Below are positions 1 to 64,000 of a stretch of 64,000 nucleotides of DNA, piece by piece. Each line of letters begins with the position of its first letter. Within the stretch, counting starts at the first letter, position 1. Both the position numbers and the translations under genes were made by a program. The notes under the pieces are model-generated. The model did no database searches. It was not told where the DNA came from and was given only the letters and a program-made list of their open reading frames with translations. Source of the DNA: Candidatus Gastranaerophilales bacterium (GTDB taxonomy: Bacteria > Cyanobacteriota > Vampirovibrionia > Gastranaerophilales > Gastranaerophilaceae); the NCBI GenBank assembly GCA_944326585.1, contig CALVEN010000002.1, positions 124,001 through 188,000 on the forward strand, read 5' to 3'.

Positions 1-1722
1 AAGCTTGTTAAAAATACCGGCTACGATGAATATTCGCTGCTTTCCCTGTCTTCAAACGACTATTCAAACATAAATGAAGTTATAAAAGAGCTTGCTGTGG
101 ATTTTAACGAAAAAAAAGTTTCGGTATCTTTGCCGAGCCAGAGAATTGACGGGTTTAACCTTGAGCTTGCAAACCTTGTTCAAAGCGTTAGAAAATCAAC
201 CATGACACTTGCACCGGAGGCCGGAAGCCAGCGGCTGCGGGACGTAATTAAGAAAAATATTACGGAAGACCAAATTCTTGACGCGGTTTTAACACTTTAC
301 GAAAACGGCTGGTCACGGGTGAAATTCTACTTTATCTGCGGACTCCCGACGGAAACCCTTGAAGATATGGACGAATTAGCGGAATTATTAGCAAAAATTA
401 AATACCGCACAAAACAAATTAAAAAAGAAAAAGGTCTGAAACACGGAATGGATATAACCTGCACGCTTTCAATTTTCGTGCCGAAACCGTTTACACCTTT
501 CCAGTGGTGCGGACAGATGAATTTAGACGAGGTTACCGCACATATTCACTATCTGAAAGAGAAAACAGCTCACTTGAAAGGTGTTAAAATAAACTATCAT
601 GAAAAATTTGTGTCACAGATTGAGGCTGTACTTACGCGTGGTGACGTGAGCCTTTGCCGCTATATTGAAGCGCTTTACAAAAAAGGCTGCTACTTAGACG
701 CGTGGGGTGAGTATTTTAATAAAAACATCTGGCAGGAAACCGCAAAAGAATGCGGCTTTGATCTCGCGGAGCTTGCAGAACACACATATTCAACGGATGA
801 AATACTTCCGTGGAATTTTATTGATACGGGACTTGATAAAAATTGGCTTATTAATGAATATAATACTGCCCTAAATGTTGATGAAAACTCCCCCCACATT
901 GTTCCTACCTGCGAAACTAAATGCGTAAATTGCGGTGTCTGCCCGAATTTTAAAACTCATAAGGTTCTGGCAAAACCTTTCAAAGCAAGCGAAAAAGCAC
1001 AAAATCTCGCAAAGCTTGAACCCGTTGATCCGGCAAATTCTCACTGCTGCATACGAGAAACTTACAAATACCGGATTAAATTAACTAAAACCGGCATTTT
1101 AAAATATTTTTCACACCTCGACTGGCAGAATACTTTCTTTAAAGCACTTGCAAGGACTGATTTAAACGTGGCATTTTCGCAGGGGTTTAACCCGTCAATG
1201 AAAGTATCAATGGGGGTTGCACTGCCTTTGTTTGCGGAAAGTTTAACGGAATTCGCCGATATTGAACTTTATGACAACCTCTCGTGCGAAACTATCCGAC
1301 TTAAGTTGGAAAAAGTTTTACCGGAGCAATCCAAAATACTAAGTATTGTAAAACTTGAAAATAGTGCAAAATCCATCGATAATACCGTATTTTGGGCCGA
1401 ATACAAGGTGGAAATTTTCGACCCCGCTCTTTACGATTTTGAAAAATTAGTATATAATACAAACAGAGTTTTATCTTCCGATGAAATTTATATTGAGAAG
1501 AAAAACAAAAAAGGTTTAATTAAAAAAACAGACATCAAACCGTCCGTAAAATCATACAGATTTGAAGAAAATTGTCTGTTCATAGTATTAAAAACGGGTC
1601 AAAACCTTGAAGGCGGCATTCAATCCTTAAGAGCTGACGTTCTTATGAATGAAATCGCCCCCGGTGTGAAGTTTAATATTACGCGCACACGGTTTTTTGA
1701 CGAAAGTTTAAAAGAGTTATAA
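1..1722 (+). CDS. Radical SAM protein fused to DUF2344 domain (5' partial)
   Basis: The reading frame is open from base 1, so the gene starts upstream of the window; the first ATG at 97 is internal because the preceding codons (GYDEYSLLSLSSNDY) continue a typical radical SAM TIM-barrel sequence. Visible parts are the C-terminal half of the barrel (APEAGSQRLRDVI, FYFICGLPTE) and, from about residue 340 of the visible part, a DUF2344 (TIGR03936-type) domain with FSHLDWQNTFFKALARTDL. A Cys-rich linker (CETKCVNCGVCPNF) lies between them. In many bacteria this fusion lies next to RNase E/G, as it does here (15-base gap). The substrate is unknown. The CxxxCxxC cluster-binding motif should lie upstream and cannot be checked. 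Confidence 0.9.
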   Translation, partial: KLVKNTGYDEYSLLSLSSNDYSNINEVIKELAVDFNEKKVSVSLPSQRIDGFNLELANLVQSVRKSTMTLAPEAGSQRLRDVIKKNITEDQILDAVLTLYENGWSRVKFYFICGLPTETLEDMDELAELLAKIKYRTKQIKKEKGLKHGMDITCTLSIFVPKPFTPFQWCGQMNLDEVTAHIHYLKEKTAHLKGVKINYHEKFVSQIEAVLTRGDVSLCRYIEALYKKGCYLDAWGEYFNKNIWQETAKECGFDLAELAEHTYSTDEILPWNFIDTGLDKNWLINEYNTALNVDENSPHIVPTCETKCVNCGVCPNFKTHKVLAKPFKASEKAQNLAKLEPVDPANSHCCIRETYKYRIKLTKTGILKYFSHLDWQNTFFKALARTDLNVAFSQGFNPSMKVSMGVALPLFAESLTEFADIELYDNLSCETIRLKLEKVLPEQSKILSIVKLENSAKSIDNTVFWAEYKVEIFDPALYDFEKLVYNTNRVLSSDEIYIEKKNKKGLIKKTDIKPSVKSYRFEENCLFIVLKTGQNLEGGIQSLRADVLMNEIAPGVKFNITRTRFFDESLKEL

Positions 1723-1737
1723 GAAGGATTTTAAATT

Positions 1738-3432
1738 ATGGGAAACTACAGAAACAACAGAAAGCAACCGCAAATTGACACAAATACGGTTGAAAAGAAA
1801 ATTATTATTGCCGAAAGGGACAACATTGCAGCTGTTTTGGAAAACAAAAAAGTAACCGACTTTTTTATCCACAGAGGCGACGTACTTTTAGGCGATGTTT
1901 ACCTTGCAACGGTTGACAACATTTTGCCGAGTATTGACGCGGCATTTGTAAACGTCGGCAGTGATAAAATGGGATTTTTACACGCTGAAGACGTTATGGG
2001 AAAAGGCACCTTAAAAGAAAAACTTAAACCCAAACAAAAACTCATAGTTCAGGTTGTAAAAGAACCTACAGGACACAAAGGTCCGAGAGTTACAACGGAA
2101 ATCAGCCTTCCCGGGAGATTTCTGGTATTGATGCCTTATGAACCGGGCGTCAGCGTCAGCAAAAAAATCGAAAATTCCAAAGAAAGAGCAAGACTTAAGG
2201 CAATTATGAACCTTATAAAACCTGTCGGCGTCGGCGTAATCATCAGAACCGAAGCTGAAGGGCAGACTGAGGCAGATATTCAGGAGGATTTAGAAATTCT
2301 TCTTGAAAAATGGAATAACATCATAACATCCGCCGAAACCCTCACTCCACCGAACTTAATCTACAGAGATCAAGACTTGTTATACAGGGTAATCAGAGAA
2401 GCCTGCACTGATGATGTTAAAGAAATCGTTGTGGATACGGCTTTTGCTCTCAACAGAGTTCAAAACCTGCTCCAGAACTGGCATATGAATAAAAATATTC
2501 AGGTGACTTTATACAAAGGCACAGAACCGCTGCTTATTGCAACGGATATTCACAAAGAAATCAAAGCGGCCTTGAATGTGAAGGTAAATATGCCCTCCGG
2601 CGGATATCTCTTTATCCAGCAGACAGAAGCTTTGACGGTAATCGACGTCAACAGCGGCAAATTTACAAGTTCCGCAACTCAGGACGAAACTATTTTGAAA
2701 ACAAATATTGAAGCCGTTCATGAAATTGCGCGTCAGTTAAGACTTAGAAACATAGGCGGTATGGTAATTATAGACTTTATTGACATGATTTCCCGCGCGG
2801 ATAAGCTTGCTATTATGGAAGAATTGGAAATCGCACTTGAGCCTGACAAAGCAAAACCTCAGGTTGGTCAATTGTCTGATTTGGGACTGGTTGAACTTAC
2901 GCGCCACAGACAGGGTCAGTCTTTATCAGAAATTTTCACAAGAAAATGCCCGCACTGTCAGGGAACAGGCTACTTTATGAATGAATTCAACTTCTCTACT
3001 CCGACTGCAGAAGGCGAATACCGCGCAAAACAGGCTAAAACTAAACTTCCTATTTCAAATAACTTCAAAAAGAAAAATAACAAACCTCAGGAAGTTCAGG
3101 CAGAAGCCGCCGTTGTTGAACAGCCGCAAAATAACCAGCCTGTAGAAATTGAAGTTGAAAATCCGGCACAGGTTGCGCAAGAAAACGCAAAACGCGATAA
3201 CAAACGCAAAAATAACCGCAAAAAATTCAACAAAAAAACAACTGAAAATGAAATTCCGACAGCAGAAACCGTTCTGAAACCGAACGAAGAAATTAAACCG
3301 GTTGTGACAGAAGAAAAACCTGTCGAAACAGAACCGGCAGAAAATGAAGCTGCAAAAGACGAAAAACCAAAACGCAAACGCACAACAACACGAAAACCGC
3401 GTGCAAAAAAAAGTGAGGCAAAAGTTGAATAA
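1738..3432 (+). CDS. rng: Ribonuclease E/G family protein
   Basis: Endoribonuclease of the Rne/Rng family, 564 aa, acting in mRNA turnover and rRNA maturation. An S1-type RNA-binding segment lies at about residues 40-120 (GDVYLATVDNILPSIDAAFVNVG). The catalytic core has the metal-binding aspartates in LTVIDVNSGKF and MVIIDFIDM, and the zinc-link cysteines are in KCPHCQGTGYF. From about residue 410 the protein becomes a low-complexity Lys/Glu/Pro/Asn tail ending in Arg/Lys-rich segments, as in cyanobacterial RNase E where the tail binds partners. It follows the radical SAM gene with a good ribosome site (AAGGA) at 1724. Rng and Rne are hard to separate from sequence alone. Confidence 0.93.
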   Translation: MGNYRNNRKQPQIDTNTVEKKIIIAERDNIAAVLENKKVTDFFIHRGDVLLGDVYLATVDNILPSIDAAFVNVGSDKMGFLHAEDVMGKGTLKEKLKPKQKLIVQVVKEPTGHKGPRVTTEISLPGRFLVLMPYEPGVSVSKKIENSKERARLKAIMNLIKPVGVGVIIRTEAEGQTEADIQEDLEILLEKWNNIITSAETLTPPNLIYRDQDLLYRVIREACTDDVKEIVVDTAFALNRVQNLLQNWHMNKNIQVTLYKGTEPLLIATDIHKEIKAALNVKVNMPSGGYLFIQQTEALTVIDVNSGKFTSSATQDETILKTNIEAVHEIARQLRLRNIGGMVIIDFIDMISRADKLAIMEELEIALEPDKAKPQVGQLSDLGLVELTRHRQGQSLSEIFTRKCPHCQGTGYFMNEFNFSTPTAEGEYRAKQAKTKLPISNNFKKKNNKPQEVQAEAAVVEQPQNNQPVEIEVENPAQVAQENAKRDNKRKNNRKKFNKKTTENEIPTAETVLKPNEEIKPVVTEEKPVETEPAENEAAKDEKPKRKRTTTRKPRAKKSEAKVE

Positions 3433-3721
3433 TAAAACTTTTTTAAAAACTTTAATTATACCGGCAGCAGTGATGATTTTCACTGCACTGCCGGCTTTTT
3501 GCGCACCTGAGTTTTCTATTAAACAGACTGCGGTTAAATTTCTGCTTGCCATGGGCGGCGTTGCGCTATCATCAATTATAATTTATGCAGGACTGACAAT
3601 TTATAACAAAATATTTGTCCGTAAAAAATCAATAACGTTCAATCAGGAAGATTCCCTGTCAACACCCGACAATATTGATGATGCTGTTGACTTTTTTATC
3701 CAGAAAAACAAATTAAGGTAA
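3425..3721 (+). CDS. Small membrane protein, unknown function
   Basis: 98 aa, not recognised. I place the start at TTG 3425, inside the end of the RNase gene, because GTGAGG precedes it at suitable distance and the protein then begins with a clean signal-like segment (LKTLIIPAAVMIFTALPAFCA). The in-frame ATG at 3344 would add a highly charged stretch that is only the RNase tail read in another frame. A second hydrophobic segment at about residues 36-60 (FLLAMGGVALSSIIIYAGL) is followed by a cytoplasmic tail. It is probably an inner-membrane protein co-transcribed with the prepilin-like gene 2 bases downstream. Confidence 0.65.
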   Translation: MNNKTFLKTLIIPAAVMIFTALPAFCAPEFSIKQTAVKFLLAMGGVALSSIIIYAGLTIYNKIFVRKKSITFNQEDSLSTPDNIDDAVDFFIQKNKLR

Positions 3722-3723
3722 GT

Positions 3724-3966
3724 ATGAAAAAAGGCTTTGGCGTAATAGAATTATTAATAGCATTTTTGCTCATAAGCATTATTGTTGCCGGATTTATGAA
3801 TATGACATTAATGCAGATGAAAAACGGACAAATAGAGCACACACGGCTTGAAGAAGTTCAAAATCAAGCAGATGAAATGATTAATGAGATAGAAGATATC
3901 CGTCAAAAAAATCTTGAATATGAAGAAGATTTGCTTAACGAGCAGACTCAAAATTCTTATGAATAA
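3724..3966 (+). CDS. Short type IV prepilin-like protein
   Basis: 80 aa. It begins MKKGFGVIELLIAFLLISII, a class III signal: basic residues, Gly before the cleavage point, Phe +1, Glu +5 and a hydrophobic helix. The rest is a short charged coiled segment rich in Glu and Gln, with no globular pilin head, so it is a minor pseudopilin or a small anchor rather than a major pilin. It lies 2 bases after the upstream small membrane protein gene and its last 32 bases overlap the convergent panE gene. Confidence 0.7.
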   Translation: MKKGFGVIELLIAFLLISIIVAGFMNMTLMQMKNGQIEHTRLEEVQNQADEMINEIEDIRQKNLEYEEDLLNEQTQNSYE

Positions 3967-4858
3967 TCTCAAACATTTCGTACATAAATTGATTATACGG
4001 AACCGGAATATTATGTTTTTTTCCGAATTCAATCATGGCACCGGCGAACATTTCAACCTCTGTTTTGCGACCTGCAAGAACATCCTGCAGCATGGATGTT
4101 TTGCCGTCCGGAATCATTTTTGAAATATCTTCAAACGCTTCATCAAGCATAATCTCCGTATTTTTAACCCCTTCCGCCTTTGCAACCGATTGAACTTCTT
4201 TCATCAATTTTTTTGCAAACTCAAGAAACTTTTCATTTGAATTCATCTCGCCGAATGTCATCCGTAAAATTGCCGACGGCTGGTTTGTACTTACATTCAT
4301 CATGAATTTAAGCCAGAGGGCATGCACCATATCGTCAGGAATTTCATAATCAATTCCGACACGGTCAAAATATTCTTTCACACGTAATTCATTGGATTTA
4401 TCAAAATCTTTTGAACCGAAAACGATTTTTCCCGTGCCGTCATGAGTTATAAATCTGCCATCTCTCATTGCGCTATGTCCGATGAAATACGACAAAAGCA
4501 GTTTATCCCAGCCATATTCTTTTGCAATAATACTTTCGGATGTTACGCCGTTTAGGAGTGAAAGTATTATTGTATCATCTTTTACAAAATTTTTGATATT
4601 TTGAACAGCATCATTCAAACCGTTGAGTTTCGTTGCAATTATGACCAAATCCGCTTTAAAATCTCTATTATCCGGTAAAATATAATCAAAATACAACTCT
4701 TTTCCGTTAAAAATCATAGGATTTTTTGAGTATTTTTCAAGTCTTGATTTATCAACAAGGATTTTCAAACTATCCGGGCTGAAATTTTGAATTTTTTGGG
4801 CATAAATGCTTCCTACAGCACCAATTCCGCATATTAAAACATTTTTTATCTCTCTCAT
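3935..4858 (-). CDS. panE: 2-dehydropantoate 2-reductase (ketopantoate reductase)
   Basis: 307 aa, normal length for the PanE/ApbA family, which reduces ketopantoate to pantoate with NADPH in CoA synthesis. The N-terminal Rossmann motif is CGIGAVGSIYAQ, and the C-terminal helical domain carries the catalytic-lysine region ALWLKFMMNVSTNQPSAIL. It is divergent from murC. A TGCTATGAT extended -10 (4868-4876) ends 9 bases before the ATG and no Shine-Dalgarno is visible, so the transcript probably has a very short leader. Because family members vary in substrate (2-oxo acids), the exact substrate is not certain. Confidence 0.88.
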   Translation of the reverse strand: MREIKNVLICGIGAVGSIYAQKIQNFSPDSLKILVDKSRLEKYSKNPMIFNGKELYFDYILPDNRDFKADLVIIATKLNGLNDAVQNIKNFVKDDTIILSLLNGVTSESIIAKEYGWDKLLLSYFIGHSAMRDGRFITHDGTGKIVFGSKDFDKSNELRVKEYFDRVGIDYEIPDDMVHALWLKFMMNVSTNQPSAILRMTFGEMNSNEKFLEFAKKLMKEVQSVAKAEGVKNTEIMLDEAFEDISKMIPDGKTSMLQDVLAGRKTEVEMFAGAMIEFGKKHNIPVPYNQFMYEMFEIIHKNFESAR

Positions 4859-4867
4859 TATGTTTTT

Positions 4868-4876
4868 ATCATAGCA
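4868..4876 (-). promoter_or_regulatory. Extended -10 promoter of panE
   Basis: On the minus strand the sequence reads TGCTATGAT, a TGn-type extended -10, nine bases from the panE start codon. No clear -35 element is visible. Confidence 0.45.
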
Positions 4877-4962
4877 TAAATAAAATATATTAAAAATTAT
4901 AACATTCCGCCCACGTGAGTTTTTTTAGTATTATAATAGAAAAAGTAACAGGGGATAAAAAA

Positions 4963-6330
4963 TTGAGAGAGAAATATTATTTTATTGCAATAGGCGGAAT
5001 AGGAATGAGCGGTCTGGCTAAGTACCTTTTGGAAAACGGATATGAGGTATCAGGTTCGGACATTAATGACAGCAAATATATTGATAAATTACGCGATTTG
5101 GGCGCAAAAGTTTATATAGGACACGACGAAAAAAATCTTCCCGAAGATTGCATTGTTGTTGCAAGTACTGCAATCAAAGAAAATAACCCGGAATTGCAAA
5201 AAGCACGCAGACTCGGACTTACGGTCATGCATAGATCAGACGTACTTGCAAAATTATCCAAAATGGGTAAATTTTTTATAGGATTTTCCGGCACACACGG
5301 CAAAACCACAACCAGCGGACTTTGCTCTTACGTTATGGAAAAAGCCGGACTTAAGCCGTCTTATGTCGTCGGCGGCATGCTGCCTGACATAGGAACAAAT
5401 GCACATTCTCAAGACGGAAAATTTTTCTGTGCCGAATTGGATGAAAGCGACGGTACAATCGTTAAATATTCGCCTGATGTCGTTGTAGTTAATAATCTTG
5501 AGGCTGATCATCTGGATTTTTACAAAAATGGTTTAACATCTATTATTGAAACTTTTGACAAATTTATTTCAAATCTTAAACCTGATGCGAAAGTTTTGAT
5601 AAATAATGACTGTAAAGGCGCAGTACAATTAAAAGGCGGAAATTTTATCACCTATGGCTTAAATAATGCTGATTACACGGCAAAAAATATTGAATACAAT
5701 GAAGATTTTACAACTTTTGATATTTATTATAAGGGTGAATTTTTATCGGATATGAAAATCTGCCTAAAAGGTCAGCATAACGTCTATAATTCACTGGCTG
5801 TTTTTGCGGCATTGAGAGAATCCGGCATTGATACGGATATTATAAAGCCGTATTTTGCAACGTTTACGGGTATGGGACGGCGTTTTCAAAAAGTTTGTGA
5901 ATTTGACGGAATATCCGTTTATGATGATTACGCGCATCATCCGACTGAAATTAAGGCAACGCTTTCTTCCGCAAAATCTTTTAAAGGAAGAAATGTTATA
6001 GCTGTTTTCCAACCGCACAGGTACACAAGGCTGCAAAGTTTATGGAATGAATTTTTACATGCATTTGACGATGTAAACCACGTTGTTGTAACGGATGTTT
6101 ATGCAGCATCAGAAACTCCGATTGACGGAATTGATTCCGAAAAATTCGCTGAAGAATTATCCCAAAAACATTCGGTTGAATATATTCCGGGCAGTATTAA
6201 AGAAGTTGCGGAAAAACTGCTGCCGAAATTGAAATCAGGGGATATTTTAATCGGACTCGGCGCAGGTACAATTACAAATCTTGGAAAAGAACTTTTGAGG
6301 TTAAGCAAGGAGACCGTCAATGCTTCTTGA
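4963..6330 (+). CDS. murC: UDP-N-acetylmuramate--L-alanine ligase
   Basis: Adds L-Ala to UDP-MurNAc, the first amino-acid step of peptidoglycan precursor synthesis. I place the start at TTG 4963, which has AGGGG at 4950-4954 eight bases upstream and gives the usual MurC opening (REKYYFIAIGGIGMSGLA). An in-frame GTG at 4915 would add 16 residues with no ribosome site. The ATP loop is GTHGKTTTSG, the central-domain motif is ELDESDGT, and the C-terminal domain has DDYAHHPTEI. About 455 aa, normal length. It is the first gene of a tight murC-murB-ddl-ftsQ run. Confidence 0.96.
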   Translation: MREKYYFIAIGGIGMSGLAKYLLENGYEVSGSDINDSKYIDKLRDLGAKVYIGHDEKNLPEDCIVVASTAIKENNPELQKARRLGLTVMHRSDVLAKLSKMGKFFIGFSGTHGKTTTSGLCSYVMEKAGLKPSYVVGGMLPDIGTNAHSQDGKFFCAELDESDGTIVKYSPDVVVVNNLEADHLDFYKNGLTSIIETFDKFISNLKPDAKVLINNDCKGAVQLKGGNFITYGLNNADYTAKNIEYNEDFTTFDIYYKGEFLSDMKICLKGQHNVYNSLAVFAALRESGIDTDIIKPYFATFTGMGRRFQKVCEFDGISVYDDYAHHPTEIKATLSSAKSFKGRNVIAVFQPHRYTRLQSLWNEFLHAFDDVNHVVVTDVYAASETPIDGIDSEKFAEELSQKHSVEYIPGSIKEVAEKLLPKLKSGDILIGLGAGTITNLGKELLRLSKETVNAS

Positions 6331-7234
6331 AACTGATTATGATATTTCAAAACTAACATCATTCAAAATCGGCGGAAAGGTTAAAAAAGTCTATTTTCCG
6401 GAAAGTGTTGATGAATTTACGCAAATATTAAAAACAGAACCTGATGCTTTGGTCGTTGGGAATTTATCAAATATTCTGGTTTCATCAAAAGGTTACAACG
6501 GAATTTTAATCTGTACAAAACGTATGGATGAAATCGAATTTGAAGGGAATATTGTAACCGCAAGCGCCGGCGTCAGGGGAACAAAATTATCCAAACTTGC
6601 GGCGGCAGAAAGGTTAAGCGGATTGGAATTTATGATAGCATTTCCGGGTTCCGTTGGCGGTGAAGTTTATATGAATGCCGGCGCTCACGGTCAAATGATT
6701 GCTGATGTTTTGAAAACCGCAAGAATTTATTCACCGGATACCGGAATAATTGAGCTTTCAAATGATGAAATGGGATTTGATTACAGAACATCAATATGTC
6801 AGAAAAAGCCTTATATTGTTTTAGATGCCGCATTTGAATTAACGCCCGATAGTGCCGAAAATATTCAGGAAAGAATGAATAAAAATTTGAATTTTCGTCA
6901 AGACAAACAACCGTCATTAACATTACCGAACTGCGGAAGCGTATTTAAAAATCCGGAAAATGATTCTGCGGGACGTTTGTTGGAATCTGTTGGCGCAAAA
7001 GAATTTAGAGCAGGCGGTGCAAGAGTTTTTGAAAAACATGCGAATTTTATTATAAATGAAAATTCCGCGACATCATTGGATGTCTTGACATTAATGGATA
7101 AAATGTCATCAGCTGTTGAAAATAAATACGGTATAAAATTAGTGCCTGAAGTCAGATATTTGGGCGGGAATGATGAAAGAGAGGTTGAATTATGCAGAAA
7201 ATTACAAATAGAATCGATAAAAATTCAAAAATAG
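6320..7234 (+). CDS. murB: UDP-N-acetylenolpyruvoylglucosamine reductase
   Basis: FAD-dependent enzyme that reduces UDP-GlcNAc-enolpyruvate to UDP-MurNAc. 304 aa, type II-like size. Motifs seen are LTSFKIGGK near the N-terminus, GLEFMIAFPGSVGGEVYMNAG in the FAD domain, and NCGSVFKNP carrying the catalytic serine, followed by AGRLLESVGAKEFRAGGA and the terminal VPEVRYLG. It overlaps the end of murC by 11 bases, indicating translational coupling. Confidence 0.96.
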   Translation: MLLETDYDISKLTSFKIGGKVKKVYFPESVDEFTQILKTEPDALVVGNLSNILVSSKGYNGILICTKRMDEIEFEGNIVTASAGVRGTKLSKLAAAERLSGLEFMIAFPGSVGGEVYMNAGAHGQMIADVLKTARIYSPDTGIIELSNDEMGFDYRTSICQKKPYIVLDAAFELTPDSAENIQERMNKNLNFRQDKQPSLTLPNCGSVFKNPENDSAGRLLESVGAKEFRAGGARVFEKHANFIINENSATSLDVLTLMDKMSSAVENKYGIKLVPEVRYLGGNDEREVELCRKLQIESIKIQK

Positions 7235-8142
7235 CAGTATTATGCGGTGGACTTTCATCAGAAGCCGAAGTTTCAATGCGTTCAGGCAAAGGCTGCTATG
7301 AAGCGCTTAAAAGACTCGGATTTGATAACAGTGAACTTGTTGTTGTAGATAAAGATATTGCTTTAAAACTCAAAGAAGGTCATTACGATTACGCATTCAA
7401 TGCTTTGCACGGCAAATACGGCGAGGACGGATGTATTCAGGGAATTTTAGAAATTTTAAGAATACCATATGCAGGCTGCGGTGTTATGGCAAGTTCTGTT
7501 TGTATGAATAAAGAATTTACCAAAAGAATTCTTTCTACAAATCCCGATATCATTATGGCAAGATCAGCATTTGTTAAAAAAGGCGAAGATATTTTTGAAA
7601 AGACGGCGGATTTGGAATATCCTTTGTTCGTAAAGCCCGTGAGTGAAGGTTCGAGCTTCGGTATGACAAAGGTTGATAAAAGAGAAGACTTAAAAGACGC
7701 TTACGAAACTGCCGTAAAATACAACGACGATGTACTTGTTGAAGAATTTATAGACGGATTTTTTGTAACCGTAGGAGTTCTTGAAGCTGACGGCAAGCCT
7801 TTTGCAACCGAAATTCTTGAAATCAGACCGAAAAATGAATGGTATGACTTTGAAGCTAAATACACTCAAGGGATGTCTGATTTCATATGTCCGGCAAATT
7901 TGTCGCCCGAGGTTACGGAATACGTAAAAGAACTTGCCGTAAAAGCTTTTGAAACAGCAGGCTGCAGCGGAGTTTCAAGAATTGACTTTATGATGAAAGA
8001 TGATATTCCTTATTTGTTGGAAATCAATACAAGCCCCGGTATGACAGCAACAAGCGATTTACCGGCACAGGCTCTTGCTATGGGCATTGATTATGACAAT
8101 TTGGTATTACTGATATTGAACAGCGCAGGATTAAATAAATAA
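7192..8142 (+). CDS. ddl: D-alanine--D-alanine ligase
   Basis: Makes the D-Ala-D-Ala terminus of the peptidoglycan stem. 316 aa with an ATP-grasp fold: VLCGGLSSEAEVSMRSG at the N-terminus, FNALHGKYGEDGCIQG, the ATP-binding FVKPVSEGSSFGMTKV, VEEFIDG, and the magnesium-site end LEINTSPGMT. The start lies inside murB (43-base overlap), but GAGAGG at 7180 precedes it and the N-terminus fits the family. The small Tyr/Phe omega-loop residue (YDFEAKYTQGMS) suggests normal D-Ala rather than D-lactate specificity; that is inference. Confidence 0.95.
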   Translation: MQKITNRIDKNSKIAVLCGGLSSEAEVSMRSGKGCYEALKRLGFDNSELVVVDKDIALKLKEGHYDYAFNALHGKYGEDGCIQGILEILRIPYAGCGVMASSVCMNKEFTKRILSTNPDIIMARSAFVKKGEDIFEKTADLEYPLFVKPVSEGSSFGMTKVDKREDLKDAYETAVKYNDDVLVEEFIDGFFVTVGVLEADGKPFATEILEIRPKNEWYDFEAKYTQGMSDFICPANLSPEVTEYVKELAVKAFETAGCSGVSRIDFMMKDDIPYLLEINTSPGMTATSDLPAQALAMGIDYDNLVLLILNSAGLNK

Positions 8143-8993
8143 TGACAGATTACGAAGAATTTGAAAGTCCGGAAGAACTTTTAAAAACCAAACAACGAGA
8201 GAGAAAAATACGAAAAGGCAAGAAAAAACAAAGCTTTTTCAAAGCTCTGCTGCGTTTTTTAACAGGATGCGGCGTAATTTTCGGAGTCTATTATTTTTCA
8301 ACTTTCAGCGGCTGGTATCTGCCTTCAACAACCTTTAAAAATCCTGATCCCTCGCGTATTCAAATTGTAGATAACAAAATTGTAAAAATTCAAAAAATAA
8401 AAAATGTGATAAAAGATATAGAGGTACCGAAAGTCCCTCTGTATATGGCAAATTTAAACGAGTTAAAATATAAATTAATGTCACTCGCGCCGGTTGATGA
8501 GGTTTATATAAGGAGATATGCTTTTCCTGCAAGAATTTTAATAATTATCAGAGAAGCCATGCCCGTTTTAACTATTGCTCCTGATGAAAAAGTTAAACCC
8601 GTTGCGGCATTCACAAGGGAAGGCCGTTTGATAATCGGATCGGATTATCTGCCGCTGCCCGAAGAATATAAAACCGTTAAAGTTTTATCTTACGGCAATA
8701 AAGGCGATGATTACAGAAAATGGGATGAAAATAAAATAAGACAGATTTTAAGAATTGCCAAATATGTTGAAACTTTTTCGCGTGAAAAAATTGAATACAT
8801 TGATATGCGGAATCCTGACGATATTTATGTAAAAATTGAGACAGTTCCTGTTCGGCTCGGGCAGCTTGATTCAAATATTTATGAAAGGATTAAACGCATT
8901 CCGTCAATTCTGCCTCAAGTCGAAAAAGTCAAGGGCAAGGTTAAATATATTGATTTGAGCTGGGAAAAAGTTAATTATCTGAAATTGGAATAA
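8142..8993 (+). CDS. ftsQ: FtsQ/DivIB-type cell division protein
   Basis: 283 aa. It has a basic cytoplasmic N-terminus (KTKQRERKIRKGKKKQ), one membrane segment at about residues 35-52 (LRFLTGCGVIFGVYYFSTF), a POTRA-like region (about 75-140, with DEVYIRRYAFPARILIIIRE) and the beta domain that follows (VAAFTREGRLI). The start overlaps the ddl stop by one base. FtsQ links the FtsA/FtsZ ring to the FtsW/FtsI septal synthase. Here ftsA and ftsZ do not follow; nadE does, so the division cluster is broken after ftsQ. Confidence 0.85.
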   Translation: MTDYEEFESPEELLKTKQRERKIRKGKKKQSFFKALLRFLTGCGVIFGVYYFSTFSGWYLPSTTFKNPDPSRIQIVDNKIVKIQKIKNVIKDIEVPKVPLYMANLNELKYKLMSLAPVDEVYIRRYAFPARILIIIREAMPVLTIAPDEKVKPVAAFTREGRLIIGSDYLPLPEEYKTVKVLSYGNKGDDYRKWDENKIRQILRIAKYVETFSREKIEYIDMRNPDDIYVKIETVPVRLGQLDSNIYERIKRIPSILPQVEKVKGKVKYIDLSWEKVNYLKLE

Positions 8994-9003
8994 AGGAGTA
9001 ATA

Positions 9004-10416
9004 ATGAAAGTTGCACTGGCGCAGACAAGATTCAAAACAGCGGATTTTGATTTTAATTTTAAACAAATAACAGACGCAATTGAAAAAACCGATTGCGATT
9101 TGATAATATTTCCTCAGTATGATCTGGAAGATACCGGCGCAAAAGACCTTGTGCTGGATGAAAAATCACAGGATGCTGAAATGCATTTTTATCAAAATCT
9201 TGCATTAAAAAATTATGATAAAGCTGTTCTAATCGGCGATGTTTTAATCCAAAATGGTGAAATCGGAATATCTGAAGACGGATTTTATATCATACAGGGG
9301 CAAAACGTTTATGTTGATGAAATCTACCGCGATGACGTGATATGCGACCTTTATATTCTTGCAAAAAATAAATATTTTGTGATGAATGATTATAAAGAAT
9401 TCGTTGATAGCATCAATACAAGAAACGATTTTATTTTTGTTAATGCTGTCGGAATGTCTGATGAAAATATTTTTGCGGGCGGAAGTTTTGCAAAAAACAG
9501 AGAAAACGAACTTGTAATGCATTTACCTGTTTGTGAAACAGCGTGCGGAATTATTGATTTCAAAAAAGTAATTCATTATGAAGAACCTCAAATTGAAGAA
9601 ATTGTTTATAAAGTTTTGACATTTGCTTTAAAAGAATACTGTGAAAATACAGGTTTCAAAAAAATTATACTTGGACTGTCAGGCGGTATAGACAGCGCCT
9701 TAACTGCCGTTCTGGCAGCTGATGCGATGGGTGCTGAAAACGTTCTCGGGGTTTTGATGCCGAGTATGTATTCTTCTGAAGGCAGTGTTACGGATTCTAT
9801 TGCACTTGCACAGAACTTGGGAATACGCACGGAAAAACACCCTATCACACCTTTATTTGATAATTTCATGGAAAAAATTGCCCATGAAACAAAACAGGAT
9901 TTAGCGGAGGAAAATTTGCAGGCGCGATTGCGGGCTATTATTTTGATGTTCTTTTCAAATCGTGACGGCAGGCTTTTGCTTTCCACCAGCAACAAATCAG
10001 AAGCCGCAATGGGATTTGGCACACTTTACGGCGATCTTGCGGGCGGTCTGAATTTAATCTGTGATTTAACAAAAACAAATGTCTACAAGCTTTGTGCGTA
10101 TATTAACCGCAATGAAGAAAGAATTCCGCAGGCAATTATTGAAAAAGCTCCGTCAGCAGAGCTTCATCCGGGACAGAAAGATCAGGACAGACTTCCTGAA
10201 TACGCAATTCTTGATGATATAATTGAAATGTACATTGAACAAAACAAACCTGTTGAAGAAATCTGCGCCAAATACGGCACCGAACTTGTTCTTGATACGG
10301 TTAAAAAGATTTACAGAGCGCAATTTAAACGTAAACAGTGCTGCCTTGGCATAAGACTTACTGAAAGGTCTTTTTTGAACGGGGTCAATCTGCCGATTAT
10401 GCAGAGGTTTTATTAA
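9004..10416 (+). CDS. nadE: NAD+ synthase with shortened, degenerate glutaminase domain
   Basis: Makes NAD+ from deamido-NAD+ and ATP. The C-terminal synthetase domain (about 200-470) is intact: LGLSGGIDSALTAV P-loop at 226-231, LLSTSNKSEAAMGFGTLYGDLAG, and the terminal RKQCCLGIRLTERSF. The N-terminal carbon-nitrogen hydrolase domain is about 190 residues, shorter than the usual 250-270. The family's catalytic Glu in FPE is Gln38 (IIFPQYD), the segment carrying the catalytic Lys is missing, and a Cys remains at 114 (VICDLY). The domain may therefore be structural or use free ammonia. Start is supported by AAAGGAG at 8992-8998. Confidence 0.92.
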   Translation: MKVALAQTRFKTADFDFNFKQITDAIEKTDCDLIIFPQYDLEDTGAKDLVLDEKSQDAEMHFYQNLALKNYDKAVLIGDVLIQNGEIGISEDGFYIIQGQNVYVDEIYRDDVICDLYILAKNKYFVMNDYKEFVDSINTRNDFIFVNAVGMSDENIFAGGSFAKNRENELVMHLPVCETACGIIDFKKVIHYEEPQIEEIVYKVLTFALKEYCENTGFKKIILGLSGGIDSALTAVLAADAMGAENVLGVLMPSMYSSEGSVTDSIALAQNLGIRTEKHPITPLFDNFMEKIAHETKQDLAEENLQARLRAIILMFFSNRDGRLLLSTSNKSEAAMGFGTLYGDLAGGLNLICDLTKTNVYKLCAYINRNEERIPQAIIEKAPSAELHPGQKDQDRLPEYAILDDIIEMYIEQNKPVEEICAKYGTELVLDTVKKIYRAQFKRKQCCLGIRLTERSFLNGVNLPIMQRFY

Positions 10417-10418
10417 TT

Positions 10419-11570
10419 ATGAATTACGAAGATGCCGTAAAGCTTTTAACAAGCCAGGGGAAATTTTATATTGAACTCGGACTTGAAAGAATTTCCCGAA
10501 TTCTTGATATTTTGGGTAATCCTCAAGATAAATTAAAATGTATTCATATTGCGGGAACTAACGGCAAAGGTTCTGTCTGCGCAATTATTGAATCTGTTTT
10601 AAAAGAAGCAGGGATGAAAGTAGGTCTGTATACAAGCCCGCATATTTTTGACTATACCGAAAGAATTAAAATCTCTGGAAATGAGATTTCTAAAAATGAT
10701 TTTGCAAATTATGTGGAAAAAATTTGCTCTATTGCCGATAAAAATAACATTTATCTTACGGAATTTGAAATTTTGACAGCCGTTATGTTTGAATATTTTG
10801 CCGATAATAGTGTCGATGTTGTTGTTCTGGAAACAGGACTCGGCGGGCGATTTGATGCGACAAACGTTATAAAATCAAATCTGTGTTCTATTATTACGCA
10901 CATTGATTTTGACCACACGGAAAGGCTCGGCAAAACTTTGGAACAAATCGCTTTCGAAAAAGCAGGAATTATTAAAGAAAATTGTCCCGTTATTACTGCC
11001 GAAGGCTTTGAAATAATAAAGGATACCGCTGATAAAAAAAATTCCCTTATGATTATGGTATCGCCGTTTGAAGATACTTCAAATCTTTCATTGAAAGGTC
11101 TTTACCAGCAGGAAAATTTATCTCTTGCTCTGACCGCGGTCCGTTATCTTTTTAAAGACATTTCTGAAGATACTGTTCAAAAAGCCTTGAAAAAAGTTCA
11201 GCATCCTTTCAGGTTTCAGTATTTTGCCGATAAAAATATGATAATTGATGCCGCACATAATCCCAACGGTATTCGTGCGTTAAAGCAAAGTCTGGATTTT
11301 TATTATGCAAATACTTCCAGACGCTTTATTTTCGGCTGCCTTAAAAATAAAGACTACAGAAAAATGATTACTGAATTATTTAACCCTGAAGATGAAATTT
11401 ATTTTTATCATTTTAACTACCCGAATTCAGCTGAAATTGATGAACTTCAGTCGGTTTGTCCTTACCCGTCAAAAGAATTTACCGGACAAAAATTCAATTA
11501 CAAGGACGGCAAATTAACGGTTGTTTGCGGCTCTTTTTATATGATGAAAGAACTGCTCACAAAACTTTAA
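10419..11570 (+). CDS. folC: Folylpolyglutamate synthase / dihydrofolate synthase
   Basis: 383 aa Mur-ligase-fold enzyme that adds glutamate to folates. Motifs: the P-loop IAGTNGKGSVCA, YTSPHIFDYTERI, the metal-site ETGLGGRFDATN, HIDFDHTERLG, and the C-terminal DAAHNPNGI. Somewhat short (usual about 420). It starts 2 bases after nadE. Its stop is immediately followed by the stop of the convergent glycosyltransferase gene, with no terminator between them. Confidence 0.94.
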   Translation: MNYEDAVKLLTSQGKFYIELGLERISRILDILGNPQDKLKCIHIAGTNGKGSVCAIIESVLKEAGMKVGLYTSPHIFDYTERIKISGNEISKNDFANYVEKICSIADKNNIYLTEFEILTAVMFEYFADNSVDVVVLETGLGGRFDATNVIKSNLCSIITHIDFDHTERLGKTLEQIAFEKAGIIKENCPVITAEGFEIIKDTADKKNSLMIMVSPFEDTSNLSLKGLYQQENLSLALTAVRYLFKDISEDTVQKALKKVQHPFRFQYFADKNMIIDAAHNPNGIRALKQSLDFYYANTSRRFIFGCLKNKDYRKMITELFNPEDEIYFYHFNYPNSAEIDELQSVCPYPSKEFTGQKFNYKDGKLTVVCGSFYMMKELLTKL

Positions 11571-13127
11571 TTATTCTTCCTTACCTTTTGAAACCATTTC
11601 TTCAATAAGGCTGTTCAATCTTGCAGGTGAAAATTTTGAACAGGAATTCCAAATCAATGTGGGTTTGGGTTCTTTTAATGACGGACTCGGATAATCGCAG
11701 CTGCAGGTACCTTTCAGCATATTTGTCGACCCGTCAACACTGGAGGCAAAGTGTGAACAGCAGTTACAAATTTTTAAAATAAATCCGTAATCGTCAAGTT
11801 TTGATTTTAATTCCTGCAAAGCATCAATCATTCTTAAATGCCCGCCGGTTGTATATTTTTTATTTTTGAATATAAATCTTACTTTTGAAATTCCTTTATC
11901 GGAGATAAATTCCAATTTGCACGGAAGATCGCTTTTGCCTGTTGATACAACAACATCAATAGAAAGTTTATCTTTTTCGTTTGTGACTCTGCCGTTAGCA
12001 ATTCTTGCAAGAAGTCCGCGTATCGGAGGCATATTTTTTATAATATGTCCTATTGAATATAAAGGATAGAAACATAATAAAATTATTTCTTTCAAATTCA
12101 ATTTTGCATTTATCAAGCTTATTGCAAAACCGGCAATTAAAAGCATAAATGAGAATAATACAACTTTGAAATCCACAAAGAAATAATATCTGTAAGAATG
12201 TTTCATCAAGCCTAAATAAGCGATAACAAGCACCCAGAAATTAGGAGCAATAAGCGACAGAACATGTTCCGTGAATACAAAATTTTTGCAAAACATACTC
12301 TTAAAACAATTTTTAAACAGCAATAATCTTTGAGAAATCCTCGGGCGTCTGAAAATATACCCCTCAGCGTTAACAAATGTCTGAATATTAGGATTATATG
12401 CACATCTGTAGCCTATTTTGGACAATAAAAGACTGTATTTTAATTCGCTGTCGATGTTTTTAAAATCAACTTCGCCTATTCTGTCTACAATTTCTTTTTT
12501 AATTATAAAAACACCGGAATCTGCCTGAACAGCAAGTCCCAAAAGTGTACGTGCTTTATTAATAAAATTCATATGATATTTAAGATAAACAGCTTTAATT
12601 GTATCGATAATGTCAAGGTTATCAGTAAGCATTAGGGTTTCGCCGCTTAATACGGAATTTTTAACCAGTGCGGAATTTACGGTTGACAAAAAGTCAGTTG
12701 AAATACCTCGCGTTGCATCAATAAATATATATGAATCAATCCACTGATCCGATACCAGCTGCTCTATTAATAATGACACAGCCTGATCTTTTCCTAAAGT
12801 GCCGTTGTCTTTGAAATTTATAACGTTTACAAATCTGTTAGTATTAAAAATTGTTTCCGAACCGTCATTACAGTTGTCTAAAATCGCAAAAACTTTAAAG
12901 CAATCAATCGGATAATCCTGAAGTTTTAATTGATTAATAAGACTTTCAAGAGTGGCTTTGTTGTTGTGTGAATATATTACCACCGCCAGATGGTCTTTTT
13001 CTTCATATTGCGAATATCTTTTTTCTATCTTAAAAGGTTTATCCTTGAGATTTCTTACGGCTAAAACCAAAAAATACACTGAATAAACCGCTATATATAT
13101 GTATAATAAATCTAAAATATATTCCAT
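11571..13127 (-). CDS. Membrane glycosyltransferase (GT2-like) with Cys-rich tail
   Basis: 518 aa. One N-terminal membrane segment (LDLLYIYIAVYSVYFLVLAV) is followed by a GT-A domain: HLAVVIYSHNNKATLESLI, FAILDNCNDGS, the DxD-like IFIDATRG and NIDSELKYSLLLSK, with a QRLLLF stretch in the place of the QxxRW motif. Two or three further helices lie at about 285-365. The end is unusual: residues 448-518 contain Cys 454, 456, 457, 475, 477 and 496 (KICNCC, GTCSCDY, WNSCS), which looks like a metal or redox site and is not part of GT2 enzymes I know. AAGGAA precedes the ATG. Substrate unknown. Confidence 0.75.
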   Translation of the reverse strand: MEYILDLLYIYIAVYSVYFLVLAVRNLKDKPFKIEKRYSQYEEKDHLAVVIYSHNNKATLESLINQLKLQDYPIDCFKVFAILDNCNDGSETIFNTNRFVNVINFKDNGTLGKDQAVSLLIEQLVSDQWIDSYIFIDATRGISTDFLSTVNSALVKNSVLSGETLMLTDNLDIIDTIKAVYLKYHMNFINKARTLLGLAVQADSGVFIIKKEIVDRIGEVDFKNIDSELKYSLLLSKIGYRCAYNPNIQTFVNAEGYIFRRPRISQRLLLFKNCFKSMFCKNFVFTEHVLSLIAPNFWVLVIAYLGLMKHSYRYYFFVDFKVVLFSFMLLIAGFAISLINAKLNLKEIILLCFYPLYSIGHIIKNMPPIRGLLARIANGRVTNEKDKLSIDVVVSTGKSDLPCKLEFISDKGISKVRFIFKNKKYTTGGHLRMIDALQELKSKLDDYGFILKICNCCSHFASSVDGSTNMLKGTCSCDYPSPSLKEPKPTLIWNSCSKFSPARLNSLIEEMVSKGKEE

Positions 13128-13200
13128 GCCAATTCCTTCCTGATAAACATTTTAGTTAAAACCATAAAAAATTTCCATTACATGTAAATAAATGTAATAA

Positions 13201-13230
13201 CAATAAAAAAGCGGACAAAGTATTGTCCGC
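13201..13230 (-). terminator. Rho-independent terminator after the Ycf23-like gene
   Basis: GCGGACAA (13211-13218), loop AGTA, TTGTCCGC (13223-13230) form an 8-bp stem. On the minus strand it is followed by TTTTTTATTG, so it ends the transcript coming from 14016. Confidence 0.85.
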
Positions 13231-13257
13231 CCTAAAATTATTTATTCAATTAAGATT

Positions 13258-14016
13258 TTAAACCAATTCCACAGTTTTTGCTGCATTTTTTTCTGCGATT
13301 TCAACAAGATTTCTGATAGTAGCCATCATAGAAAGCGTTGAATCCATTTTGTTAATGCAAGAACCGACGCCGATAGCTGATGCACCTGCTGCGAATGCAA
13401 ACGGAGCGGTTGTCGGGTTGATACCTGTTGCTGTCATAATCGGCATTTCAATGTTTCTTGCAAGTTCGATTGTATTGGAAATTGTGAGTTCTGCTCTTTC
13501 CATAAGACCTCTGACACCGTCAGCTTGAGAATTTTTTGAGAAATGTCCTTCTGTTTGGATTAAATCAATGCCCATAGCTTCCAATTCTCTTGCAAGTGAA
13601 ATCTGTTCCGTAATTGAAATTTCGCCCGGGATTGTTACTGAGAAGAAAGTTTCTCTGTCGCCCAAAAGTGCGATAGTTTCTTTTGTTAATCTCAAAACGT
13701 CTTGAGCCGTGAATGAAATTCCTTTTTTATACAAAACGTCAAAGTTGCCGAGTTCAATTGCGTCAGCGCCCAGATCTACCGCTTTTACGAGTTCTTCCGG
13801 AACAATTGAAGAAACAAATAAAGGTAATTCCGTCATAGAACGGATTTCTTTTACGATTTCTTCTTTAGCGCAGATGTCAACAGCGCTTGCGCCTGAATTT
13901 TCAGCAGATGAAACAACTTTTTTAATGTTTACGATATCAAAATTGTCAATACCTGCAATAACTTTAACTGCTTTCTTTTCCTGTAAATGTTGTTTAAATA
14001 AATCAATTCTTGCCAT
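13258..14016 (-). CDS. Ycf23/DUF561-family TIM-barrel protein
   Basis: 252 aa. The start is ATG 14016, with AAGGAG nine bases upstream; the in-frame TTG at 14022 is less likely. Sequence features fit the DUF561/Ycf23 family of cyanobacteria and plastids: KAVKVIAGIDNFD, ADAIELGNFDVLY, SVTIPGEISITEQ, LIQTEGHFS, and IMTATGINPTTAPFAFAAGA near the phosphate-binding end, with AIGVGSCINKM. The reaction is unknown; the fold resembles small-molecule phosphate-binding barrels. Its presence is one of the best lineage markers in the window. Confidence 0.85.
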   Translation of the reverse strand: MARIDLFKQHLQEKKAVKVIAGIDNFDIVNIKKVVSSAENSGASAVDICAKEEIVKEIRSMTELPLFVSSIVPEELVKAVDLGADAIELGNFDVLYKKGISFTAQDVLRLTKETIALLGDRETFFSVTIPGEISITEQISLARELEAMGIDLIQTEGHFSKNSQADGVRGLMERAELTISNTIELARNIEMPIMTATGINPTTAPFAFAAGASAIGVGSCINKMDSTLSMMATIRNLVEIAEKNAAKTVELV

Positions 14017-14146
14017 AATCAAATTCTCCTTCTTTGTGAATTATACATTAAAATTATAATAATTTCAAGAACTAACCCAAAATTAATAATTTTTGGCAAT
14101 ACTTTAGACGGGAATTTTTTACATAATGGGGTAACGAGGAATTGTT

Positions 14147-14812
14147 ATGCAAAAAATTTTTTCTGTAATTACGGCTTTAATAATAGGATTTGCGCCGGTA
14201 TTCGGGGTAAATTATGAACCTGATGAAAGGATTAACATTACGGTTTATGAAAAAATTAATCCTGCAATTGTTGCAATAGATGCGCAGCTTGACGATGGGG
14301 TTTCCGCAGGTACAGGCTGTGTAATTTCAAAAGACGGTGTAATTCTGACAGGCTCACATGTCGTTGAAGGCTGCAAAGATATTGATGTAACAATGTATAA
14401 CGGAATTGTTTACAAAGCAAAAATTCTTGCAAAAATGGGCAAAAATAAAGATTTGGCGCTTTTGAAAATTGAACCTAAAACACCTTTAAAAACGGTTTCA
14501 TTCGGGAATTCGGAGGATATTAAGGTCGGGCAAAAAGTTCTTGCAATAGGAAATCCTTTTGGATTTTACGGAACATTAACTCAAGGAATTGTATCAAGAA
14601 TTGACTACACAAAAAACAGAATTCAAACGGATGCCGCTATTAACCCCGGATGCTCCGGCGGACCGCTTTTAAATTCAGCCGGAGAGGTTATCGGAATTAA
14701 TCAGTCGATTTATAACCCAGATAATAATATTTCAAATATTGGGATAGGCTTTGCAATCCCTATAAACGATGCAAAACAATTTATAAAAAGTGCAAACCTT
14801 GCCAAAAATTAG
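14147..14812 (+). CDS. Trypsin-like (HtrA-type) serine protease without PDZ domain
   Basis: 221 aa. An N-terminal signal peptide (KIFSVITALIIGFAPVFGV) predicts an extracytoplasmic location. The protease domain has the triad His in ILTGSHVVEG, Asp in NKDLALLKI and Ser in NPGCSGGPLLN; two motif positions differ from the usual TNAHVV and GNSGGP. It ends after IGIGFAIPINDAKQFI, where DegP/HtrA proteins would continue into PDZ domains, so it is a stand-alone protease. GAGGAA precedes the ATG. Probably envelope quality control. Confidence 0.88.
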   Translation: MQKIFSVITALIIGFAPVFGVNYEPDERINITVYEKINPAIVAIDAQLDDGVSAGTGCVISKDGVILTGSHVVEGCKDIDVTMYNGIVYKAKILAKMGKNKDLALLKIEPKTPLKTVSFGNSEDIKVGQKVLAIGNPFGFYGTLTQGIVSRIDYTKNRIQTDAAINPGCSGGPLLNSAGEVIGINQSIYNPDNNISNIGIGFAIPINDAKQFIKSANLAKN

Positions 14813-14834
14813 CTGTTCGTGATATATTTTTTAT

Positions 14835-15572
14835 ATGATAGAATTTTTCGGTCTGTGTGTTATAAATTTTTTTAAGAGCCTGAAATATTTACTGCAAAGA
14901 CAGGTAAAATTTTCGAGCATAATTTCGCAGGCAGCATCCATTAGCTACGATTCTTTGATTATTTCACTGTCCATAGCGTTTATTGCGGCGGCTGTAATTG
15001 CCGTTCAAGTAGCAAAACAATTTTTGATGACCGGAGCCGAAACTTATATCGGAGGCACGATTGCAATAGTTATGATAAGAGAAATCGCGCCGGGATTTGT
15101 TGCGCTCGCAATCGGCGCCAGAGCCGGCACTGCGATTTCTGCGGAGATTGCAAACATGCAGGTTACAAGCCAGGTGGATGCCATGAAAACTTTAAAGGTC
15201 GACCCTGTGGGGTATTATTTTACCCCGAGAATAATTGCGGCAATGATTACGGTGCCTATGGTCGTATTGATTGCGGAAGTTATCGGGATTTTGGGCGGAA
15301 TGCTGGTCTGCTCCGCTACAATTGATCTGCATCCCGCACGCTATATGAATTCCGTCTGGGCATGGCTTTCTACCCGCGATATTTATATAAGTCTTTTAAA
15401 AGCATCAATTTTTGGCGGATTAATCGCTCTTGTCTGCGCAACACAAGGATATCAGACAAAAGGCGGTGCAAAAGAGGTCGGTATTTCAACCACCCAGGCG
15501 GCAATTCTGTCTACGCTTTATATGCTTATCGCAGATTTTCTGGTTAATCTGGTATTTTATATTGCTAAATAA
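14835..15572 (+). CDS. mlaE: MlaE/Ycf63-family lipid ABC transporter permease
   Basis: 245 aa with five or so membrane helices. Typical MlaE features are VQVAKQFLMTGAETYIGG, VMIREIAPGFVALAIGARAGTAISAEI, VTSQVDAMKTLKVDPVGYY and the C-terminal GGAKEVGISTTQAAILS. In proteobacteria MlaE is the permease of the retrograde phospholipid transporter; the plastid homologue is TGD1/Ycf63. The ATPase (MlaF) and MCE protein (MlaD) are not adjacent, which is usual in cyanobacteria. It implies an outer membrane. The start ATG lies 22 bases after the protease stop. Confidence 0.92.
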   Translation: MIEFFGLCVINFFKSLKYLLQRQVKFSSIISQAASISYDSLIISLSIAFIAAAVIAVQVAKQFLMTGAETYIGGTIAIVMIREIAPGFVALAIGARAGTAISAEIANMQVTSQVDAMKTLKVDPVGYYFTPRIIAAMITVPMVVLIAEVIGILGGMLVCSATIDLHPARYMNSVWAWLSTRDIYISLLKASIFGGLIALVCATQGYQTKGGAKEVGISTTQAAILSTLYMLIADFLVNLVFYIAK

Positions 15573-15574
15573 AA

Positions 15575-16957
15575 TTATGCCAGATATTTTTGGATAGTTT
15601 CCTTGTCAAAGACTTCGATGCTGTCTTTTGAATGGATAAAAATCATGCAGCTGATAAGCGATTTAAGTGTTTCAAAGTCGGAAAATGCCATTTTATTGCG
15701 CAAATCTTCCATATTATTTGCCAGAAATTCCATAATAATGGTTTTTCCGTCAAAAACGAGTCCCGCAAAATAGTCAAATGATTCTTTTGTTTTTATCCCC
15801 TCAAGATAGATTATATCAGGCGATTGAAACTCAATAAATCTGGATGCTTTATCCATATTAAACCCTATATTTTCGTTCAATTCGCACTGATTGACACCTT
15901 GAAGAGTATATTTTGCAATACTTTCAAGCGTCATAATATTTTTGACGCCCTGTTTTGCGGCTTCAAGCAAAAGCGAATAGATGACATGCGTTTTTCCGCT
16001 CAAAGGTGATCCGCAGACAAGGATTATTCCCGGCTCTTTAAGAGATTTTCTCACAAGTTTTAGTTGTTTGTCTGAAGTGATTATTTTATTCAAAGCCTTG
16101 GGCGGTTTATAAATTTTAAGGAAAATTCTTTCACCCATAATGGTCGGAAAGGTCGAAATACTTGCCACAACCTGCACATCGTCTACTTTAAAATTTAATT
16201 TACCGAGCTGCGGAACTTCTGATACCGACGGATCAAGCTCTGCAAGAGTTTTAAGCCTTGCGGTAAATGAAGATGTGAGAACGGAGGGAATTGTACCTTT
16301 ATTAAAAATTTCGCCGTTCTTTTTAAAATTCACTCCGAAACCTGAATCTTCTCCCTGAAAAGTTACTTCATGTACTCCTTCCATAATCGCCTGTTTCAAA
16401 ATGGCTCGAATAATTTTTTGGATATGGTTGTCGCTTAAATCCTCGCTGTGAAGTTCGTCGCGCCAGTCGTAATCAGCGTTTATGTCAGTGAAAATTTCGC
16501 CGACAGTGCTGTCGGTTTTGTAATATTCGTCAATTTTTTTGATAATAGCGCTTTCTGACGAGATTACAGGCTCAATTGAGCATTCCGCGCTTTCAATAAT
16601 TTTGTCTATGGCAAATAAATCAAGCGGGTCAGCCATTGCAACCGTCAGGGTATCCTCAATTTTGAAAAGCGGAATAATACGGTATCTTTTTGCATCGGAA
16701 AAGCTTACATATTTAAGACAATTCGGATCAAGCGAATAATCCTCAAGGTTTACGTAAGGTATGTGCAGTCTGGATTCCAAAAATTTCAACAAAGTTTCTT
16801 CGGTTATGACACCTGAATTTATGAGCGCCTGTCCTATATTAATATTTTGAGCATTGGAAATTTCATCAGCCTGTTCAATAACTTCATACTGTACAAGTCC
16901 GGCTCTTACAAGGTCGTATTTAAGTTTTTCCAATGTCTTATTTGTAACTGTTTCCAT
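15575..16957 (-). CDS. Degenerate PilB/GspE-family ATPase
   Basis: 460 aa. The N-terminus is an MshEN-like domain (about 1-150, with IGQALINSGVITEETLLKFL and LHIPYVNLEDY). The ATPase half keeps a Walker A (GSPLSGKT, 316-323), but Walker B is unusual (PDIIYLEGIKTKESFDYF instead of PDIIxxGEIRD), the His box is lost (TIIMEFLANN instead of STLHTND), and no tetracysteine zinc motif is visible. It starts 2 bases after the stop of a CheY-like regulator and is clearly in its operon. It may be a regulatory or assembly relative of the pilus motor rather than the motor itself. Confidence 0.78.
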   Translation of the reverse strand: METVTNKTLEKLKYDLVRAGLVQYEVIEQADEISNAQNINIGQALINSGVITEETLLKFLESRLHIPYVNLEDYSLDPNCLKYVSFSDAKRYRIIPLFKIEDTLTVAMADPLDLFAIDKIIESAECSIEPVISSESAIIKKIDEYYKTDSTVGEIFTDINADYDWRDELHSEDLSDNHIQKIIRAILKQAIMEGVHEVTFQGEDSGFGVNFKKNGEIFNKGTIPSVLTSSFTARLKTLAELDPSVSEVPQLGKLNFKVDDVQVVASISTFPTIMGERIFLKIYKPPKALNKIITSDKQLKLVRKSLKEPGIILVCGSPLSGKTHVIYSLLLEAAKQGVKNIMTLESIAKYTLQGVNQCELNENIGFNMDKASRFIEFQSPDIIYLEGIKTKESFDYFAGLVFDGKTIIMEFLANNMEDLRNKMAFSDFETLKSLISCMIFIHSKDSIEVFDKETIQKYLA

Positions 16958-16959
16958 TT

Positions 16960-17322
16960 TTATCCCAAATATTTTTTGACGGTTTTAACAACATCTTCCA
17001 AATCAAAAGGTTTTGTAATATATTCATCCGCACCTGTTTCTTCACCGATAAGTTTGTCTTCTTCTTGAGAACGTGCGGTAATCATTAAAATAGGTATGTT
17101 TTTATATTTGTTATCGTATTTTAAAAGTCTGCTTATTTTGTAGCCGTTAATTTTCGGCATCATTACGTCAAGTATGATTAAATCAGGCATAATATCTTTT
17201 GCAAGTTTTAATCCGTCTTCTCCGTTATAGGCACAATAACAGATAAAATCAGCAGCTTCAAGCACAAATTTTAAACTTTCTACTATATCCTGTTCATCAT
17301 CAACAATTAAAATTTTTTTCAT
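16960..17322 (-). CDS. CheY-like single-domain response regulator
   Basis: 120 aa. The start is ATG 17322, preceded by AGGGGAAAAGG; the frame runs upstream but the extra residues do not match any receiver domain. Features: KKILIVDDEQD acidic pair, phospho-acceptor Asp in PDLIILDVMMP, the Thr in ILMITARSQ and the Lys in YITKPFD. No output domain. It lies between the histidine kinase (76 bases upstream) and the PilB-like ATPase (2 bases downstream), so it is the likely phosphorylation partner of the kinase. Confidence 0.92.
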   Translation of the reverse strand: MKKILIVDDEQDIVESLKFVLEAADFICYCAYNGEDGLKLAKDIMPDLIILDVMMPKINGYKISRLLKYDNKYKNIPILMITARSQEEDKLIGEETGADEYITKPFDLEDVVKTVKKYLG

Positions 17323-17398
17323 ACCTTTTCCCCTAATAAAATTATTATAGCATATTGCCTTCAGAGCAAGTATATTGTTACATTTCGTAAAAACTAAT

Positions 17399-19102
17399 TT
17401 AAAATAAGATTTTTTCAGCTTCCGCACCGACAGTACTCACAGGAATTGCGAAATAAAATCTGGAGCCTTTATTTAATTCACTGTCGCACCATATAGCACC
17501 GTTATGCGCCTGAAGAAGCTGTTTTGCAATAGGAAGCCCCAGACCTGATCCGCCTACTTTGCGGGATAGAGAATTCTCTATCTGAGCAAATTTATCAAAC
17601 GCCCTCAATAAATCTTTTTCAGCTATCCCGATTCCCTGATCTTCCACGCATACAACAATGTATTTGCCGGACAATTTATTGATATCATTTTTAAAACAAT
17701 CCGGTGCATTAAGCTGTGAGGCATCCGCAAGATGCGAACGGATTATTATAGTTTTACCTTCAGGCGTGAATTTTATGGCATTAGACACAAGATTTGTTAA
17801 AACCTGTTCTAATCTTTGTGAATCCGCATAAATTTCAGGCAAATCAGGCGTTTCTTCAGAGATTAAATTCAGTCCTTTTTCTTTTGCCACAACCGACAAC
17901 GACGATTTTACATAATCAATAACCGAATGGATATCCATATTCGCAAAGTGATAATCCATTTTGCCGGCCTCAATTTTGGAAAGATCAAGCAAATCGTTTA
18001 TAATCCCCGCAAGTCTTTGTACATTTCTCTGCGCCATTGATAAAAACTTCTGCCCTGAGTCGTTTATCTCGCCGCATTTTCCGCCTGATAAAATATCAAG
18101 TGAATTTTTTATAGCGGTTAGCGGGGTGCGTAATTCGTGCGATACTATTGAAATAAATTCGGATTTTAATCTTTCAAGTTTTTCAAGTTTCAAATTCGTT
18201 TCTTTAATTTCCTGATAAAGAGTTGCGCTTTTTAAAGGCAAAGAAACCTGCTGTGCAATTGTTTGAAAGCATGTTGCATCATCCGATGTAAACGGAGTTT
18301 CTTTAAAAATTTCAATACAGCCGAAAAAATTATCTCCGAGGCTGATTGGCGCGAACATATTATCATACTGGAAAAGTGTAAACGTAAACCTGTTTGCCGG
18401 ATATTTTACGGTTTTTACAACTTTTAAAGTATCAATATCTATTTCAAACGGCGGATTTTTGTCCTCAAATAATGATTTGTAATTCAAAACGGTTCTGAGT
18501 TTCAGCGCGCTTAAAAGCTCATCTGATATTTCATAGAGTGAATTTAACAATAAAACCGGTTCTTTTTCCGTGCAGAATGCAAGCGTGCAGGTTAAATCAA
18601 AGCTTAATGACTTATCAAGCCCTTCAATCATATAATCCACCAGTTTTTCTTTATCCAGTGACCCTGCGAATTGTGAACTTGTACTGTAAAGTACATTCAA
18701 TCTGTAAAGGCTGTCTGCAAGATTTTTGTTCGTATCGGAAAGCTGTTCAAGCGAATGTTTTGTCTTTAGATTTGCGGAAATTATTGAGGATATAAGAGTT
18801 TCAGACATTTCATCCGTCAAAAATACATTAATATATTTTGTTATATCATATTCAATTTTTTCATCTTTAACCAGCAGAATAAACGACGTCGAAGTTGTCA
18901 TTGATTTCAAATTTTTCAACAGGTGCTTAAGATTATTAAAATCGGAATCAAAGATAATTATATCGGGATTATTTATATCAACTGTTTCCAGTGCGGAATT
19001 TTCATCTGATGCCGTAAAAAATTCATACGGTTTTTTGCCGAATATTCCGGCATATTGTTGAATTTTTTCCAATCTGTTTGATACAAATAAAATCTTCCCC
19101 AT
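17399..19102 (-). CDS. Sensor histidine kinase with pseudo-receiver and GAF-like region
   Basis: 567 aa. Residues 1-115 resemble a receiver domain (KILFVSNRLEKIQQYAGIFG, DIIIFDSDF with Asp52) but lack the acidic pair. Residues about 130-295 look like a GAF sensor. The HisKA domain has the phospho-acceptor His322 in IVSHELRTPLTAI, and the ATPase has N box LVSNAIKFTPEG, G1 VEDQGIGIAEKD and G2 GGSGLGLPIAKQLL. No membrane segment, so it is cytoplasmic. First gene of an operon with the CheY-like protein and PilB-like ATPase. Signal unknown. Confidence 0.9.
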   Translation of the reverse strand: MGKILFVSNRLEKIQQYAGIFGKKPYEFFTASDENSALETVDINNPDIIIFDSDFNNLKHLLKNLKSMTTSTSFILLVKDEKIEYDITKYINVFLTDEMSETLISSIISANLKTKHSLEQLSDTNKNLADSLYRLNVLYSTSSQFAGSLDKEKLVDYMIEGLDKSLSFDLTCTLAFCTEKEPVLLLNSLYEISDELLSALKLRTVLNYKSLFEDKNPPFEIDIDTLKVVKTVKYPANRFTFTLFQYDNMFAPISLGDNFFGCIEIFKETPFTSDDATCFQTIAQQVSLPLKSATLYQEIKETNLKLEKLERLKSEFISIVSHELRTPLTAIKNSLDILSGGKCGEINDSGQKFLSMAQRNVQRLAGIINDLLDLSKIEAGKMDYHFANMDIHSVIDYVKSSLSVVAKEKGLNLISEETPDLPEIYADSQRLEQVLTNLVSNAIKFTPEGKTIIIRSHLADASQLNAPDCFKNDINKLSGKYIVVCVEDQGIGIAEKDLLRAFDKFAQIENSLSRKVGGSGLGLPIAKQLLQAHNGAIWCDSELNKGSRFYFAIPVSTVGAEAEKILF

Positions 19103-19159
19103 AATATTATGTTATCAGGGTTTTACTTTTTTGCAAATAGTTTAATTTTGTTAAAAATA

Positions 19160-21364
19160 CTAATGATTTTTTCTCTTTTTTTGGGGTCTTTGCTTAGCGT
19201 TATTAACTCTTTTGGGTGATGCGGTTTGGGCGGAGGTTTGAATACGTTTAACACTGAAAACATCCGGCAGAGCCTGCAGGCAATTGATTACTTTCTTTAA
19301 GGTTTCAATATTATCAAGCTCAAGTCCGATTTCTATTATACCTATATTATTACGGGATTTGACATTTGCGTTAATGATATTTGTATTATTGTCGGAAACT
19401 GCCGCGATAATATCTTTTAGCATACCTAATTTATCTGCTGTTTCAATTCGGATTGTGGTTGTATAAGTTTTATTTGTGTTAGTTCCTGCCCATTTGATAT
19501 CCATCATTCTTTCAGGTTCTATGTATTCAAGAGTCTTACAGTCAATTCTATGAACCGTAACGCCTTTTGAGCGGGTTACGACGCCGACTATCGGTTCACC
19601 CGGAATCGGTGAACAGCAGCGCGCAAATGAATACATCAAACCCTCCAGTCCGATAATATCTTTTTCGGATTTTTTGCGGGTAGATGTGTGGAATTTATCT
19701 TCAATGTTTTTTTCTTTTGGTTTCTGGAGTTTATTAACGATTTTGTTTAAGGTGGTTTCGCCGTAACCTAATGCCGCAAACAAATCATCTGCTGACACAT
19801 AATTCATTTGCTGAGCTATTTTATCAAATTCACCCTGTTTTAAATATTCGTCAAATGCAGCTTTTGTAAGTTCATGCTCGAGATGAGATTTACCGAGTTC
19901 AATATGTTCTTCGCGGTTATTCTTTTTAAACCACTGTTTAATCTTTGATGATGCCTGCTTTGTTACGACAAAATTAAGCCAGTCGAGACGCGGGGCCGGA
20001 GTTTTTGAGGTTAAAATTTCAACGATATCACCGTTTACGATTTTTGTATCAAGAGGCGTAATTCTACCGTTAATTTTGGCACCTATTGTTCTATGTCCGA
20101 CGTCACTGTGAATACGATATGCAAAGTCAACCGGTGTTGCGTCTTTGGGCAAATCCAGTACATCGCCGCCGGGTGTAAATGCAAATACCTGATCCGAAAA
20201 CAAATCAAGTTTAACCGAATTTACATAATCTTTGGCGTTTTTCATTTCTTTATCGTATTCAACGAGTTTTCGCATCCAGGAAAACTGCAAATCCGATGCG
20301 TGGTTTGCCTTTTCAGAGCCTTTTTCTTTATATCGCCAGTGTGCGGCAACACCATATTCGGCTATTTCATGCATTTCCCATGTTCTTATTTGAACTTCCA
20401 GAGGTTTCGATCTGGGACCTATAACGGATGTATGCAGCGATTGGTAAAGATTACCTTTCGGCATTGCAATATAATCCTTAAAACGTCCCGGAATTGGTTT
20501 AAATTGCGAGTGAATAAGCCCCAAAACTTCGTAACATTCTTTTTCGGTATCAACGATTACACGGACTGCCGTAATGTCATAAAGGTCGTGGAATGCGACG
20601 TTCTGGCGCTTCATTTTGCAATAAATACTGTAATAGTGTTTTGCGCGGCCGGTAATTTGTGCGTTAATTCCCGCAGCCTTTACATCTTTGGAAATTTTAT
20701 CTATCAAAAGCTGTACTGTCTGCTCACGCTCTGCTTTTTTTTGAGATACAAGCTGAGCTATTTCAAAATATTTGTCGGGTTCAAGATATCTCAAAGACAA
20801 ATCTTCAAGTTCCGCCTTAATTTTCCCCATCCCTAAACGGTTCGCAAGTGGTGCAAATATATCAAGCGTTTCCTGTGCGATTTTTTTCTGTTTATTTACC
20901 GCCATAAAATTCAATGTACGCATATTATGAAGCCTGTCGGCAAGTTTTAAGAAAATTATCCTTATATCGTTTGCCATGGCAATAAAGAGGCGTCTGAAAT
21001 TTTCTGCCTGACGTTCTTCTTTGGATTTGAATTTTAATTTACTTAACTTTGTAACCCCTTGAACAAGTGTTAGAACATCATCGCCAAAAAGCTGCCTGAT
21101 TTCTTCAGGCTGAGTTTCCGTATCTTCCAAAATATCATGCAGAAATGCCGCAATCAAAGTATGCGTATCGACTTTTAAATCAACAAGAATTTTTGCAACT
21201 TCAACAGGATGAATTATATAAGGTTCTTCCGAGATTCTATATTGCCCTTCATGAAGCCTTTTTGCATAATGGTAAGCTTTTTCAATCAATGCAATGTCTT
21301 CGTCGCTGCGATTTTGCTCAATTAATTTTTGTTTAATTTCCTGAAAAAGTTCTACATCGGACAT
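19160..21364 (-). CDS. spoT: Bifunctional (p)ppGpp synthetase/hydrolase
   Basis: About 734 aa RSH protein. The HD hydrolase domain is intact (IIHPVEVAKI, AAFLHDILEDTE); the synthetase domain has SIYCKMKRQN, VRVIVDTEKECYEVLG and RFKDYIAMPKGN, with RFKD typical of bifunctional enzymes. TGS follows (VFAFTPGGDVLDLPKDATPVDFA) and then the ACT domain (TTTIRIETADKLGMLKDII). The start is ATG 21364; a TTG at 21382 also exists. A -35 TTGAAA and -10 TATCAT with 17-base spacing end nine bases before the ATG, so the mRNA is probably leaderless. Confidence 0.95.
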   Translation of the reverse strand: MSDVELFQEIKQKLIEQNRSDEDIALIEKAYHYAKRLHEGQYRISEEPYIIHPVEVAKILVDLKVDTHTLIAAFLHDILEDTETQPEEIRQLFGDDVLTLVQGVTKLSKLKFKSKEERQAENFRRLFIAMANDIRIIFLKLADRLHNMRTLNFMAVNKQKKIAQETLDIFAPLANRLGMGKIKAELEDLSLRYLEPDKYFEIAQLVSQKKAEREQTVQLLIDKISKDVKAAGINAQITGRAKHYYSIYCKMKRQNVAFHDLYDITAVRVIVDTEKECYEVLGLIHSQFKPIPGRFKDYIAMPKGNLYQSLHTSVIGPRSKPLEVQIRTWEMHEIAEYGVAAHWRYKEKGSEKANHASDLQFSWMRKLVEYDKEMKNAKDYVNSVKLDLFSDQVFAFTPGGDVLDLPKDATPVDFAYRIHSDVGHRTIGAKINGRITPLDTKIVNGDIVEILTSKTPAPRLDWLNFVVTKQASSKIKQWFKKNNREEHIELGKSHLEHELTKAAFDEYLKQGEFDKIAQQMNYVSADDLFAALGYGETTLNKIVNKLQKPKEKNIEDKFHTSTRKKSEKDIIGLEGLMYSFARCCSPIPGEPIVGVVTRSKGVTVHRIDCKTLEYIEPERMMDIKWAGTNTNKTYTTTIRIETADKLGMLKDIIAAVSDNNTNIINANVKSRNNIGIIEIGLELDNIETLKKVINCLQALPDVFSVKRIQTSAQTASPKRVNNAKQRPQKKRKNH

Positions 21365-21373
21365 GGTATAATA

Positions 21374-21402
21374 ATGATACAAATTTTTTTAACTTTTTTC
21401 AA
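21374..21402 (-). promoter_or_regulatory. Sigma70-like promoter of the RSH gene
   Basis: Minus strand: TTGAAA (21402-21397), 17-base spacer, TATCAT (21379-21374). The expected start of transcription is within about three bases of the ATG at 21364. Confidence 0.55.
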
Positions 21403-21439
21403 GTAAAATTGAATAATATCATTCAGAAAGATTAATAAT

Positions 21440-21724
21440 ATGAGACAAACCAAAGACGGACTTTTATTGAATTTAAAAATTTTACCGAACGCTTCCAAAA
21501 ATGAAATTATAATTTCAGAAGACGGAATAAAGGTAAAAATTACGGCACAACCCGTTGACGGCAAGGCAAATAAAGCCTTAATCGAATTTTTATCAAAAGA
21601 ATTAAAAATTCCAAAGACATCAATAGAAGTTGTTAAAGGCACTACACACAAAGAAAAAACATTACTCTTAAAAATATTTGATGAAAAAAAGATTAAGTTT
21701 TTTAACGATAAATTTACAAACTAG
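21440..21724 (+). CDS. DUF167 (YggU-type) protein
   Basis: 94 aa, normal length for the DUF167/YggU family. Family features are LLLNLKILPNASKNEI, VKITAQPVDGKANKALIEFL and VEVVKG-like IEVVKGTTHKEKTL. Cellular role unknown. Divergent from the RSH gene; TATAAT at 21367-21372 may serve it. Its TAG stop begins a conserved A/T palindromic motif that precedes the next gene. Confidence 0.88.
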   Translation: MRQTKDGLLLNLKILPNASKNEIIISEDGIKVKITAQPVDGKANKALIEFLSKELKIPKTSIEVVKGTTHKEKTLLLKIFDEKKIKFFNDKFTN

Positions 21725-21738
21725 CAAAAAATATTTTG
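21722..21738 (+). promoter_or_regulatory. Conserved A/T palindromic upstream motif, copy 1
   Basis: TAGCAAAAAATATTTTG, 16 of 17 bases identical to the copy at 56674. It lies 53 bases before the start of the tagged protein at 21775. Function unknown; see the findings. Confidence 0.5.
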
Positions 21739-21774
21739 AGGGATGTTAAAGTATTTACAAAGGAGACTATTACT

Positions 21775-22179
21775 ATGAGAATAACACCAAACTACACAAT
21801 GAACACACATTCACAAAATATCCAAAAATGCAATAAACCGAACTTTCAGGCAAATTTAATCCCGCACGTTCAGGGAACCTTAATTATTGAAGCTAAAAAA
21901 ATAAACAAACTTACCGAGCTTTTGGATCAGTTTGCAAATATAAAAAATTGGGGCGACGAAAAATCATTTATAAATGCTATTAAAACACCCGATCACCACA
22001 AAGATCTTCTTGTACTTGATAATTATTATATTTCAAATAAACATCACGGCAACCTCAATGCTCATGCAAAAGATGATATCTTAACCCAATTTTTAAATTT
22101 AAAAGAATACAATGTTCTCAATGCCGAAAAAGATTTACAAGAATTGGCACTAAAAAAAACTATACATCTAAAAGCTTGA
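21775..22179 (+). CDS. Small tagged protein, unknown function
   Basis: 134 aa, not recognised. The start is ATG 21775 with AAGGAG 9 bases upstream; the frame is open to 21736 but without a ribosome site. It begins MRI and carries a PNFQA tag at residues 22-26, the same short motif seen in six or more other proteins of the window. No signal peptide or membrane helix. The rest is soluble and Lys/Asn/His rich (TPDHHKDLLVLDNYY, NKHHGNLNAHAKDD). Its stop codon overlaps the -35 of the next promoter. Confidence 0.75.
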   Translation: MRITPNYTMNTHSQNIQKCNKPNFQANLIPHVQGTLIIEAKKINKLTELLDQFANIKNWGDEKSFINAIKTPDHHKDLLVLDNYYISNKHHGNLNAHAKDDILTQFLNLKEYNVLNAEKDLQELALKKTIHLKA

Positions 22180-22209
22180 AAAAATAACCGTTCTATGATA
22201 TTATAGAAC
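22176..22209 (+). promoter_or_regulatory. Sigma70-like promoter with palindromic operator
   Basis: TTGAAA (22176-22181), 17-base spacer, TATTAT (22199-22204). A perfect 7-bp inverted repeat, GTTCTAT-N6-ATAGAAC (22190-22209), covers the -10, a good position for a repressor. Transcription should begin near 22211, just before the leader peptide. Confidence 0.65.
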
Positions 22210-22225
22210 AACAAAGGAAAAGAAA

Positions 22226-22279
22226 ATGAAAAAAGCGTTAATAAAATTACATCATCATTCACATAGCGCCCTCGGGTAG
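22226..22279 (+). CDS. Histidine-codon leader peptide
   Basis: 17 codons: MKKALIKLHHHSHSALG. Ribosome site AAGGAAAAG lies at 22214-22222. Four of five codons at 22250-22264 are His (CAT CAT CAT TCA CAT). It sits about 15 bases after a predicted transcription start and is followed by mutually exclusive hairpins and a terminator, the classical arrangement of amino-acid operon leader peptides such as HisL. No similarity to enterobacterial HisL beyond the His run. Confidence 0.6.
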   Translation: MKKALIKLHHHSHSALG

Positions 22280-22350
22280 CTATTGAATTGATGTAACGCT
22301 TTACTCAATTTCGTAAAATAGCTTCCCGGGGATCGAGAAGTTATTTTTTT
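22232..22350 (+). promoter_or_regulatory. Predicted translation-dependent attenuator
   Basis: Three structures. (1) AAAGCG (22232-22237) plus TTACATCA (22247-22254) pair with 22289-22302, 14 bp with a 9-base bulge. (2) 22270-22284 pair with 22317-22331, 14 bp with one U-U mismatch (GGGTAGCTATT with AATAGCTTCCC at the core). (3) a terminator at 22320-22342. Structure 2 shares bases with 3, so it acts as antiterminator. A ribosome stalled at the first His codons leaves 22270-22284 free; one at the stop codon covers it. Confidence 0.6.
22320..22350 (+). terminator. Attenuator terminator hairpin
   Basis: CTTC (22322-22325) pairs with GAAG (22337-22340), then a C-A mismatch and CG/CG, loop GGGAT; extended outward by A-U and G-U. 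It is followed by TATTTTTTT at 22342-22350. The stem is modest, as expected for a regulated terminator. Confidence 0.55.
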
Positions 22351-22374
22351 ACGGAATCGGAGGTTTCAAAAATT

Positions 22375-23733
22375 ATGTCATTAGTAAATATAATTTCCGC
22401 CATTGGCAATAACAGCAGCATTTATCCGTTAATAGTCAGGGACTGCGGCATAGAAGTCCCGACAAAAATTGCCATGACATATAACCAGAATAAAGAAGAC
22501 AAAAAAATTGCCTGGCTCGGCGCACGAGAACGCTTTATTGACGAATATTCGGTATCTGCGGTATGGCTCGGAGGAATTCCTTTAATTGATTATACAGGCA
22601 AAAAAATCATCAAACGCTTTAAAAACTTAAATTCCGATGTAAATCTCAAACTTATAAGCGAAGAAGAAAGATATAATAAAAGATTAAAATCCGGCAAAAA
22701 AGTCAAAGAACTTTGTCAGGGCTTTGAATACAATATAAAAAAATTCGCTGACAAACCTGAAGCTCAAGAGGCAATAAAAGATTTGAAAAATGTAAAAAAC
22801 AATAAAAAATTGTTTGAAAGTCTTATGAACACCAAATTTTTAGCCTCTATTATAGTTCCTATCGCCTTAATGGGGTTTGTAATTCCAAAGCTTGTTTTTG
22901 CATCCACCGCAAAAAAAATGGAAAAATATAAAAAGGATCACCCTGACGCAAATTTCGGCAGTCTTACCTTTGGAGGAAAAGATTTTGACCAATTTATACG
23001 CGGCAGAGAAAAAATGACAACATTCCAGGGTGCCGTAACATCCGTCCTTACAAATTTTACGACAGTTCAAAAAATGGCGGTTACTGACGGCGGTTATGCT
23101 GTGGGAAGAATTGTAACCGCACGAAAGAAAAATGAAGCCATTGATCTTGCGTTTAAAATGTCCGGCATGATGTTTTTAAATTTTGTTGCTCCGCACTGGA
23201 TTGAAAAAGCATTCAATAAAATAACAGATGTTAATCTTGACCCGAAAATGTTTGTAAATAAACGTTTTCTGGCAAGCATAAAAAATAATACATTTAAACT
23301 TCCGTCCTCTGACAGCGCAAAAGACTTGATTGATTTTATTGACAACAATCCGAAAGCTTTATTTACCAAACTTGCAGGTCAAAACGGCAAAGTCAAACTG
23401 CTTGAAAACGGCATCAGAGATCCGAGGGCGTATGTTGACATTCCGGAACTCATAAAATTCAAAAATAATATTGAAAAATTCATTAAAAGCGCTGAAGAAA
23501 ACGGCGTAAAAACCAATCTTGTAAAAAAAGCCGGACAAAATAAAGATATAATTAAATTTGCCAATAAATCCTTAAGACTTCGTTCATTGACAATTTTGGC
23601 AAATATCGGCTTAAGCAGCTTCTTATTGGCATATTGCCTGCCAAAAGCACAATTTTTATTCAGGGAATGGTATACAGGTTCCAAACTGGAACCCGGTCTA
23701 ATCAATTCTCCCGAAGAAGATAAAAATGACTAG
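22375..23733 (+). CDS. Membrane protein of a three-member family, unknown function
   Basis: 452 aa, not recognised. GGAGG at 22359 supports the start. Membrane segments at about 154-176 (FLASIIVPIALMGFVIPKLVFA) and near the C-terminus (ILANIGLSSFLLAYCLP), with weaker hydrophobic stretches near 262-275. The central part (YAVGRIVTARKKNEAIDLAF, 241-260, then APHWIEKAFNKI) can be aligned by eye with the proteins at 50495 and 51367, so these appear to be paralogues. It lacks the N-terminal tag. It is the first gene after the His-codon attenuator and precedes two phosphatase-like genes. Confidence 0.7.
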   Translation: MSLVNIISAIGNNSSIYPLIVRDCGIEVPTKIAMTYNQNKEDKKIAWLGARERFIDEYSVSAVWLGGIPLIDYTGKKIIKRFKNLNSDVNLKLISEEERYNKRLKSGKKVKELCQGFEYNIKKFADKPEAQEAIKDLKNVKNNKKLFESLMNTKFLASIIVPIALMGFVIPKLVFASTAKKMEKYKKDHPDANFGSLTFGGKDFDQFIRGREKMTTFQGAVTSVLTNFTTVQKMAVTDGGYAVGRIVTARKKNEAIDLAFKMSGMMFLNFVAPHWIEKAFNKITDVNLDPKMFVNKRFLASIKNNTFKLPSSDSAKDLIDFIDNNPKALFTKLAGQNGKVKLLENGIRDPRAYVDIPELIKFKNNIEKFIKSAEENGVKTNLVKKAGQNKDIIKFANKSLRLRSLTILANIGLSSFLLAYCLPKAQFLFREWYTGSKLEPGLINSPEEDKND

Positions 23734-23765
23734 CAAAATTTTTTTTTACGGGGTTTAATTCAAAC
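23731..23765 (+). promoter_or_regulatory. Conserved upstream region, copy 2
   Basis: These 35 bases, from the TAG stop of the preceding gene to the ATG of the next, match 56674-56708 at 26 of 35 ungapped positions (TAGCAAAA, six T, CGG or GGG, TTTAAT, CAAA). Both then begin ATGCAA. The likely ribosome site is the weak GGGG. Confidence 0.5.
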
Positions 23766-24581
23766 ATGCAAGTCAATATTGTTAAATTATATAATTCCGT
23801 CCCGTTCAGATCATTTACTGACACAACTGAAGATAAACCCACAGTAAGTAATCCGGTAAAAAATGACCCTGCTCCGGTATTTCTTTCGCCCAGCGAACAC
23901 CTTCACCGGGCATATAATGATCCTAAACTTGTTAAAAAAATAACTTATAAAGATTTTGAAAGCCTTGATACCTGGGAAAATTATAAACGCACACTTCTGC
24001 CTACTGCTATTCGCAGGATTAAAAAGAATTGTTACAGAGGAGAAACCTTATTATACACCCCCCGAAGACTGCCCCCGCTAAAATCAAAAGGGGTAACTAC
24101 CGTAATTGATCTTGCAAACATTCCTGACTATGATATTTTATGCAACTTAAAAGGTTTCCAATACTATACCTTCCCAATTTTCTTGGATTACGAAAAAAAA
24201 CCTCCTTTTATAACCCGTCAAGAATTCGCCCAAACCCATAAAATACCTAATACTCATCTCCCCGATGACAGCGAAGAATTTGCATATGATAATGAGGCTC
24301 GTGAATTTATAAACAGTTTTAAGGATTTTGTTTCCGTTGTTAACAAAGGGCATTTTTATATTTGCTGCAAATATGGCAAACTCAGGACAAATACAGCTTT
24401 ATTAATGAATCAGTATTTTAATCCCGAATGGGATGCTCATACCGCTCTACAGGCCGACGATGAACAAATTGAAAAATTCAAAAATTTCTATGAAAATCTT
24501 TCGATACGCGACAAACGTGATTTAGGATTTACCCGGGAATTTGAAGAAAAATTGCGTAAAAAATTAGGCATTACAAAATAA
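23766..24581 (+). CDS. Tyrosine/dual-specificity phosphatase-like protein, tagged (1 of 2)
   Basis: 271 aa. A CX5R phosphatase signature is present at Cys201-Arg207 (CKYGKLRT), following a strand-like GHFYIC and followed by the helix NTALLMNQYF; about 85 residues earlier is VTTVIDLANIP, matching the VIDLR strand of dual-specificity phosphatases. The His normally before the Cys is another Cys. An N-terminal tag VPFRS sits at residues 12-16, and the N-terminal 100 residues are otherwise unassigned. The C-terminus (LGFTREFEEKLRKKLGI) is shared with the next protein. No signal peptide seen. Activity is inferred from the motif only. Confidence 0.65.
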   Translation: MQVNIVKLYNSVPFRSFTDTTEDKPTVSNPVKNDPAPVFLSPSEHLHRAYNDPKLVKKITYKDFESLDTWENYKRTLLPTAIRRIKKNCYRGETLLYTPRRLPPLKSKGVTTVIDLANIPDYDILCNLKGFQYYTFPIFLDYEKKPPFITRQEFAQTHKIPNTHLPDDSEEFAYDNEAREFINSFKDFVSVVNKGHFYICCKYGKLRTNTALLMNQYFNPEWDAHTALQADDEQIEKFKNFYENLSIRDKRDLGFTREFEEKLRKKLGITK

Positions 24582-24598
24582 TTTTATTCAGGAGTTAT

Positions 24599-25426
24599 AT
24601 GAAAATTACACCGTTACAAACTTTTAACATGAATTTTACCTCAGGACAATATCATTCAAATAATAATGTCAAAATCCATATTGCGGATGATATATCCGGA
24701 GCTAAAACTCGCAGCGCTATTCGTACACATATATATCCGCAATTGCTGTATGAAGAAGATTCTTATGATGAAATCCCTGATTATGCTGTTTCCATTGAGG
24801 ATGTTTATATTCCTAATATGGAAAACATCGGTGCCGGCTCCTACAAAGGCGCATCATTATTTCGTAACCCGGAATATATTAATCTGCTTAAACAATCAAA
24901 TATAACAATGGTTGTTGATCTTGCGGGATTTGACAAATTAAAAAATGCCTGCAGGGAACATGATATGGAATATTACCGCTATTACGTACCTTTGAATTAC
25001 TGGACCAATCCTATTTTTATTGAAAATCAAACATTATTTGATAAATATGAAAAAGAACTTTATAATCAGTCACTGACCAAAAATGAATTCTTATGCAAAA
25101 TGGAAGATTATAAAGAAAAAATCAGAGCCGAACGCAATGATTTTATGGATGAATTTATAAAATTTACCCACAAAATGAATCAAGGTTCTCTGTATATAGG
25201 CTGCGATTTGGGTGAATTCAGAACACCTAATGTTTTGGCACTCAATGCATATTTTAATCCTAATTGGACCGGGCATAAAAGTGAGCCTACAACTCCATTC
25301 ATCAAGGAATGTATGCAGAATATGTACAGAAACCTTACTGAAAACGACAAACAACGTTTAGGTTTTACAAAAGAATATGATGAACATCTAAAAGAAAAAT
25401 TAGGGATGAAAAAAGGCGGAGAATAA
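24599..25426 (+). CDS. Tyrosine/dual-specificity phosphatase-like protein, tagged (2 of 2)
   Basis: 275 aa, paralogue of the preceding gene and 17 bases downstream, with CAGGAG as ribosome site. CX5R signature at Cys202-Arg208 (CDLGEFRTP), preceded by SLYIG and followed by NVLALNAYFNPNW; ITMVVDLAGFD at about 103-113 is the matching VIDLR-type strand. The His before the Cys is Gly. Begins MKI with a MNFTSG tag at 11-16. It ends LGFTKEYDEHLKEKLGM. The two proteins share motifs and ends but differ in between, so the duplication is old. Confidence 0.62.
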   Translation: MKITPLQTFNMNFTSGQYHSNNNVKIHIADDISGAKTRSAIRTHIYPQLLYEEDSYDEIPDYAVSIEDVYIPNMENIGAGSYKGASLFRNPEYINLLKQSNITMVVDLAGFDKLKNACREHDMEYYRYYVPLNYWTNPIFIENQTLFDKYEKELYNQSLTKNEFLCKMEDYKEKIRAERNDFMDEFIKFTHKMNQGSLYIGCDLGEFRTPNVLALNAYFNPNWTGHKSEPTTPFIKECMQNMYRNLTENDKQRLGFTKEYDEHLKEKLGMKKGGE

Positions 25427-25436
25427 ATCTCCGCCT
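25407..25436 (-). terminator. Terminator of the uracil-DNA glycosylase transcript
   Basis: AGGCGGAGA (25414-25422), loop ATAAA (25423-25427), TCTCCGCCT (25428-25436). On the minus strand it is followed by TTTTTTT. The hairpin overlaps the stop codons of both convergent genes and may slow transcription in the other direction as well. Confidence 0.8.
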
Positions 25437-26070
25437 ATACCATTGTAAGTTCTTGATTACTTTCAACTATTCTATCCGAAAGAATAGTATTTCTTATCTC
25501 AATAAGATCCTTCTGCATCAATCTCCTTGGAGAACCTTCCTGCATTGAATGATTTCTCAAAAGATATGACGGATGGAAAATCGCCATTGCTTTGTATTCT
25601 TTATTGTTGATATTAACGGTAAACCAGTTGCCGCGAATTTTTGATATTTGAACTTTCTGATCCTCCCAGAAAGATTTTAGAGCTGTTGCCCCGCAAAATA
25701 CGATTGCTTTGGGATTCATAATATCAATTTGAGCATACAAAAATTTTTCACAAGAAGCTTTTTCTTCATCTGTCGGAATTCTGTTTTCAGGTGGTCTGCA
25801 TTTTACAGTGTTAATAATATACAAATCATCTTCTCTGGAAATTCCTGCTTCCGTTAAAAATTCATCCAATAATTGTCCGGCACGGCCCACAAACGGTCTT
25901 CCTTCCATATCTTCCAATTCGCCGGGGGCTTCACCGATTAAAACAATACTTGCAGTTTCGGGGTTCCCATCTGAAAATACTACGTTGTGGCGGGTTTTAG
26001 CCAATCCGCATGCTTTACATGCTCTGCATTTAGATTCCACAATTTTCAGGCATTCTTTTTTCATCATCAT
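25435..26070 (-). CDS. udg: Uracil-DNA glycosylase, family 4
   Basis: About 211 aa. Removes uracil from DNA in base excision repair. Family 4 marks: an N-terminal Fe-S cysteine pair (CRACKACGL) with further Cys at about 84 and 100, IGEAPGELEDMEGRPFVGRAGQLLDEFL, TVKCRPPENR and the HPS motif in IFHPSYLLRN. Several ATGs crowd the start (26076, 26070, 26067, 26064); AAGGAG at 26086-26081 is four bases from the first and ten from the second, so I prefer 26070. It overlaps the end of the symporter gene and is probably co-transcribed with it. Confidence 0.92.
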   Translation of the reverse strand: MMMKKECLKIVESKCRACKACGLAKTRHNVVFSDGNPETASIVLIGEAPGELEDMEGRPFVGRAGQLLDEFLTEAGISREDDLYIINTVKCRPPENRIPTDEEKASCEKFLYAQIDIMNPKAIVFCGATALKSFWEDQKVQISKIRGNWFTVNINNKEYKAMAIFHPSYLLRNHSMQEGSPRRLMQKDLIEIRNTILSDRIVESNQELTMV

Positions 26071-27544
26071 TTTCATCTCTCTCCTTATTATTGTTAAATA
26101 TTAACCCAATATTATATTTTTGGCAATATCGTTTCAATTCCTTCATAATTACATTGGACAATAAAAATACCGCAATGAGGTTCGGTACTGCTAAAAACAG
26201 AGTAAATGCATCCGAAAGATTTATTATACTTTTAAAGTTCATAGCAGAACCAACAATTATGAATAAACAATATATAACCTGAAAAGTTCTTGTTGTCAAT
26301 TTAGAATCGCCAAAAAGAAAGTTCCAGCTTTTTATTCCGTAATATGACCCGCAAAGCATTGTTGACAAAACAAAACAACTCGCCATAAGTGTCAAAAGTA
26401 TAGGGAAAAACGGACAAACACTTTCAAAAGCTTTTGACGTCAATTCAATTCCCGCCAGACCGGTAGACTGTTGATAAACACCTGACACAACTATTACAAA
26501 GGCTGTTGCGGAGCCGACAATAACAGTATCAACAAACGGCTGAAGCATTGCAATAAAGCCCTGTGCAACAGGTTTACTTGTTTTAACCGCGGAAAACGCA
26601 ATCGGAGCCGTTCCAAGTCCGGCTTCATTTGCAAACATAGCACGTCTGAACCCCCATAACATACACGCAAACATCCCGCCGGTCAATGCCTGAGGCTTAA
26701 AGGCCTCTTTTACAATTACATAAATTGTATGCGGAATATGACCTATGTGCATAACACAAATTATAAATGCTGAAAATACATACAAAGTACACATCAAAGG
26801 GGTAACTTTTGACGTGAATTTTCCGATAGCCTTAATTCCGCCGATAATTGTCACATATGTAATTATTGCGACAATAAGACCCAAAAGCCAGCTTTGACCT
26901 GCAAAAAAACTGTTTTCACCACCTGTCACCTCTGTAATTTGCGTTGTCATTGCATTTATTTGAAACAAATTCCAGCCGCCAATCATAGCGAAAATACAAC
27001 ATAATGCGTAAATTTTAGACAAATAAGGCGCAAAAGGTTTTATCCACGGAGCTTTTAATCCGCCAAGAATATAATACATAGGTCCGCCGGACACTGTACC
27101 GTCTTTGTTTACTTTTCTGAATTTAATTCCTAAAACCACTTCCGCAAACTTTAACGCCATGGAAAAAAATCCGGCAATAACCATCCAAAAAATAACCCCC
27201 GGACCGCCTATAGAAACAGCTGCTGCAGAACCTGCAACATTACCTATCCCTGCCGATGCCGAAATAGTCGCGGTCAAAGCTTGAAAAGACGACACTTCGC
27301 CTTTTTTCTTACGTTTAATTAAATCATCATGCTTATATTTATTTAAAATAAGATTAAGCCCGTGTCTAAAGCCCCAGATTCCTATAAAACGCATTCTGAA
27401 GGTAAAATAAAGCGCCGCAAACATTAAGAGTGCTACGAGTAATTGTACCTCAACACCATTAATCGTTACGGAGTAAAATATAATTCCTGAAATTCTGTCG
27501 GCTACAGGCGACAACAGACTGTCAATCAAACTGTCCAAATTCAT
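26030..27544 (-). CDS. Alanine/glycine:sodium symporter (AGCS family)
   Basis: 504 aa with about eleven membrane helices. Family features: ALTATISASAGIGNVAGSAA, GGPGVIFWMVIAGFFSMALKFAEVVLG, GGPMYYI, RRAMFANEAGLGTAPIAFSA. Imports alanine or glycine with sodium. The C-terminus is short, acidic and basic (NNNKERDENDDEKRM). A perfect TATAAT lies six bases before the ATG and no ribosome site is visible, so the mRNA is predicted to be leaderless. Confidence 0.95.
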   Translation of the reverse strand: MNLDSLIDSLLSPVADRISGIIFYSVTINGVEVQLLVALLMFAALYFTFRMRFIGIWGFRHGLNLILNKYKHDDLIKRKKKGEVSSFQALTATISASAGIGNVAGSAAAVSIGGPGVIFWMVIAGFFSMALKFAEVVLGIKFRKVNKDGTVSGGPMYYILGGLKAPWIKPFAPYLSKIYALCCIFAMIGGWNLFQINAMTTQITEVTGGENSFFAGQSWLLGLIVAIITYVTIIGGIKAIGKFTSKVTPLMCTLYVFSAFIICVMHIGHIPHTIYVIVKEAFKPQALTGGMFACMLWGFRRAMFANEAGLGTAPIAFSAVKTSKPVAQGFIAMLQPFVDTVIVGSATAFVIVVSGVYQQSTGLAGIELTSKAFESVCPFFPILLTLMASCFVLSTMLCGSYYGIKSWNFLFGDSKLTTRTFQVIYCLFIIVGSAMNFKSIINLSDAFTLFLAVPNLIAVFLLSNVIMKELKRYCQKYNIGLIFNNNKERDENDDEKRMPENCGI

Positions 27545-27550
27545 TCTTCA

Positions 27551-27556
27551 ATTATA
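27551..27556 (-). promoter_or_regulatory. -10 element of the symporter gene (leaderless)
   Basis: Minus strand TATAAT ends six bases before the ATG at 27544, the same spacing as at rex. No strong -35 is visible. Confidence 0.45.
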
Positions 27557-27567
27557 CTATAAACAAA

Positions 27568-28353
27568 CTATTGCGCAAAATTGTTTGTTTTGCTTATTTG
27601 TACAGTCTGCTCCGCATAATCTTTCAATGCTTTGAAAACGAACGGATGGAGATTACCTTTTGCCACATCTCTGTAAATCAATGCAAGAGCCTGCTCTTTA
27701 TCCAACGGGTCTTTATAAACGCGCGGTTCAATAAGTGCCGAATATTTATCAGCGGCAGATAAAATTTGTAAATTCAAATCCGCAAAAAAGTCGGACGGAA
27801 CTTTCGGATATCCGGTGTGGTTTGCATTCTGGTGGTGATACTTAATAAGATTAAGTGTTTTGGCATCAATTCCGGAATTTTTCAAAATCTCATAACCCAA
27901 TTCAGAATGCCTGTGCATAATTTCTTTTTCTGCATCAGTCAGCTTGCCGTTTTTATTCAAAATTTCTGCCGGGATTAAAACTTTTCCGATATCATGAAGA
28001 TATGCCGCATCTTTTATGGCTTTCACATCCGCGTGCTGCTTGAGGGCTTTTGGCAAATGGGAAATTATTCCTGCTGCAATATTTTGTGTTTGTTTTGAAT
28101 GATTATCGGAAAGCTCTTGAAGTTCTTTCAAATTCAATTTCTGCGGAGCATTCATTTCTTTCAAAATAACTTTAATTTGAGGATTTGATATCAATGCGGC
28201 TTGAATATAATTTTCTGTTGCAAAACGGCTTACGGAGGTACTTTCAAACCTATCTCCGTTCAAATTATTTCCAAAACCCGTACGGGATGAAAATATATTT
28301 ATATTTGAATTGATTCCGCCCACACCAAGCGGTTTTCTGATGTCAATTCCCAT
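27568..28353 (-). CDS. HD-domain (HD-GYP-like) phosphohydrolase
   Basis: 261 aa. The HD domain (about 85-240) has DAAYLHDIGKVLIP, EIMHRHSELGYEIL, YHHQNANHTGYPK and SAADKYSALIEPRVYKDPL, close to HD-GYP proteins that cleave cyclic di-GMP, although the GYP sequence reads TGYPK. The N-terminal 50 residues are Asn/Gly/Ser rich and unassigned. The start is ATG 28353 rather than GTG 28362. No ribosome site is convincing. It lies 23 bases upstream of the symporter gene on the same strand. Confidence 0.82.
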   Translation of the reverse strand: MGIDIRKPLGVGGINSNINIFSSRTGFGNNLNGDRFESTSVSRFATENYIQAALISNPQIKVILKEMNAPQKLNLKELQELSDNHSKQTQNIAAGIISHLPKALKQHADVKAIKDAAYLHDIGKVLIPAEILNKNGKLTDAEKEIMHRHSELGYEILKNSGIDAKTLNLIKYHHQNANHTGYPKVPSDFFADLNLQILSAADKYSALIEPRVYKDPLDKEQALALIYRDVAKGNLHPFVFKALKDYAEQTVQISKTNNFAQ

Positions 28354-28556
28354 TTCCCACACTATAATTATCTACACTTCTATATAAAGTATTTTTCTTA
28401 GGGGGAATTGCACAAAAACATTGATTTATGAACAAAATTTAACATACGATTTAAAATATTTTTGTAACAAATTGTAAAGCTTTTTAGACATTCAGGCAAT
28501 TCGCTATTAAATAAATACTTTATATATATAAGGTATATTAACGAGGAGTATAAACT

Positions 28557-28763
28557 ATGTCCAGAATTGAAGCTACAAAACCTATCGGATATGATAAGAA
28601 CGATGTACAAAGTAATTTTAGCAACAAGAAAAAATTGGAAGAAATTGCATTAAGTAATGCATTATCCGGCGGAGGAACACCTAAGGTTGCGTTCACATTG
28701 GATGTCGGAAATTCTATTTTTACAAACGGTACACAACCGAGCCAGACAGCAGTTCAGGCATAA
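28557..28763 (+). CDS. Small protein, unknown function
   Basis: 68 aa, not recognised. A strong ribosome site (GAGGAG, 28542-28547) and a spaced A/T-rich upstream region with TATATATAAGG support expression. The N-terminal half is charged (EATKPIGYDKNDVQSNF), then SGGGTPKVAFTLDVGN, ending Thr/Gln/Ala rich. No signal peptide or membrane helix. A hairpin 28 bases after the stop separates it from coaX. Confidence 0.6.
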   Translation: MSRIEATKPIGYDKNDVQSNFSNKKKLEEIALSNALSGGGTPKVAFTLDVGNSIFTNGTQPSQTAVQA

Positions 28764-28790
28764 ATTTACAAAAATGTTTGTTTGATATAA

Positions 28791-28819
28791 AATAATCCCT
28801 GCAAAGGGATTATTTTATT
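28791..28819 (+). terminator. Hairpin between the small protein gene and coaX
   Basis: AATAATCCC (28791-28799), loop TGCAAA, GGGATTATT (28806-28814), then TTATT running straight into the coaX ATG at 28820. It can end the upstream transcript; its 3' arm holds the only Shine-Dalgarno-like sequence (AAAGGGA) of coaX. Confidence 0.6.
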
Positions 28820-29599
28820 ATGTTATTGACATCAGACATAGGGAATACAAATATAACACTCGGACTTTTCGATAACGAAGCGCTTGTCGAAGAATTCAGA
28901 CTCGCGTCAGACAAAGATTTGTCGTTGGAAGAGTATGAAGTGCTTTTGAAGTCTTTATTTAAAGATTTTAAAATTGACGGATGTATTGTAGGCTCCGTTG
29001 TTGAGGAGTTAAACAACAAATTTATGAGTGCGGTCAGAAATGTTTTCGGAATTGAACCTGTATTTTTGACCAATAAAATCAATACCGGTGTAAAAATAAA
29101 AACGGATTTTCCGGATGAAGTAGGCGCGGACAGAATTGCAAATGCTACAGGAGCCTATGTTTTATATAACAAACCCACAATTGTAGTGGATTTCGGGACA
29201 GCTACGACATTTGATATTATAAACGCCGGGGGTGAATTTATAGGCGGAATGATCGCTCCGGGTATAAATTTGCAGATGAAGGTTTTGAATAAATTCACCT
29301 CAAAACTTCCGAGAATTGATGTTGCGATTTCGACAAAAGCAATCGGGCATAATACAACAGACGCGATTTTATCCGGAGTAATCAGAGGAACTGCCTGCAT
29401 GATTGACGGACTTGTCAAACAGTGCGAAAAAGAATTGGGACAAAAAGCAGTTCTTGTTGCAACAGGCGGTTATTCAGGTTTGATCGCAAATTACCTCGAG
29501 CGTCCGTTTGATTATATTAACCCGACACTTACGCTTGAAGGATTAAGGCATCTTTATAACCTAAATATTGTAAGTGAATTGCAAAAAGTTTCCCATTAA
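28820..29599 (+). CDS. coaX: Type III pantothenate kinase
   Basis: 259 aa. Phosphorylates pantothenate in CoA synthesis. ASKHA-fold motifs: SDIGNTNITLGLF (phosphate 1), FPDEVGADRIANATGAYVLY, VVDFGTATTFDIINAGGEFIGGMIAPG (phosphate 2 and substrate site), and ATGGYSGLIANYL. The last 39 bases overlap the convergent rex gene. With panE at 3935 it gives two steps of the CoA pathway in this window. Confidence 0.95.
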   Translation: MLLTSDIGNTNITLGLFDNEALVEEFRLASDKDLSLEEYEVLLKSLFKDFKIDGCIVGSVVEELNNKFMSAVRNVFGIEPVFLTNKINTGVKIKTDFPDEVGADRIANATGAYVLYNKPTIVVDFGTATTFDIINAGGEFIGGMIAPGINLQMKVLNKFTSKLPRIDVAISTKAIGHNTTDAILSGVIRGTACMIDGLVKQCEKELGQKAVLVATGGYSGLIANYLERPFDYINPTLTLEGLRHLYNLNIVSELQKVSH

Positions 29600-30178
29600 A
29601 TTTTCATTCCACACCTGAACGTCTTTTGGGACACTTAGTACGGTAGGGGTAAAATTCCAGATGTATTTTATATTTGCGGAAACCAAAAAATCAGCTGTTT
29701 TTTGTGCAAATTTCCCCGGAACAGTTAAAATTGCTATATCAACATTGTTTTTTCGTGCCAAATTAGGCAATTTTTCCACATCAAGGATTAAGAGTTTGCC
29801 GTTAACGGTTGTGCCGATTTTTTTACGATCATTGTCAAAAAGCGCTATGATATTCAGCCCGTAATTCGTAAAATTATCATATTTTGCAAGCGCCATGCCT
29901 AAATTTCCCGCACCTACAATAAATGCTTTTTTTGTTTTGGAAAATCCGAGAGTTTTTTCAATTGAGGTTTTTAATTCTTCAACAATATAGCCTATTCTTG
30001 ATTTGCCGGAATTATTCAAAATGCTGATATCTTTTCGGACTTGAGAATCATCAATATTTAAGAGTGATGCTATTTGACCGCTTGAGATATATTTTTCTCC
30101 GCTGTTCAAAAAATCCTGCAAAATACAGTGGTAAAGCGTTAATCTGTTTATAACCTTATCCGAAATTTTCTTTTCCAT
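29561..30178 (-). CDS. rex: Redox-sensing transcriptional repressor Rex
   Basis: 205 aa, normal length. Winged helix at the N-terminus (SSGQIASLLNIDDSQVRKDIS) followed by an NAD(H)-binding Rossmann domain (FIVGAGNLGMALAKYDNF, IIALFDNDRKKIG, IAILTVPGKFAQKTADFLV) and the end IKYIWNFTPTVL. Rex senses the NADH/NAD+ ratio and represses fermentation and respiration genes. The start is ATG 30178; the open frame upstream to 30298 runs through a terminator and is not coding. An extended -10 TGTTATAAT ends six bases before the ATG, so the transcript is predicted leaderless. Confidence 0.95.
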   Translation of the reverse strand: MEKKISDKVINRLTLYHCILQDFLNSGEKYISSGQIASLLNIDDSQVRKDISILNNSGKSRIGYIVEELKTSIEKTLGFSKTKKAFIVGAGNLGMALAKYDNFTNYGLNIIALFDNDRKKIGTTVNGKLLILDVEKLPNLARKNNVDIAILTVPGKFAQKTADFLVSANIKYIWNFTPTVLSVPKDVQVWNENLMGNFLQFTYNI

Positions 30179-30184
30179 AATTGA

Positions 30185-30193
30185 ATTATAACA
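30185..30193 (-). promoter_or_regulatory. Extended -10 promoter of rex
   Basis: Minus strand TGTTATAAT, a consensus TGn extended -10, six bases from the ATG. It lies between the upstream terminator and the gene. Confidence 0.6.
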
Positions 30194-30227
30194 CGTAAAA
30201 AAAGCACAAGATATAGTCTTGTGCTTT
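30194..30227 (-). terminator. Terminator after the prepilin gene
   Basis: AAAGCACAAGA (30201-30211), loop TATAG, TCTTGTGCTTT (30217-30227): an 11-bp perfect stem with T runs on both sides, active on the minus strand where a T7 tract follows. Confidence 0.9.
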
Positions 30228-30251
30228 TTTGGGGTCTGCGTGGTAAATTTA

Positions 30252-31004
30252 TTATTTACCGAATAAAACTGCTCTTGCCGAATCTGTCGCCGGTTCAACT
30301 GTTTGCCCGTGGAAAATTACCGGATAGATATCAGTAATTTCTGAAGTATCACAAACGCCGTTTTCCGCATCATCACATGAAATAACCGTATTAGGACCTG
30401 TAGAACCGTTAACATCGATAAAACCGTAGCAATTGTTTTGAGCGCTGTCGCCGTCAGTACAATCGTGTGAATCCTTATGATACCAGAAAGAAGTACCGTC
30501 AGCAAAGGCAAATTTTACATAATTTGCAGGTGCAGAATCCATAGCTACAGTCATAATATATTCGCCGTTGGTACATGTACCACCTTGAAGTCCGGAAGGA
30601 TTGGTTGTATTACCGTCACATGTACCTGCAACATAAGACAATTTCGGTGTTGATGCCGGATTATCGGTAGTTCCCGTGCCTTCATTTAAACTTACGGTTG
30701 TGGTATAAGAATCCGAAATTTCCGTTGCAGACTGCATTCTTTCTTTCAATAAAGCACCCATTGATTTTGCTGTCGTGCCTTCGCCTGATGCATCCGCGTC
30801 TAAGGTTGAAAAATCCGTGTCCTCAAGTGCAATGTTCATTAAAACAGTTTGATTCAATGTTGACAAAGCCTTTTTATAAGCTGTTTTAAACTGTGCGCCG
30901 TTTGTGTTTGAAATTAATGTCGGGATTGTCATAGCTGCAACTACACCGATAATACCAAGTGTAATTAAAACTTCCGCAAGGGTAAATGCATTTTTTCTCA
31001 TCAT
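30252..31004 (-). CDS. Type IV prepilin-like protein
   Basis: 250 aa. The N-terminus MMRKNAFTLAEVLITLGIIG is a class III prepilin signal with Ala before the cleavage site, Phe +1 and Glu +5, then a hydrophobic helix (VVAAMTIPTLI). The head (about 40-250) is Thr/Ser/Asp/Gly rich with Cys pairs in GTCDGNTTNP, GGTCTNGEY, DSHDCTDGDSAQNNCYG and ISCDDAENGVCDTSE, suggesting disulphides. AGGTGAG precedes two adjacent ATGs. It has its own terminator. Secreted pilin or pseudopilin of a type IV system whose machinery is not in the window. Confidence 0.85.
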   Translation of the reverse strand: MMRKNAFTLAEVLITLGIIGVVAAMTIPTLISNTNGAQFKTAYKKALSTLNQTVLMNIALEDTDFSTLDADASGEGTTAKSMGALLKERMQSATEISDSYTTTVSLNEGTGTTDNPASTPKLSYVAGTCDGNTTNPSGLQGGTCTNGEYIMTVAMDSAPANYVKFAFADGTSFWYHKDSHDCTDGDSAQNNCYGFIDVNGSTGPNTVISCDDAENGVCDTSEITDIYPVIFHGQTVEPATDSARAVLFGK

Positions 31005-31032
31005 ATAAACTCACCTTTCTTTTTTTTACTGC

Positions 31033-31062
31033 ATAAAAATAGGGTATAAATTTCTTATACCC
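31033..31062 (-). terminator. Hairpin between the zinc-ribbon gene and the prepilin gene
   Basis: GGGTATAA (31042-31049), loop ATTTC, TTATACCC (31055-31062). On the minus strand it is followed by TATTTTTAT. Probably terminates the pdxJ transcript. Confidence 0.6.
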
Positions 31063-31132
31063 GTTAACTAATTCTTTATAACTATATGTAAAGAAAAATT
31101 AATACTTTAGAATTAGATTTATATAATTCTAA

Positions 31133-31447
31133 TTAATTAGATTCTCTTTTTTCTTCTTGTTTTATAAAATTACAGAGTTGTTCAAGCTTTTTATCTTCCA
31201 TTGCGTCGATTACTTCCTGAATATCGTGGATTTTATTCAGGGCAAAACCGGTTTCAGCGATTAAAACACAATCATTGCAGAGTCTGTATCCGCTGTATTC
31301 AATTGAGCCGGCAAGTGGTTTTAATTGTCCGCAGCAATCGCATTCAAACATTTCATCCGCAAGCGAAGGGTCTTCTTCCAAATCGTCAAGCACCATTTGT
31401 TGAACGACCTCCTGCATTTCTTTTACAATTTCTTCTTCTGATTTCAT
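31133..31447 (-). CDS. Small CxxC zinc-ribbon-like protein
   Basis: 104 aa, not recognised. A four-Cys site (FECDCCGQLKPL and YRLCNDCVLIAE) sits in the middle, flanked by acidic helices (SEEEIVKEMQEVVQQMVLDD and a Lys/Glu-rich end). Probably binds zinc. Its ATG shares one base with the stop of pdxJ, so it is translated with it. Function unknown. Confidence 0.72.
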   Translation of the reverse strand: MKSEEEIVKEMQEVVQQMVLDDLEEDPSLADEMFECDCCGQLKPLAGSIEYSGYRLCNDCVLIAETGFALNKIHDIQEVIDAMEDKKLEQLCNFIKQEEKRESN

Positions 31448-32157
31448 TATTTCACCAATTCTTTCATTTCTTGTACCGCTTTAGGCAGCCCGACAAATAC
31501 AGCACGGGAAATTATGCTGTGTCCTATATTGAGTTCGTATAAATCGGGAATTTCGTGCATTCTGTGCACATTTTGGTAATTAAGCCCATGGCCTGCATTA
31601 ACTTTCAAGCCTAAAGATTGAGCAAGTATCGCAGAATTTTTAAGTTTTAGGAATTCCGCTTCCTCGTCGGGTGTTCCGAATTTTTCGGAATATTGTCCGG
31701 TGTGCATTTCAATGAACTGTGCGCCTGTTGCGGCAGATGCCTTAACCTGAACTTCTGTCGGGTCTATAAATAAGCTTACCAGAATACCCGCGTCTTTCAA
31801 AGGTTTAACGAAATTTGTTATTTTATCAAGCTGTCCTGCGACATCAAGCCCGCCTTCAGTTGTAATTTCCTGTCTTTTTTCTGGAACAAGGCAGACAGAA
31901 TGCGGTTTTATTTCAAGCGCAATCTTCTGCATTTCATCGGTTACTGCCATTTCAAGGTTTAAATTTGTTTTTAATGTATGAATAAGGGTCCTGACATCGC
32001 TGTCTTTTATGTGGCGCCTGTCTTCTCTTAAATGTGTTGTTATTGAGGTTGCACCGTTAAGCTCGCAAACCTCTGCCGCCCTGATTGTATCAGGCTCAAC
32101 ACCGCCTCTGGCGTTTCTGAGAGTTGCGACGTGATCTATATTTACACCTAGTAGCAT
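31447..32157 (-). CDS. pdxJ: Pyridoxine 5'-phosphate synthase
   Basis: 236 aa, normal length. Condenses 1-deoxyxylulose 5-phosphate with 3-amino-2-oxopropyl phosphate to form pyridoxine phosphate. Motifs: GVNIDHVATLRNARGG, SITTHLREDRRHI, KPHSVCLVPEKRQEITTEGG, FIEMHTGQY, VNAGHGLNYQNV and ELNIGHSIISRAVFVGL. It lies 12 bases after murT on the same strand. Confidence 0.96.
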   Translation of the reverse strand: MLLGVNIDHVATLRNARGGVEPDTIRAAEVCELNGATSITTHLREDRRHIKDSDVRTLIHTLKTNLNLEMAVTDEMQKIALEIKPHSVCLVPEKRQEITTEGGLDVAGQLDKITNFVKPLKDAGILVSLFIDPTEVQVKASAATGAQFIEMHTGQYSEKFGTPDEEAEFLKLKNSAILAQSLGLKVNAGHGLNYQNVHRMHEIPDLYELNIGHSIISRAVFVGLPKAVQEMKELVK

Positions 32158-32169
32158 TTTTTCTCCTTT

Positions 32170-33504
32170 TTAGTACTTACTTATTTTTAAAAGTGCCGTA
32201 TATGAAGGCAAAATCGTAATTTTTTCATCTTTTTGAGCAGAATTTGCAACAAATTTAACAGCTTTTTTAACATCTGGCACTACGGTTATTTTTTCCTGCG
32301 GAATTCCGGCATATTTAAGTCTTGCCGCCATATCATAGGCGCGTTTGCCGGATGTAACCACGAGTTTTTGAGCATTTTTAAGCTGTTCAAAGTCGCTGTC
32401 CCAAAGCCATGATATATCCCGACCGTCCGCATAATCGTCATTTATAGCGATTAATATATTGGAATTCAGGTCAACGGTTTTGAGAACTTCACTCGCGCCT
32501 GCGGGATTTTTTATAAGCTGGATAAGGGTTTTATGACCGTTTATAATTCTTGTTTCGGTTCTTCCGAAAATTGAATGATAAGTGTCAAGCGCATTTTGAA
32601 TTTCAGACTGATTCAAACCGTTTTCAAATGCCGCAGCAATTGCCGCAAGTGCATTATAAGCGTTATATAAACCAGTCAAATTAACCTTAAAATCAAAGGT
32701 TACGCCATTATATTTTACTGAAATCAGCGAATAATCGTCGAATATTTTAACTTTGGCGGAATAATCACACTCAGGACGTTTATAACCGCATTTATCACAG
32801 AAATAATGCCCTTGCTGCGCGTAAAATCTTTTTGTATATTTTAATGGTTCTTCGCAGATACAATTAAAAATTTCAGACGGCGCATGAGATTCATCTTTGT
32901 AGCGGCAATTGTATTCAACGTCTTCGAAGCCGTAAAATATCGTTTTATCAGGCTTTGCAAAAGACGCTACAATCGGGTCGTCAGCATTTAAAATTAACTT
33001 CAAATCAGGATTTTTTGAAATTGCCTCTTTTATAATTTTTGCAGTATAATCCAATTCACCGTATCTGTCCAATTGATCACGAAAAAGATTGGTTACAACG
33101 AGAATATCTCCTTTTACAAAGTCATAAACCCTTGTAAGATAGGCCTCATCAGTTTCGACTACGGCATAATCAAAACGTTTGAAAGGTCTTATGCTGAGCG
33201 CAAAAGCATTTACAATCCCCGTGAGCATATTTGCCCCTTTAAGATTATGGATTACACTTTGATGAGTATTCCCGAGAATGTGTGCTATAAGACCTGAAGT
33301 CGTTGTTTTTCCGTTCGTACCGGTCACGTTTATCAGGTTATTTTTAATATATTTTTTTGAAAATGCAAGAAAATCAGGACAAATTTTAAGCGCGATATAC
33401 CCCGGATATGAGGTTGCAGGCCTTTTAAGAAGTTTCAGCCCGAGAAAAGAAAGTTTTGCCGCAAAAAGCGCCGTATAAAATTTTGCTTTAATAAATAGTC
33501 CCAT
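32170..33504 (-). CDS. murT: Lipid II isoglutaminyl synthase, MurT subunit
   Basis: 444 aa Mur-ligase family protein with the MurT arrangement: P-loop NVTGTNGKTTTSGLIAH, central VETDEAYLTRVYDFVKGD and VTNLFRDQLDRYGELD, a zinc ribbon of Cys residues (ICEEPLKYTKRFYAQQGHY and FCDKCGYKRPEC), and a C-terminal DUF1727 domain (IKNPAGASEVLKTVD, NDDYADGRDISWLWD). MurT works with the glutamine amidotransferase GatD to amidate D-Glu of lipid II. No gatD gene is next to it. A long N-terminal helix (FYTALFAAKLSFLGLKLL) may associate with the membrane. Confidence 0.9.
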   Translation of the reverse strand: MGLFIKAKFYTALFAAKLSFLGLKLLKRPATSYPGYIALKICPDFLAFSKKYIKNNLINVTGTNGKTTTSGLIAHILGNTHQSVIHNLKGANMLTGIVNAFALSIRPFKRFDYAVVETDEAYLTRVYDFVKGDILVVTNLFRDQLDRYGELDYTAKIIKEAISKNPDLKLILNADDPIVASFAKPDKTIFYGFEDVEYNCRYKDESHAPSEIFNCICEEPLKYTKRFYAQQGHYFCDKCGYKRPECDYSAKVKIFDDYSLISVKYNGVTFDFKVNLTGLYNAYNALAAIAAAFENGLNQSEIQNALDTYHSIFGRTETRIINGHKTLIQLIKNPAGASEVLKTVDLNSNILIAINDDYADGRDISWLWDSDFEQLKNAQKLVVTSGKRAYDMAARLKYAGIPQEKITVVPDVKKAVKFVANSAQKDEKITILPSYTALLKISKY

Positions 33505-33569
33505 AAGTGTATTCCAATTTAAAATTAATTATTCTATACTTCAAATATAATAATACAAAAGCAGAAAAA

Positions 33570-33938
33570 ATGTATTTATTTATTGCAATAATTTTAATAG
33601 CAGAGTTGATAATTGCAACCAACCTTGTTTGTCTGATAATTAAAGCGGACAAAAAAGTACTTGCGCTGTCGGACAAATTAACTGATGTACGCCCTAAAAT
33701 CAAAGACGGGCTGAAATCAGCAAAAGATGCCGTGGCAAAACTTGTCGAAGGCGTGCATAAATTGAGCTGTTATGCCGAAAAGAAAAAACAGCAATATACA
33801 ATGTCGATTATCAAAACTGTTTTGATATACGCTTTACTTATTATGTTGAAAGGCAAAAGCAAAAAGTGTTTATCCGCAATGCAGCTTGCAGTGGTACTAA
33901 AGGACTGCTGGGACAGGGGTGCGGCTTGTAATTTGTAA
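33570..33938 (+). CDS. Small membrane protein, unknown function
   Basis: 122 aa. The start is ATG 33570; an upstream ATG at 33507 in frame lies too near murT and adds residues that look non-coding. One N-terminal membrane helix (YLFIAIILIAELIIATNLVCLII), a Lys/Asp-rich middle resembling DUF948-type coils (DKLTDVRPKIKDGLKSAKDAV), then a second hydrophobic stretch (IIKTVLIYALLIML). It precedes three genes with YtxH/DUF948 domains, so it may work with them. Confidence 0.6.
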   Translation: MYLFIAIILIAELIIATNLVCLIIKADKKVLALSDKLTDVRPKIKDGLKSAKDAVAKLVEGVHKLSCYAEKKKQQYTMSIIKTVLIYALLIMLKGKSKKCLSAMQLAVVLKDCWDRGAACNL

Positions 33939-33954
33939 AAAAACATGTTATACT
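33926..33954 (+). promoter_or_regulatory. Sigma70-like promoter of the YtxH/DUF948 genes
   Basis: TTGTAA (33926-33931), 17-base spacer, TATACT (33949-33954) preceded by TGT, an extended -10. It overlaps the end of the upstream gene; GAGGTAGG follows as ribosome site before the ATG at 33979. Confidence 0.6.
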
Positions 33955-33978
33955 TAAAAGAAAGTTGAGGTAGGTTAT

Positions 33979-34290
33979 ATGAGCAAAAATAAATCATTTA
34001 TGTTCGGAATGGGCCTGATAGCAGGTGTAATCGGCGGGGTTATCGCAGGTGTTTTATATGCCCCGAAACCCGGCGAAGAATCAAGACGACAGTTAAAAGA
34101 AACAGCCTGCAAATTATATGAAGAAAATTCTCCGGCGATTACAGAGGCTAAAAAGCAGGCGCTTGAATCAGTTGATCTTATGAGATACAAACTTGAAAGA
34201 CAACTCAGAAAATTCAGCAACATGCTGAAAAACAGAAAGCTTAGAAAAGCTAAAGAACTGGAAGATGGCGAAAGTGAATTCACATACTAA
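33979..34290 (+). CDS. YtxH-domain protein
   Basis: 103 aa. A glycine-rich membrane segment (MGLIAGVIGGVIAGVLYAPKPG) with the family's APKxGEE turn, then a basic amphipathic coil (KLERQLRKFSNMLKNRKLRK). YtxH proteins are small, often stress-linked membrane proteins of unknown mechanism. Followed by a DUF948 gene at 15 bases and a second YtxH gene. Confidence 0.82.
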   Translation: MSKNKSFMFGMGLIAGVIGGVIAGVLYAPKPGEESRRQLKETACKLYEENSPAITEAKKQALESVDLMRYKLERQLRKFSNMLKNRKLRKAKELEDGESEFTY

Positions 34291-34305
34291 AAGAGGAAAT
34301 TAACT

Positions 34306-34665
34306 ATGGATTTTTCACAAATAGCATTAAATCAGGGACTTACTTTTTTGGCATGGGTAACAAGCGTTGTGCTTGTAGTTGTTGCCGGATTTTTGATAAA
34401 ACTTTTAATAGACTTGTCAAAACTGTCAAAAAATTTAAACGAAACATCAGTTATGCTTAATACCGAATTAAAACCGACACTGCAGGAATTAAGCGAAACT
34501 TTACATACTATCAATGACCTTGTAAAAAGCACTGACAAAGGTGTTGACAATGTAAAAGATATTATCCAGAGAGTCATCGGTAAGACAAAACTTCTTTCAG
34601 AATCCATTTTAGGCGGATTTTTAAAAGGTTTTGTTTCAATGATGGGACTTTTTTCAAAAAAATAG
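34306..34665 (+). CDS. DUF948-domain membrane protein
   Basis: 119 aa. N-terminal membrane helix (LAWVTSVVLVVVAGFLIKLL) followed by a heptad-like coil (LSKLSKNLNETSVMLNTELK, TLHTINDLVKSTDKGVDNVK) and a hydrophobic end (FLKGFVSMMGLF), as in DUF948 proteins. AAAGAGGAAA precedes the ATG. Between two YtxH genes; the combination recurs in stress-response loci of Gram-positive bacteria. Confidence 0.78.
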   Translation: MDFSQIALNQGLTFLAWVTSVVLVVVAGFLIKLLIDLSKLSKNLNETSVMLNTELKPTLQELSETLHTINDLVKSTDKGVDNVKDIIQRVIGKTKLLSESILGGFLKGFVSMMGLFSKK

Positions 34666-34730
34666 CCGGTTTTGGCGATTAAAAAATTGCCGAATAAAGT
34701 AAAAATGTAAAAGAAAAGGAGTGAAATAAT

Positions 34731-35000
34731 ATGTCAGCAACAAGATTTTTAGCAGGTTTCATAGTAGGCGGCGCAATAGGAGCCATTACAGGTATTCTTC
34801 TTGCTCCGAAATCAGGTGAAGAAACCCGCGCAATGCTAGCCGATTCAGCAAAAGAAGCTATGAGAAAAGCGGACGAAACAGTTAAAGAAATTCAGTCAAA
34901 AGCTGATGACGTAGTTTCAGATTTGCAGAAAAAAGGCGACGAAATTAAAGACAAGCTTCAAAATCTGATTAACCAGCAAAAACAGGAAGCAGAAGCTTAA
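34731..35000 (+). CDS. YtxH-domain protein (second copy)
   Basis: 89 aa. Glycine-rich membrane segment (FLAGFIVGGAIGAITGILLA) and PKSGEETRAMLADSAKEAM, then a Lys/Asp/Glu coil. Strong AAAGGAG ribosome site at 34715. Shares the APKSGEE turn with the copy at 33979 but is otherwise diverged. Ends at a terminator. Confidence 0.85.
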   Translation: MSATRFLAGFIVGGAIGAITGILLAPKSGEETRAMLADSAKEAMRKADETVKEIQSKADDVVSDLQKKGDEIKDKLQNLINQQKQEAEA

Positions 35001-35028
35001 AAGTTAGCGGAAAAATCCGCTTCTAAAA

Positions 35029-35054
35029 AGAGGGCGCAATTTGCACCCTCTTAT
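35029..35054. terminator. Bidirectional terminator
   Basis: AGAGGG, C-A mismatch, GCA, short loop, TGC, CCCTCT between 35030 and 35052, with A and T runs on either side. It can end the YtxH transcript and the convergent lapA-like transcript. Confidence 0.75.
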
Positions 35055-35425
35055 TTATTCAAAGCATCATCCAGAGCTTTTTCAAGAGTAGCAATTTTAG
35101 CTTCCAGAACTTCAACCCTTGATGAGCTTGATGAATTAGTAATAGAGCTTTTTTCCAGCTCTCTTTTATATGCGTTCAGCTTTTCTTTCTGAGCAAGATA
35201 AAACTGTCCCATCCAGCAAATGCCCGTAAATAACCCGACAGCAAGCACAATAAAAGTATAAACCGCGAGGTTCAAACTTTTTGTGTATTCAGGCATACCA
35301 AGTGTTTCGGATGTACCTTTTATTCCCCACAAATGCAAGTTTAATGTCTCGGGCGCATTTGCAATCGCTATATAGATTACGCCCAAAACCAAAAGATATG
35401 CCACAATATTGATAATTCTTTTCAT
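35051..35425 (-). CDS. LapA/DUF1049-like membrane protein
   Basis: 124 aa with two membrane helices (INIVAYLLVLGVIYIAIANA and LAVYTFIVLAVGLFTGICWM) separated by a short loop (NLHLWGIKG), then a coiled coil (RVEVLEAKIATLEKALDDAL). This matches the LapA (lipopolysaccharide assembly A) topology. Starts at the base where the upstream rluD stop ends. Confidence 0.75.
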   Translation of the reverse strand: MKRIINIVAYLLVLGVIYIAIANAPETLNLHLWGIKGTSETLGMPEYTKSLNLAVYTFIVLAVGLFTGICWMGQFYLAQKEKLNAYKRELEKSSITNSSSSSRVEVLEAKIATLEKALDDALNK

Positions 35426-36345
35426 TAATTTCTCCTGTTTCTGTAAAATTTCAAAACTTTATTAATTTTTTCATCGGGTTCAATTTCCAATTCTATTATC
35501 TCACCCGTGACAGGTTTTGTAAACCTCAGATAATACGATTGCAAAACCTGCTCATCCGTTTTAACCCTGCCTTCGCCGGCGCCGTAGAGAGTGTCATTAT
35601 AGACCGGATGTTTCATATAACTTGTATGAACTCTTATCTGATGAGTTCTGCCGGTAATAAGGGTTAATTCAACATAAGTGGCTTCTTTGAACCTTTCCAA
35701 GACTTTTAAAAGAGTAACGCTTTCTTTGCCGCCGTCTTTAACGGGGACGACCGCCATTTTATGAGGCTGCTTCGGGTGTCTGCCGATCGGTAAATCAATT
35801 CTGTCCTCATCACCGTTGTAATTCCCTTTTAAAATTGCCCTATATTTTTTTGTAATGGCATGGTCTTTAATTTCCTGCGCCAAAAATTCATGCGCCATAT
35901 TGTTTTTTGCAATCATCAAAAGACCTGATGTATTTCTGTCAAGCCTGTGGACGATTCCCCTGCGGAATTCTCCGTTTATATCGGAAAGATTATCGCCGCA
36001 TTTATACAAAAGAGCATTAACTAAAGTATTTTCCCGCTCTGTTGATGTCGGATGAGTAAGCATGCCGGAGGGCTTATTAACGACAAGCATGTTTTCGTCT
36101 TCATAAACTATATCAAGCGGAATATTTTGAGGTTCAATTTTTATTTCTTCATTTTCCAGTTTTTCGAATTCAATTTTATCCCCGTTTTTAAGGGTATAAG
36201 CAGGTTTTTTAACGGAATTGTTTACAAGAATATTGCCGTTTTTTATAAAACCTTGAATTTTAGAGCGCGAAATATCCGGAAACAACCCCGAAAGATAGTT
36301 GTCAATTCTTGTATTTTCATCATTTTCGTCAACAAAAATTATCAT
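35425..36345 (-). CDS. rluD: 23S rRNA pseudouridine synthase, RluA/RluD family
   Basis: 306 aa. S4 RNA-binding domain at the N-terminus (RIDNYLSGLFPDISRSKIQGFI) and the pseudouridine synthase core (DENMLVVNKPSGMLTHPT, the catalytic Asp in GIVHRLDRNTSGLLM, TLITGRTHQIRVHTSYMKHP). It makes pseudouridines in large-subunit rRNA. The ATG overlaps the lspA stop as ATGA, the usual lspA-rluD pair. Confidence 0.94.
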   Translation of the reverse strand: MIIFVDENDENTRIDNYLSGLFPDISRSKIQGFIKNGNILVNNSVKKPAYTLKNGDKIEFEKLENEEIKIEPQNIPLDIVYEDENMLVVNKPSGMLTHPTSTERENTLVNALLYKCGDNLSDINGEFRRGIVHRLDRNTSGLLMIAKNNMAHEFLAQEIKDHAITKKYRAILKGNYNGDEDRIDLPIGRHPKQPHKMAVVPVKDGGKESVTLLKVLERFKEATYVELTLITGRTHQIRVHTSYMKHPVYNDTLYGAGEGRVKTDEQVLQSYYLRFTKPVTGEIIELEIEPDEKINKVLKFYRNRRN

Positions 36346-36806
36346 AATTTCTTTTTGAGTAATATCATTATTATAATTGCTATAACGCCGACATTTATAA
36401 GAATATCCGCAACGTTGAATACCGGAAATTCAACAAAATTTAATTCAAAATAATCTCTGACAAATCCGAGAGCAATTCTTTCATGTAAATTCCCCCCGAT
36501 ACCTGCACCAAGCATCGCAAGGAAAAATATTGCTTTCATAGAAATTGTTGAAATATGTCTTATAATATACGCGACAATCCCGCAAATAGCAACAACTGAC
36601 GCAATTATAAGCACCTCTCTGGAATCTTGCAGAATACTGAAAGCAGCACCTGTATTTTCCACATAATTCAAAGATATCAAGTCATTTGTATAGGAAAATC
36701 CGTGCAAAAGCTGCGAAACAATTAAATCCGAAAGATATAAAGTTGCAAATACAAAGAAAGCAAAACAAATTGTAAAATAGAAATATTTACTTATCTTCTG
36801 GTGCAT
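36342..36806 (-). CDS. lspA: Lipoprotein signal peptidase
   Basis: 154 aa, four membrane helices. Cleaves the signal peptide of lipid-modified prolipoproteins. The catalytic aspartates are kept (VRDYFEL and FNVADILINVG), as is NYVENTGAAFSIL. The usual GNxxDR reads GNLHER, a rare substitution. The start is ATG 36806, six bases after GAGG; the frame is open to 36827 without support. It overlaps the end of the upstream gene by 20 bases. Confidence 0.93.
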   Translation of the reverse strand: MHQKISKYFYFTICFAFFVFATLYLSDLIVSQLLHGFSYTNDLISLNYVENTGAAFSILQDSREVLIIASVVAICGIVAYIIRHISTISMKAIFFLAMLGAGIGGNLHERIALGFVRDYFELNFVEFPVFNVADILINVGVIAIIIMILLKKKL

Positions 36807-37680
36807 CTTTAACCTCATCTTCGACATTGACTCTTGTCATAATAAAAGCAAGCCCTGCGATATAAACACGGATTTTTTCGGGGGTTATCTGTTCTGATTT
36901 GGAAACACCTATTGACGCAACATTATATTCATTCTTACCGTTTTTATTCGCATAAAACATTCTCTCCAAAATATTATCATCCGGCATTTTTCGGAAAACT
37001 TCCGCAGCTTGATTTTGAGGATATATAATTTCATCCTTGCCGATTGATGCGATAGCAAAAGCATTTTCAGGAAGATCAATTCTTAAAGATGCCGTATAAT
37101 ATTCGTTTGGAGTTACTTTTTCCGGCGAAATTAAATCCATCTCAATAAACCTTGTATCACCGTATTTCAAAAAAGATTTTTCTTTATAAACTTTTTCTCC
37201 GGAAATAAGCCATTTGTTTTTTATCTTTTTAAAATAATACACTCCGTTTGAATAAGAATGCAATTCTCCGTATAACTTTATCCCCTCTGATAATTGAGTT
37301 GAAGTTGCGAGTGATGTTTCATAAACCTCGGCACTTGCAGTATTTCCGTCAACCGTAATATTTTTTATCTCGGTTGTATACGCTATATCAGGATAAGACG
37401 TCCAGGTATCTTTTATAAGTTTGAAATAAATATCTTTGGTAAACCCGTCAGTATTTATAAAATCCTGTGCATAAAGATTAAAAAGTCCAGTATAATCATG
37501 TTTTGAAGCTGCTTTTGTCTGTTTTTCCAAAATTTTACGTATGGTTCTTTCGGCAGTCCTGTCCTGATAATTTTGAATAATTTCGGATTTTTTCTCACTT
37601 AAAAAACCTGCCTCTGCAGGCACAAAAAAATTCATAAAAACAAATATACTTATTAATAAAGCCGAAAATATTTTCTTCAT
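36787..37680 (-). CDS. Exported protein with NTF2-like domain
   Basis: 297 aa, not named. A signal peptide (KKIFSALLISIFVFMNFFVPAEA) predicts export. Residues about 45-160 look like an NTF2/SnoaL-like fold (AASKHDYTGLFNLYAQDFIN, TVDGNTASAEVYETSLA, KIKNKWLISGEKVY). A beta-rich C-terminal part follows (about 175-297). It lies upstream of lspA and overlaps it. Possibly an envelope protein; function unknown. Confidence 0.68.
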   Translation of the reverse strand: MKKIFSALLISIFVFMNFFVPAEAGFLSEKKSEIIQNYQDRTAERTIRKILEKQTKAASKHDYTGLFNLYAQDFINTDGFTKDIYFKLIKDTWTSYPDIAYTTEIKNITVDGNTASAEVYETSLATSTQLSEGIKLYGELHSYSNGVYYFKKIKNKWLISGEKVYKEKSFLKYGDTRFIEMDLISPEKVTPNEYYTASLRIDLPENAFAIASIGKDEIIYPQNQAAEVFRKMPDDNILERMFYANKNGKNEYNVASIGVSKSEQITPEKIRVYIAGLAFIMTRVNVEDEVKDAPEDK

Positions 37681-37787
37681 GGTTTTAATTATACGCTAAA
37701 AGTTTCAAAATAGTAATAATGTAAACAAATTATTTTGAAAAAGGAACTTATTCATGCTAGGATTTGTTTAACAGGGAGAGAAAAAGA

Positions 37788-40265
37788 ATGAAACAAAGTT
37801 ATTTTCCGCAGGAAATCGAAAAAAAATGGCAAAAAATCTGGGAAGAATCAGGTGCTTTCAAAACCTGTGATAACAGTGATAAACCGAAATATTACGCACT
37901 TTCAATGTTCCCGTATCCGTCGGGGAAACTCCATATGGGACACGTCAGAAATTACACCATAACCGACGTTATTGCAAGATTTAAAAAAGCTCAAGGATAT
38001 AATGTTCTTCACCCGATGGGCTGGGACAGTTTCGGACTTCCGGCAGAAAATGCCGCAATGAAACACGGTGCAGATCCTGAAACCTGGACTGATGAAAACA
38101 TTGCCTACATGACAAAACAATTAAAAATGCTCGGGCTTTCTTACGATTGGGACAGAGAAGTCACAACCTGCAAACCCGATTATTACAAATGGACTCAATG
38201 GCTGTTTTTACAATTGTATAAAAAAGGTCTTGCATACAAAAAAGAAGCTGCTGTTAACTGGTGTGATAATTGCGCAACAGTTCTTGCAAACGAACAGGTA
38301 ATCGACGGCAAATGCTGGAGATGCGACGGAGAAGTCGAAAAAAAATATCTGTCGCAATGGTTTTTAAAAATTACCGATTATGCTGATGTTCTGCTGGAAG
38401 ATTTGGACAAATTGACCGGCTGGGGCGATAATGTTAAAACAATGCAGGCAAACTGGATTGGCAAATCCCACGGCGCAATTATAAAATTTAAAGTAAAAGA
38501 AATTGAAGGACTTGAAGTGCCTGTTTATACAACCCGCCCCGACACGGTTTACGGTATAACATACCTTGTTGTGGCACCCGAATATAAAGATATTGAAAAA
38601 CTTACAACTCCTGAAAACAAGGCTAAAGTCGAAGAATACAGAGCAAATGCACGTAAGATGACTGAAATTGAAAGACTTTCAACAGACAGAGTAAAAACGG
38701 GCGTGCCTTTAGGAACTCACTGTATTAACCCGTTTAACGGCGAAGAATTCCCGTTGTGGACAGCGGATTACGCACTTGTTGAATACGGTACAGGTGCTGT
38801 TATGGCTGTTCCGACACATGACACCCGCGACTTTGACTTTGCTAAAAAATATAATCTTCCTATGAAAGTTGTTATTCAAAATCCTGAAAATCCTTCCGAC
38901 TGCAAAGATGAAGCTTATACTGAACCCGGTGTTCTTGTAAATTCAGGCGAATTTACAGGAATTAAAAATGAGGAAGCAAAAAAATTAATTACTGAAAAGG
39001 CAGTCAAAGAAGGATTTGGCGAATTTAAAACTCAATACAGATTACGCGACTGGCTGATTTCAAGACAACGCTACTGGGGCGCACCGATTCCTGTTGTATA
39101 CTGCGACAAATGCGGAATTGTTCCGGTTGATGAAAAAGACTTACCGGTATTATTACCGAAAGATGTTGATTTCTCCGTTGTTGGCAAATCACCGATTACA
39201 ACGTCAAAAACATTTGCGCAGACTACCTGCCCGCACTGTGGAGGTCCTGCAAGACGCGAAACCGATACTATGGATACATTTATGTGTTCAAGCTGGTATT
39301 ATTTGAGATATTCCGACGCAAGAAACTCGGAAAAGCCGTTTGACCGTGATTTAGTAAACAAATGGCTTCCGGTAGATCAATATGTCGGCGGAATTGAGCA
39401 TGCAATTTTACACCTTTTATATTCAAGGTTTTTCACAAAAGCACTGAGAGATCTCGGCTTATTGGATTTTGACGAACCGTTTAAAAATCTTTTAACTCAA
39501 GGCATGGTTCTAAAAGACGGGTCTAAAATGTCTAAATCCAAAGGCAACACTGTAGATCCTGATGAAATATTCGAAAATTACGGAGCTGATACGGCAAGAT
39601 TGTTTATCCTGTCGGATTCACCACCGGCACGTGACTTTGACTGGTCAGATGCAGGTGTTGAGGGCTGTTACAAGTTCTTGAACCGTGTATGGCGGCTTAT
39701 TGCGTCAAATGAGGAAAATATCTCTCTTGATTACAAACTGCCCGAAAAACTCAAAAAAGAAAATGACGACCTTGTTCGCACTGTTCATATCGCAATCAAA
39801 GGCATTACAAACGATATTTCCAATGATTTTCAATTCAATACAGTAATTTCAAAATACAGGGAATTAACGAATGCAATTTACGATTGGCAGGGTAAAAAGC
39901 CGCAGCTTGATGACGAAGACAAAGCTGTTTTGAGTTTTGCAATTGTTTCACTGTTAAAACTTATGTCACCTGTTGCGGTGCATTTGACAGAAGAAGCATG
40001 GCATGATTTGGGCGGCAAAACATCAATCCATGACGAAAAATGGCTGGAATGGGATGAAAATCTTGCAAAAGCAAGCTCAATTACGCTTGTTGTTCAGGTT
40101 AACGGAAAAGTTAAAGATAAACTTGATGTTGATGAAGGGCTATCCCAAGATGAACTCAAGCAAGCCGCAATGGAAAGTCCTAAGATTAAGGAATTAATTT
40201 CCGGACACGACATCATAAAGGTTATCGTTGTACCGAAAAAACTTGTAAATATAGTAATAAAATAG
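37788..40265 (+). CDS. leuS: Leucyl-tRNA synthetase
   Basis: 825 aa class Ia enzyme charging tRNA-Leu. HIGH signature in YPSGKLHMGHVRNYT, CP1 editing domain (TTRPDTVYGITYLVVAPEY, TGVPLGTHCINPF, VMAVPTHDTRDFDFA), zinc-type knob (CPHCGGPARRETDTMDTF), and KMSKS in MVLKDGSKMSKSKGNTVDP. The start is ATG 37788 with AGGGAGAG at 37772; the upstream TTG at 37764 is unlikely. Followed by a strong terminator. Confidence 0.97.
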   Translation: MKQSYFPQEIEKKWQKIWEESGAFKTCDNSDKPKYYALSMFPYPSGKLHMGHVRNYTITDVIARFKKAQGYNVLHPMGWDSFGLPAENAAMKHGADPETWTDENIAYMTKQLKMLGLSYDWDREVTTCKPDYYKWTQWLFLQLYKKGLAYKKEAAVNWCDNCATVLANEQVIDGKCWRCDGEVEKKYLSQWFLKITDYADVLLEDLDKLTGWGDNVKTMQANWIGKSHGAIIKFKVKEIEGLEVPVYTTRPDTVYGITYLVVAPEYKDIEKLTTPENKAKVEEYRANARKMTEIERLSTDRVKTGVPLGTHCINPFNGEEFPLWTADYALVEYGTGAVMAVPTHDTRDFDFAKKYNLPMKVVIQNPENPSDCKDEAYTEPGVLVNSGEFTGIKNEEAKKLITEKAVKEGFGEFKTQYRLRDWLISRQRYWGAPIPVVYCDKCGIVPVDEKDLPVLLPKDVDFSVVGKSPITTSKTFAQTTCPHCGGPARRETDTMDTFMCSSWYYLRYSDARNSEKPFDRDLVNKWLPVDQYVGGIEHAILHLLYSRFFTKALRDLGLLDFDEPFKNLLTQGMVLKDGSKMSKSKGNTVDPDEIFENYGADTARLFILSDSPPARDFDWSDAGVEGCYKFLNRVWRLIASNEENISLDYKLPEKLKKENDDLVRTVHIAIKGITNDISNDFQFNTVISKYRELTNAIYDWQGKKPQLDDEDKAVLSFAIVSLLKLMSPVAVHLTEEAWHDLGGKTSIHDEKWLEWDENLAKASSITLVVQVNGKVKDKLDVDEGLSQDELKQAAMESPKIKELISGHDIIKVIVVPKKLVNIVIK

Positions 40266-40290
40266 AAAAGAGCCGAAAGGCTCTTTTTTT
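40266..40290 (+). terminator. Terminator of leuS
   Basis: AAAAGAGCC (40266-40274), loop GAAA, GGCTCTTTT (40279-40287) with a T8 tail. A 9-bp stem with a stable GAAA-type loop. Confidence 0.92.
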
Positions 40291-40303
40291 TACATAAAAA
40301 CTA
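40289..40303 (+). repeat. Direct copy of the 19-bp flanking repeat (partial)
   Basis: TTTACATAAAAACTA, identical to the first 15 bases of the terminal repeat at 40413-40431, overlapping the leuS terminator tail. Confidence 0.6.
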
Positions 40304-40412
40304 GTGCCAAAGCGTGAGCGAACAAGAGAGGCACGATAACATATTGTGTCGACATTGTTAAAACCGCTTTAAGGGATTATTAGTTTAATAACACAATAAT
40401 TAGTATTATAGC

Positions 40413-41039
40413 TTTACATAAAAACTATTATCGGAAGTTATTTTTATTTATTATTTTATAGCCTCCGGCGGGTGCTACGCGCACGGCGGTCGCTTTTGGT
40501 GGCAAAAGCGACGCAAAACCACCGCACGCTGCGTTCACTAATAACTTGTACGCCTCAACATAAAGGCGTGTAAACTCGCTCATGTCACCCTGAACTTGTT
40601 TCAGGGTCTCTTATACTCTACCGCTCGGACAATACACGCCTATGAAGTTTGTTTCGGCTACAGTTATTGTTCACTCCGCTATCGCGGTATTTGTGCTGCG
40701 TAGCAGCTCCGCGCCGTGATTATAGCGGAAGCGAGCAGAGGCTGAAGGTCGGCGGAGAACTCCGCCGCCGTAATGCCGTTTAATGCGAGCGAGTAAGAAG
40801 GCGCGGTAAAAGATTGCAGTATTTTAGCCCCTCTCCCGTCACTGCGTGACACCCTCTCCCCAAAGGGGCGAGGGATAAAATACTGCAACGGCACGTATGT
40901 GCGCCCGTCAGGGCTTGAGCAATCCAAAGGATTGCAAATAAATAGCGTGTTTTTCTTTTTCGGTTCACTTTTTCTTTTTACATCGCAATAAAAAGAAAAA
41001 GTGAACAAAATAAGATACCTATAATAGTTTTTATGTAAA
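40413..41039. repeat. Palindrome-rich intergenic element with 19-bp terminal inverted repeats
   Basis: A perfect 19-bp inverted repeat (TTTACATAAAAACTATTAT at 40413-40431 and its complement at 41021-41039) brackets about 590 bases that are richer in G and C than the surroundings. Inside are several hairpins: TCGCTTTTG/CAAAAGCGA near 40490; CCCTGAA/TTCAGGG near 40590; a 13-bp TTGCAGTATTTTA/TAAAATACTGCAA pair (about 40815 and 40876) around CCCTCTCCCG/GGGGCGAGGG; GCAATCC/GGATTGC near 40920; and GTTCACTTTTTCTTTTT with its complement near 40965-41005. No credible gene. It looks like a nested set of palindromic repeats or a decayed MITE-like element. No target-site duplication is visible. Confidence 0.65.
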
Positions 41040-41087
41040 AATAAATTACACAATGTGATATAGATTTACTGCCTTTGGCAGTTTAAT

Positions 41088-41969
41088 TTACCCGAACAGT
41101 CTTTTCTGCAGCTCAAGTGCGGTTTTTGTACGCGCAAGCCCGCCTAAAGAGCTTTCTTTTAATGCAGGTGACATCAATTGTCCGGTCTGATCCATTGCGT
41201 CTACAACTTCGTCCACGGGAATTTTTGATTCCACACCTGACATTGCCATCTCACACGCAGTCATAGCAATAATCGCCATAAAAGGATTCCTTTTAACACA
41301 AGGAACCTCAACCAGTCCGCATACAGGATCGCAGGTTAAGCCTAAAATATTTTTCAAAGCCAGAGCGACCGCGTTCAAAACCTGTTTCGGCGGACTTCCC
41401 AATAATTGTGTAACCGCACCGGCAGCCATGGCTGCTGCTGCGCCGCATTCTGCCTGACAACCGGCAACAGCACCGGCCAATGACACTTTTGCGGAAATTA
41501 TTCTTCCGATTTCACCGGCTGTTATAAGTGCATTAACCTGTCTTTCTTCTGATATATTAAAATCTTCGGCAATCGCTATAATCACAGCCGGAACAATTCC
41601 GCAGGAACCGGCTGTCGGACAGGCTACGATTTTTCCCATTCTTATGTTTTCTTCACTTGTTGCAAGCGCATAAGTAAGAATTTTTTCAAATGTTTTGCCA
41701 AAAACTGCCGGCCGCTCTGCAAACCGTTTTTGCAATTTAGCGCAATCATTCCCGCACATGCCGCTCATTGATAATTCGGTTGATTGAAGTCCAGTTCTGA
41801 TTGCCTCTTTCATTGCCTGAAGGCTTGCCATAGCACATTTTCTAACCTTATTAACAGGCACCTCGCACCATTCGGATTCATAAGCCTGTGCAATCTGCCA
41901 GATACGTTTTCCTCTGGCATTACAAGCTTCCAATAACTGTTCAAATGTATTTATACCTTTTGTTTCCAT
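41088..41969 (-). CDS. sdaAA: L-serine dehydratase, iron-sulfur-dependent, alpha subunit
   Basis: 293 aa. Deaminates L-serine to pyruvate with a 4Fe-4S cluster. The cluster cysteines are seen in CPTAGSCGIVPAV, CDPVCGLVEVPCVKRN and the GMCGNDC segment; GCQAECGAAAAMAAGAV is also typical. The ATG is immediately after the beta-subunit stop, so the two are one transcription unit, beta first. Confidence 0.95.
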   Translation of the reverse strand: METKGINTFEQLLEACNARGKRIWQIAQAYESEWCEVPVNKVRKCAMASLQAMKEAIRTGLQSTELSMSGMCGNDCAKLQKRFAERPAVFGKTFEKILTYALATSEENIRMGKIVACPTAGSCGIVPAVIIAIAEDFNISEERQVNALITAGEIGRIISAKVSLAGAVAGCQAECGAAAAMAAGAVTQLLGSPPKQVLNAVALALKNILGLTCDPVCGLVEVPCVKRNPFMAIIAMTACEMAMSGVESKIPVDEVVDAMDQTGQLMSPALKESSLGGLARTKTALELQKRLFG

Positions 41970-42638
41970 TTATTCTTCCAATTTCTTTATGTAACTTACA
42001 AAATAAACTCTGTCGATTTTTTTGACAGCTTCAATAACATCATTGTCCAAATCGCCGTCAATACAAATACACATTGAAGCTTCTTCACCTTTTGCATATC
42101 TGTCACAGTGAAGTGAGGCAATATTAATATTTTTAGCCTGAATTAACGACGTAACTTTTGAAATCATGCCGGGGATATCGTCATATACAATCATTAAAGT
42201 ATTGTATTTCCCGCTGAGCTTGACTGAAAATCCGTCGATTGTTCTTACGACAACCTCACCTGCGCCCACGGATTCTCCGTAAATATCCATAGTTCTGCCG
42301 TTTTCAAATATAAAGTCAACCGAATTCGGATGTTTCTTAAAGTCTTCATAGTATTCAAATTTGTATTCAATATTTTTTGAAATTTCATCATCAAAAATAT
42401 TTTTTATACGTCTGTCATCGACCGATAAGCCCAAAACACCGGCAAGCAACCCTTTTTCTGTACCATGCCCTTTACCTGTTTGAGCGTATGAATTAAAAAG
42501 TTTGAAGGTAACTTTTTTAGGCGTTTCACCGTAAATATTACGAGCCAAAAGCCCAAGTCTGACCGCACCTGCGGTGTGAGAACTTGAGGGGCCTATCATA
42601 ATCGGCGATATAATATCAAAAATTGCTGTCTGTTTCAT
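41970..42638 (-). CDS. sdaAB: L-serine dehydratase, iron-sulfur-dependent, beta subunit
   Basis: 222 aa. N-terminal IIGPSSSHTAGAVRLGLLAR and NSYAQTGKGHGTEKGLLAGVLG are family signatures; the C-terminal ACT domain (TLMIVYDDIPGMISKVTSLI, NIASLHCDRYAKGEEASMCI) probably senses serine. CGGAG precedes the ATG and an extended -10 TGATATAAT lies 18 bases upstream. Confidence 0.95.
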   Translation of the reverse strand: MKQTAIFDIISPIMIGPSSSHTAGAVRLGLLARNIYGETPKKVTFKLFNSYAQTGKGHGTEKGLLAGVLGLSVDDRRIKNIFDDEISKNIEYKFEYYEDFKKHPNSVDFIFENGRTMDIYGESVGAGEVVVRTIDGFSVKLSGKYNTLMIVYDDIPGMISKVTSLIQAKNINIASLHCDRYAKGEEASMCICIDGDLDNDVIEAVKKIDRVYFVSYIKKLEE

Positions 42639-42655
42639 GTTAATCTCCGATAACT

Positions 42656-42664
42656 ATTATATCA
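42656..42664 (-). promoter_or_regulatory. Extended -10 promoter of the serine dehydratase operon
   Basis: Minus strand TGATATAAT, consensus extended -10, 18 bases before the sdaAB start and upstream of its ribosome site. Confidence 0.6.
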
Positions 42665-42774
42665 TTAAAATTTATTAATAAAAATTGTAAAGGTTTTATT
42701 AAATTTACGCAATTATCCACAAAAATATGTTTTTATATAAATGTGTAGTTTATTTTTTGTGTGTAAGGAGTATT

Positions 42775-42918
42775 ATGTTTAGCCCTGAATTTATGAAATA
42801 TTTAATTAATTACCAGAAAAACGATTTTAAACCGGAAGAAATGCCCCCTAAAGAAATCCGCTTTGACTCAAAAAAAGGCGGTCGCCTTGCTGAAATCATT
42901 TTGACCGTTAATAAATAA
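42775..42918 (+). CDS. Small protein, unknown function
   Basis: 47 aa, not recognised. Start ATG 42775 with TAAGGAG six bases upstream. Sequence is polar with MPPKEIRFDSKKGGRLAEII near the end. No membrane helix. Its stop abuts the stop of the convergent HTH gene. The clear ribosome site is the main support. Confidence 0.6.
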   Translation: MFSPEFMKYLINYQKNDFKPEEMPPKEIRFDSKKGGRLAEIILTVNK

Positions 42919-43131
42919 TTATTTGGTTTTAGGGATAAAATATACAGTATACCCGATGCAATCAAGGATAATTTCTATTTCCTTAGCGTTTATCGTACCG
43001 TTTTTAAGCTTTTGAGATAAATTTTGGATTGTGTAATGCTTGTTTTTATACAGCGAAATTTTCTGCGCAAGCTGCGTTAAAGTTACATCCGCATCTATCA
43101 ATATTTTTTTGATTTCTTTACTTATGTCCAT
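42919..43131 (-). CDS. Cro/XRE-like helix-turn-helix protein
   Basis: 70 aa. DVTLTQLAQKISLYKNKHYT and NLSQKLKNGTINAKEIEIIL form a short XRE-type HTH, and the end GYTVYFIPKTK is a beta extension common in LLM-class phage-type repressors of this size. Divergently arranged with the prepilin gene at 43226, so it could regulate that gene; this is inference. Confidence 0.72.
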   Translation of the reverse strand: MDISKEIKKILIDADVTLTQLAQKISLYKNKHYTIQNLSQKLKNGTINAKEIEIILDCIGYTVYFIPKTK

Positions 43132-43162
43132 AGGTAAAGTTTATACTAATTTGTAAATCATA

Positions 43163-43190
43163 TTGACTTTTTAAATTAATAATTTAAAAT
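43163..43190 (+). promoter_or_regulatory. Sigma70-like promoter of the prepilin gene
   Basis: TTGACT (43163-43168), 16-base spacer, TAAAAT (43185-43190); the expected start is near 43197, followed by AAGGAG at 43215 and the ATG at 43226. Confidence 0.55.
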
Positions 43191-43225
43191 TAAATATATA
43201 ATTAAATATTAATTAAGGAGACAAT

Positions 43226-43993
43226 ATGAAAAAAGCTTTTACTCTGGCTGAGGTTTTAATTACACTTGGCATAATCGGTGTTGTGGCGGCAATGACTATT
43301 CCGACACTGGTTACAAATTACCAGAAAAAAATGCTGTCAACTAAAATTAAAAAATTTGTCAGTACATTTAATCAAGCATACGAAATGGCTATTGTAAATT
43401 ACGGAGATTCAATTTATTGGAAAGATTGTACAATTCAACCAAATAAGATTTTATGCACCTCTGATACAGCAATTTATAAAATACTAAACAGTGTAAAATA
43501 CGTTGATTACACAAATAAAATACCTGAAAATTATATGGAAGCAATTAATGATTCTTTTGACAGTTATTTTTCTGGAACCACTGTTGGTTTTCAAAATGAA
43601 AAATTTTTTCAATTAAGCGACGGGACTATTATATTTGGCAGTAAAGACTTCATACAAAGGTTGGGTGATTATTTTTCTTATTTTTCTTATTTTTATGTCG
43701 ATGTCAACGGATTTGATAAACCTAACAGATTTGGAAAAGACTTATTTTGGTTTGGACAGATTCACTTCAACGAAATGCCAATATATTCTTTCTCTGTGAA
43801 TGGATTCGATGTATATGGAAAAGTAAAAAGAGGTCTATATTTAGATGGATATGGATACTTCATTCAGAATCCTAGTAGTAGATATAAATGTGCTGATGAA
43901 GATATTACCAAGGAATTAAGAGCGAAATGTACTTCTTTATTACAAAACAACAATTGGGAATTTCCTAAAAACTATCCATGGAAATATCTATAG
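43226..43993 (+). CDS. Type IV prepilin-like protein
   Basis: 255 aa. Class III signal (MKKAFTLAEVLITLGIIG) identical over 25 residues with the prepilin at 30252, then a different head: Tyr/Phe/Asn rich with SIYWKDCTIQ, TVGFQNEKFFQLSDGTIIFG, and a short Cys-containing end (RYKCADEDITKELRAKC). The DGTxxxF motif is common in these heads. Probably surface-exposed or part of a pseudopilus. Monocistronic, with its own promoter. Confidence 0.85.
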   Translation: MKKAFTLAEVLITLGIIGVVAAMTIPTLVTNYQKKMLSTKIKKFVSTFNQAYEMAIVNYGDSIYWKDCTIQPNKILCTSDTAIYKILNSVKYVDYTNKIPENYMEAINDSFDSYFSGTTVGFQNEKFFQLSDGTIIFGSKDFIQRLGDYFSYFSYFYVDVNGFDKPNRFGKDLFWFGQIHFNEMPIYSFSVNGFDVYGKVKRGLYLDGYGYFIQNPSSRYKCADEDITKELRAKCTSLLQNNNWEFPKNYPWKYL

Positions 43994-44403
43994 CTTACAG
44001 GTTATATCTGCAGGGCAAAAGATTCTGAAACAAGTTCAAAATAACACGTATTGTCGTGCCTTTGGCATCTTGCAATGATTTAGCTAGATGAGCCAAAACT
44101 GTCAAGCATGGCTACGTGCGTAGCACAAAAAAAAGAGCCTTAAAATTAAGACCCTTTGGAATAACTTTCATCATTCCTCGTAAATAGTGTGAAGTGTAGT
44201 GTGTGTGCTTAAAATTTTCCGTGATTCCTCAATTTTAAGCGTACCTCGTGTTTACATATATATAAAAAATTTTTAGTATATATTATTGCTATATTTTTGA
44301 CATACATGTCACTCTTTGTTACAAAATTTAATAAAACTCGCAAAACCACTTTGTTTTTGGCACGAAAACGGGTATTATAGAATATAAAAGAGGAGAAAAT
44401 TAT
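43994..44403. other. Intergenic region with remnants of the palindromic repeats
   Basis: No gene seen. GATTCTGAAACAAGTTCA (about 44020) resembles one arm of the CCTGAAACAAGTTCAGG palindrome inside 40413-41039, and GGCTACGTGCGTAGCAC (about 44110) resembles another piece of it. A perfect 10-bp hairpin, GCTTAAAATT (44207-44216) with AATTTTAAGC (44231-44240), lies further on. A likely surE promoter is TTGTTT (44351-44356), 16 bases, TATTAT (44373-44378). Confidence 0.5.
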
Positions 44404-45198
44404 ATGAACATATTAATTTCAAATGATGACGGAATTGCAGCCAATGGTATAAGAGCATTAACAGAAGAATTATCAAAATATCACGATGTATATGTAGTGG
44501 CACCTGATAGAGAAAGAAGCGCGGCAGGGCACTCTTTGACACTTCATACGCCGTTAAGAGTTGAAGAACTGGAAGAAACACGTTCCGGTGCAAAGCGTAC
44601 ATGGGTTACAAACGGCACACCCGGAGACTGCGTAAAACTAGGTATCAATGCAATTTTAGCGCCCGAAGAACAGCCCGATTTTGTAATCTCAGGGATTAAC
44701 CACGGTCCGAACTTAGGTTCCGACATTTTATATTCAGGTACGGTAAGCTGCGCTATGGAAGGCGCAATGCTTGGGGTTCCGAGTATTGCAATGTCATTAG
44801 CCAGTATGCACTCGGAATATGAAGATTTCAAATATACCGCAAAATTTGTGGTATCACTTTTGAATAAATTAAAAGATTTCAAGTTCCCGCCCAAAATGCT
44901 TTTGAACGTAAATGTCCCATCAATTGATGAAGACGACATTTTAGGCGTTGCAATAACCGAACTCGGCAGAAAAATGTTTACAGATAACTACGAAAAAAGA
45001 ATTGACCCGAGAGGAAAAGTTTACTACTGGATGGCTGGTGAACTTATAAGCGAACCTTCAACCGCAAACACGGATATTGCAGCCGTCAGAAACAATAAAA
45101 TTTCAATCACGCCTGTTACTTTTGAAATGACAAGAAAAGAAACAATGTCTGATCTTGAAGGTATTTTGTGCAAAGGCGACAGCTGCGACTGGATCTAA
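44404..45198 (+). CDS. surE: 5'/3'-nucleotidase SurE
   Basis: 264 aa. Metal-dependent nucleoside monophosphate phosphatase. Motifs: LISNDDGIAANGIRAL, VVAPDRERSAAGHSLTLH, NGTPGDCVKLG, VISGINHGPNLGSDILYSGTVSCAMEG. AGAGGAGA precedes the ATG. Normal length. Confidence 0.96.
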   Translation: MNILISNDDGIAANGIRALTEELSKYHDVYVVAPDRERSAAGHSLTLHTPLRVEELEETRSGAKRTWVTNGTPGDCVKLGINAILAPEEQPDFVISGINHGPNLGSDILYSGTVSCAMEGAMLGVPSIAMSLASMHSEYEDFKYTAKFVVSLLNKLKDFKFPPKMLLNVNVPSIDEDDILGVAITELGRKMFTDNYEKRIDPRGKVYYWMAGELISEPSTANTDIAAVRNNKISITPVTFEMTRKETMSDLEGILCKGDSCDWI

Positions 45199-45202
45199 AA
45201 TT

Positions 45203-45910
45203 TTATTCAATAATAACGCGTGCAGGGAAATTATTTTTCAACAAGTCATTTGCAACGCTCTGTGCTTTTTCGCGTGAGGAGAAAGATCCGACCTGCAAAG
45301 TATACGCTGCGCCTATATTTTTTATAAACGGCTGGACATTAAGTCCGGCTTCCTGAATAATTCCCTTTGCGACTTCAGCCTGTTCTGCTGTTGCATAATA
45401 GCCTACAATAACTTTTGCATTAACAGCCGGCTGAGCAGGTTGAACAGGCTGAGCAGGCTGTACCTGTTGTACCGGAGTCTGCACCTGTTGAACAGTTTCG
45501 GTATTTTGTTCCGGGGTATCAGGATTATGGGGTTCCAAAACAATGGCTTCATCTTCAGCGCCGATAGTTTTATGTTTTTGTTCAGGTATTATAACTTTTT
45601 CCTCAAGTTCGGGTGAAAAAGTTTCATCTTCCGACTCTGCATAAGAATTATCTTCCATCTGGATTAAACGTAATCTGTCATCAACACTGCCTCTTTCAAA
45701 TTCTTCGGACGAAATTTCATTATCGCCGATTGAAACATCAACATCGGGAGACAATTGTTTTGCAACTCCTAAAAATATCAACAGCAAAACAAAAAATGCC
45801 GAAACAAAAAGGATTATACCTTCATTAGGATTTGTTTCCAATTTCTTTTTATATTCTTTATATGTTACATGAGATGGTTTTTCGAACTTTTCTTCATCTT
45901 CGTAAATCAT
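45203..45910 (-). CDS. SPOR-domain membrane protein
   Basis: 235 aa. Cytoplasmic N-terminus, one membrane helix at about 35-55 (IILFVSAFFVLLLIFLGVA), an acidic linker, a Pro/Gln repeat (VQQVQPAQPVQPAQPAV) and a C-terminal SPOR domain (YATAEQAEVAKGIIQEAG, YTLQVGSFSSREKAQSVAND). SPOR domains bind denuded septal peptidoglycan, so a division or wall role is likely. It lies 2 bases after the DUF366 gene. Confidence 0.88.
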   Translation of the reverse strand: MIYEDEEKFEKPSHVTYKEYKKKLETNPNEGIILFVSAFFVLLLIFLGVAKQLSPDVDVSIGDNEISSEEFERGSVDDRLRLIQMEDNSYAESEDETFSPELEEKVIIPEQKHKTIGAEDEAIVLEPHNPDTPEQNTETVQQVQTPVQQVQPAQPVQPAQPAVNAKVIVGYYATAEQAEVAKGIIQEAGLNVQPFIKNIGAAYTLQVGSFSSREKAQSVANDLLKNNFPARVIIE

Positions 45911-45912
45911 AA

Positions 45913-46467
45913 TTACACTCCTCTAACCTTGGTTGATGCTAATATTATATCATCAATTTCTTCGGAATATCTCTGCATAATTTCTTTTGCAAAATCATTT
46001 ATATCTTTTATGCCCAAATCCGTTTCAAGTCCTGCCGCGTTAACAGGAGCGCCTTGAGGATTAATATTTACACCTGTGTGGATAAGTATTGATGTTAAAG
46101 ATTTTGTCGCGATTGAAACAGTAAGTTTTTTACAATTTACATACAAATCGTCCCCGAAACGGTCAACCTTTACACCGCGCCTTTCCAGCGCCTCTTTTAT
46201 AATACAAATCAAAAGCCTTTGTCTGAAAACACCTTCAACGAGATTTACGTTAAACTGTTCGGTTATAAAGCTGAGCATATTTTTGCTGTATATAGGCTCA
46301 TTATTTATAACATCCTCAATATCAACCATTTCATTAATTTTCACTTCACATTCACCGGTAAATGCGACAATTGCATCACCCTGAATTTTAAAATTCTTAT
46401 AAATCCAGTGAGGGGAAAGCTGCCAGCCTTCGTATTTAATTTCTTCATCAATCAATAATGTTTTCAT
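45913..46467 (-). CDS. DUF366-family protein
   Basis: 184 aa. HWIYKNFKIQGDAIVAFTGECEV, EMVDIEDVINNEPIYSKNML and FRQRLLICIIKEALERRG fit DUF366, a family of unknown function. Start ATG 46467 (an in-frame TTG at 46476 is also possible); it overlaps the queC end by 20 bases, so the two are translated together, which suggests a link to deazaguanine or tRNA metabolism. That link is inference. Confidence 0.8.
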   Translation of the reverse strand: MKTLLIDEEIKYEGWQLSPHWIYKNFKIQGDAIVAFTGECEVKINEMVDIEDVINNEPIYSKNMLSFITEQFNVNLVEGVFRQRLLICIIKEALERRGVKVDRFGDDLYVNCKKLTVSIATKSLTSILIHTGVNINPQGAPVNAAGLETDLGIKDINDFAKEIMQRYSEEIDDIILASTKVRGV

Positions 46468-47122
46468 AATTTTCAAAAAGTATTTTTAAATATTTTGTGT
46501 CATTATTAGCAATAAGAGCATTTTTCAATCTTGTACAGGATTCACATTTGCCGCAATGCTTTTCAACTCCGTCATAGCAGCTCCATATCAAATCCAACGG
46601 CACTGAATACTCAATTGCTTGTTTAACTATATCATTTTTATTAAAATTTATCAAGGGAGCAATGATTTTGGGATGTTTTTTGGTTGAATATTCAAACTCT
46701 GCATTAATTTTGTCAATAAAATTTTGGGTATTATCCGGAAACGTTTCGCCTTCTTCTTTATTTGCGCCGATTAAAATATAATCAAAATCTTCACCGTCCG
46801 CAAAACTTGCTGCGATATTCAAAAATAATCCGTTGCGATTAGGCACCCAAACAGTATTTGAATTTTTTTGAATACCTGACGGGAGGTTCTTCTTATCTAC
46901 AAGAGCAGTATGGGTAATTTCTTTCAGCCAATCAAGCTTGATGAGTTTATGCTGTAGATTATAATATTCACAAATTTTCTTACAGGCTTTGATTTCTTGC
47001 TCTGCTGATTTTTGGCCGTAATCAAAAGTCAGAGCAAATGTTACATTATATTTTTCTTTACATAACGCAAGGCTGACAACGGAATCCAGACCGCCGGACA
47101 AAAGTATGATTGACCTAGTCAT
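46448..47122 (-). CDS. queC: 7-cyano-7-deazaguanine synthase
   Basis: 224 aa. ATP-dependent conversion of 7-carboxy-7-deazaguanine to preQ0 in queuosine synthesis. P-loop ILLSGGLDSVVSLALC, LTFDYGQKSAEQEI, VPNRNGLFLNIAASFA, and the zinc cysteines in SCYDGVEKHCGKCESC. Start ATG 47122; it overlaps the HEAT gene end by 8 bases. The other preQ0 genes (queD, queE, folE) are not in the window. Confidence 0.94.
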   Translation of the reverse strand: MTRSIILLSGGLDSVVSLALCKEKYNVTFALTFDYGQKSAEQEIKACKKICEYYNLQHKLIKLDWLKEITHTALVDKKNLPSGIQKNSNTVWVPNRNGLFLNIAASFADGEDFDYILIGANKEEGETFPDNTQNFIDKINAEFEYSTKKHPKIIAPLINFNKNDIVKQAIEYSVPLDLIWSCYDGVEKHCGKCESCTRLKNALIANNDTKYLKILFENYENIID

Positions 47123-48044
47123 TTTCATATTCCTCAATCATATATTTAGCTTCTTCTTTAAGGCTTTCGACATAAGTCGGCAGGCTTATTACTTCATCAA
47201 GAATATCGCGTCCCTGAATATTATATAAAGCAATTAAAGCATTTTTTCTTACTTCTTCATCCTTATCATCCAGACAAACTCTTATTGCCTCTGCGGCTTT
47301 TGGATGAGAACTTTCCATCAACGCTTCAATTGCATTAATTCTGACCTGAGAGGACTCATCATCCAATGATGACTTAAGTGCATGAAAAACCCTGTCATTA
47401 CCGTCCAGCCTGAGTTTTGTAAGAGCTTCTATAACTCTTTCTTTTAAAAACGTAAATTTATTCATCAAACCCTGTTTGGTTTCCAAAATGCTTACAAGCG
47501 GATCTATTGCACGCATATCGCCCAGAAGCCCGAGAGCCGACGCAGCTGATTCGCGCAAATAAACAGACTTTTCATTTTCGTCTTTTACCACATCAATCAA
47601 AGGCGCAACAGCATATTTGTCGCCGATTTTACCCAGAGCATCCGCACATGCCAGCCGCACTCTATAATGCTCATCTTTATTATTAAGACAATACAAAAGA
47701 GGCGTCACGGCACTTGTATCTTTGTAATTTGCAATGGCTTTTGCACACATTGCGCGTAAATTTACAAATTTTTCATTAACAACAGCATCTACGGCTTCAT
47801 TTTTTGTTAACAACAAATCAATCAGCACATTTAATGTTGATTTAAACCTGAACCTGTCGGCAAATCTTACGACATTAGACAAAATATCGGGATTTTTCGA
47901 AACGGTTAATATATAGTTATAAATTTCGACCAAATCCTCTTTGGAATATTCTTCATCCAGAGCTGCAATATTATTAATGACCGCCTCAACGTCAGTTTCA
48001 TCAAACAAATTACATTTTTTTGCAATTGTGTCGAAATCTAACAT
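47115..48044 (-). CDS. HEAT/PBS-lyase-like repeat protein
   Basis: 309 aa made largely of helical repeats of about 31 residues (ACADALGKIGDKYAVAPLI, SAASALGLLGDMRAIDPLV, NAIEALMESSHPKAAEAI, NALIALYNIQG). Such repeats are common in cyanobacterial phycobilin lyase relatives but here probably serve as a protein-binding scaffold. Start ATG 48044 with AGGAAGAG upstream; the upstream frame to 48092 is not supported. Confidence 0.85.
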   Translation of the reverse strand: MLDFDTIAKKCNLFDETDVEAVINNIAALDEEYSKEDLVEIYNYILTVSKNPDILSNVVRFADRFRFKSTLNVLIDLLLTKNEAVDAVVNEKFVNLRAMCAKAIANYKDTSAVTPLLYCLNNKDEHYRVRLACADALGKIGDKYAVAPLIDVVKDENEKSVYLRESAASALGLLGDMRAIDPLVSILETKQGLMNKFTFLKERVIEALTKLRLDGNDRVFHALKSSLDDESSQVRINAIEALMESSHPKAAEAIRVCLDDKDEEVRKNALIALYNIQGRDILDEVISLPTYVESLKEEAKYMIEEYEND

Positions 48045-48111
48045 ACTCTTCCTATCTAAAATAAATATACAATAAAAACTGTTTTGTGGCAATTATTATT
48101 GTTGATTTTCG

Positions 48112-48120
48112 TGCTAAAAT
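48112..48120 (+). promoter_or_regulatory. Extended -10 promoter of purS
   Basis: TGCTAAAAT, an extended -10, six bases before the purS ATG. No ribosome site is visible, so purS mRNA is predicted leaderless. Confidence 0.5.
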
Positions 48121-48126
48121 TTAAGT

Positions 48127-48372
48127 ATGAAAAGTTTTAAAGCAACAGTCAATGTAAAATTAAAAGACACAATAAAGGATATTAAGGCACAAACGCTTGA
48201 ACAGGCAGTACATAGCTTAATGCCTGTACAAAATCTAAAGTGCAAAGTAGGCAATACATATTCTATTGAATTTGATGCAAAAGACAAAAATGAAGCAGAA
48301 AAAATTATAAACACGATTGCTGAAGAAATTTTATCAAACAGTGTAATAGAAGAATACGAAATTAAATGGTAA
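48127..48372 (+). CDS. purS: Phosphoribosylformylglycinamidine synthase subunit PurS
   Basis: 81 aa, normal size. Small subunit that bridges PurQ and PurL. Features: ATVNVKLKDTIKDIKAQTLEQAV, LKCKVGNTYSIEFDA, EKIINTIAEEILSNSVIEEY. First gene of purS-purQ-purL; overlaps purQ by 7 bases. Confidence 0.93.
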   Translation: MKSFKATVNVKLKDTIKDIKAQTLEQAVHSLMPVQNLKCKVGNTYSIEFDAKDKNEAEKIINTIAEEILSNSVIEEYEIKW

Positions 48373-48956
48373 AAGCAGGGATAATAACATTTTTAGGTAC
48401 AAATTGCGAACGCGATACAAAACAGGCTTTAGATTTTTTAGGCTGGGATACGGAATTTATCTGGCAGAACGATAAAATTGAAAAGCATTATGACATAATA
48501 TTTCTCCCCGGCGGTTTTTCATACGGGGATCATATATCATCAGGCAGAATTGCAAAACTTACCCCTGCAGTTAAATCTTTGCCTGTCGGAAAATCCTTAA
48601 TCATCGGAATTTGTAACGGGTTTCAGATTTTGACGGAAGCGGGACTTTTGTCAGGCGCCTTAACCTATAACGAAAATCTCCACTTTATCTCTAAAGTTAC
48701 GGATTTGGAATTCCAAAATGAAATTATACGGCTTCCCATAGCACACCATCAGGGAAATTACACAGGCAAAAACGGCGAAGAAATTATTATGCGCTACAAA
48801 AGAAATGTAAACGGCTCCGACGACAGGATTGCAGGGATTTATGACCGTAAAAACAAAATTATGGGTATGATGCCGCACCCCGAACGCGCAGTGTTTGAAG
48901 AATCGGGTTTAACAGACGGCAGAAAGGTTTTTGAATTTATTAAAAATGAAATATAA
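48366..48956 (+). CDS. purQ: Phosphoribosylformylglycinamidine synthase subunit PurQ
   Basis: 196 aa class I glutamine amidotransferase supplying ammonia to PurL. Nucleophile Cys in IGICNGFQILTEAG, His/Glu in MMPHPERAVFE, and FLPGGFSYGDHISSG. Slightly shorter than usual (about 225). Overlaps both neighbours. Confidence 0.95.
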   Translation: MVKAGIITFLGTNCERDTKQALDFLGWDTEFIWQNDKIEKHYDIIFLPGGFSYGDHISSGRIAKLTPAVKSLPVGKSLIIGICNGFQILTEAGLLSGALTYNENLHFISKVTDLEFQNEIIRLPIAHHQGNYTGKNGEEIIMRYKRNVNGSDDRIAGIYDRKNKIMGMMPHPERAVFEESGLTDGRKVFEFIKNEI

Positions 48957-50448
48957 AAAATATATTACCGAAAAATTAAACAGAGTTCCAAACGAATTTG
49001 AATTGCATCTATTCAGTGCAACATATTCCGAACACTGCGGATATTTGCATTCAAAAGGGCTTTTAAAAGAATTACCGCGAAAAAATGCAATTTACTATAA
49101 TGAAAACGCCGGCGGAATAAAAATCGGACGCCATGCAATACTTTTTAAAATGGAATCACACAACCACCCCTGCGCGGTTGAACCGTTTAACGGTGCAGCA
49201 ACAGGAATCGGCGGAATTGTAAGAGATGTGCTTGCAATGAATGCAAGACCGATTGCGCTTTGCAATTCCTTAAAATTCGGCGATGACAAAAGAATTATAG
49301 ATGGCGTAATTGAAGGGATTTCAAATTACAGCAACTCAATCGGGGTTCCGACAGTTTCTACGGAAGTGCTGTACAATAAGGCTTTTACCGAAAATCCTCT
49401 GGTAAACGTCACCTGCATCGGGATTGCAAAATACGACGACATTTTAACATCAAACAAAGCACGCGCAGGTTTAAAACTTATGCTTGTAGGTTCTGCAACA
49501 ATGAAAGACGGCATGGGCGGCGCAAGTTTTGCCTCCAAAAAGTTAAGCGGTGAAAAAAAAGAGGATAAATTGTCAATTCAAATTGCAAATCCTTTTATGA
49601 AAAAAAAGCTTATTGAAGCTTGTCTGGAAATATTCAGCAAAAAACTTGTTGCCTCATGTCAGGATTGCGGGGCTGCGGGAATTTTATCATCGACATCGGA
49701 GGTTGCATTCAAAAGCAATACAGGCGTTGACATTGACCTTGATAAAATTCATACCGGCGATAATTCAATTAAGGATTTTGAAATAATGCTTTCAGAGACT
49801 CAAGAGCGAATGCTTTTTGCGGTTCAGGAAAATTCAATTCCCGCGATTTCTGAAATCCTTAAAAAATATGAGCTTGAATATTCCGTTATAGGAACAGTCA
49901 TTGATAAAAAAAATTATATTATAAGGCGCGGAAACAAAATTCTTGCCGATATTCCCGTTGATATCCTGGTAACCCCGCCCGATGTGCCTTTAGATTATAC
50001 TGAGGGCAGCTTGTCGGCGACAGATATTATTTCGATAAATAACAAATCCATTTTTGAACGGTATGACCACACGGTCGGAAACCGAACCGAATTACAGCCG
50101 GATGAAAACCCTCAATTTAATATACTAAGAATTTGGGAAGAAAATTGCGACCTTGGAGTTTATACCTTTTCCGCTGCAGTCAAAAATACATATTCTGCCG
50201 TTATTGATGCTGCAAAATTTTTCAAATCAAACGGAATAAAGCCTCTCGGGATTACAAACTGCCTGAATTTTACAAATCCTGAGATTCCTCCGACTATGTT
50301 TGAATTTCGTAAAACAATTCTGGATATTAAAAAAGCCTGTGAAGAAATTCAAATCCCCGTCTGTTCCGGCAATGTATCATTCTATAACGAAAGCAAAAAT
50401 TCAAAAATCATTAATATGCCAACCTTTACGATAATCGGGGTCAGGTAA
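48946..50448 (+). CDS. purL: Phosphoribosylformylglycinamidine synthase subunit PurL, C-terminally short
   Basis: 500 aa where the family is usually about 730. The ATP-dependent FGAM synthase part is intact to the second A-type domain: FSATYSEHCGYLHSK, FKMESHNHPCAVEPFNGAAT, GIGGIVRDVLAMNARPIA, DGMGGASFAS, CQDCGAAGILSS, and late GITNCLNFTNPEIPP and CSGNVSFYNES. It stops at PTFTIIGVR, just where the last PurM-like C domain (B2) would begin. A terminator follows and the next gene is convergent, so the missing part is not nearby. Start ATG 48946 overlaps purQ. Confidence 0.88.
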   Translation: MKYKKYITEKLNRVPNEFELHLFSATYSEHCGYLHSKGLLKELPRKNAIYYNENAGGIKIGRHAILFKMESHNHPCAVEPFNGAATGIGGIVRDVLAMNARPIALCNSLKFGDDKRIIDGVIEGISNYSNSIGVPTVSTEVLYNKAFTENPLVNVTCIGIAKYDDILTSNKARAGLKLMLVGSATMKDGMGGASFASKKLSGEKKEDKLSIQIANPFMKKKLIEACLEIFSKKLVASCQDCGAAGILSSTSEVAFKSNTGVDIDLDKIHTGDNSIKDFEIMLSETQERMLFAVQENSIPAISEILKKYELEYSVIGTVIDKKNYIIRRGNKILADIPVDILVTPPDVPLDYTEGSLSATDIISINNKSIFERYDHTVGNRTELQPDENPQFNILRIWEENCDLGVYTFSAAVKNTYSAVIDAAKFFKSNGIKPLGITNCLNFTNPEIPPTMFEFRKTILDIKKACEEIQIPVCSGNVSFYNESKNSKIINMPTFTIIGVR

Positions 50449-50475
50449 AAGAACCCCAAAATGGAGTTCTTTTTT
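50448..50475 (+). terminator. Terminator of the pur operon
   Basis: AAAGAAC (50448-50454), C, CC, loop AAAAT, GG, A, GTTCTTT (50466-50472) with one C-A mismatch and a T6 tail. Confidence 0.8.
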
Positions 50476-50494
50476 ATATCAAGATGCAGAAAAT

Positions 50495-51367
50495 TTATGC
50501 TGCTTTATTTACGTCCTGATTTTGAGCTTTTTCGGCATTTTTCTTATGAATATAAGCACCAATTTTGTTTGCCGGTTTCATAACCAGTACAGGAACAATG
50601 TATCTGTATACCATACCGAATACGAACAAGGATTTGAGAACACCCATACCGTCAACAAGCGTTGTAAGGCGTTTATTCTTTAACACATCAAGGTTAAAGT
50701 CACGAATGCTTTTATACGGTATTGCATCTTCTGCTTTTACATGATGAAGATTCGGTCTTCTTAAACCTTTATAGGAACCATCTGCCAGTGAATCCGCTAT
50801 TTTTTTATTAAGCTGATCAATTCTGTTATTTTTATGAATATACCATTCTTGCATAAATTGATTTATGTTTTTCGGCTCCCAGTCACCAAAAGTTCTTATT
50901 CTTTTTGCTCTCGGATTATCCAGCAAATAATTTGCGGCAAAACGTGTTGTAACTCCGTCCCACCAGTTAGCAAGCTTGCTGTCTAAGAAATATGAACCCG
51001 CCGTTGACAGCGCCCACGTCATAACATCATTCAGGGCAAGAGTTTTTCTTTTTTCAGGATCAAGCTTATCGTTTTGCAAAGTTCTTATTGTATACATACC
51101 TGAAATAAGTGTTGCACCTATTGCAGACATATGAGTTGTCATATTTTTTACGTTTTTGGTTTTGTCAACAAACCATTTTGCAAATTTACTTTTATAAAAC
51201 GCAGAATAATAATGTTTTGCAATGCCTTCTGCTAAATTATCATATTGTTTTTTAACCGGATCAAACAATTTTGAATGAATATGAGGAGTCCCTGCAAAAG
51301 CAGGTCGAGCATTTTGGTAATTCATATTACGGTTATTGATATTAACTGTCTGAAGATTTACCTGCAT
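50495..51367 (-). CDS. Tagged membrane protein of the three-member family
   Basis: 290 aa, not recognised. Begins MQV with a PAFAG tag at residues 22-26. The segment IRTLQNDKLDPEKRKTLALN, followed by AGSYFLDSKLANWWDGVTTRF, aligns by eye with YAVGRIVTARKKNEAIDLAF and its continuation in the 22375 protein. Two hydrophobic stretches (about 80-95 and 245-268, LKSLFVFGMVYRYIVPVLVM) suggest membrane association; the end is Lys/Ala rich. Its ATG shares one base with the stop of the upstream paralogue at 51367. Confidence 0.7.
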   Translation of the reverse strand: MQVNLQTVNINNRNMNYQNARPAFAGTPHIHSKLFDPVKKQYDNLAEGIAKHYYSAFYKSKFAKWFVDKTKNVKNMTTHMSAIGATLISGMYTIRTLQNDKLDPEKRKTLALNDVMTWALSTAGSYFLDSKLANWWDGVTTRFAANYLLDNPRAKRIRTFGDWEPKNINQFMQEWYIHKNNRIDQLNKKIADSLADGSYKGLRRPNLHHVKAEDAIPYKSIRDFNLDVLKNKRLTTLVDGMGVLKSLFVFGMVYRYIVPVLVMKPANKIGAYIHKKNAEKAQNQDVNKAA

Positions 51368-52125
51368 TATTTGTCACCTCCCATAAATTTAGTTATAGAT
51401 ACCGGCATAAATTTATTCATAAAACCTTTTTCTTCCGGAATCGGTTTGGTTTTTGATTTCTTTTCCAGACCGAATACATATTTCAAAATTGCAGGTATCA
51501 AAGCAATTGTTAACATTGCTTTAGGAATACCGAGAACTATAGAATCCGGAATCATTTGTGCAACTTTACTTATATTTTTATACGGTTTTGATTTTTCCAA
51601 TTTACGTTTACCGATTTCTTTAACGCCGAGAAGATCTTCCAAACCGCTTAAATATTTTTTGGGCTCAGCTTTTATTTTCTTAAACGCTTTATCAAACGGT
51701 GCCATAACAAGTGATGAAACGACAAAACCGATTACGGCTGATGATATTGCGTGTGCTGCTGCGTACATACTGTCTTCCCTGTCGTCTTTACCCGCCATCG
51801 CCATGTTTGTTGCCGGTCTTAAAACACCTGCTACAATCAATGCAACAAGCGCCTGAGCAACAACTGTTTTTTCTTCAAAAACTTCAACGAGTTTCTTAAA
51901 CTTTTCAGACCGCATAATTTTATCGGTTACGGTATCGCCTAAGTTATTAAAAACTTTAACGGCAGCTTCGCTTGTTTTTTTACTCGCTCCGCTGCCGCTA
52001 AATGCTACACTATATCCTCTGTTATTCTCGCGCAATCCCGCACTATGTCCCTTTACTTTGTCCGCAGGATGACCCGAATGATAACCTTGCTTTGTTGTGT
52101 CGTATTGTATTGAATGAATTTTCAT
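51367..52125 (-). CDS. Tagged membrane protein of the three-member family
   Basis: 252 aa, not recognised. Begins MKI; a VAFSG tag is at 40-44, after a Gly/His/Ser-rich N-terminus. Hydrophobic segments at about 88-108 (VVAQALVALIVAGVLRPATNMA), 125-150 (AAHAISSAVIGFVVSSLVMA) and 205-225 (PKAMLTIALIPAILKYVFGL) predict a membrane protein. APFDKAFKKI matches APHWIEKAFNKI of the 22375 protein. First gene of a two-gene unit; a copy of the A/T palindrome lies about 46 bases upstream. Confidence 0.7.
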   Translation of the reverse strand: MKIHSIQYDTTKQGYHSGHPADKVKGHSAGLRENNRGYSVAFSGSGASKKTSEAAVKVFNNLGDTVTDKIMRSEKFKKLVEVFEEKTVVAQALVALIVAGVLRPATNMAMAGKDDREDSMYAAAHAISSAVIGFVVSSLVMAPFDKAFKKIKAEPKKYLSGLEDLLGVKEIGKRKLEKSKPYKNISKVAQMIPDSIVLGIPKAMLTIALIPAILKYVFGLEKKSKTKPIPEEKGFMNKFMPVSITKFMGGDK

Positions 52126-52170
52126 TTCCCACCAATCAATTAACTATCTATACATTTATTCTAAATCAAA

Positions 52171-52187
52171 GCAAAACATTTTTTGCC
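52171..52187 (-). promoter_or_regulatory. Conserved A/T palindromic upstream motif, copy 3
   Basis: Minus strand GGCAAAAAATGTTTTGC, close to TAGCAAAAAATATTTTG at 21722 and to the copy at 56674. It lies upstream of the tagged protein whose ATG is at 52125. Confidence 0.45.
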
Positions 52188-52300
52188 AAACATGTAAAAA
52201 AAGTTTACAATTATTCTCATAAATCGGCATATAAATCAATGCCGTATTGAAAAATTCAGCTTAACAATTAGTGTAAAAATAACACTATTTGTGAAAATTT

Positions 52301-53131
52301 TCACATATCCAGTGCCAAATCCAAAGTAGGCGCTTTTGCAACTATGGCGCTGGAAGATATAATATCAACACCTGTAGATGCAATTGCACCAACCGTTGAA
52401 AGATTAACGTTGCCGCTTGCTTCAACAATAGCCTTATGATTAATAAGACAGCATGCTGTTTTCATGGATTCAATATCCATATTATCGAGCATAATTATAT
52501 CGACATCAGCTGCCAGAGCCTCTTTTACCTGTTCAATAGTATCACATTCCACTTCAATTTTATGGGCATGGGACAAATTTTCCTTCAATTTTTGGACAGC
52601 ATTTGTAATTGAACCTGCAAGTCTGATATGATTGTCTTTAATCATGGCACAATCAGAAAGATTAAACCTGTGGAGTGTGCCTCCGCCTGTTTTAACCGCA
52701 TATTTTTCAAAAATTCTGAAATTCGGAGTTGTTTTTCTGGTATCAACGATTTTTGCGGGATAATTTCCGATTGCATCCTGATATTTTTTAGTTTCTGTTG
52801 CGATACCGGACATCCGCTGAATATAGTTAAGCGCAACGCGTTCTCCTATCAAAAGTTCTTTTGCAGGACCTTCAATATCAGCAATTTTATCGCCTTTTTT
52901 AATTAAGTCACCGTCTTGAAAATAAAATTTTATTTTTATATCTTTTGAAAGCGTTTCATAAACTGTTTTAAACACATCAGCACCGCACAAAACGCCGTCA
53001 GATCTTGTATTAAACGCACCTTTCAAATAATCATCATCTGCTGCGAGATTTTCCGTTGTAATATCGCCAAAGCCGATATCCTCTTTCAATGCCTCTTTTA
53101 CGTGATCTTTTACATACAAATTATTTAACAA
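52301..53131 (-). CDS. nadC: Nicotinate-nucleotide pyrophosphorylase (quinolinate phosphoribosyltransferase)
   Basis: 276 aa. Converts quinolinate and PRPP to nicotinate mononucleotide. Motifs: KEDIGFGDITTENL, GERVALNYIQRMSGIATET, VDTRKTTPNFRIFEKYAVKTGGG, HRFNLSDCAMIKDNHIR, EVECDTIEQVKEAL, IIMLDNM. Overlaps nadB by 11 bases; nadA is not adjacent. Confidence 0.96.
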   Translation of the reverse strand: MLNNLYVKDHVKEALKEDIGFGDITTENLAADDDYLKGAFNTRSDGVLCGADVFKTVYETLSKDIKIKFYFQDGDLIKKGDKIADIEGPAKELLIGERVALNYIQRMSGIATETKKYQDAIGNYPAKIVDTRKTTPNFRIFEKYAVKTGGGTLHRFNLSDCAMIKDNHIRLAGSITNAVQKLKENLSHAHKIEVECDTIEQVKEALAADVDIIMLDNMDIESMKTACCLINHKAIVEASGNVNLSTVGAIASTGVDIISSSAIVAKAPTLDLALDM

Positions 53132-54737
53132 AACTCAATTCTCCTTCACTTTTTGTAATCAGACTGTGCTTACCGATTTCGTCAGTATTCGTGTAATCCA
53201 ATCTAAAATGAGCTCCGCGCGATTCTTTTCTTTGAAGCGCAGAATTTACAATTAAACGAGCGACAAGAAGCATGTTTTTAAATTCATATTCTTCTTTGCT
53301 CAAACACTTTACGCTTCTGGGGAATTTTTTAGCCAGATTATTAAGTTCTTCAAGTGCTTGAGTTAAAGTTTTGTCACTTCGCAAAATTCCCGCACCGCGC
53401 CACATGATATCTTGAAGTTCGTGTTTTAATTTATCAATATCAAGCTCTTCCATAAGCAAATCTTTTGAATATTTATCAATAACTGATTTTAAGTCCTCAT
53501 CAATTTGTTTCGGGGTTTTTAATTCTTTATCTTTCAAATAATTTGCGACTTCATATGCACACACAACACACTCAAGGATTGAATTGCTTGCCAATCTGTT
53601 TCCGCCGTGCAGACCGGTGGATGCAGCCTCACCTATTGCATAAAGCCCGCTTATAGATGTTCTGCCTTCCATATCGGTTTTAACTCCGCCCATTGAATAG
53701 TGCGCGGCAGGGGCAACAGGAATAAAATCATGCGCGATATCAATTCCGTTTTCCGCACAAATTCTTGAAATATTAGGAAATCTTTCCGCCAATTTTTCTT
53801 TATCAATACATGTTGCATTCAAATAAACATGATCCGTGTGGTTTTCAAGCATTTCGTTATAATTTGCTCTTGTAACAATATCGCGCGGAGCAAGCTCGCG
53901 TTTTTCGTGGTATTTGTACATAAATTCAATACCGTCCGCATCAACAAGTTTTGCACCTTCGCCTCTAACAGCCTCAGATATTAAAAATCTGTTTTCATCG
54001 CCGTCGATTGCAAGGGCAGTCGGGTGGAACTGAATAAATTCCAAATCCTGCAAAACAGCACCAGCATTATATGCAAGCGCAAGGCCGTCGCCTGTTGCTA
54101 CAGCAGGATTTGTAGTATATTTGTAAAGCTGTCCCAGCCCTCCCGTTGCAAGAATTACTGCTGATGAATATATTGTTTCATATTCATGAGTCAAATCATT
54201 AAATACAATAACCCCTTTGCATTCTTTATTTGAATTAACGAGAAGCTCAACAGCCTCTGTCTGCTCGTAAACATCTATATTTTCGTTCTCACGAACATCT
54301 TTTGTCAGAGCTTTCTCAATCATTTTACCCGTTGCGTCGCCGCCGGAGTGCAGAATTCTTCTTACACTGTGTGCAGCCTCTTTTGTAAAACAAAAATTAT
54401 TATTTTCATCCCTGTCGAATTCAACTCCAAACTTCAAAAGATCTTTTACAACAGCGTCCGAATGCTCGGATATGAATTTTACGGCATTAAATTCACTCAA
54501 ACCCGCGCCCGCTTTTATGGTATCAGTAATATGAGATTCCGTTGAATCTGATTTATTATCTTTCATTACCGCGACCATACCGCCTTGAGCATATCTGGAA
54601 TTGCTTTCTCCGAGCTTTGATTTTGTAATCAATAAAATCCCGTCATCAAGATTTGTCTGCTGCTCAATTTTTAATGCCGCATACAAACCCGCAATCCCGC
54701 TGCCGATGATTATGACTGAATATTTGGAGTATTTCAT
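53121..54737 (-). CDS. nadB: L-aspartate oxidase
   Basis: 538 aa, normal length. FAD-dependent oxidation of aspartate to iminoaspartate, first step of de novo NAD synthesis. FAD motif IIGSGIAGLYAALKI, SNSRYAQGGMVAV, FHPTAL in EFIQFHPTALAIDGD, the active-site region VAPAAHYSMGGVKTD, and YAIGEAASTGLHGGNRLASNS. No ribosome site is strong. Operon with nadC. Confidence 0.96.
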   Translation of the reverse strand: MKYSKYSVIIIGSGIAGLYAALKIEQQTNLDDGILLITKSKLGESNSRYAQGGMVAVMKDNKSDSTESHITDTIKAGAGLSEFNAVKFISEHSDAVVKDLLKFGVEFDRDENNNFCFTKEAAHSVRRILHSGGDATGKMIEKALTKDVRENENIDVYEQTEAVELLVNSNKECKGVIVFNDLTHEYETIYSSAVILATGGLGQLYKYTTNPAVATGDGLALAYNAGAVLQDLEFIQFHPTALAIDGDENRFLISEAVRGEGAKLVDADGIEFMYKYHEKRELAPRDIVTRANYNEMLENHTDHVYLNATCIDKEKLAERFPNISRICAENGIDIAHDFIPVAPAAHYSMGGVKTDMEGRTSISGLYAIGEAASTGLHGGNRLASNSILECVVCAYEVANYLKDKELKTPKQIDEDLKSVIDKYSKDLLMEELDIDKLKHELQDIMWRGAGILRSDKTLTQALEELNNLAKKFPRSVKCLSKEEYEFKNMLLVARLIVNSALQRKESRGAHFRLDYTNTDEIGKHSLITKSEGELSFVK

Positions 54738-54968
54738 TTGTTATCCTATTTTTCTTATCTACAACATTGTAAATCAAACCAAATGAAATTTCTACCCTTC
54801 AATGTTTAAGTTTTTATTAAGAATTTATTTTATAAAACTTATCTCCCATTTTAATCCAAATAATGTTTCACAAATAAAAATATGCAATATTAGTCTTTAA
54901 ATTTTAAAACTAAGGGGTTAAATGTCCTGATGCCGCGTCATATAAATAATATAAAGAGGAGGAAAATT

Positions 54969-55637
54969 ATGAACAACCCGCCTGTAAAGATATTATTAGT
55001 AGAGGACCATAAATTAATGCGAGTAGGATTGAAGTCGCTTTTTGAAGAGCTTGACGGACTTGAAGTAATTTCAGAAGCTCAAAGCGGCAAAGAAGCCGTT
55101 GAAAAATATAAAATTACTCATCCCGATGTGACATTAATGGACATAGGGCTTCCTGATATATCGGGAATAGAAGCTGCAAAAAGAATAATTGAACACAACA
55201 GCCTTGCCAAAGTAATTATGCTGACATCACATATCAGTGAACAAGAGGTGACGGATTCACTCCACGCGGGCGCATGTGCTTATGTTATGAAAGACATCAA
55301 CATAGAAATTTTAAAAATGATAATAAAAACCGTAAAAGAAGGTGCAATGTGGCTTGATCCGCAGGTAGTGCCGATTTTACGGGACAAAAATTGCGGGGTC
55401 GTTCCGCCAAGACAAATGTCACGGGCAATGTTTAAAGAACAGCACGCAAACCTTACCCAGCGCGAATACGAAGTCTTAAAACTTGTTGTCGACGGCAAAT
55501 CCAATAACGAAATTGCCAAAGAATTAACAATATCCGAACATACAGCAAAGGCACACGTTTGTAATATTATCCAAAAGCTTGTGGTTGATGATCGGACACA
55601 GGCAGCAGTTAAAGCGCTTAAAGAGGGACTTGTGTAG
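54969..55637 (+). CDS. NarL/FixJ-type response regulator
   Basis: 222 aa. Receiver domain (KILLVEDHKLMRVGLKSLF, phospho-Asp in VTLMDIGLPDISG, MLTSHIS, YVMKDI) and a C-terminal LuxR-type HTH (LTQREYEVLKLVVDGKSNNE, ISEHTAKAHVCNIIQKL). ATG 54969 with AGAGGAGG upstream. No kinase adjacent, so it is an orphan. Its HTH resembles the stand-alone HTH at 61321. Confidence 0.93.
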   Translation: MNNPPVKILLVEDHKLMRVGLKSLFEELDGLEVISEAQSGKEAVEKYKITHPDVTLMDIGLPDISGIEAAKRIIEHNSLAKVIMLTSHISEQEVTDSLHAGACAYVMKDINIEILKMIIKTVKEGAMWLDPQVVPILRDKNCGVVPPRQMSRAMFKEQHANLTQREYEVLKLVVDGKSNNEIAKELTISEHTAKAHVCNIIQKLVVDDRTQAAVKALKEGLV

Positions 55638-55665
55638 ACTTATTATTTTTCGTATTATGTAATTA

Positions 55666-56673
55666 ATGAAAAATAAACGTACAAAACTTCTGGACTGCAC
55701 TTTGCGTGACGGCGGATATGTGAACAATTGGAATTTCGGTCTTGATAATATAAAAACTGTTATCACAGGGCTTCAAAATGCCCGTATCGATTATATTGAA
55801 ACCGGATTTCTGGTTGACAAAAAAATTACAAAAAATCAATCATTATTCAATAAAATTGACGAAATTAACACGATTTTACCTCAAAATTGCGACAAAAACC
55901 GATTTTTTGCAATGATTTCATACGGAAAATTCGACATAAACCGCCTGCCGGAATATTACGATAATTTAATTTCGGGTATCAGATTTATATTCAAAAAACA
56001 AAACCTGAAAAACGCCTTAAAAACATGCAGAGAAATAAAATCCAAAGGTTACAGACTCTTTATCAACCCAACGTTTATTAATCAATACGAAAAAGAAGAA
56101 CTCATTGAATTAATCCGGCAAATTAACCAAATACATCCTGCGGGATTCACCATAGTAGACTCCACGGGCGGTCTGAATGAAAAAGCCTCGGCAGAAATAT
56201 TCAGCCTCTCAGACAAATATCTGGACAAAGATATTTGTATAGGCTTTCATTCTCATAACAATTTAAATTTATCCTTAGAAAACGCAAAAGTGCTAACTTC
56301 CACAAATACAGAAAGAGAGATCATTCTGGATTGCAGCATTTCCGGCATAGGACGGGGCGCCGGAAATCTTTCAACGCAAGAAATTATTCAATATATCAAT
56401 AGTAACTATAATATTAAACCGGTGCAAGAGCTTGCAGACAAAATTATACTCCCCATCCGTAGCCGAAATTCCTGGGGATATTCAATTGAAAATTATTATT
56501 CGGCAAAAAACTTCTGTCACCCGTATTATGCTCGGTACCTTGCGAAAAAAAATTCTCTTCCGGCTGATATTGTAAATAAAATATTGGAAAACATTCCTGA
56601 TGAAAAGAAAAATATTTATGACAAAGATTTGATAGAAAATTTGTATAATACAAATTTAAAAATAAAATTATAA
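55666..56673 (+). CDS. DRE-TIM metallolyase family aldolase-like protein
   Basis: 335 aa. LLDCTLRDGGYVNNWNFGLD is the metal-binding start of HMG-CoA lyase/4-hydroxy-2-oxovalerate aldolase-type barrels; YIETGFLVD, FTIVDSTGGLNEKAS and GFHSHNNLNLSLENAKVL (the HxH metal ligands) follow, then DCSISGIGRGAGNLSTQEII. Close relatives are found in surface polysaccharide clusters, but nothing of that kind is next to it. Start 28 bases after the regulator gene. Substrate unknown. Confidence 0.82.
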   Translation: MKNKRTKLLDCTLRDGGYVNNWNFGLDNIKTVITGLQNARIDYIETGFLVDKKITKNQSLFNKIDEINTILPQNCDKNRFFAMISYGKFDINRLPEYYDNLISGIRFIFKKQNLKNALKTCREIKSKGYRLFINPTFINQYEKEELIELIRQINQIHPAGFTIVDSTGGLNEKASAEIFSLSDKYLDKDICIGFHSHNNLNLSLENAKVLTSTNTEREIILDCSISGIGRGAGNLSTQEIIQYINSNYNIKPVQELADKIILPIRSRNSWGYSIENYYSAKNFCHPYYARYLAKKNSLPADIVNKILENIPDEKKNIYDKDLIENLYNTNLKIKL

Positions 56674-56708
56674 TAGCAAAAAATTTTTTGTTCGGATTTA
56701 ATACAAAT
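56674..56708 (+). promoter_or_regulatory. Conserved upstream region, copy 4
   Basis: Contains CAAAAAATTTTTTG, a perfect 14-bp palindrome, within TAGCAAAAAATTTTTTG, then CGGATTTAATACAAAT before the ATG. Same length and 26 of 35 identical bases as 23731-23765. Confidence 0.5.
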
Positions 56709-57122
56709 ATGCAAATCCGAAACAATAACTTTAATCAACCTTCATTTCAAGCAAAATTCCTTAAAAGCGAATCTTTAAATTTAATCAAAAAATATGCCGC
56801 AGAAAAAGGAAAGTTTGAAAAACTTACGAATGCTGTTAAAAATATTGACACAGCGTATCACAAGACATATCTCAGGGTAGATTTGTATGAAAAAGACGGC
56901 AAACCCTGCATAAGTTTTTCAAGGTTTCTCCCCAAAAAATATGTCGAAGAAGTAAAATCCAAAGAAGATTTGGTTTTAACATACATTAAAGAATACCGGA
57001 GTAATAAAGCCTGTAATCCCCTAAAATTCGCTTTGCATAAAATAATCAGACTCGGATATGATGTCCCGAATTACAAACTTTTTAAACAAGTTGTAATAAA
57101 AGACCACCACCCGATAAAATAA
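56709..57122 (+). CDS. Small tagged protein, unknown function (tandem copy 1)
   Basis: 137 aa, not recognised. Start ATG 56709 (the in-frame TTG at 56688 adds residues not shared by the paralogue). Begins MQIRNNNFN with a PSFQA tag at 11-15. Shares the start NNNFNQPxFQAKFL, KYAxEKGKF, TYLRVD, CISFSR, and the end NPLKFALHKIIRLG with the next gene; about half the residues look identical. Soluble, Lys-rich. No known domain. Confidence 0.75.
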   Translation: MQIRNNNFNQPSFQAKFLKSESLNLIKKYAAEKGKFEKLTNAVKNIDTAYHKTYLRVDLYEKDGKPCISFSRFLPKKYVEEVKSKEDLVLTYIKEYRSNKACNPLKFALHKIIRLGYDVPNYKLFKQVVIKDHHPIK

Positions 57123-57163
57123 TAATTTTTCGCAGTAAGCACCGAAAATTTTCAGGTTAAATT

Positions 57164-57577
57164 ATGAGAATACAAAACAACAACTTTAATCAACCCGCAT
57201 TTCAGGCAAAATTTCTCAACAGCCAATCATTAAAAATGATAGCTGACTACGCAGTTGAAAAAGGAAAATTTCAAGCGCTTAACACTGCCCGCAAAAATAT
57301 TGATAAATGCCGCTTTTCAACATATTTAAGAGTTGATATTTTCAAAGAAGAAAACAAATGCGGAATAAGTTTTACACGCTATGTTCCAAAAGACAATGTT
57401 ATTGTTCCTAAATATATGGATGATTACATCATCACAAAAGTCAAAACCTATGAAACAACGAAAACCTCAAATCCGCTGAAATTCGGATTGGAAAAAATAA
57501 TCAAACTCGGCAATAACGCACCCCATAACAATATGTTTAAGGAAGTTGTAATAAAAGGCCGCCGTAAGGTTATATAA
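57164..57577 (+). CDS. Small tagged protein, unknown function (tandem copy 2)
   Basis: 137 aa, a paralogue of the preceding gene, 41 bases downstream. Begins MRIQNNNFN with a PAFQA tag at 11-15; later TYLRVDIFKEENKCGISFTR and NPLKFGLEKIIKLG. CAGG at 57152 is a weak ribosome site. The pair is a tandem duplication with diverged middle regions. Confidence 0.75.
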   Translation: MRIQNNNFNQPAFQAKFLNSQSLKMIADYAVEKGKFQALNTARKNIDKCRFSTYLRVDIFKEENKCGISFTRYVPKDNVIVPKYMDDYIITKVKTYETTKTSNPLKFGLEKIIKLGNNAPHNNMFKEVVIKGRRKVI

Positions 57578-57619
57578 GAATGTTTTACTGAAAATTATTT
57601 AGGCATTAGAAATTCAAAT

Positions 57620-58537
57620 ATGAAAATAAACAAAATAAAAACAAACATATTTAAAGATATCATTATCCCTGCTACTAAAAGGATATTCAATTTTACAAAA
57701 GCTGACCTTGTACGTCAGCCGGCAACAGATACTGTTGAAGTTAGCCTATTAAAAGAAAATTTTCAAGGAATTAGTTCTAAGACATTTAAAAAATTACTTT
57801 CACCGGAATTCACGCCTAAAACCAACTTAGACGAAAGCGGCTTAAGGATAACAACTCTGATTGATAAAAAGACAAATAAGCCAGTAAACGCATATATTGC
57901 AAGAGTTAAAGAAGATATCCCTAATATGGAAAAATACTGTCTTATGGTTGCAGATGCAAACGGTGAAATAAATATTAAAAATAAAACTTACAGAGTTGTT
58001 GGTGAGACATATTTTTATATAGATAAAGAACAACAAGTGATAAGCCCAAAATTTGAAATAGCATTTGTAGATGGGGAGCTTTACGAAAAAGTCCTGTCTT
58101 ATATGAAGGCAAAGGGTAATAAAGAGTATAGCGGAATCGGAACAAGGATGCACCAATTACGGGTAGAAAGAATGCTGCAAAACCGTTTGGGGAATGTTTG
58201 TATTGTAGCAGAAAAAAATTCGTTCCCATTCCATTATTCAATGGGATACAGACTGGCATCTGTTCAAAGACCTGTAGAAGATTCGACAAAAATTTTACAA
58301 GAATTTTCAAATTTAAATCAAAAATCACCACAAGAGAATTCAAAATACATCTTTCTTGAACGTGATAATAATAAAAAAGTAGTTATAAACTGGTCAGCAA
58401 CATTAGAACACTTTTTGAATGATTATTACAAAAATGGTGGAGTTCCGCTGGTTGATTTTTCACCTAATATGTATTTGAATAAAACATCTCTTGAGCAGTG
58501 GATTGAAATGATTAAAAAACAACCAATATTATATTAA
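57620..58537 (+). CDS. Tagged protein with GNAT-like acyltransferase region
   Basis: 305 aa. Begins MKI; ENFQG at 46-50 may be a further version of the tag. Residues about 165-212 (SGIGTRMHQLRVERM and SFPFHYSMGYR) resemble the acetyl-CoA-binding GxGxx(L/M) turn and the final strand of GNAT acyltransferases. The remainder is unassigned. The codon use is A/T rich like the neighbours. Third tagged gene in a row after the two small paralogues. Acyltransferase activity is a tentative reading. Confidence 0.55.
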   Translation: MKINKIKTNIFKDIIIPATKRIFNFTKADLVRQPATDTVEVSLLKENFQGISSKTFKKLLSPEFTPKTNLDESGLRITTLIDKKTNKPVNAYIARVKEDIPNMEKYCLMVADANGEINIKNKTYRVVGETYFYIDKEQQVISPKFEIAFVDGELYEKVLSYMKAKGNKEYSGIGTRMHQLRVERMLQNRLGNVCIVAEKNSFPFHYSMGYRLASVQRPVEDSTKILQEFSNLNQKSPQENSKYIFLERDNNKKVVINWSATLEHFLNDYYKNGGVPLVDFSPNMYLNKTSLEQWIEMIKKQPILY

Positions 58538-58633
58538 AACAACAACCTCCATACTAATATACCTCCTGAAACTTTTAATATAGTTTTTGACTTATGCGTT
58601 ATAATATCTACCGCATTTGAGCAGATTGCATTT

Positions 58634-58754
58634 CTAAAAGCCGCAACTTAATATTACATTATCACCATTCTCAATATCCGCAATAGTAATATCTTCATCA
58701 TATAAAATTATAACCATATTGTATTAATTCAACTTTATTTGAATTTTCAGACAT
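58634..58754 (-). pseudogene. Possible frameshifted small gene
   Basis: On the minus strand AAAGGAG lies five bases before ATG 58754, which opens MSENSNKVELIQYGYNFI and stops at 58698. An overlapping frame from 58717 gives MVIILYDEDITIADIENGDN and stops at 58634. The two halves together read like one small protein broken by a frameshift near 58715. Otherwise 58538-59029 holds no gene. Confidence 0.3.
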
Positions 58755-58948
58755 TATAAACTCCTTTCATTAATAATTGTGCTTATGTAATGATACGTCT
58801 TTTCTAAATTATTCATAAAGTAAAATGATATTTTTTTAATTAATATTAAAATTAATTACATATAAAACTATCATGCACGCTTTTAATGAACATATTGTTG
58901 ATTTTTCAATAACAAAATTCACTGCAAATATTAACATTTGTAAAAGAA

Positions 58949-58984
58949 CACATGGTTTGATTATTTGTTCCACATGGTTTGATT
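58949..58984. repeat. 14-bp direct repeat pair
   Basis: CACATGGTTTGATT occurs at 58949-58962 and again at 58971-58984, 22 bases apart (about two helical turns), about 45 bases beyond the end of the hxlR gene. No known element. Confidence 0.55.
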
Positions 58985-59029
58985 TTTTTCGGCAACTTGT
59001 GACTGAAAATTAAAATAAATCACAAACAT

Positions 59030-59389
59030 TTAATCTATATTCCTTTTATATAAACACGGGATATTTTCTTCTTTTAAATAATTCATACCCCATTTGTTTA
59101 ATTCAATAATTGCAGGAATTAGCGTTTCTCCTCTTTTTGTAAGAGAATATTCTGTTTTAGGCGGTACTACAGGATAAAGTTTTCGCTCAATTATTCCGTC
59201 CGCTTCAAGTTCTTTTAACTGTTGAATTAGCATTTTGGGTGTTGCGTATGAAATCAATTTTTGAAGTTCGTTATATCTCAATGTTTTGCTTATAAGATGC
59301 CCGATTATTACACCTTTATACTTGCCGCCAATTATCTCCATGGTTACTTCTAACGGGCACTGATATTCATCTTTTCTCTGTTTTATCAT
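59030..59389 (-). CDS. HxlR-family transcriptional regulator
   Basis: 119 aa winged helix. The conserved Cys near the N-terminus (YQCPLEVTMEIIGGKYK), LRYNELQKLISYATPKMLIQ, LKELEADGIIERKLYPVVPP and VEYSLT-like TEYSLTKRGETL are all typical. Members sense aldehydes, disulphide stress or small molecules. Divergent from the metallo-hydrolase gene at 59496 with a 106-base shared region, its likely target. Confidence 0.93.
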   Translation of the reverse strand: MIKQRKDEYQCPLEVTMEIIGGKYKGVIIGHLISKTLRYNELQKLISYATPKMLIQQLKELEADGIIERKLYPVVPPKTEYSLTKRGETLIPAIIELNKWGMNYLKEENIPCLYKRNID

Positions 59390-59495
59390 GTAAAAATCCT
59401 TATTTACTTTTTAGTAAGTATTATACAAAAAAGTGCATTCTTGTCAAAATGATAATAACTATATAAAATTGTTTTATTATAAGGAGGGTATCTAA

Positions 59496-60287
59496 ATGAA
59501 AATTACACAAGTAAGAAATGCAACAATTATAGTGGAATACAATAATACAAAGTTTTTAATTGACCCGTGGCTTATGCCTAAAGATTATATGCCGGGATTT
59601 GATACAGCGATAAATTCCGAAATTCGCCAGCCAAGAGTGGAGCTTCCTTTTGAAATTGAAAAAATTGTTGATGTTGACGCTGTTATTATTACTCATATTC
59701 ATCCAGACCACTGGGATGAATTCGCTGAAAGTGCATTAGATAAAAATATAAAAGTTTTTGTACAGTCAATTATTGATAGAGATTACGTTATCTCAAAAGG
59801 TTTTACAAATGTTGAAATTATACAGGAATCAGGAACGGAATATAATGGTATAACTCTATACAAAACAGGTACTCAGCATGGCAAAAGAGAAATAATTAAA
59901 CCGCTATGCGATTCTATTGGCATGCCTTATGATGCGATGGGCGTTGTTTTCAAATCAAATGATGAAAAGACATTGTATATAGCAGGCGATACTATTTGGT
60001 GTGAAGAAGTAATTGAGGCTCTTACAAAATACCATCCTGATGTAATAGTTATAAATGCTTGTGCTGCAACGGTTTTAAACGGTGAACGGCTAATTATGAA
60101 TATTGATGATGTAAAAGAAGTTTTGCAAAATGCTCCAAACTCAACAGTAATTGCAAGCCATATGGATACAGTAAGCCATCTTTCGGTTACAAGAAATGAT
60201 TTAAAAGAATTTAAAAATAAAAACAATATTAATAATTTATTAATTCCTGAGGATGGAGAGGTGATTGATTTTACAAGAAATAATTAA
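59496..60287 (+). CDS. Metallo-beta-lactamase-fold hydrolase (UlaG-like)
   Basis: 263 aa. Metal ligands in ITHIHPDHWDEFAE (HxHxDH), GTQHGKR, YIAGDTIWCEE and a late IASHMDTVSHL. The opening MKITQVRNATIIVEYNNTKF and LIDPWLMPKD fit UlaG-like hydrolases. AAGGAGGG precedes the ATG. Substrate unknown; probably regulated by the divergent HxlR protein. Confidence 0.88.
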   Translation: MKITQVRNATIIVEYNNTKFLIDPWLMPKDYMPGFDTAINSEIRQPRVELPFEIEKIVDVDAVIITHIHPDHWDEFAESALDKNIKVFVQSIIDRDYVISKGFTNVEIIQESGTEYNGITLYKTGTQHGKREIIKPLCDSIGMPYDAMGVVFKSNDEKTLYIAGDTIWCEEVIEALTKYHPDVIVINACAATVLNGERLIMNIDDVKEVLQNAPNSTVIASHMDTVSHLSVTRNDLKEFKNKNNINNLLIPEDGEVIDFTRNN

Positions 60288-60320
60288 ATTTTTATATTGA
60301 GTATTATTTAAAAATCCGAT

Positions 60321-60710
60321 TTATGAGTTCAATGCTTGCGAATAATGGATGTTGCTAATTTTCCACTCATTGTTGCGCAAAACAAGAAGCTGTGTTTCAC
60401 GCCCCTGAGTATGGATTTGCTCCCCGTTTTCTTTTTTAGTTGCATAAAAATCCCAGCTAAATTCTAAAAAAGCAGCTTTGTCATAAAATTTTACCGAAAC
60501 ATTTTTTATCTTTAAATCTCTCTTTGAAAACAAATTTCCCATTATACCGAAATAAAAATGCTCTTTAATTTCTTCAAAAGAATGTTCATAGCCAAGCGGA
60601 TGAATAAAAGAGATTGAATCTTCGCTATCCCATATTTCTCTTGCTAATTCTAGATTACATTCATTAATTGATTGTACGTATTTATTTAATAAACAATAAA
60701 TTTTTTCCAT
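60321..60710 (-). CDS. SnoaL-like (NTF2-fold) protein
   Basis: 129 aa. Residues form one NTF2-like domain: LLNKYVQSINECNLELAREI, IHPLGYEHSFEEIKEHF, FLEFSWDFYATKKENGEQIH, TQLLVLRNNEWKISNIHYS. Related proteins are small isomerases or binding proteins. Convergent with the metallo-hydrolase gene. Function unknown. Confidence 0.8.
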   Translation of the reverse strand: MEKIYCLLNKYVQSINECNLELAREIWDSEDSISFIHPLGYEHSFEEIKEHFYFGIMGNLFSKRDLKIKNVSVKFYDKAAFLEFSWDFYATKKENGEQIHTQGRETQLLVLRNNEWKISNIHYSQALNS

Positions 60711-60764
60711 ATATCTATACTATCATAAAAATTATACATAATGATTTTTACAAGCTTGATGAAA

Positions 60765-61015
60765 ATTCTTCCGACCTCGTTTTAAATTTTTCTGAAAATT
60801 TGCGGAACTGGACTTTTCCGAAATAATCAAATTATCCGTACAACTCAAAAACGGTGCGTATTTCACTGAAATTCTGCAAATCTCAATCTATCCGTACAGT
60901 CCAGAAAAAGTCCAGTTTTCCAGTTTGATTTTTTGGGTAAACTTAATTTTTCCGACCCGAAAACTCCCACACAAAGCCAACTTTACCAAAATAATCTATC
61001 TATCCGTACAAATCA
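60765..61015. repeat. Intergenic repeats (TATCCGTACA and CTGGAC/GTCCAG)
   Basis: TATCCGTACA occurs at 60833-60842, 60889-60898 and 61001-61010, spacings of 56 and 112 bases; weaker TTTCCGA relatives lie near 60769, 60815 and 60949. CTGGACTTTT and GTCCAGAAAAAGTCCAG near 60806 and 60899-60915 add inverted copies. There is no gene in 60711-61115. Not a CRISPR: the repeats are too short and the spacers irregular. Confidence 0.6.
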
Positions 61016-61074
61016 ATCTGGACAAAAAAGTACAACATTACCGGTAAAGAACTCACATAAAAATTAACAAAAAA

Positions 61075-61092
61075 TAAAAAAACCTTCCGGTT
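61075..61092 (-). terminator. Weak terminator after tRNA-Arg
   Basis: Minus strand AACC, loop GGAA, GGTT (61092-61081) followed by a T run. Only a 4-bp stem, so tentative. Confidence 0.3.
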
Positions 61093-61115
61093 CTTAACAA
61101 AAATTTACAAAAAAT

Positions 61116-61189
<74 letters not shown>

Positions 61190-61206
61190 TTATCGGCAAC
61201 TTCAAT

Positions 61207-61234
61207 TCTATACAAAAAAAACTTTTTTTTCAAG
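61207..61234 (-). promoter_or_regulatory. Promoter of tRNA-Arg
   Basis: Minus strand TTGAAA (61234-61229), 16-base spacer, TATAGA (61212-61207), about 17 bases before the mature tRNA 5' end. Confidence 0.55.
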
Positions 61235-61320
61235 TTTTATTTAAAAATTTAAAAACAGGAGATATTATGAATTTATCGGCTTGACAATATGTTAAACTAA
61301 AAATAAAAGGAGATAAACAA

Positions 61321-61515
61321 ATGTTTAAATTAACAGAACGCGAAGTAGAAATTTTCAGATTAATGATTAAAGGGTTTAACAACACCGAAATAGGAAAAAT
61401 CCTCGGAATCAGCAGACACACTGCAAAATCACACGTCACAACCGTAATCAAAAAACTACGTTCAAACCGCAGAAGTGAAGCAACTTTTTGGGCAGGGAAA
61501 TACAATTTATTCTAA
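61321..61515 (+). CDS. Stand-alone LuxR/GerE-type HTH protein
   Basis: 64 aa. Consists only of a GerE HTH (LTEREVEIFRLMIKGFNNTE, ILGISRHTAKSHVTTVIKKL) with a short tail (RRSEATFWAGKYNLF). AAAGGAG precedes the ATG. It resembles the output domain of the NarL-type regulator at 54969 and lacks any receiver. It could be a constitutive regulator or a competitor of the full regulator. Confidence 0.85.
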   Translation: MFKLTEREVEIFRLMIKGFNNTEIGKILGISRHTAKSHVTTVIKKLRSNRRSEATFWAGKYNLF

Positions 61516-61565
61516 AAAATTTACAATTTGATTGCAACATTAAATATAGATATAATAATGATAAA

Positions 61566-63404
61566 ATGAAAAAAATTTTTCTTACTTTCATAATATTATT
61601 AGTATCTATATTTACTCAAAATGTATTTGCCCGGGATATATTCAAAATAACAGGGGCAAACTTTGACACATCAAATTCAATGATTGTGCTGAACATTCCT
61701 GACGAATCGACAGAGCCGGTGCTTGATGAAATTAAAGTTGTGCGTATGGAAAACCCGACAAGGGCATATTTTGATATACCTGATTCAATTCTGACTATTC
61801 CGCGGCAGAATTGGAAATTCAGTACAAAAGGAATTACCGAAGTAAAAATAAACCAATTCAGCACTAATCCTAACGTTGTGAGAATGGTTATATATTATGA
61901 CGATGATTTTAACCCTTCAAATCTCAAATTTTTCAGAATAAAAAACAATATTATCATAAAATTAAAAGAACCCTGCTGGCAGGATGAATATTTTCACAGA
62001 ACATACCGCGACGAACATTCTTCAGCAAGCGATTTTTATGAATATTTAACCGTCGAAGTACCCGATGAAACACCCAAAGAATCGATTACAACCCAAATCC
62101 AGCAGGCATTTAACACGACAACCCAGCAAACCCCTAAAATGGATACCCCGAGTCTTATTAAAAAAGATTTGAAATTGAACACAAAATACTACATAAGCCA
62201 GATAACACCACGCCCGAACGGTGTTCTGTTGAGCGGTTTCGGCTCAGTTACAATTGAAAAGCCAATGGTTTTGCAAAACCCTTTGAGAATCGTCTATGAT
62301 ATCCCGAACACCCTTGTTAACCATGAGATAAGAAATTCGGAATATCAAATAAACGAAACGGATTCCGTGAAAATCGGACAATTTGAGGTCAATAAAGCTC
62401 GTATAGTAATCACGACTCCGAATGTGACAAAATATATTCCGGTTTATTCAACTGATAATCAGTCGCTTTTAATAGCTAATCTGGATAAACTTGACCACAA
62501 ATCACTATTCGGAACAGCATGCGACATAATTTCCTACAACACTGAAAAAACAAATTCGCAGACAAGTTCAATGATTTTATCTTTCAATCACCCGTTGGTT
62601 CACGGGATTGACAGAACAAACCAGCGGCTGATTTTATACCTATACAACGTTGCAAGGTACAATGAAGATACTTTCAATGAAACCTTCAAAAACACCTATT
62701 TTGCAAACAGTAATATCCAACTTCTGCCGGGAGTAGGGATGAAACTTACAATACCTACAGAACCCGACACTTTCATAAACACCTATTTGGGCGCCGACAG
62801 CAAAACCTTGAAAGTTCAGGTAACAACACCCAAAAAGACAAAACCTCCGTTTACTTCACAAAATTCCGGCATCAAAAAAATCGTAATAGATCCGGGCCAC
62901 GGAGGCAATGATGTTGGTGCTATAAGAGGCGACATAACCGAAAAAGAAATAACTCTTGATGTGTCAAAACGAGTTCGTAACATTTTAGAGAAAAAGGGTT
63001 ATAAAGTAGAAATGACCCGAGACAATGATAAAACCGTGTCTCTTCAGGACCGAGTTGCTTTCAGTGAAAGCGAACATCCGGATATATTTGTAAGTGTCCA
63101 CGTAAACTCCAGCGAAAAACCCGAAATTACAGGTATAGAAACTCATTACTACCGTCAGGAAAGTATGTCGCTGGCACAAACAGTTCACGCAGCACTTGCA
63201 AGTAATATAAAAACCAACAATCGCGGATTGTTCAAATCAAAATTTTATGTTATAAATCATACGACAGCACCTGCAATATTAGTCGAAATAGGATTTATAT
63301 CCAATGACGGAGAAAGAGCAGAGCTTGTAAGCGACAAACGTAAACAGGCAACCGCAAAAGCCATTGCGGAAGGAGTAGAAAATTATTTCAAAGAAAATAA
63401 ATAA
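61566..63404 (+). CDS. amiC: AMIN-domain N-acetylmuramoyl-L-alanine amidase
   Basis: 612 aa. Signal peptide (KKIFLTFIILLVSIFTQNVFA), an AMIN domain at about 25-140 (MIVLNIPDEST, VRMENPTRAYFDIP), a second AMIN-like region at about 215-300, then a C-terminal Amidase_3 domain (IVIDPGHGGNDVGAIRGDIT, FVSVHVNSS, GIETHYYRQES, AILVEIGFISNDGE) with the zinc His/Glu residues. It cleaves the MurNAc-L-Ala bond to split daughter cells. Start ATG 61566; earlier codons in frame lack support. Confidence 0.93.
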   Translation: MKKIFLTFIILLVSIFTQNVFARDIFKITGANFDTSNSMIVLNIPDESTEPVLDEIKVVRMENPTRAYFDIPDSILTIPRQNWKFSTKGITEVKINQFSTNPNVVRMVIYYDDDFNPSNLKFFRIKNNIIIKLKEPCWQDEYFHRTYRDEHSSASDFYEYLTVEVPDETPKESITTQIQQAFNTTTQQTPKMDTPSLIKKDLKLNTKYYISQITPRPNGVLLSGFGSVTIEKPMVLQNPLRIVYDIPNTLVNHEIRNSEYQINETDSVKIGQFEVNKARIVITTPNVTKYIPVYSTDNQSLLIANLDKLDHKSLFGTACDIISYNTEKTNSQTSSMILSFNHPLVHGIDRTNQRLILYLYNVARYNEDTFNETFKNTYFANSNIQLLPGVGMKLTIPTEPDTFINTYLGADSKTLKVQVTTPKKTKPPFTSQNSGIKKIVIDPGHGGNDVGAIRGDITEKEITLDVSKRVRNILEKKGYKVEMTRDNDKTVSLQDRVAFSESEHPDIFVSVHVNSSEKPEITGIETHYYRQESMSLAQTVHAALASNIKTNNRGLFKSKFYVINHTTAPAILVEIGFISNDGERAELVSDKRKQATAKAIAEGVENYFKENK

Positions 63405-64000
63405 GCACCCAATAGCATTTTTTGATTCCGGAGTCGGTGGATTAACGGTTTATGCAAAGTTAAAAAGACTTCTTCCGGACGAAAATTATATCTATTTCGG
63501 CGACACAAAACACATGCCCTACGGAGAAAAAACAAAAGAAGAATTGCTTGAATATGCCGACAAAATCTTTGATTTCTTCATAAAAAAAGATGCCAAAGCT
63601 GTTGTTATGGCATGTAATACAACATCTTCAGTCATTTATGACACAATAAAAAACAAATACCCTTTAAAAATTTATCCGATTATTCAATCCGCCGCAGGAA
63701 TAATTGCTAAATTACCGGTAAACAGAATAGGCGTTTTTGCAACACATGCAACCGTTAATTCAAACGTTTACAAAAACGAAATTCAAAAATATAACCCGAA
63801 TATGGAAGTTATCCAAATTGCCTGCCCCGAATGGGTTCGTATAGTTGAAGAAAACAAACTCAATGAGCCGCAAAGCATTATTCACGTAAAAGATAAACTC
63901 GACGAAATGCTTGAATTTAATCCTGAAAAAATAATTCTCGGCTGCACACATTATCCGTATTTGATTGATATATTAACAAAATTTGCTCCGGAAAGTTTGT
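63385..64000 (+). CDS. murI: Glutamate racemase (3' partial), apparent AUU start
   Basis: Open to the end of the window. KHPIAFFDSGVGGLTVYAKL, YFGDTKHMPYGEK, the catalytic Cys in AVVMACNTTSS and in ILGCTHYPYL, and VFATHATVNSNVY identify MurI, which makes D-Glu for peptidoglycan. Between the in-frame stop TAG at 63376 and the conserved region there is no ATG, GTG or TTG. AAGGAG at 63370-63375 is nine bases before ATT 63385 (six before ATT 63382), so translation most likely begins at AUU. It overlaps the amidase end by 20 bases. Confidence 0.9.
   Translation, partial: MSKKINKHPIAFFDSGVGGLTVYAKLKRLLPDENYIYFGDTKHMPYGEKTKEELLEYADKIFDFFIKKDAKAVVMACNTTSSVIYDTIKNKYPLKIYPIIQSAAGIIAKLPVNRIGVFATHATVNSNVYKNEIQKYNPNMEVIQIACPEWVRIVEENKLNEPQSIIHVKDKLDEMLEFNPEKIILGCTHYPYLIDILTKFAPESL

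Follow-up and report, generated by a model that had tools for sequence, protein, structure and literature searches.

The window, the whole 64,000-nucleotide stretch of a Candidatus Gastranaerophilales genome that was analysed, carries a conserved leader, present in single copy and ahead of a single target gene, in which competing helices covary. The protein encoded by the target gene is nearly free of His, and His pathway genes are missing from the host. Judging from the sequence, the leader is very probably an attenuator of the ribosome-mediated type, sensing charged tRNA-His, that has been re-targeted to this His-purged membrane protein, made when His-tRNA is short. Ribosome stalling, transcription termination and induction by histidine shortage are the steps that we infer.

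Layout of the leader in the window

The leader and the three genes that follow it lie on the forward strand. The leader starts with a match to the sigma-70-type promoter consensus, TTGAAA (22176-22181) and TATTAT (22199-22204), separated by 17 nt and with TG before the -10 box. In many relatives, the gap from the -10 box to the ATG was similar to that of the window. At least 9 of 12 promoter positions matched in 65% of the loci versus 26% of the shuffles, and the putative promoter, taken alone, would be weak evidence. A palindrome, GTTCTAT-GATATT-ATAGAAC, was found at positions 22190-22209, where it overlaps the -10 box; it was not conserved in the relatives read and may be an operator or mark where the upstream transcript ends. 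The leader ORF is preceded by the ribosome site AAAGGAA (22213-22219), and AAAGGAAA is retained within the genus. A Shine-Dalgarno-like site was missing before the leader ORF in about half of the relatives. In many relatives, at loci such as L135, L144, L149, L160 and L190, just 6-9 nt separated the -10 box from the leader ATG and no Shine-Dalgarno was present, which raises the possibility that the peptide is translated from a leaderless mRNA.

The putative leader peptide ORF, as read from the sequence, starts with the ATG at 22226 and has 17 codons, MKKALIKLHHHSHSALG followed by the stop codon (22226-22279). Four CAT codons are present among five codons (22250-22264), at 22250-22258 and 22262-22264. 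In the default fold, a long leader hairpin (22232-22302) pairs the His-codon region with the antiterminator 5' arm and the stretch past the stop codon, and the terminator follows. The first-pass annotation had proposed a protector stem here, between 22232-22254 and 22289-22302; a hairpin does exist at this site, but it is longer and forms one stem across 22232-22302.

The antiterminator 5' arm (22269-22283), which is overlapped by the leader stop codon, pairs with the 3' arm (22317-22331) through 14 pairs at -22.8 kcal/mol. The same 3' stretch serves as the 5' arm of the terminator, which spans 22316-22350 and consists of a hairpin (22316-22329 with 22334-22347) and a T7 tract (22344-22350). 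An anti-SD arm, CTCAATTTCGT (22304-22314), pairs with 22351-22362 and covers the ribosome site of the membrane gene, whose Shine-Dalgarno, GGAGG, was read at 22359-22363. The anti-SD pairing of CAATTC with GAATTGGAG was kept throughout the family. The target gene (22375-23733, ATG at 22375) encodes a helical membrane protein of 452 aa. Two genes for CX5R phosphatase-like proteins follow at 23766-24581 and 24599-25426, and both proteins have a normal His content. The promoter, ribosome site, 17-codon ORF with its His run (four of five codons), antiterminator, terminator and T7 tract had all been placed at 22176-22375 by the first-pass annotation, whose coordinates were off by no more than one or two bases.

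Conservation of the His-codon run

The homologue search covered 118 relatives, and proteins with at least 42% identity to the 452-aa protein were taken as orthologues. Orthologues were found in about 40 of the 118 relatives, and 75 matches were obtained when more distant homologues were included. Upstream DNA was read for 41 homologues, comprising 40 clear orthologues and the distant L046. In all 41, the membrane gene was preceded by a short ORF containing a run of His codons, and nearly all had the leader elements in the same order as the window. At L046, an ORF encoding HHHHN* had its own terminator-like hairpin and was followed by a second His-rich ORF. A second set was obtained from a scan of species genomes and contained 80 named loci, mostly from Candidatus Gastranaerophilales MAGs and largely from the same species as the first 41. 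A stretch of seven codons with three or more His was present at 80 of 80 loci versus 1.25% of the shuffled upstream regions. Leader peptides varied in length and in the residues outside the His run (e.g., MFTPSVKRHHHNHHHCH, MENQILKLHHHHHHSDLRRAVNW and MLIKSIKTQQHHHIHIVPNRLAD), and the run survived insertions and substitutions across relatives. In carrying a codon run for one amino acid, the predicted leader resembles the attenuator class.

Loss of the ORF or of the His codons in relatives had been named beforehand as the outcome that would count against an attenuator. The ORF and the His run were kept, and both alternative helices were kept in nearly all of the relatives that have the gene. 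The possibility that the His codons are a mere by-product of the hairpin sequence was rejected, since 359 CAT/CAC codons versus 5 CAA and 0 CAG were counted in the His span; the retained run and the His-free product also contradict such an origin.

Competing helices and covariation

The structured leader RNA claimed from the sequence of the window was borne out by folding, with -43 kcal/mol compared with -23.9 +/- 3.4 kcal/mol in shuffles (z = -5.61), and 0 of 200 shuffles were as good. RNAalifold recovered the antiterminator unaided, with double changes in 9 of 10 pairs. In alignment A2, 94.6% and 89.3% of the cells were paired in the antiterminator and the terminator, with double compensatory changes in 10 of 12 and 8 of 11 consensus pairs, respectively; the compensatory changes that the first-pass annotation had proposed to look for in relatives are therefore present in both competing helices. 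Covariation of the antiterminator was 0.641, compared with 0.316 when shuffled and at most 0.271 with a slid partner, and the pairing of the terminator also exceeded shuffles and slid partners. Since both helices show double changes and exceed these controls, the shared arm has evolved for two different partners. The antiterminator and terminator are predicted to be mutually exclusive helices with a common arm, and both are under selection.

In a swap test, the arm of each species was paired with its own partner and with partners from other species. Own arms paired better in the antiterminator, terminator, ribosome-site stem and leader hairpin, with z values of -11.5, -11.7, -6.9 and -5.9, respectively. 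The permutations used for the swap and covariation tests ignore relatedness, and the outcome was unchanged when the close relatives of the window were left out. These values indicate that the ribosome-site (anti-SD) stem is under selection as well. At least 6 T in 8 followed the hairpin in 60 of 79 leaders, and the window has a clean T7, as expected of a putative intrinsic terminator with a U tract of the attenuator class. In about one quarter of the leaders, the T tract was weak or absent, so termination would not be universal.

Proposed mechanism and simulated ribosome positions

When His-tRNA is ample, the ribosome would get to the stop codon inside the antiterminator 5' arm, the terminator would form, the ribosome site of the membrane gene would be hidden, and the gene would be off. 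The gene would also be off when the leader is not translated, as the long leader hairpin would let the terminator form. When His-tRNA is scarce, the ribosome would stall at the first His codons, open the leader hairpin and free the antiterminator arm. Formation of the antiterminator would then disrupt the terminator and expose the ribosome site, and the gene would be on. Being His-purged, the product could be synthesised even with histidine absent. The switch probably acts at two levels, by terminating transcription and by concealing the ribosome site.

The footprint of the ribosome was masked and the RNA was refolded at equilibrium, a simulation in which kinetics are ignored. For the window, the expected number of antiterminator pairs was 13.6 when the A site held the first His codon and 0 when it held the stop codon, and the Shine-Dalgarno was free at 0.78 and 0.27 with the ribosome at His1 and at the stop, respectively. 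When the footprint was moved along the ORF, the effect was seen mainly with the A site from codon -1 to codon +3 relative to the first His. The earlier proposal that low charged tRNA-His gives readthrough thus reappears as the switch predicted by masked-ribosome folding. Among 36 leaders, the direction of the switch was consistent (p = 3e-11, relatedness ignored). The antiterminator gained more than 2 pairs at His1 in 17 of the 36 and about half did not flip, so kinetics or details of the footprint matter. The leader stop codon falls within or just past the antiterminator 5' arm, which is the position that the model requires. In these simulations, a stall at the His codons would favour the antiterminator and a ribosome at the stop codon would favour the terminator, with the full switch predicted in the window and an incomplete switch, or none, in about half of the other leaders. 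One of the two alternative folds would also hide the downstream ribosome site, as in ErmC-like systems.

A mainly translational attenuator is a possible reading of the same data, which we hold tentatively: the sensor would still be the His codons, exposure of the ribosome site would be the conserved output, and termination would be secondary or lineage-specific. It would account for the selected ribosome-site stem, for the shared hairpin being kept where the T tract is weak, and for the effect on the Shine-Dalgarno, which a ribosome at His1 left freer than one at the stop codon in 19 of 36 leaders and less free in 1. However, the window with its T7 and about three quarters of the leaders have the T-rich stretch that an intrinsic terminator needs.

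Distribution and gene neighbourhood

Of 194 genomes, 59 gave a match to the covariance model, each with exactly one copy of the leader, and these 59 belong to a single family; the counts are approximate because a few divergent leaders, such as those of G007 and G024, were missed by the model. All 10 of the checked matches outside the training set had a His peptide of the same type and the same membrane gene, and at all loci read the leader was found only ahead of the membrane gene. The gene order relA, yggU, leader with membrane gene, uracil-DNA glycosylase and Na/Ala symporter was held in several genera. The two CX5R genes were confined to the genus of the window among the loci compared, which leaves the membrane gene as the only conserved target. 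The first-pass annotation had assigned the membrane gene and both CX5R genes to the attenuator; its first assignment agrees with the relatives, but the CX5R genes are genus-specific. As a regulated unit they were dropped, being found nowhere outside the genus and having a normal His content, and they are probable genus-level passengers.

An Rfam search of the region gave chance-level matches only, with no His leader family up to E = 10, and the T-box covariance model did not match the leader region. No match was obtained in a search of a phage collection. Around the His genes of two relatives (L205 and L206), no His leader was seen, and literature searches on leader peptides in Gastranaerophilales or Melainabacteria returned nothing relevant. 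As there is no Rfam match and the leader is not ahead of his genes, it lies outside the known his leader family.

The membrane protein and histidine synthesis in the hosts

Among 80 orthologues with a mean length of 434 aa, 64 contained no His, and one, two and three His were found in 10, 5 and 1 of them, respectively; the protein of the window has 2 His in 452 aa. The pooled His content was 0.07% in the orthologues versus 1.15% in 30 paralogues of like composition and 1.78% in the genes of the window. Depletion of other residues was not seen in the orthologues, with the lowest other ratio to the paralogues being 0.72. When 106 ORFs of at least 250 aa were ranked by His content, the orthologues filled most of the low end. 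Two further ORFs in the window, at 8142-8990 (283 aa) and 41091-41969 (293 aa), also had no His, which is probably due to chance at such length. The His purge, itself a reading of sequence, is independent evidence for histidine shortage as the condition under which the protein would be used.

Searches of Pfam, NCBIfam and PDB sequences found no relative of the membrane protein. Foldseek and VIA-align found no usable relative, and the best VIA Z of 6.4 is in the range expected for unrelated helical proteins. The AlphaFold2 model was helical and fairly confident, with four very long helices (pLDDT 81, pTM 0.76), and the protein has two clearly hydrophobic segments. Its sequence indicates an integral membrane protein specific to Gastranaerophilales. 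Its role would most likely be to cope with or relieve histidine famine at the membrane; at a guess, it may help to obtain or conserve histidine, or protect the envelope, during such a famine.

The genome from which the window was taken, at 99.7% completeness, lacks HisB as well as true HisA and HisF, so the host is a probable His auxotroph, and most leader carriers are probably His auxotrophs as well. HisB was found in 3 of the 59 genomes with a leader by the covariance model versus 24 of 58 other genomes of the family (Fisher p = 2e-6, phylogeny not corrected), and three leader genomes thus keep HisB. One genome of the same genus, G012 (locus L004), has HisB and HisA/F genes on contig C10, and its leader reads HYHSH with one His replaced; this is a single case.

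The leader might instead sense loss or damage of tRNA-His, brought about by a toxin that cleaves tRNA or by an inhibitor of the synthetase, and the His-free protein would then be a stress or defence response. A ribosome on the leader would be blind to whether tRNA-His is uncharged or destroyed, a His-free product is equally compatible with both, and no transporter or enzyme family was recognised for the membrane protein. We consider this unlikely, as the strong link to missing His biosynthesis suggests nutrition and the conserved surroundings (relA, yggU, uracil-DNA glycosylase and Na/Ala symporter) contain no toxin or defence gene. That the short ORF encodes a functional His-rich peptide, for example a metal-binding one, with the downstream gene as a mere neighbour, is very improbable. 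The His run does recur in every peptide, but peptide length and the other residues differ between relatives, covarying and mutually exclusive helices surround the ORF, the stop codon lies inside the antiterminator, and the next gene is the same one throughout and is His-purged.

A second leader ahead of the paralogue

A second, unrelated conserved leader peptide, approximately M..NLRRNxIIKANAPIVKLMNLIWGL*, was observed at loci L086-L115, and the copy in the genome of the window is at G000:C4:172379-172402 (L113). The codon match to its C-terminal KLMNLxWGL* occurred exactly once in 45 of 99 genomes, and the reversed-pattern control gave 0. In 30 of 30 loci read, this leader was just upstream of an ORF of about 450 aa that encodes the paralogue of the membrane protein. 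At L050 and L051, an NRRYI ORF was found upstream of the WGL-type leader. In appearance, the KLMNLxWGL* leader is closer to an arrest-type peptide than to a codon-run leader. An attenuator based on Arg or Trp codon runs was unsupported, as neither residue was strongly depleted in those paralogues.

Returning to the attenuator of the window, on balance we lean towards a histidine-famine device, in which a his-type attenuator, kept or evolved where His synthesis has mostly been lost, would drive a His-purged membrane protein that is made as the sensor fires; with the KLMNLxWGL* leader of the paralogue, the whole protein family would be under ribosome-reading leaders. The leader and the His-purged protein point to a novel histidine-starvation response in common gut bacteria, and the leader offers a first handle on a large uncharacterised protein family. 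The coupling of sensor codons with a residue-free product provides independent, sequence-readable evidence for the signal, and it suggests a search rule, namely to seek proteins depleted of the residue encoded by their own leader.

Comparison with known systems

Codon-run attenuators are standard devices for the synthesis or import of the amino acid that they sense. The HisL-type attenuator of the his operon, found in enteric and other bacteria, shares with the present leader a His-codon leader peptide, a mutually exclusive antiterminator and terminator, and readthrough predicted at low charged tRNA-His. In contrast, the leader described here would control a lineage-specific membrane protein and not histidine synthesis or transport, matches no Rfam family, and is found in a host without the his genes tested. 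Its terminator region would also hide the ribosome site of the target, and the target is His-purged. As in ErmC-type translational attenuators, the position of the ribosome on a leader ORF would set the exposure of the downstream ribosome site; however, the signal here would be a codon run in place of an arrest sequence that depends on an antibiotic, and a terminator is present as well in most members.

A precedent for a re-targeted codon-run leader is that of Salmonella mgtCBR, in which the Pro-codon ORF mgtP reads charged tRNA and the genes controlled are outside the synthesis of that amino acid (PMC3641672). That system differs in its Pro codons, its tandem ATP-sensing ORF and its Mg transport and virulence genes, and it is unrelated in sequence and structure. 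Amino acid biosynthetic enzymes are poor in their cognate amino acid, a low cognate bias (PMC4209129), and in both cases proteins needed in the shortage of an amino acid are poor in that residue. That bias is statistical and concerns biosynthetic enzymes, whereas the present case is a single protein outside biosynthesis that almost entirely lacks the residue that its own leader would sense. To our knowledge, an equally complete purge of a residue has no counterpart in any non-biosynthetic protein. The novelty lies in the target and the taxon, and in the link between sensor codons and a residue-purged product.
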